Of a DNA stretch of 10,706 bases, positions 1 through 10,706 are shown in pieces; the stretch's first letter is position 1, and every line of letters starts with the position of its first letter. The notes under the pieces were generated by a model. It was not told the origin of the DNA. It saw nothing but the letters and a program-made list of their open reading frames with translations, and did no database searches. A program made the position numbers and the translations under genes. The stretch comes from Verrucomicrobiota bacterium (GTDB taxonomy: Bacteria; Verrucomicrobiota; Verrucomicrobiia; Limisphaerales; UBA1100): positions 1-10,706 of the forward strand of contig DQLO01000056.1 of the NCBI GenBank assembly GCA_015660155.1, read 5' to 3'.

Positions 1-66
1 GATGACGACCACAATAATGATCGCGATCCACAGCGGCTGCGAGTGTTTACGAAAGGTTCCAAACAT
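1..66 (-). CDS. N-terminus of a membrane-anchored SurA/PpiD-like protein (partial)
   Basis: Only the first 22 codons are present; the gene runs leftward out of the window. The start ATG is the complement of CAT at 64-66. The peptide begins MFGTFRKHSQPLW and continues into an unbroken hydrophobic stretch rich in Ile and Val, i.e. a short basic N-terminus followed by a transmembrane or uncleaved signal anchor. From memory, this opening (MFGT-x-RKH, then W and a hydrophobic segment) is typical of Verrucomicrobiota proteins with a SurA-like N-terminal domain and a parvulin-type peptidyl-prolyl isomerase domain, which assist folding of exported proteins in the periplasm. The isomerase domain lies outside the window, so the function rests on the first 22 residues only. 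It is divergent from the lipoprotein gene at 180. A different membrane-anchored protein cannot be excluded. Confidence 0.5.
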   Translation of the reverse strand, partial: MFGTFRKHSQPLWIAIIIVVVI

Positions 67-97
67 AGGCCTGTAAAATGAGACGCGAACGCATAAC

Positions 98-163
98 GCA
101 CCGGCTCGGATGGGTCAAATCAATTTGACCGCCAAATCGCTTTACAAGCCGCCGCGCCGGTGC
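98..163. repeat. Nested inverted repeats in a divergent intergenic region
   Basis: Two inverted repeats are nested in the 113-nt gap between the divergent starts at 66 (minus) and 180 (plus). The inner one is a near-perfect palindrome at 113-130, GGTCAAAT-CA-ATTTGACC, with 8-bp arms and a 2-nt centre. The outer one has 8-bp arms, GCACCGGC at 98-105 and GCCGGTGC at 156-163. The inner palindrome has the size and symmetry of a dimeric repressor or activator site; the two together could also fold as a cruciform or a stacked RNA hairpin. No T-run follows, so it is not an intrinsic terminator. The regulator is unknown and the function is inferred from position and symmetry only. Confidence 0.45.
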
Positions 164-179
164 AAGGCTTCGGCACATC

Positions 180-566
180 ATGACACGGCAAACGGGTATC
201 CTCATTATTTTCCTCACTGCGCTGCTGCTGGGCGGCTGCGCCCGCGCCACACTCACCAATCTCACGGTCAACAGCCAGCCGCGTGACGCCAATGGCCTCT
301 ATCGCGTGGAGATCATTTGGGAAAACAACGCCAATGGCGTTCGGCACGAGACAGTGCAGCCGGTGGTGTTGGTGGGCACTAATGTATTCCCCATGGCGCG
401 CACGGCACTGGTTTCCAACCGTTGGGAAACCCTCCTGCCCGTAGCGGCAGATGCACCGAGTGTGGCCTATCGTATTCGCGTAGATTGGAAATTCAACGCC
501 ATCCCTGTTCCTGAGGCCAACAGCAAGATGTCCGGGGCATTTCAGTTGAGCATAAAAGACAAATGA
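180..566 (+). CDS. Small putative lipoprotein
   Basis: This is a 128-residue protein of unknown function. The N-terminus has a basic start (MTRQTG), a hydrophobic core and the lipobox LLGGC with the acceptor cysteine near residue 20, so export and lipidation by signal peptidase II is predicted. The mature part has no transmembrane segment and looks beta-rich, with segments such as YRVEIIWENN, PMARTALVSNRWE and YRIRVDWKFN, perhaps a small immunoglobulin-like or beta-sandwich fold. I recall similar short lipoproteins in Verrucomicrobiota genomes but know no function. The start codon is chosen because it gives a complete signal peptide; an AAGG about 12 nt upstream is a weak ribosome binding site. 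Its last codons overlap the next gene by 4 nt (ATGA), which suggests translational coupling and a shared envelope role. Confidence 0.75.
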   Translation: MTRQTGILIIFLTALLLGGCARATLTNLTVNSQPRDANGLYRVEIIWENNANGVRHETVQPVVLVGTNVFPMARTALVSNRWETLLPVAADAPSVAYRIRVDWKFNAIPVPEANSKMSGAFQLSIKDK

Positions 567-976
567 GCCGGTCGATGCCAAACTGGATTCGTCACGCCTT
601 ACGGGTAGCCGTAATTGTGATTTTGGCTTTTGGGTTGGGGCCGCGCTTGGTGTTATTGCAGTTGGTTGCTTGGGGTAATATGACTTCAGTGAATCTCGAG
701 GTCATGTCCTTGGATCAGGCAATTGAAAAAGCCGTGAATGGGAGAGATATCTGTGTCATCTGCCGGATTGTTCAGCAAACTCAAAACCACCAGAATGGAG
801 TGTCTGATGAAGCTGTCTTGGCGGATATTCTTAGTCCGTTGATCCCTTTATCCCCAATTGATGTTAGAGTTCTCGATGTTTCCTGTGAGTCATCGTACTG
901 CGTTATCGATCCGTGTTCCATTTTCATAATTGAACAACTCCCCCCTCCCTCGCCTCCGCCTCGATTGGTGGTTTAG
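563..976 (+). CDS. Small membrane-anchored hypothetical protein with a CxxC motif
   Basis: This 137-residue protein starts inside the stop codon of the lipoprotein gene (ATGA at 563-566). Residues about 13-38 are hydrophobic after a basic N-terminus (MSRSMPNWIRHALR), which predicts an N-terminal membrane anchor or signal peptide with the rest outside the cytoplasm. The exported part holds CVIC in the context GRDICVICRIV, followed by a second cysteine cluster (SCESSYC and DPC), and ends in a proline-rich tail (LPPPSPPP). The pairing of an anchor with CxxC just after it suggests a metal-binding or redox role, but no known family is recognised with certainty. Base composition is more AT-rich than in the purine genes. 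The coupled lipoprotein is the only contextual clue. The reading frame is supported by the overlap and by the clean signal sequence. Confidence 0.65.
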   Translation: MSRSMPNWIRHALRVAVIVILAFGLGPRLVLLQLVAWGNMTSVNLEVMSLDQAIEKAVNGRDICVICRIVQQTQNHQNGVSDEAVLADILSPLIPLSPIDVRVLDVSCESSYCVIDPCSIFIIEQLPPPSPPPRLVV

Positions 977-1044
977 CTTCCTTTTCCTTAAAACACGAAA
1001 CCCGTCAAGTGCCTATGGGGCTCTCTACGGTTTATAGTAGTGAC

Positions 1045-1071
1045 CTGACATGGTGCTACTCAAAATATAAA
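1045..1071 (+). promoter_or_regulatory. Possible sigma-70-like promoter of the prepilin-like gene
   Basis: The 117-nt gap 977-1093 is AT-rich toward its 3' end. CTGACA at 1045-1050 and TATAAA at 1066-1071 resemble -35 and -10 elements, with a spacer of 15 nt, which is shorter than the usual 17. The start codon follows 22 nt after the putative -10. No strong Shine-Dalgarno sequence is present; GAG near 1084 is the best match. The evidence is sequence resemblance only. Confidence 0.3.
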
Positions 1072-1093
1072 AATCAAAAATACGAGATATAAG

Positions 1094-1846
1094 ATGAATA
1101 AAGAAAAAATAAAAGAAGCCCGTCAGGCGGGTTTTACTCTAATTGAACTTCTGGTGGTTATCGCAATTATTGGGATCTTAGCCTCCATGCTCCTGCCCGC
1201 CCTTGCACGTGCTAAGGCCAAGGCTGCCCGCATTAAGTGCGTAAACAATCTTGCGCAGATTGGCAAAGCCTCTATTGGCTTTGCTCAGGACAACGGAGGT
1301 CGGATGCCTTGGCAATTGACCCCCCGTGGGATCATGAACCATTTTGGTCATCACACAATGCATTCCCGAATGACGGGTTGCATTATTGGGATGGCGGCCA
1401 TGAAAAGTGAACTACAGACGGTCAAGATAGTTACTTCTCCCTGTGATGCCGCCCGCGAGGCTGCAAATGAGGTTTGTCAGTCCAAATGGGCAAGCTATAA
1501 CACAAAGGCTCAAGGCCATAACATGGAGTTGGCAAAGGCGATCAGTTATGGGTTTGTAGAGGGAGCAGACAGTGTCCGCCCCGCTTCCATCCTCGCAGTG
1601 ACACTAAACGTGCATGGTGAGGACCTTGCGGCTGCTGATTGGTGCGGTGCGGATGATGACCCCCTGCACGCGAATGCCTTCACAGGGCTAAATAAAAGTC
1701 AGGGTCAATTGGTATTAATGGATGGTAGCGCGAAGCAATCTACCGATGCAGACCTTGGAGCCAGCGGTAAGCTTGTTAAGGCGCACATTAATTCCAGAGG
1801 TGGAGTGACCTTGGGGCCTTCTAAAACTACGGTGTTTCGAAAATAG
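1094..1846 (+). CDS. Prepilin-like protein with N-terminal cleavage/methylation motif
   Basis: This 250-residue protein carries a type IV/type II pseudopilin leader: a short charged leader ending in Gly13, then Phe14-Thr-Leu-Ile-Glu18, followed by about 20 hydrophobic residues ([16 protein letters not shown]). Prepilin peptidase is expected to cleave after Gly13 and methylate Phe14; Glu18 is the conserved +5 glutamate used in pilus assembly. The next part, [22 protein letters not shown], is the hallmark of the large pseudopilin-like families expanded in Verrucomicrobiota and Planctomycetota. Near the C-terminus LVLMDGSAK resembles the short DG(H/S) motif common at the end of those proteins. 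It is probably membrane-inserted with the globular part outside. No secretion or pilus assembly genes are beside it, so it appears as an orphan copy. It is a single transcription unit, with its own terminator just downstream. Confidence 0.88.
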
Positions 1847-1864
1847 AGCACAGGCATCCTCACG

Positions 1865-1892
1865 AAGGCACCCTGTAAAGGGTGCCTTTTTT
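1865..1892 (+). terminator. Intrinsic terminator after the prepilin-like gene
   Basis: A perfect 10-bp stem (AAGGCACCCT at 1865-1874 and AGGGTGCCTT at 1879-1888) closes a 4-nt loop GTAA and runs directly into six T (1887-1892). It lies 18 nt after the stop codon at 1846. Stem strength, tetraloop and T-run are all as expected for Rho-independent termination. It separates the prepilin-like gene from the purine operon, so the operon needs its own promoter or read-through. Confidence 0.92.
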
Positions 1893-1934
1893 ATGTCAAT
1901 AACCCCAATAAATGCCCCTTGACCGCAGGCAGGC

Positions 1935-1966
1935 AAATGCTGTCTTTGGGGGGCACAGCATTTTTT
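1935..1966 (+). promoter_or_regulatory. Terminator-like stem-loop in the pur operon leader (candidate attenuator)
   Basis: A perfect 9-bp inverted repeat, AAATGCTGT at 1935-1943 and ACAGCATTT at 1955-1963, encloses an 11-nt loop with six consecutive G and merges into six T (1961-1966). The stem ends 9 nt before the purS start at 1973, so this is a terminator-shaped hairpin at the very end of the operon leader. Part of the loop, GGGGCA at 1950-1955, is complementary to TGCCCC at 1913-1918, a possible competing helix. An attenuator or a translational control element is inferred. If purS started at ATG 1937, this would lie inside coding sequence, but PurS family similarity begins at 1973. No convincing promoter was identified between 1893 and 1935; TTGACC at 1919-1924 lacks a good -10 partner. 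Confidence 0.5.
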
Positions 1967-1972
1967 GAAGGA

Positions 1973-2212
1973 ATGAAAGCCAAAGTCATCATCACCCCCA
2001 AGCGCGCGGTGCTCGATCCGCAGGGCAAAACCGTGCAGACCGCCCTTGAGCATATGGGCTGCGCCGGCGTGCGAGAGGTGCGCATCGGCAAATACATCGA
2101 AATCGAAATGGACGGCGACCGCGAAACCGTCGAGGCCCAGCTCAGCGAATACGCCGACAAATTTCTCGCCAACCCGAACATCGAAGACTACCGGCTGGTT
2201 TTCGAGGACTGA
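1973..2212 (+). CDS. purS: Phosphoribosylformylglycinamidine synthase subunit PurS
   Basis: PurS is the small accessory subunit of the three-part FGAM synthase (PurS, PurQ, small PurL). It bridges the glutaminase PurQ and the synthase PurL and helps pass ammonia between them, in the cytoplasm. The 79-residue product matches the usual length of about 80. It has the family opening ([18 protein letters not shown]) with VLDPQGKTV, the middle [17 protein letters not shown] and a C-terminal NPNIEDYRL. An open extension upstream (ATG at 1937) exists, but its residues are unlike PurS and include the leader stem-loop, so 1973 is chosen. GAAGGA directly abuts the ATG, unusually close for a Shine-Dalgarno site. 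Its stop overlaps the purQ start by one base (TGATG). Confidence 0.93.
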
Positions 2213-2925
2213 TGAAGTTTGCCGTCCTTCAGTTCCCCGGCTCCAATTGCGACCAGGATTGCGTGCATGTGCTGCGCTCCGTGTTCGGCTGCCCCACGGA
2301 GTTGCTGTGGCACAAGGAATACTCGGTGGGCGATGCGGACGCGGTCTTCATCCCCGGTGGCTTCAGCTATGGCGATTATCTCCGCACCGGCTCCATCGCG
2401 CGCTTCAGCCCCGTGATGGGCGCGGTGAAGGAATTTGCCGATAACGGCGGCCACGTGTTCGGCATCTGCAACGGGTTTCAAATCCTCTGCGAAGCGGGCA
2501 TGCTCCCCGGCGCGCTCATTCGCAATCGCTCGCTGCAATTTCGTTGCGAACACGTTTACCTCCAAACCGCTACGCACGATTCGCCCTTCACCGGCCAAAT
2601 CCCCGAAGGCAAAAACCTCCGCATCCCCATCGCCCACGGCGAAGGTAATTATTTTTGTGACGACGAAACGTTGCAGTCACTCGAGGCGAACAACCAAATC
2701 CTTTTCCAATACGTCGACGCCGAAGGCGACCTCACCGACCATGCCAACCCCAACGGATCGCTCGCCAACATCGCCGGCATCTGCAATGCAAAACGCAACG
2801 TCGCCGGCATGATGCCCCACCCCGAACGCGCCGCCGAAGCAGCCCTCGGCAGCACCGACGGCCGTCTCATTTTCGAAAGCCTCATCGCCGCCCTCAAACC
2901 CCAATCCACCCTCGCTCCCGCTTGA
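2212..2925 (+). CDS. purQ: Phosphoribosylformylglycinamidine synthase subunit PurQ (glutaminase)
   Basis: PurQ is a class I glutamine amidotransferase that hydrolyses glutamine and supplies ammonia to PurL for conversion of FGAR to FGAM, the fourth step of purine synthesis. The 237-residue protein begins [16 protein letters not shown], the standard PurQ start. The nucleophile is Cys86 in [10 protein letters not shown], and the other two catalytic residues are His203 and Glu205 in [21 protein letters not shown] near residue 50 is also typical. Length fits the family. Its start shares one base with the purS stop, and its stop TGA at 2923-2925 shares one base with the purL ATG, so the three subunits are translationally coupled, as suits a complex with fixed proportions. 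GAGGA just ahead of the ATG is a usable ribosome binding site. Confidence 0.97.
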
Positions 2926-5240
2926 TGCCCACCGAACCCGCCATCACGCCGGAGTTGGTTGCCGAGCACAACCTCACGCCGGAGGAGTACGAAGGCATTT
3001 TGGAACTGCTCGGGCGCGCGCCCAACTACACTGAGCTGGGCATCTTTAGCGTGATGTGGAGCGAGCATTGTTCGTACAAAAACACGCGCGCTTTATTAAA
3101 GGGCTTTCCCACGGAATCACCGCGCGTGCTCGTGGCAGCGGGCGAGGAGAATGCCGGCATTCTCGACATCGGCGATGGCCTCGCCATTTCGTTCAAAATC
3201 GAAAGCCACAACCACCCCAGCGCCGTGGAGCCATTCCAAGGCGCGGCCACCGGCGTGGGCGGCATCATCCGCGATATTTTCACGATGGGCGCGCGGCCGG
3301 TTTGCGCCATCAACTCGCTGCGCTTTGGCGAGCTGAGCAATGCCAATGTGCGCCGACTCTTTCGCGGCGTGGTCAGCGGCATCGCGCATTACGGAAATTG
3401 CTTCGGCATTCCAACCGTTGGCGGCGAGGTTTATTTTGATAAAAGCTACGAAGGCAATCCGCTGGTGAATGCGTTCGCGCTGGGCGTGCTCCGCCACGAC
3501 CAAATTGCACGCGGCGCGGCGAAGGGTGTCGGCAATCCTGTTTTTTATGTCGGCCCCGCCACGGGCCGCGATGGGCTCGCGGGCGCGGCGTTTGCTTCGC
3601 AGGATCTCACCGAGGAATCGGCCGAGATTCAACGTGGCGCGGTGCAAGTGGGCGATCCATTCATGGAAAAACTTTGCATGGAGGCCTGTCTCGAATTGCT
3701 GGCTACCGGCGCGGTGGCGGGCATTCAGGATATGGGCGCGGCGGGGCTCACGTGTTCCACTTGCGAAACGGCGGCGCGCGGCGGCACGGGCATTGAGATT
3801 GATTTGGCGAAGGTGCCCCAGCGCAGTCCGGGTATGACGCCCTACGAAATTTTGCTCAGCGAATCGCAGGAGCGAATGCTCATCATTATCGAGCAAGGCC
3901 GCGAGGAGGAGGTGAAGCGCATCTTCGATAAATGGGATTTGCCGTGGGCGGAAATCGGCCACGTCACGGACACCGGCCAAATGGTCGTAAAAAATCACGG
4001 CGAAATTGTGGTTGATCTCCCCGCCAAAAAGCTCGCCGATGACGCGCCCATTTATCATCGCGAAGCCACGGAGCCCAAGTACCTCGCCGCCGTGCGCGCC
4101 TTCACGCTGGAAGGCATCGATGATTTGGACGACCCCACCGCCGCGCTCGGCAAACTGCTCAAGTGGCCAACCATCGCCTCCAAGAATTGGGTGTACCGCC
4201 AGTACGACCACATGGTGCGCGCCAATACGATGGTGAACCCCGGCAGCGACGCCGCCGTCATTCGCATCAAGGCCGACAGCGTTCCCGGCGGCGATGATTG
4301 CAACGGTAGCTTCCCCGAGAAGCTGCTCGCCCTTGCGGTGGATTGCAATGCCACGCACGTTTATCTCGATCCCTTCGAGGGCGCCAAAGCAGCCGTCGCG
4401 GAATGCGCGCGCAACCTAGCGTGCAGCGGCGCCACGCCGATTGGCTCCACCGATAATTTGAACTTCGGCAATCCGCACAATCCCGAACTTTTTTGGCAAC
4501 TCAAAGAATCCGTGCGCGGTTTGGCCGAAGGCTGCGCGGCGTTTGACGCGCCGGTCACCGGCGGCAACGTCAGCCTCTACAACCAAAACCCCGAAGGTGC
4601 CATCGACCCCACGCCCACGATGGCGATGGTGGGCCTCATCGAAGACGCGGCCCACGTGACGACGCAGTGGTTTAAGGACGAAGGCGCCGCGATTATTTTA
4701 TTGGGCGAACCGCTGGACGCGGAGGACGCGCTGCACGGCCTCGGCGGTTCGGCGTTTTTGCAGGTGTTGCACGAGCAAAAAACCGGCACGCCGCCCCGTT
4801 GCAATTTGGAAACCGAACGTACGCTGGGCACCACGCTGCTGGGCCTCATCCAAAGCGGCCTCGTAAAAGGCGCGCACGACTGCGCCGAGGGCGGCCTTGC
4901 GGTGGCCTTGGCGGAATGCTGTTTTTCAGAATTGGAAGGCCGCAACACGCCGCGCTTCATCGGCGCGGAAATTGATTTGAGCGAACTGGAATGCGACCGT
5001 CTCGACGCGCTTTTGTTTGGCGAAACCCTCGGGCGCATTGTCATCACCACCTCGGAGCTGGACTCCGTAAAAGCCATCGAGCGCGCCAAACTGATGGGCG
5101 TGCCCGCGCGCCGTATTGGCACGGTGGGCGCGGTGAAGGGCGCGGCATTGAAAATTAAGTCGACGACTGGCGAGTGGTCATGGGAGGTTGCCGGCTTGCA
5201 CGATCTTTGGTGGAACTCAATCGACAACGCAATGGCCTAG
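2925..5240 (+). CDS. purL: Phosphoribosylformylglycinamidine synthase subunit PurL (small form)
   Basis: PurL uses ATP and ammonia from PurQ to convert FGAR to FGAM. At 771 residues this is the small Bacillus-type PurL, not the roughly 1300-residue fused form of Escherichia coli, in line with separate purS and purQ ahead of it. Family signatures seen in order: [13 protein letters not shown] near residue 45, [21 protein letters not shown] from residue 93 (the conserved HNHP region), [40 protein letters not shown] from residue 546, and [15 protein letters not shown]. The frame is intact with no truncation. ATG 2925 is preferred over the in-frame TTG at 2922 because it gives the tight TGATG coupling to purQ and a normal start. 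The stop TAG is followed 4 nt later by the purF ATG. Confidence 0.97.
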
Positions 5241-5244
5241 CAGA

Positions 5245-6702
5245 ATGAGCGACGAACAGGATTACCCCAAACATTACTGCGGCGTGTTCGGCGTGCACGG
5301 CCATCCCAACGCCGCCGAGCTGACGTATTACGGCTTGTACGCGCTGCAACATCGCGGGCAGGAAAGCGCCGGTATCGTTTCCAACGACGGCACGAAGTTT
5401 CGCGAGCACAAAGGGATGGGCCTCGTGCCGCAGGTTTTCAAAGGCAATGTGCTGCACGATTTGGTGGGGCACACCGCCATTGGCCACGCGCGCTATTCCA
5501 CCACCGGTAGTTCCAACATCGGCAACGCCCAGCCGCTTACGGTGGATTGTTCGCGCGGCCAAATTTCCATCGCCCACAACGGCAACCTCACCAACGCCGC
5601 CGTGTTGCGCGAGGAACTCGAAGAGCGCGGCTCCATTTTCCAAACCACGGTCGACAGCGAAATCGTTTTGCATTGGCTCGCCCAACCCACCAGCAATGGC
5701 GAGAACACGCTCGTCAGCACCATTCGCAAACTCGAAGGCGCGTACTCGCTCATCATTCTTACTGAAAACGAAATGATCGGCGTGCGCGATCCGCACGGCT
5801 TCCGCCCGCTGTGCATCGGCCAGCTCGCGAGTGGCGCGTACGTGCTCAGCAGCGAAACGTGCGCGTTGGATTTGATTGAGGCCAAGTTTGTGCGCGACGT
5901 GGAGCCGGGCGAAATTGTCATTATTAACGACGATGGATTGCGCAGCATCGAGGCTTTTCCCGAACAGGAGAAACGGTCGTTTTGCATTTTTGAGTACGTC
6001 TACTTTTCACGGCCGGACAGCAACCTCAACGGCCGCAATGTTTACAAAGTGCGCGTGGATATGGGGCGCGAGTTGGCGCGCGAAAACCCCATCGAAGCCG
6101 ACATCGTGGTGCCCATTCCCGACAGCGGCAACTGCGCTGCGCTGGGTTACGCGCTGGAAAGCGGGATCCCCTTCGAGATGGCTTTCGTTCGCAATCACTA
6201 CGTGGGCCGTAGCTTTTTGCAGCCGAGCCAGCTCATTCGCGATTTCAACGTGCGCGTGAAGCTCAACCTCATCACCGATCTCGTGAAGGACAAGCGCGTC
6301 ATCATCGTGGATGATTCCATCGTGCGCGGCACCACATGTCAAAAGCGCGTGAATGGACTCAAGGAAGCCGGGGCCAAAGAAGTGCACGTGCTGGTAAGCT
6401 GTCCGCCGCACAAAAATCCGTGCGTGTATGGAATTGATTTTCCTGATCGCAGCAAGCTGATGGCGGCCAATAACACCATTGAAGAAATTTGCACTTATCT
6501 GAATGCCGACTCGCTGAATTATCTTTCGCAAGACGGAATGGTGCGCGCCACGGGCCATCCAAAGGAATCATTTTGCATGGCGTGTTACGATGGAAATTAT
6601 CCGGTGGAATACGATCCCGCCGTGGACAAGCACATCATGGAACGCCAACGCGACCGCGCCAAGAGCCTTGTGGCGGATGACTCCCAGCCCAAGCTTTTGT
6701 AA
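5245..6702 (+). CDS. purF: Amidophosphoribosyltransferase PurF, Fe-S type
   Basis: PurF makes phosphoribosylamine from PRPP and glutamine, the first committed step of purine synthesis. The 485-residue product has an N-terminal Ntn glutaminase domain and a C-terminal phosphoribosyltransferase domain. Eleven residues precede Cys12 (HYC-GVFG), which matches a Bacillus-type propeptide cleaved to expose the catalytic cysteine. QHRGQESAGI and SIAHNGNLTN are typical glutaminase segments. The PRPP loop is VIIVDDSIVRGTT at about 352-364. Cys247, Cys393, Cys444 and Cys447 (FCIFEY, NPCVYG, FCMAC) fall where the 4Fe-4S ligands of B. subtilis PurF lie, so an oxygen-sensitive cluster is predicted. An open frame extends back to ATG 5188 inside purL, but ATG 5245 gives the normal propeptide. 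No clear ribosome binding site; translation is probably coupled to purL. End-product feedback by nucleotides is known for the family. Confidence 0.97.
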   Translation: MSDEQDYPKHYCGVFGVHGHPNAAELTYYGLYALQHRGQESAGIVSNDGTKFREHKGMGLVPQVFKGNVLHDLVGHTAIGHARYSTTGSSNIGNAQPLTVDCSRGQISIAHNGNLTNAAVLREELEERGSIFQTTVDSEIVLHWLAQPTSNGENTLVSTIRKLEGAYSLIILTENEMIGVRDPHGFRPLCIGQLASGAYVLSSETCALDLIEAKFVRDVEPGEIVIINDDGLRSIEAFPEQEKRSFCIFEYVYFSRPDSNLNGRNVYKVRVDMGRELARENPIEADIVVPIPDSGNCAALGYALESGIPFEMAFVRNHYVGRSFLQPSQLIRDFNVRVKLNLITDLVKDKRVIIVDDSIVRGTTCQKRVNGLKEAGAKEVHVLVSCPPHKNPCVYGIDFPDRSKLMAANNTIEEICTYLNADSLNYLSQDGMVRATGHPKESFCMACYDGNYPVEYDPAVDKHIMERQRDRAKSLVADDSQPKLL

Positions 6703-7757
6703 TGGCCAAGACCGCTTACGCAAAAGCCGGTGTCGATCTTGCCTTGGGCAATCAAGTGAAGGCCGGTTTGTCGCGGTTGCTCAAGTCCGCATCGCGCCCC
6801 GAAGTGCTCGGCAAGGTCGGTGGCTTCGGCGGCCTCTTTGCGCTCAAGACCGGCAAGTATAAAAACCCCGTGCTCGTCTCCAGCGTCGACGGCGTGGGCA
6901 CCAAGCTCAAGGTCGCCTTCGCGATGAAGCGCCACCACACCATCGGGCAGGATCTCGTCAACCATTGCGTGGACGACATCGCGGTGCTCGGCGCGGAGCC
7001 GTTATTTTTTCTCGATTACCTCGGCACCGGCGTTTTGAAGCCAAACGTGTTCGAGCAAATCATCGCCGGCTTCGCGCTCGGCTGCGCGGAAAACAACTGC
7101 GCCCTCATCGGCGGCGAGACGGCGCAAATGTCCACCTTTTACAAAAAAGGCGAGTACGACGTGAGCGGCACCATCGTCGGTGTGGTCGAGAAAAGTGCGA
7201 TGCTTGACGGACGCGGCATCAAGCCCGGCGATGCCATCATCGGCATCGCCAGCAGCGGACTGCACACCAACGGCTACTCGCTCGCGCGCAAAGTATTTTT
7301 CGAAACCATGAAACTCAAGCCGCGCAGCTGCGTGCCCGAGCTCGGCTGCAGCGTCGGCGATGAGCTGCTGAAAATCCACGTGAGCTACGGCTCGCTCGTG
7401 CAGGCGTTGCTGAAGAGCTTCAACAAACCCCGCCGCGCCCGCGCCATCAAAGGTTTGGCCCACATCACCGGCGGCGGCTTCATCGATAACATCCCGCGCG
7501 TGCTGCCAATAAATTGCGGCGTCACCATTCGCCGCGGCACGTGGCCGGTGCTGCCGGTTTTCGAGCTCATCCAAAAACACGGCAAAGTTTCCACCGCCGA
7601 GATGCATCAAGTCTTCAACATGGGCATCGGCATGACCGCCATCGTCAGCGGGCCAAAGGCCGACAGCATCCTCCGCAGCATCCGTCGCCGAGGCCACAAA
7701 GCGTGGATTATTGGTGAGGTGACAAAAGGGCGCGGTAAAGTTAAGCTGGCGCAATGA
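6702..7757 (+). CDS. purM: Phosphoribosylformylglycinamidine cyclo-ligase (AIR synthase) PurM
   Basis: PurM closes the imidazole ring, converting FGAM to AIR with ATP, so it uses the product of the upstream PurSQL complex. The 351-residue length is normal. Motifs seen: SSVDGVGTKLKVA at 60-72, the block GQDLVNHCVDDI from residue 82 and LGAEPLFFLDYLGTG, IGGETAQM at 137-143, SSGLHTNGYSL at 184-194, HITGGGFIDNIPRVLP at 254-269 and FNMGIGM at 305-311. Two local departures from the E. coli enzyme are visible: serine after TAQM where proline is usual, and LLKIHVSYGS at 222-231 where APTRIY or PTKIY is common. The core is otherwise complete. The start shares one base with the purF stop (TAATG), and the last four bases overlap purD (ATGA), so it sits in the middle of a coupled chain. 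Confidence 0.96.
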   Translation: MAKTAYAKAGVDLALGNQVKAGLSRLLKSASRPEVLGKVGGFGGLFALKTGKYKNPVLVSSVDGVGTKLKVAFAMKRHHTIGQDLVNHCVDDIAVLGAEPLFFLDYLGTGVLKPNVFEQIIAGFALGCAENNCALIGGETAQMSTFYKKGEYDVSGTIVGVVEKSAMLDGRGIKPGDAIIGIASSGLHTNGYSLARKVFFETMKLKPRSCVPELGCSVGDELLKIHVSYGSLVQALLKSFNKPRRARAIKGLAHITGGGFIDNIPRVLPINCGVTIRRGTWPVLPVFELIQKHGKVSTAEMHQVFNMGIGMTAIVSGPKADSILRSIRRRGHKAWIIGEVTKGRGKVKLAQ

Positions 7758-9046
7758 ACATTCTCCTCATCGGCGGTGGCGGGCGCGAGCACGCTTTGGC
7801 TTGGAAGCTGGCGCAGAGCCCGCGTGTGGAGCGGCTTTGGGTGGCGCCGGGGAATGGTGGCATTGCGGGGGAGGTCACTGCGGGCGGCGTGCCGGTGGAG
7901 TGTGTGCCGGTGGGTGCGGAGGATTTGGAGGCGCTTTTGGATTTCGCCGTGGCGCATCAACCGGAGCTCACGGTGGTGGGGCCGGATAATCCGCTGGCGG
8001 CGGGCATTGTGGATTTGTTTGAGGAAAATAATTTGCGCATTTGGGGGCCGAACGCGGCGGCGGCGCAGTTTGAATCGTCCAAAGTTTTCGCGCAGGATTT
8101 TATGGCGCGGCACAGTATCCCGACGGCGCGGGCGGGGACGTTTAATTTTCCGACAGCGGCGAAGGCTTTTGCGGGCGAGCTGGACGGCCGATGTGTGGTG
8201 AAAGCGGATGGTCTCGCGCTGGGCAAAGGGGTTTTGATTTGCGAAACGCTGGAGGAAGCGGAGGCGGCGATTGACTCGGTGATGGTCGATCAACAATTTG
8301 GTGAGGCGGGCGATCAAGTGGTGATTCAGGAATTTTTGGAAGGCACCGAAATTTCGCTGCACGTGATGTGCGATGGCCGCACCACCATTTTATTTCCCAC
8401 TTCGCAGGATCACAAACGCGCGCTGGACGGCGACAAGGGCCTCAACACCGGCGGCATGGGCACCTTTTCGCCCGCGCCGTTTTTGAGCGATGAGGATTTG
8501 GCGCAAGCCGCGAGGGCCATCATCGACCCATGGCTGCTGGGGTGTCAGGTGGAGGAAATCGATTTTCGCGGCATGCTTTACCCCGGCCTGATGTTGACCG
8601 ACGAGGGCCCAAAGGTGCTGGAATTCAACGCGCGCTGGGGCGATCCGGAAACGCAGGTTTACCTCATGCGATTGGAAACCGACCTCGTGGATTTGTTTGA
8701 GGCGAGCATCGACCGTCGGCTGGCGGAGATGGACGTGCATTGGAGCGATCAAGCCGCCGTGTGCGTGGTGATGGCTTCGGGCGGGTATCCCGAAAGCTAC
8801 GCCAAAGGCAAACCCATCACCGGCATCGCCGATGCCGACGCGATGGAAGGCGTGAAAGTTTTCCACGCCGGCACCAAATATGAAGGTAAAAACCTCGTCA
8901 CCAGCGGCGGCCGCGTGCTGGGAGTCACGGCGCTGGGCGACACATTGGCCGCCGCGCGCGATCTGGCTTACGCGGCGGTGGATAAAATAAAGTTTGAAGG
9001 CGCGCACGTTCGCGGGGATATTGCCGCCAAGGCGTTGACCGATTGA
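7754..9046 (+). CDS. purD: Phosphoribosylamine-glycine ligase (GAR synthetase) PurD
   Basis: PurD joins glycine to phosphoribosylamine with ATP, giving GAR, and so uses the unstable product of PurF directly. The 430-residue product has the expected pre-ATP-grasp start [17 protein letters not shown], then [12 protein letters not shown] at 76-87, the ATP-grasp lysine region [13 protein letters not shown] at 148-160, [10 protein letters not shown] at 192-201, PTSQDHKR at 215-222, [10 protein letters not shown] at 231-240 and the metal/ATP site [14 protein letters not shown] at 288-301. No missing key residue was noticed. The start overlaps the purM stop by 4 nt. The first 600 nt or so are strongly G-rich on this strand (line 7861-7920 has 32 G to 12 C), unlike purM before it and the rest of purD after about 8380. 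Downstream, 23 nt separate it from the fused phosphatase-RpiB-SHMT gene, whose SHMT domain can supply its glycine. Confidence 0.97.
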
Positions 9047-9069
9047 CCGGACGCGCCACCCAACCGGGA

Positions 9070-10706
9070 ATGAAAAAAATTCTCTTTGTCTGCACGGGCA
9101 ACATTTGTCGCAGCCCGATGGCCGAAGGCTTTTTCCGCGAACTCATGAAAGAGCAGGGCGGCTACGAAGCACTGTCGGCCGGCCTCGGCGCGATCGATGG
9201 CGCGTCGCCCAGCGTGCATTCGGTCACGGCGATGCAGGAATTGGGCATCGATATCACCGACCAGCGCAGCGCGCAAATCACTCCGGAAATGGTCGCCGAA
9301 TCCGATTATATTTTCGGCCTCGCCAGCGGGCACGTGGACAACATCATTCGCTACTTCCCCCAAGCCCGCGAGCGGGTGTTTTTGCTGCGCGAGTTTGTGG
9401 AGGCACTGCCCGCCGACCGCAAGGACATCGCCGATCCGATTGGCGGCGACCTCACAATTTATCAAGTCTGCCGCAATCAAATCAAGGAGGGCATCGAGGC
9501 ACTCATTCCGTTTGTGAACCAAACTTCAATGACATCATCAGTAAAAAAAAATAACACCCTCGCCATCGGCGCGGATCATGGCGGCTATGCGCTCAAAGAA
9601 ACTCTGCGCGCGCATCTCGAGGCGCAAGACATCACCGTTCAGGATTACGGCCCCGCCAGCGATGACTCCTGCGATTATCCGGACTTCGCCCAAGCGGTGG
9701 CCCGCAGCGTGGCCAGCGGGCAACACGCGCGCGGCGTGCTCATTTGCAAATCCGGCGTGGGCATGAGCATGGCCGCCAACAAAGTGGTCGGCGTACGCGC
9801 GGCGCTCATTGACGAGCCAGGAACCGCCGTGCTCGCGCGCCAGCACAACAATGCAAACGTGCTTTGCTTGTCCGCCAACAAAACCGGCGCGGAAGCGGCC
9901 AAGGATATTTTGGAATCATTCCTCGGCACGGAGTTCGAGGGCGGCCGCCATGTGCGGCGCGTTGAAAAACTGGAGCCCGATCATCGCGTGGAAGTGGTGG
10001 ACCCCGATGTGGACGAGGTGCTGCGGCACGAAAAACAGCGCCAACAGGAAAACATCGAGCTGATCGCCAGCGAAAATTTCACCAGCCCCGCCGTGATGGA
10101 AGCGCAGGGCTCCACGCTCACTAATAAATATGCCGAAGGCTATCCCGGCAAACGCTGGTACGGCGGCTGCGAACACGTGGACGTGGTGGAAGAACTGGCC
10201 ATCGAGCGCGCCAAAAAAGTTTTTGGCGCGGAATATGTGAACGTCCAGCCGCATTCGGGCAGTGGCGCGAATATGGCCGTGTACTTCGCAGTGCTCAAGC
10301 CGGGCGATAAAATGCTCACGATGGATCTCAGCCATGGCGGCCATCTCACGCACGGCAATGCGGCCAACTTCTCCGGCAAGTTTTTCGAGATCGTCCATTA
10401 CGGCGTGCGCAAGGAGGACGAGCGGATTGATTACGATCAACTCGCCGAAATGGCGATGGAGCACAAACCGAAAATGATCACCGTGGGCGCGAGCGCCTAC
10501 CCGCGCCTCATCGATTTCCAGCGGATGGGCGAGATCGCTAAGGCGAGCGGCGCGATGTTGCTGGCGGACATCGCGCACATCGCTGGGCTCGTGGCCGCCG
10601 GTTGCCATCCGAGCCCCGTGCCGCACGCGGATTTTGTCACCACCACCACTCACAAAACTTTGCGCGGCCCGCGCGGCGGGCTCATTATGGCGCGCGAGGA
10701 ATACGC
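9070..10706 (+). CDS. Triple fusion: LMW protein phosphatase - ribose-5-phosphate isomerase B - serine hydroxymethyltransferase (3' end outside window)
   Basis: One open frame of 545 codons plus two bases reads through three domains with no stop. Residues 1-150 are a low-molecular-weight phosphatase: P-loop C8-TGNIC-R14-S15 and general acid Asp122 in DIADPIGGD. Residues about 163-300 are RpiB, which interconverts ribulose 5-phosphate and ribose 5-phosphate: ADHGGY with Asp169 and His170, base Cys226 in LICKSGVG, His259 in RQHNNAN, and EGGRHVRRV near 290. Residues about 311 onward are SHMT (serine + THF to glycine + methylene-THF): [35 protein letters not shown], Asp500 and His503, and the PLP lysine Lys529 in [14 protein letters not shown]. 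About 170 SHMT residues lie beyond the window. ATG 9070 is chosen because the phosphatase fold begins there. The internal ATG at 9529 has no Shine-Dalgarno sequence near it. Last known gene of the purine operon. Confidence 0.88.
9543..9554 (+). other. A9 slippery tract with immediate alternative stop at a domain junction
   Basis: Nine consecutive A occupy 9543-9551, between the phosphatase and RpiB domains. In the fusion frame they read GTA AAA AAA AAT, so A_AAA_AAA (9543-9549) is an in-frame heptamer of the kind used for minus-one ribosomal frameshifting. A one-base backward slip, or one extra A added by RNA polymerase slippage, gives AAA then TAA at 9552-9554. The shortened product would be about 161 residues, a complete phosphatase. 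A weak 6-bp stem (CGCCAT at 9561-9566, ATGGCG at 9578-9583) follows 11 nt after the heptamer. Function is inferred; the tract is also the likeliest place for a sequencing indel. Confidence 0.45.

Follow-up and report, generated by a model that had tools for sequence, protein, structure and literature searches.

A low-molecular-weight phosphatase, RpiB and serine hydroxymethyltransferase fused in a single reading frame in an order of Verrucomicrobiota

The closest described counterpart of the gene examined here is Minf_1669 of Methylacidiphilum infernorum V4, in which serine hydroxymethyltransferase (SHMT), low-molecular-weight (LMW) phosphatase and RpiB domains were listed in one protein (Hou et al. 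2008, PMC2474590). The lines of that paper devoted to Minf_1669 call the protein unusual and suggest that it links serine with the pentose phosphate pathway. A literature search for Minf_1669 returned this paper as its sole result, and experimental work on a fusion of LMW phosphatase (LMWP), RpiB and SHMT was not found in the literature searched; the sections of PMC8170126 that bear on the subject mention glyA and a different fusion, XoxG/J, but not one of LMWP, RpiB and SHMT. The separate phosphatase YwlE offers a second point of comparison. According to the relevant section of PMC8001253, the residue at position PX5 of the P-loop bears on substrate preference, with threonine favoring phosphoarginine and isoleucine favoring phosphotyrosine. 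The literature found on protein-arginine phosphorylation, in the portions that concern us, deals mainly with Bacillus, Staphylococcus and a mycobacterium, and the sections of PMC8370763 that treat YwlE and McsB make no mention of Verrucomicrobia.

The locus lies in a stretch of 10,706 nucleotides (C178:1-10706, hereafter the window) from a metagenome-assembled genome of Verrucomicrobiota, G000, which comprises 2.15 Mb in 423 contigs and is 73.6 per cent complete. Translation of 9070-10706 on the forward strand yields 545 residues with no stops and stays open to the contig end, which bears out the single open frame read in an earlier note on this DNA. Three Pfam domains lie along the frame far above their cut-offs (Table 1): LMWPc at residues 4-145 (109.6 bits against a cut-off of 23.2), LacAB_rpiB at residues 165-301 (184.1 bits) and SHMT at residues 308-542 (374.7 bits against 27), the last covering profile positions 2-245 of 399 because the contig ends there. 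NCBIfam assigns the middle part to rpiB (TIGR01120, 163.5 against a cut-off of 138.65) and the third to serine hydroxymethyltransferase (NF000586, 398.3 against 335). The hallmarks of each enzyme are present: the C(X)5R P-loop and general-acid aspartate of a low-molecular-weight phosphatase (C8, R14 and D122), C226 and H259 alongside the above-threshold equivalog match of a ribose-5-phosphate isomerase B, and the PLP lysine K529 alongside the above-threshold profile of an SHMT, although the window's copy of the latter is truncated. The catalytic residues named in the earlier note (C8, R14, D122, D169, H170, C226, H259 and K529) are kept just as it described, in an intact phosphatase, an intact RpiB and an SHMT that extends past its PLP lysine. 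Across 80 fetched relatives they are invariant, with one gap at K529 in L015, whose contig ends before that position. Only the spacing differs from what had been proposed, since the linkers measure 19 and 6 residues by the Pfam borders rather than roughly 10-15.

The remainder of the gene can be traced within the same assembly. Contig C234 (positions 2-319) encodes an SHMT C-terminus that matches residues 609-714 of P0003 at 100 per cent, P0003 being a relative of 714 amino acids that is 98 per cent identical across the query. The end of the window and C234 are collinear with a single contig of G304, a genome of the same genus in which the gene is whole, and the middle missing between C178 and C234 amounts to about 63 residues. 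From P0003 and G304 the full-length product would be about 714 residues.

Table 1. Features of the purine gene cluster and the adjoining fused gene, in window coordinates.
Feature	Position	Strand	Basis or remark
purS	1973..2212	+	Pfam PF02700
purQ	2212..2925	+	Pfam GATase_5; gene name inferred
purL	2922..5240	+	Pfam AIRS, AIRS_C, FGAR-AT_linker
purF	5245..6702	+	Pfam GATase_6/7 and Pribosyltran; gene name inferred
purM	6702..7757	+	Pfam AIRS and AIRS_C; gene name inferred
purD	7754..9046	+	Pfam GARS_N/A/C; stop 23 bases before the fusion ATG
LMW phosphatase, RpiB and SHMT, single ORF	9070..10706	+	translation and Pfam; ~714 residues expected
LMWPc domain, residues 4-145	9079..9504	+	Pfam; YwlE is the nearest solved relative
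P-loop CTGNICRS	9091..9114	+	translation; PX5 is Ile (Thr11 in YwlE)
Linker 1, 19 residues	9505..9561	+	Pfam borders
In-frame internal ATG, linker 1	9529..9531	+	sequence
Nine-A run, linker 1	9543..9551	+	-1 shift leads to TAA at 9552-9554, giving phosphatase alone
RpiB (LacAB_rpiB) domain, residues 165-301	9562..9972	+	Pfam; Cys226 and His259 present
Linker 2, 6 residues	9973..9990	+	Pfam borders
SHMT domain from residue 308, K529 codon 10654-10656	9991..10706	+	Pfam; cut by contig end

The architecture had been suspected of being novel. It is in fact already known and widespread in the order: the same composition was published in 2008 for Minf_1669, and all three Pfam domains occur in 119 of the 120 best relatives among 7997 scored in a protein database, the window's own protein included. 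The one exception, P0088 (500 amino acids), comes from a contig of the same length as that of locus L007, where the frame is whole to the contig end, and looks like a late start call. Several further database relatives are 698 amino acids long and cover only 97 per cent of the query; these, too, look like late start calls, because a start at Met17 would remove the P-loop (9070-9123 in the window).

The same picture emerges at the level of genomes. Among the best 80 of 225 loci encoding a relative, one open frame runs from the phosphatase through RpiB and into SHMT in every case, and a search for stops or frameshifts between the domains found none in these 80. The frame ends at 712-726 residues in 77 of them, in keeping with the earlier expectation of about 720; L007 and L015 reach the contig end, and L082 has a stop at 609. 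Within the order, 116 genomes were assembled into a set including G000, and 99 of the 115 others carry an uninterrupted frame over approximately residues 1-714, while two gave no match to the fusion. Matches were incomplete in 11 of the 115, ten of which come to no more than about 120 bases from a contig end (including G248, with a run of N and a TAA inside SHMT, and G261, with a TAG inside SHMT), the eleventh being G354. A break between domains was seen in just one of the 115, G268, a real variant whose phosphatase gene stands apart in a different frame. G322 (L120:1257-3056) and G297 (L121) are real variants as well, in which phosphatase and SHMT are fused in one frame without RpiB and a separate RpiB is present elsewhere in the genome.

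It could be argued that three genes were joined here by an assembly or frameshift artefact, given that the source assembly is fragmented into 423 contigs and that a contig end falls inside SHMT. The identical frame recurs, however, in the independent assemblies of relatives, and on these grounds an artefact was rejected as having a negligible chance of being correct. The three-domain fusion is genuine. We judge it likely that the gene encodes a trifunctional enzyme of the Minf_1669 kind, a single chain of about 714 residues with the supply and phosphatase roles that are proposed below.

Linker 1 contains two elements through which the single chain might be accompanied by a separate phosphatase or a separate RpiB-SHMT protein, namely the in-frame ATG at 9529, which could serve as an internal start, and the A9 run (9543-9551), on which a -1 slip would meet a stop at once. 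The run was not seen in 17 relatives inspected at linker 1, however, and in L003, at 96 per cent identity, a G is followed by eight A; programmed slippage on A9 was rejected for this reason. Only 26 of the 80 relatives have an ATG in the linker, so that conservation of a separate rpiB start is not the rule, and the idea advanced in the earlier note that ATG 9529 is the relic start of a separate rpiB was discarded. That note had also pointed to the lack of a ribosome binding site at 9529. Inspection by eye agrees that no Shine-Dalgarno sequence is recognisable there, but none is recognisable at 9070 either, so the observation is uninformative. Additional products of either kind therefore seem to us quite improbable, and a single chain is assumed in what follows.

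Loci beyond the closest relatives indicate how such a chain may have arisen. A further 86 loci were classified by DNA, 81 of which come from outside the order and were drawn from about 110 genomes with RpiB-SHMT matches, and hence selected for having the two joined. All 81 fuse RpiB to SHMT; the phosphatase belongs to the fusion in 11 and is a separate upstream neighbor, often abutting, in 37, and it was not found at the other 33 within the upstream sequence covered (at most about 1.5 kb, and about 0.6 kb in L162). In 27 genomes the match at SHMT was to SHMT alone. The 20 of these that were fetched are those with a phosphatase nearby on the same contig, the best phosphatase match of the other seven being on a different contig. 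Three tandem, separate genes for LMWP, RpiB and SHMT were present in two of the 20, LMWP and SHMT were separate neighbors in 13, and LMWP was fused to SHMT in five (L198-L202). Stages between tandem genes and the complete fusion are present in the phylum, and the value of the locus lies in offering a plain example of genes fused step by step, with the intermediates within one phylum.

A tree was built by a quick method from 112 RpiB-SHMT sequences, 33 taken from the 80 relatives and 79 from the 86 loci; it requires at least six changes between phosphatase-fused and not fused, with 41 of 109 inner branches open and the root not inferred, and this count is compatible with changes in the direction of both gain and loss. 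Within the phylum the string phosphatase-(rpiB)-glyA seems ancient, and its genes seem to have been joined or separated on several occasions. In five fused loci (L084, L088, L092, L093 and L095) the RpiB domain is without C226 and H259; the genomes concerned hold two or three RpiB matches, one of which is a separate protein with an open frame of 150-168 residues. Such a history could be accommodated by neutral drift, in which a conserved string of phosphatase, rpiB and glyA repeatedly lost its stops, with shared expression as the sole link and no joint function. The gradation from tandem genes to full fusion, the repeated changes on the tree and the absence of RpiB from the fusion in some lineages all agree with this account, yet the full fusion persists in 99 of the 115 other genomes of the order and the catalytic residues are invariant throughout the 80 relatives examined. 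Weighing these, we regard drift without joint function as possible but on the improbable side, and continue with the reading that the fused enzyme has a joint role.

One such role is suggested by the neighborhood, for the fusion stands downstream of purS-Q-L-F-M-D in the window. Upstream of these genes, at 1094-1846, lies the gene of a protein whose N-terminus bears a methylation motif like that of type IV pilins. PRPP derives from the RpiB product, and de novo purine synthesis also draws on glycine and one-carbon units. The RpiB part would thus provide ribose-5-phosphate and the SHMT part glycine and methylene-tetrahydrofolate. As both products would feed de novo purine synthesis and the pur genes lie directly upstream here, we propose that the fusion may hold the two supplies at a fixed ratio. 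The LMWP part is not itself a purine enzyme. RpiB and SHMT are oligomeric in other organisms, for which reason the chain presumably works as a homo-oligomer carrying tethered phosphatases.

These considerations suggest that the fusion supplies purine precursors, but this role is weakened as a general account. Across the 73 loci with at least 1.5 kb of upstream sequence, purD is found upstream on the same strand in 30 and adjoins the fusion in only 15, so the pur neighborhood is not general, and a strict purine-operon explanation is weakened to the same extent. Nor would a joint supply of ribose-5-phosphate and one-carbon units be the bond everywhere, since there are LMWP-SHMT fusions that lack RpiB and five RpiB domains that lack catalytic residues. 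RpiA was found in none of 58 order genomes (control matches in 8 of 14 genomes) and a single RpiB match in 38 of the 58, so that in many cases no isomerase other than the fused RpiB is known. A second, separate SHMT (E ≤ 1e-40) was found in G280 only among the order genomes, and the fused copy is thus usually the sole SHMT. For annotation of the pentose phosphate pathway in this phylum it matters that, in those 38 genomes, no ribose-5-phosphate isomerase was found beyond the single RpiB match.

The role of the phosphatase part has to be sought elsewhere. Among solved structures it lies closest to YwlE (4pic, E 5.5e-28), which scores 100.9 bits, and to 4egs; the best match outside these two reaches 64. 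None of the NCBIfam models gives the domain the name YwlE, and its top scores there come from arsenate reductase models, at 67 bits where the cut-off is 215. G000, itself an incomplete genome, has a single further LMWPc protein, which reaches 134.7 against an arsenate reductase model, under the cut-off of 174.3 and twice the score of the fused domain. The most probable identity of the LMWP part is a cytoplasmic protein phosphatase belonging to the YwlE clade.

The P-loop residue complicates this assignment. PX5 in the window is isoleucine, the tyrosine type, and not the threonine of the YwlE type; among the 80 fused relatives it is I in 47, V in 30 and T in 3, as against T in 26, I in 7, S in 3 and V in 2 among 38 adjacent unfused phosphatases, counts that leave out the 20 loci fetched from SHMT-alone genomes. 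Despite the strength of these raw counts, we do not claim that fusion drove a change from Thr to Ile or Val at PX5, as a tree-based pair test gave a median p of 0.5 from 4 pairs. The domain could then be an ordinary phosphotyrosine phosphatase with no relation to McsB, in line with isoleucine or valine at PX5 in 77 of 80 fused relatives and with the assignment of isoleucine to phosphotyrosine and threonine to phosphoarginine in the section of PMC8001253 on this position. Against it stand the nearest solved proteins, which are YwlE, and the fact that the sole other LMWPc protein of the incomplete G000 has arsenate reductase models as its best matches.

Evidence from the presumed partner kinase also bears on the question. 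The McsB family (PF00217) was matched in 58 of 58 order genomes. Bacillus subtilis possesses McsB, and the PF00217 control search matched none of 14 control genomes, B. subtilis included. NCBIfam gave the name protein arginine kinase to both PF00217 matches that were scanned with it, in one case above the cut-off: in G290 (L183:1005-2631) McsB scores 421.8, over the NF002194 cut-off of 385, and is preceded by a McsA-like gene (146 bits, cut-off 210), while in G000 (L114:1-3000) a 5'-truncated McsB scores 344.7, under the same cut-off of 385, and is followed by a Clp ATPase gene. The best models for the latter are ClpB and ClpA, below cut-off, and we read it as ClpC.

Phosphatase and kinase were then tabulated across 145 genomes of the phylum, with 'YwlE-like' defined as a best E ≤ 1e-18 for an unfused phosphatase query and 'McsB strong' as E ≤ 1e-40, cut-offs that were set after the lists had been seen. 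Both were present in 112 genomes and neither in 25; six had strong McsB without the phosphatase and two the reverse (Fisher 3e-20, uncorrected for relatedness). G135, which is off the tree, was scored as lacking the phosphatase on the basis of a partial match with a best E of 8.4e-14. In a tree-aware pair test on 74 rows, a mean of 4.5 of 8 independent pairs agreed, 0 opposed and 3.5 showed no difference, with a median p of 0.125. Ten McsB relatives were fetched, two strong and eight weak (L187-L194), the weak ones all from phosphatase-lacking genomes. The cysteine of CPTNLGTG is lost in seven of these eight (L192 retains it) and other motifs are altered; these are catalytic motifs, and the weak relatives look like pseudokinases.

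Together, the co-occurrence table and the motif loss in McsB of phosphatase-lacking genomes favor a partnership between the phosphatase and an arginine kinase, and they count against the phosphotyrosine alternative, under which the linkage with McsB would reflect shared ancestry. Shared ancestry agrees with the tree-aware pair test, which is not significant, and taking this together with the residue at PX5 we give an ordinary phosphotyrosine phosphatase a little short of an even chance. Because YwlE-like phosphatases track intact McsB in the phylum, phosphoarginine is nonetheless a candidate substrate of the LMWP part, and the phosphatase may be one component of a system for protein-arginine phosphorylation. 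The fullest version of this proposal is that the N-terminal domain would be the arginine phosphatase of a Verrucomicrobiota McsA-McsB-ClpC system, built into an enzyme of ribose-5-phosphate, glycine and one-carbon supply, with the kinase turning into a pseudokinase where the phosphatase was lost; we put it forward tentatively, as a reading from sequence comparisons that may well prove wrong. Were it true, arginine-phosphate marking would be coupled to enzymes that supply nucleotide synthesis. Activity on phosphoarginine would also extend protein-arginine phosphorylation to a large environmental phylum and physically connect protein quality control with the supply of purine precursors.

Compared with Minf_1669, the fusion described here has the same three domains and comes from the same phylum; its order is LMWP, RpiB and SHMT, and the 2008 text, in its lines on this protein, only lists the domains. 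Family f4 might, at a guess, represent Methylacidiphilaceae and the kin of Minf_1669. In four fused loci of this family (L084, L092, L093 and L095) RpiB is without C226 and H259 and each genome has a further, separate RpiB, whereas the RpiB of the window is intact. Like YwlE and PtpB, the phosphatase part belongs by sequence to the LMW-PTP family, with YwlE as its nearest solved structure, and the window's genome carries McsB next to a Clp ATPase gene. Unlike YwlE, a separate small protein with chains of 150-184 residues and threonine at PX5, the domain in the window is fused and has isoleucine there. The phosphatase part also matches PDB 4egs, an LMWP chain of 180 residues, from what we take to be Thermoanaerobacter, that was deposited as 'Ribose 5-phosphate isomerase RpiB'; a literature search found no paper on it. 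Its deposited name suggests a joined LMWP-RpiB gene in another organism, and no SHMT is seen in the chain. The two-domain RpiB-SHMT proteins of the phylum share with the window the joining of RpiB and SHMT in one frame and in the same order, and differ from it in the phosphatase, which at those loci is mostly a neighbor or was not found and is fused in 11 of 81.
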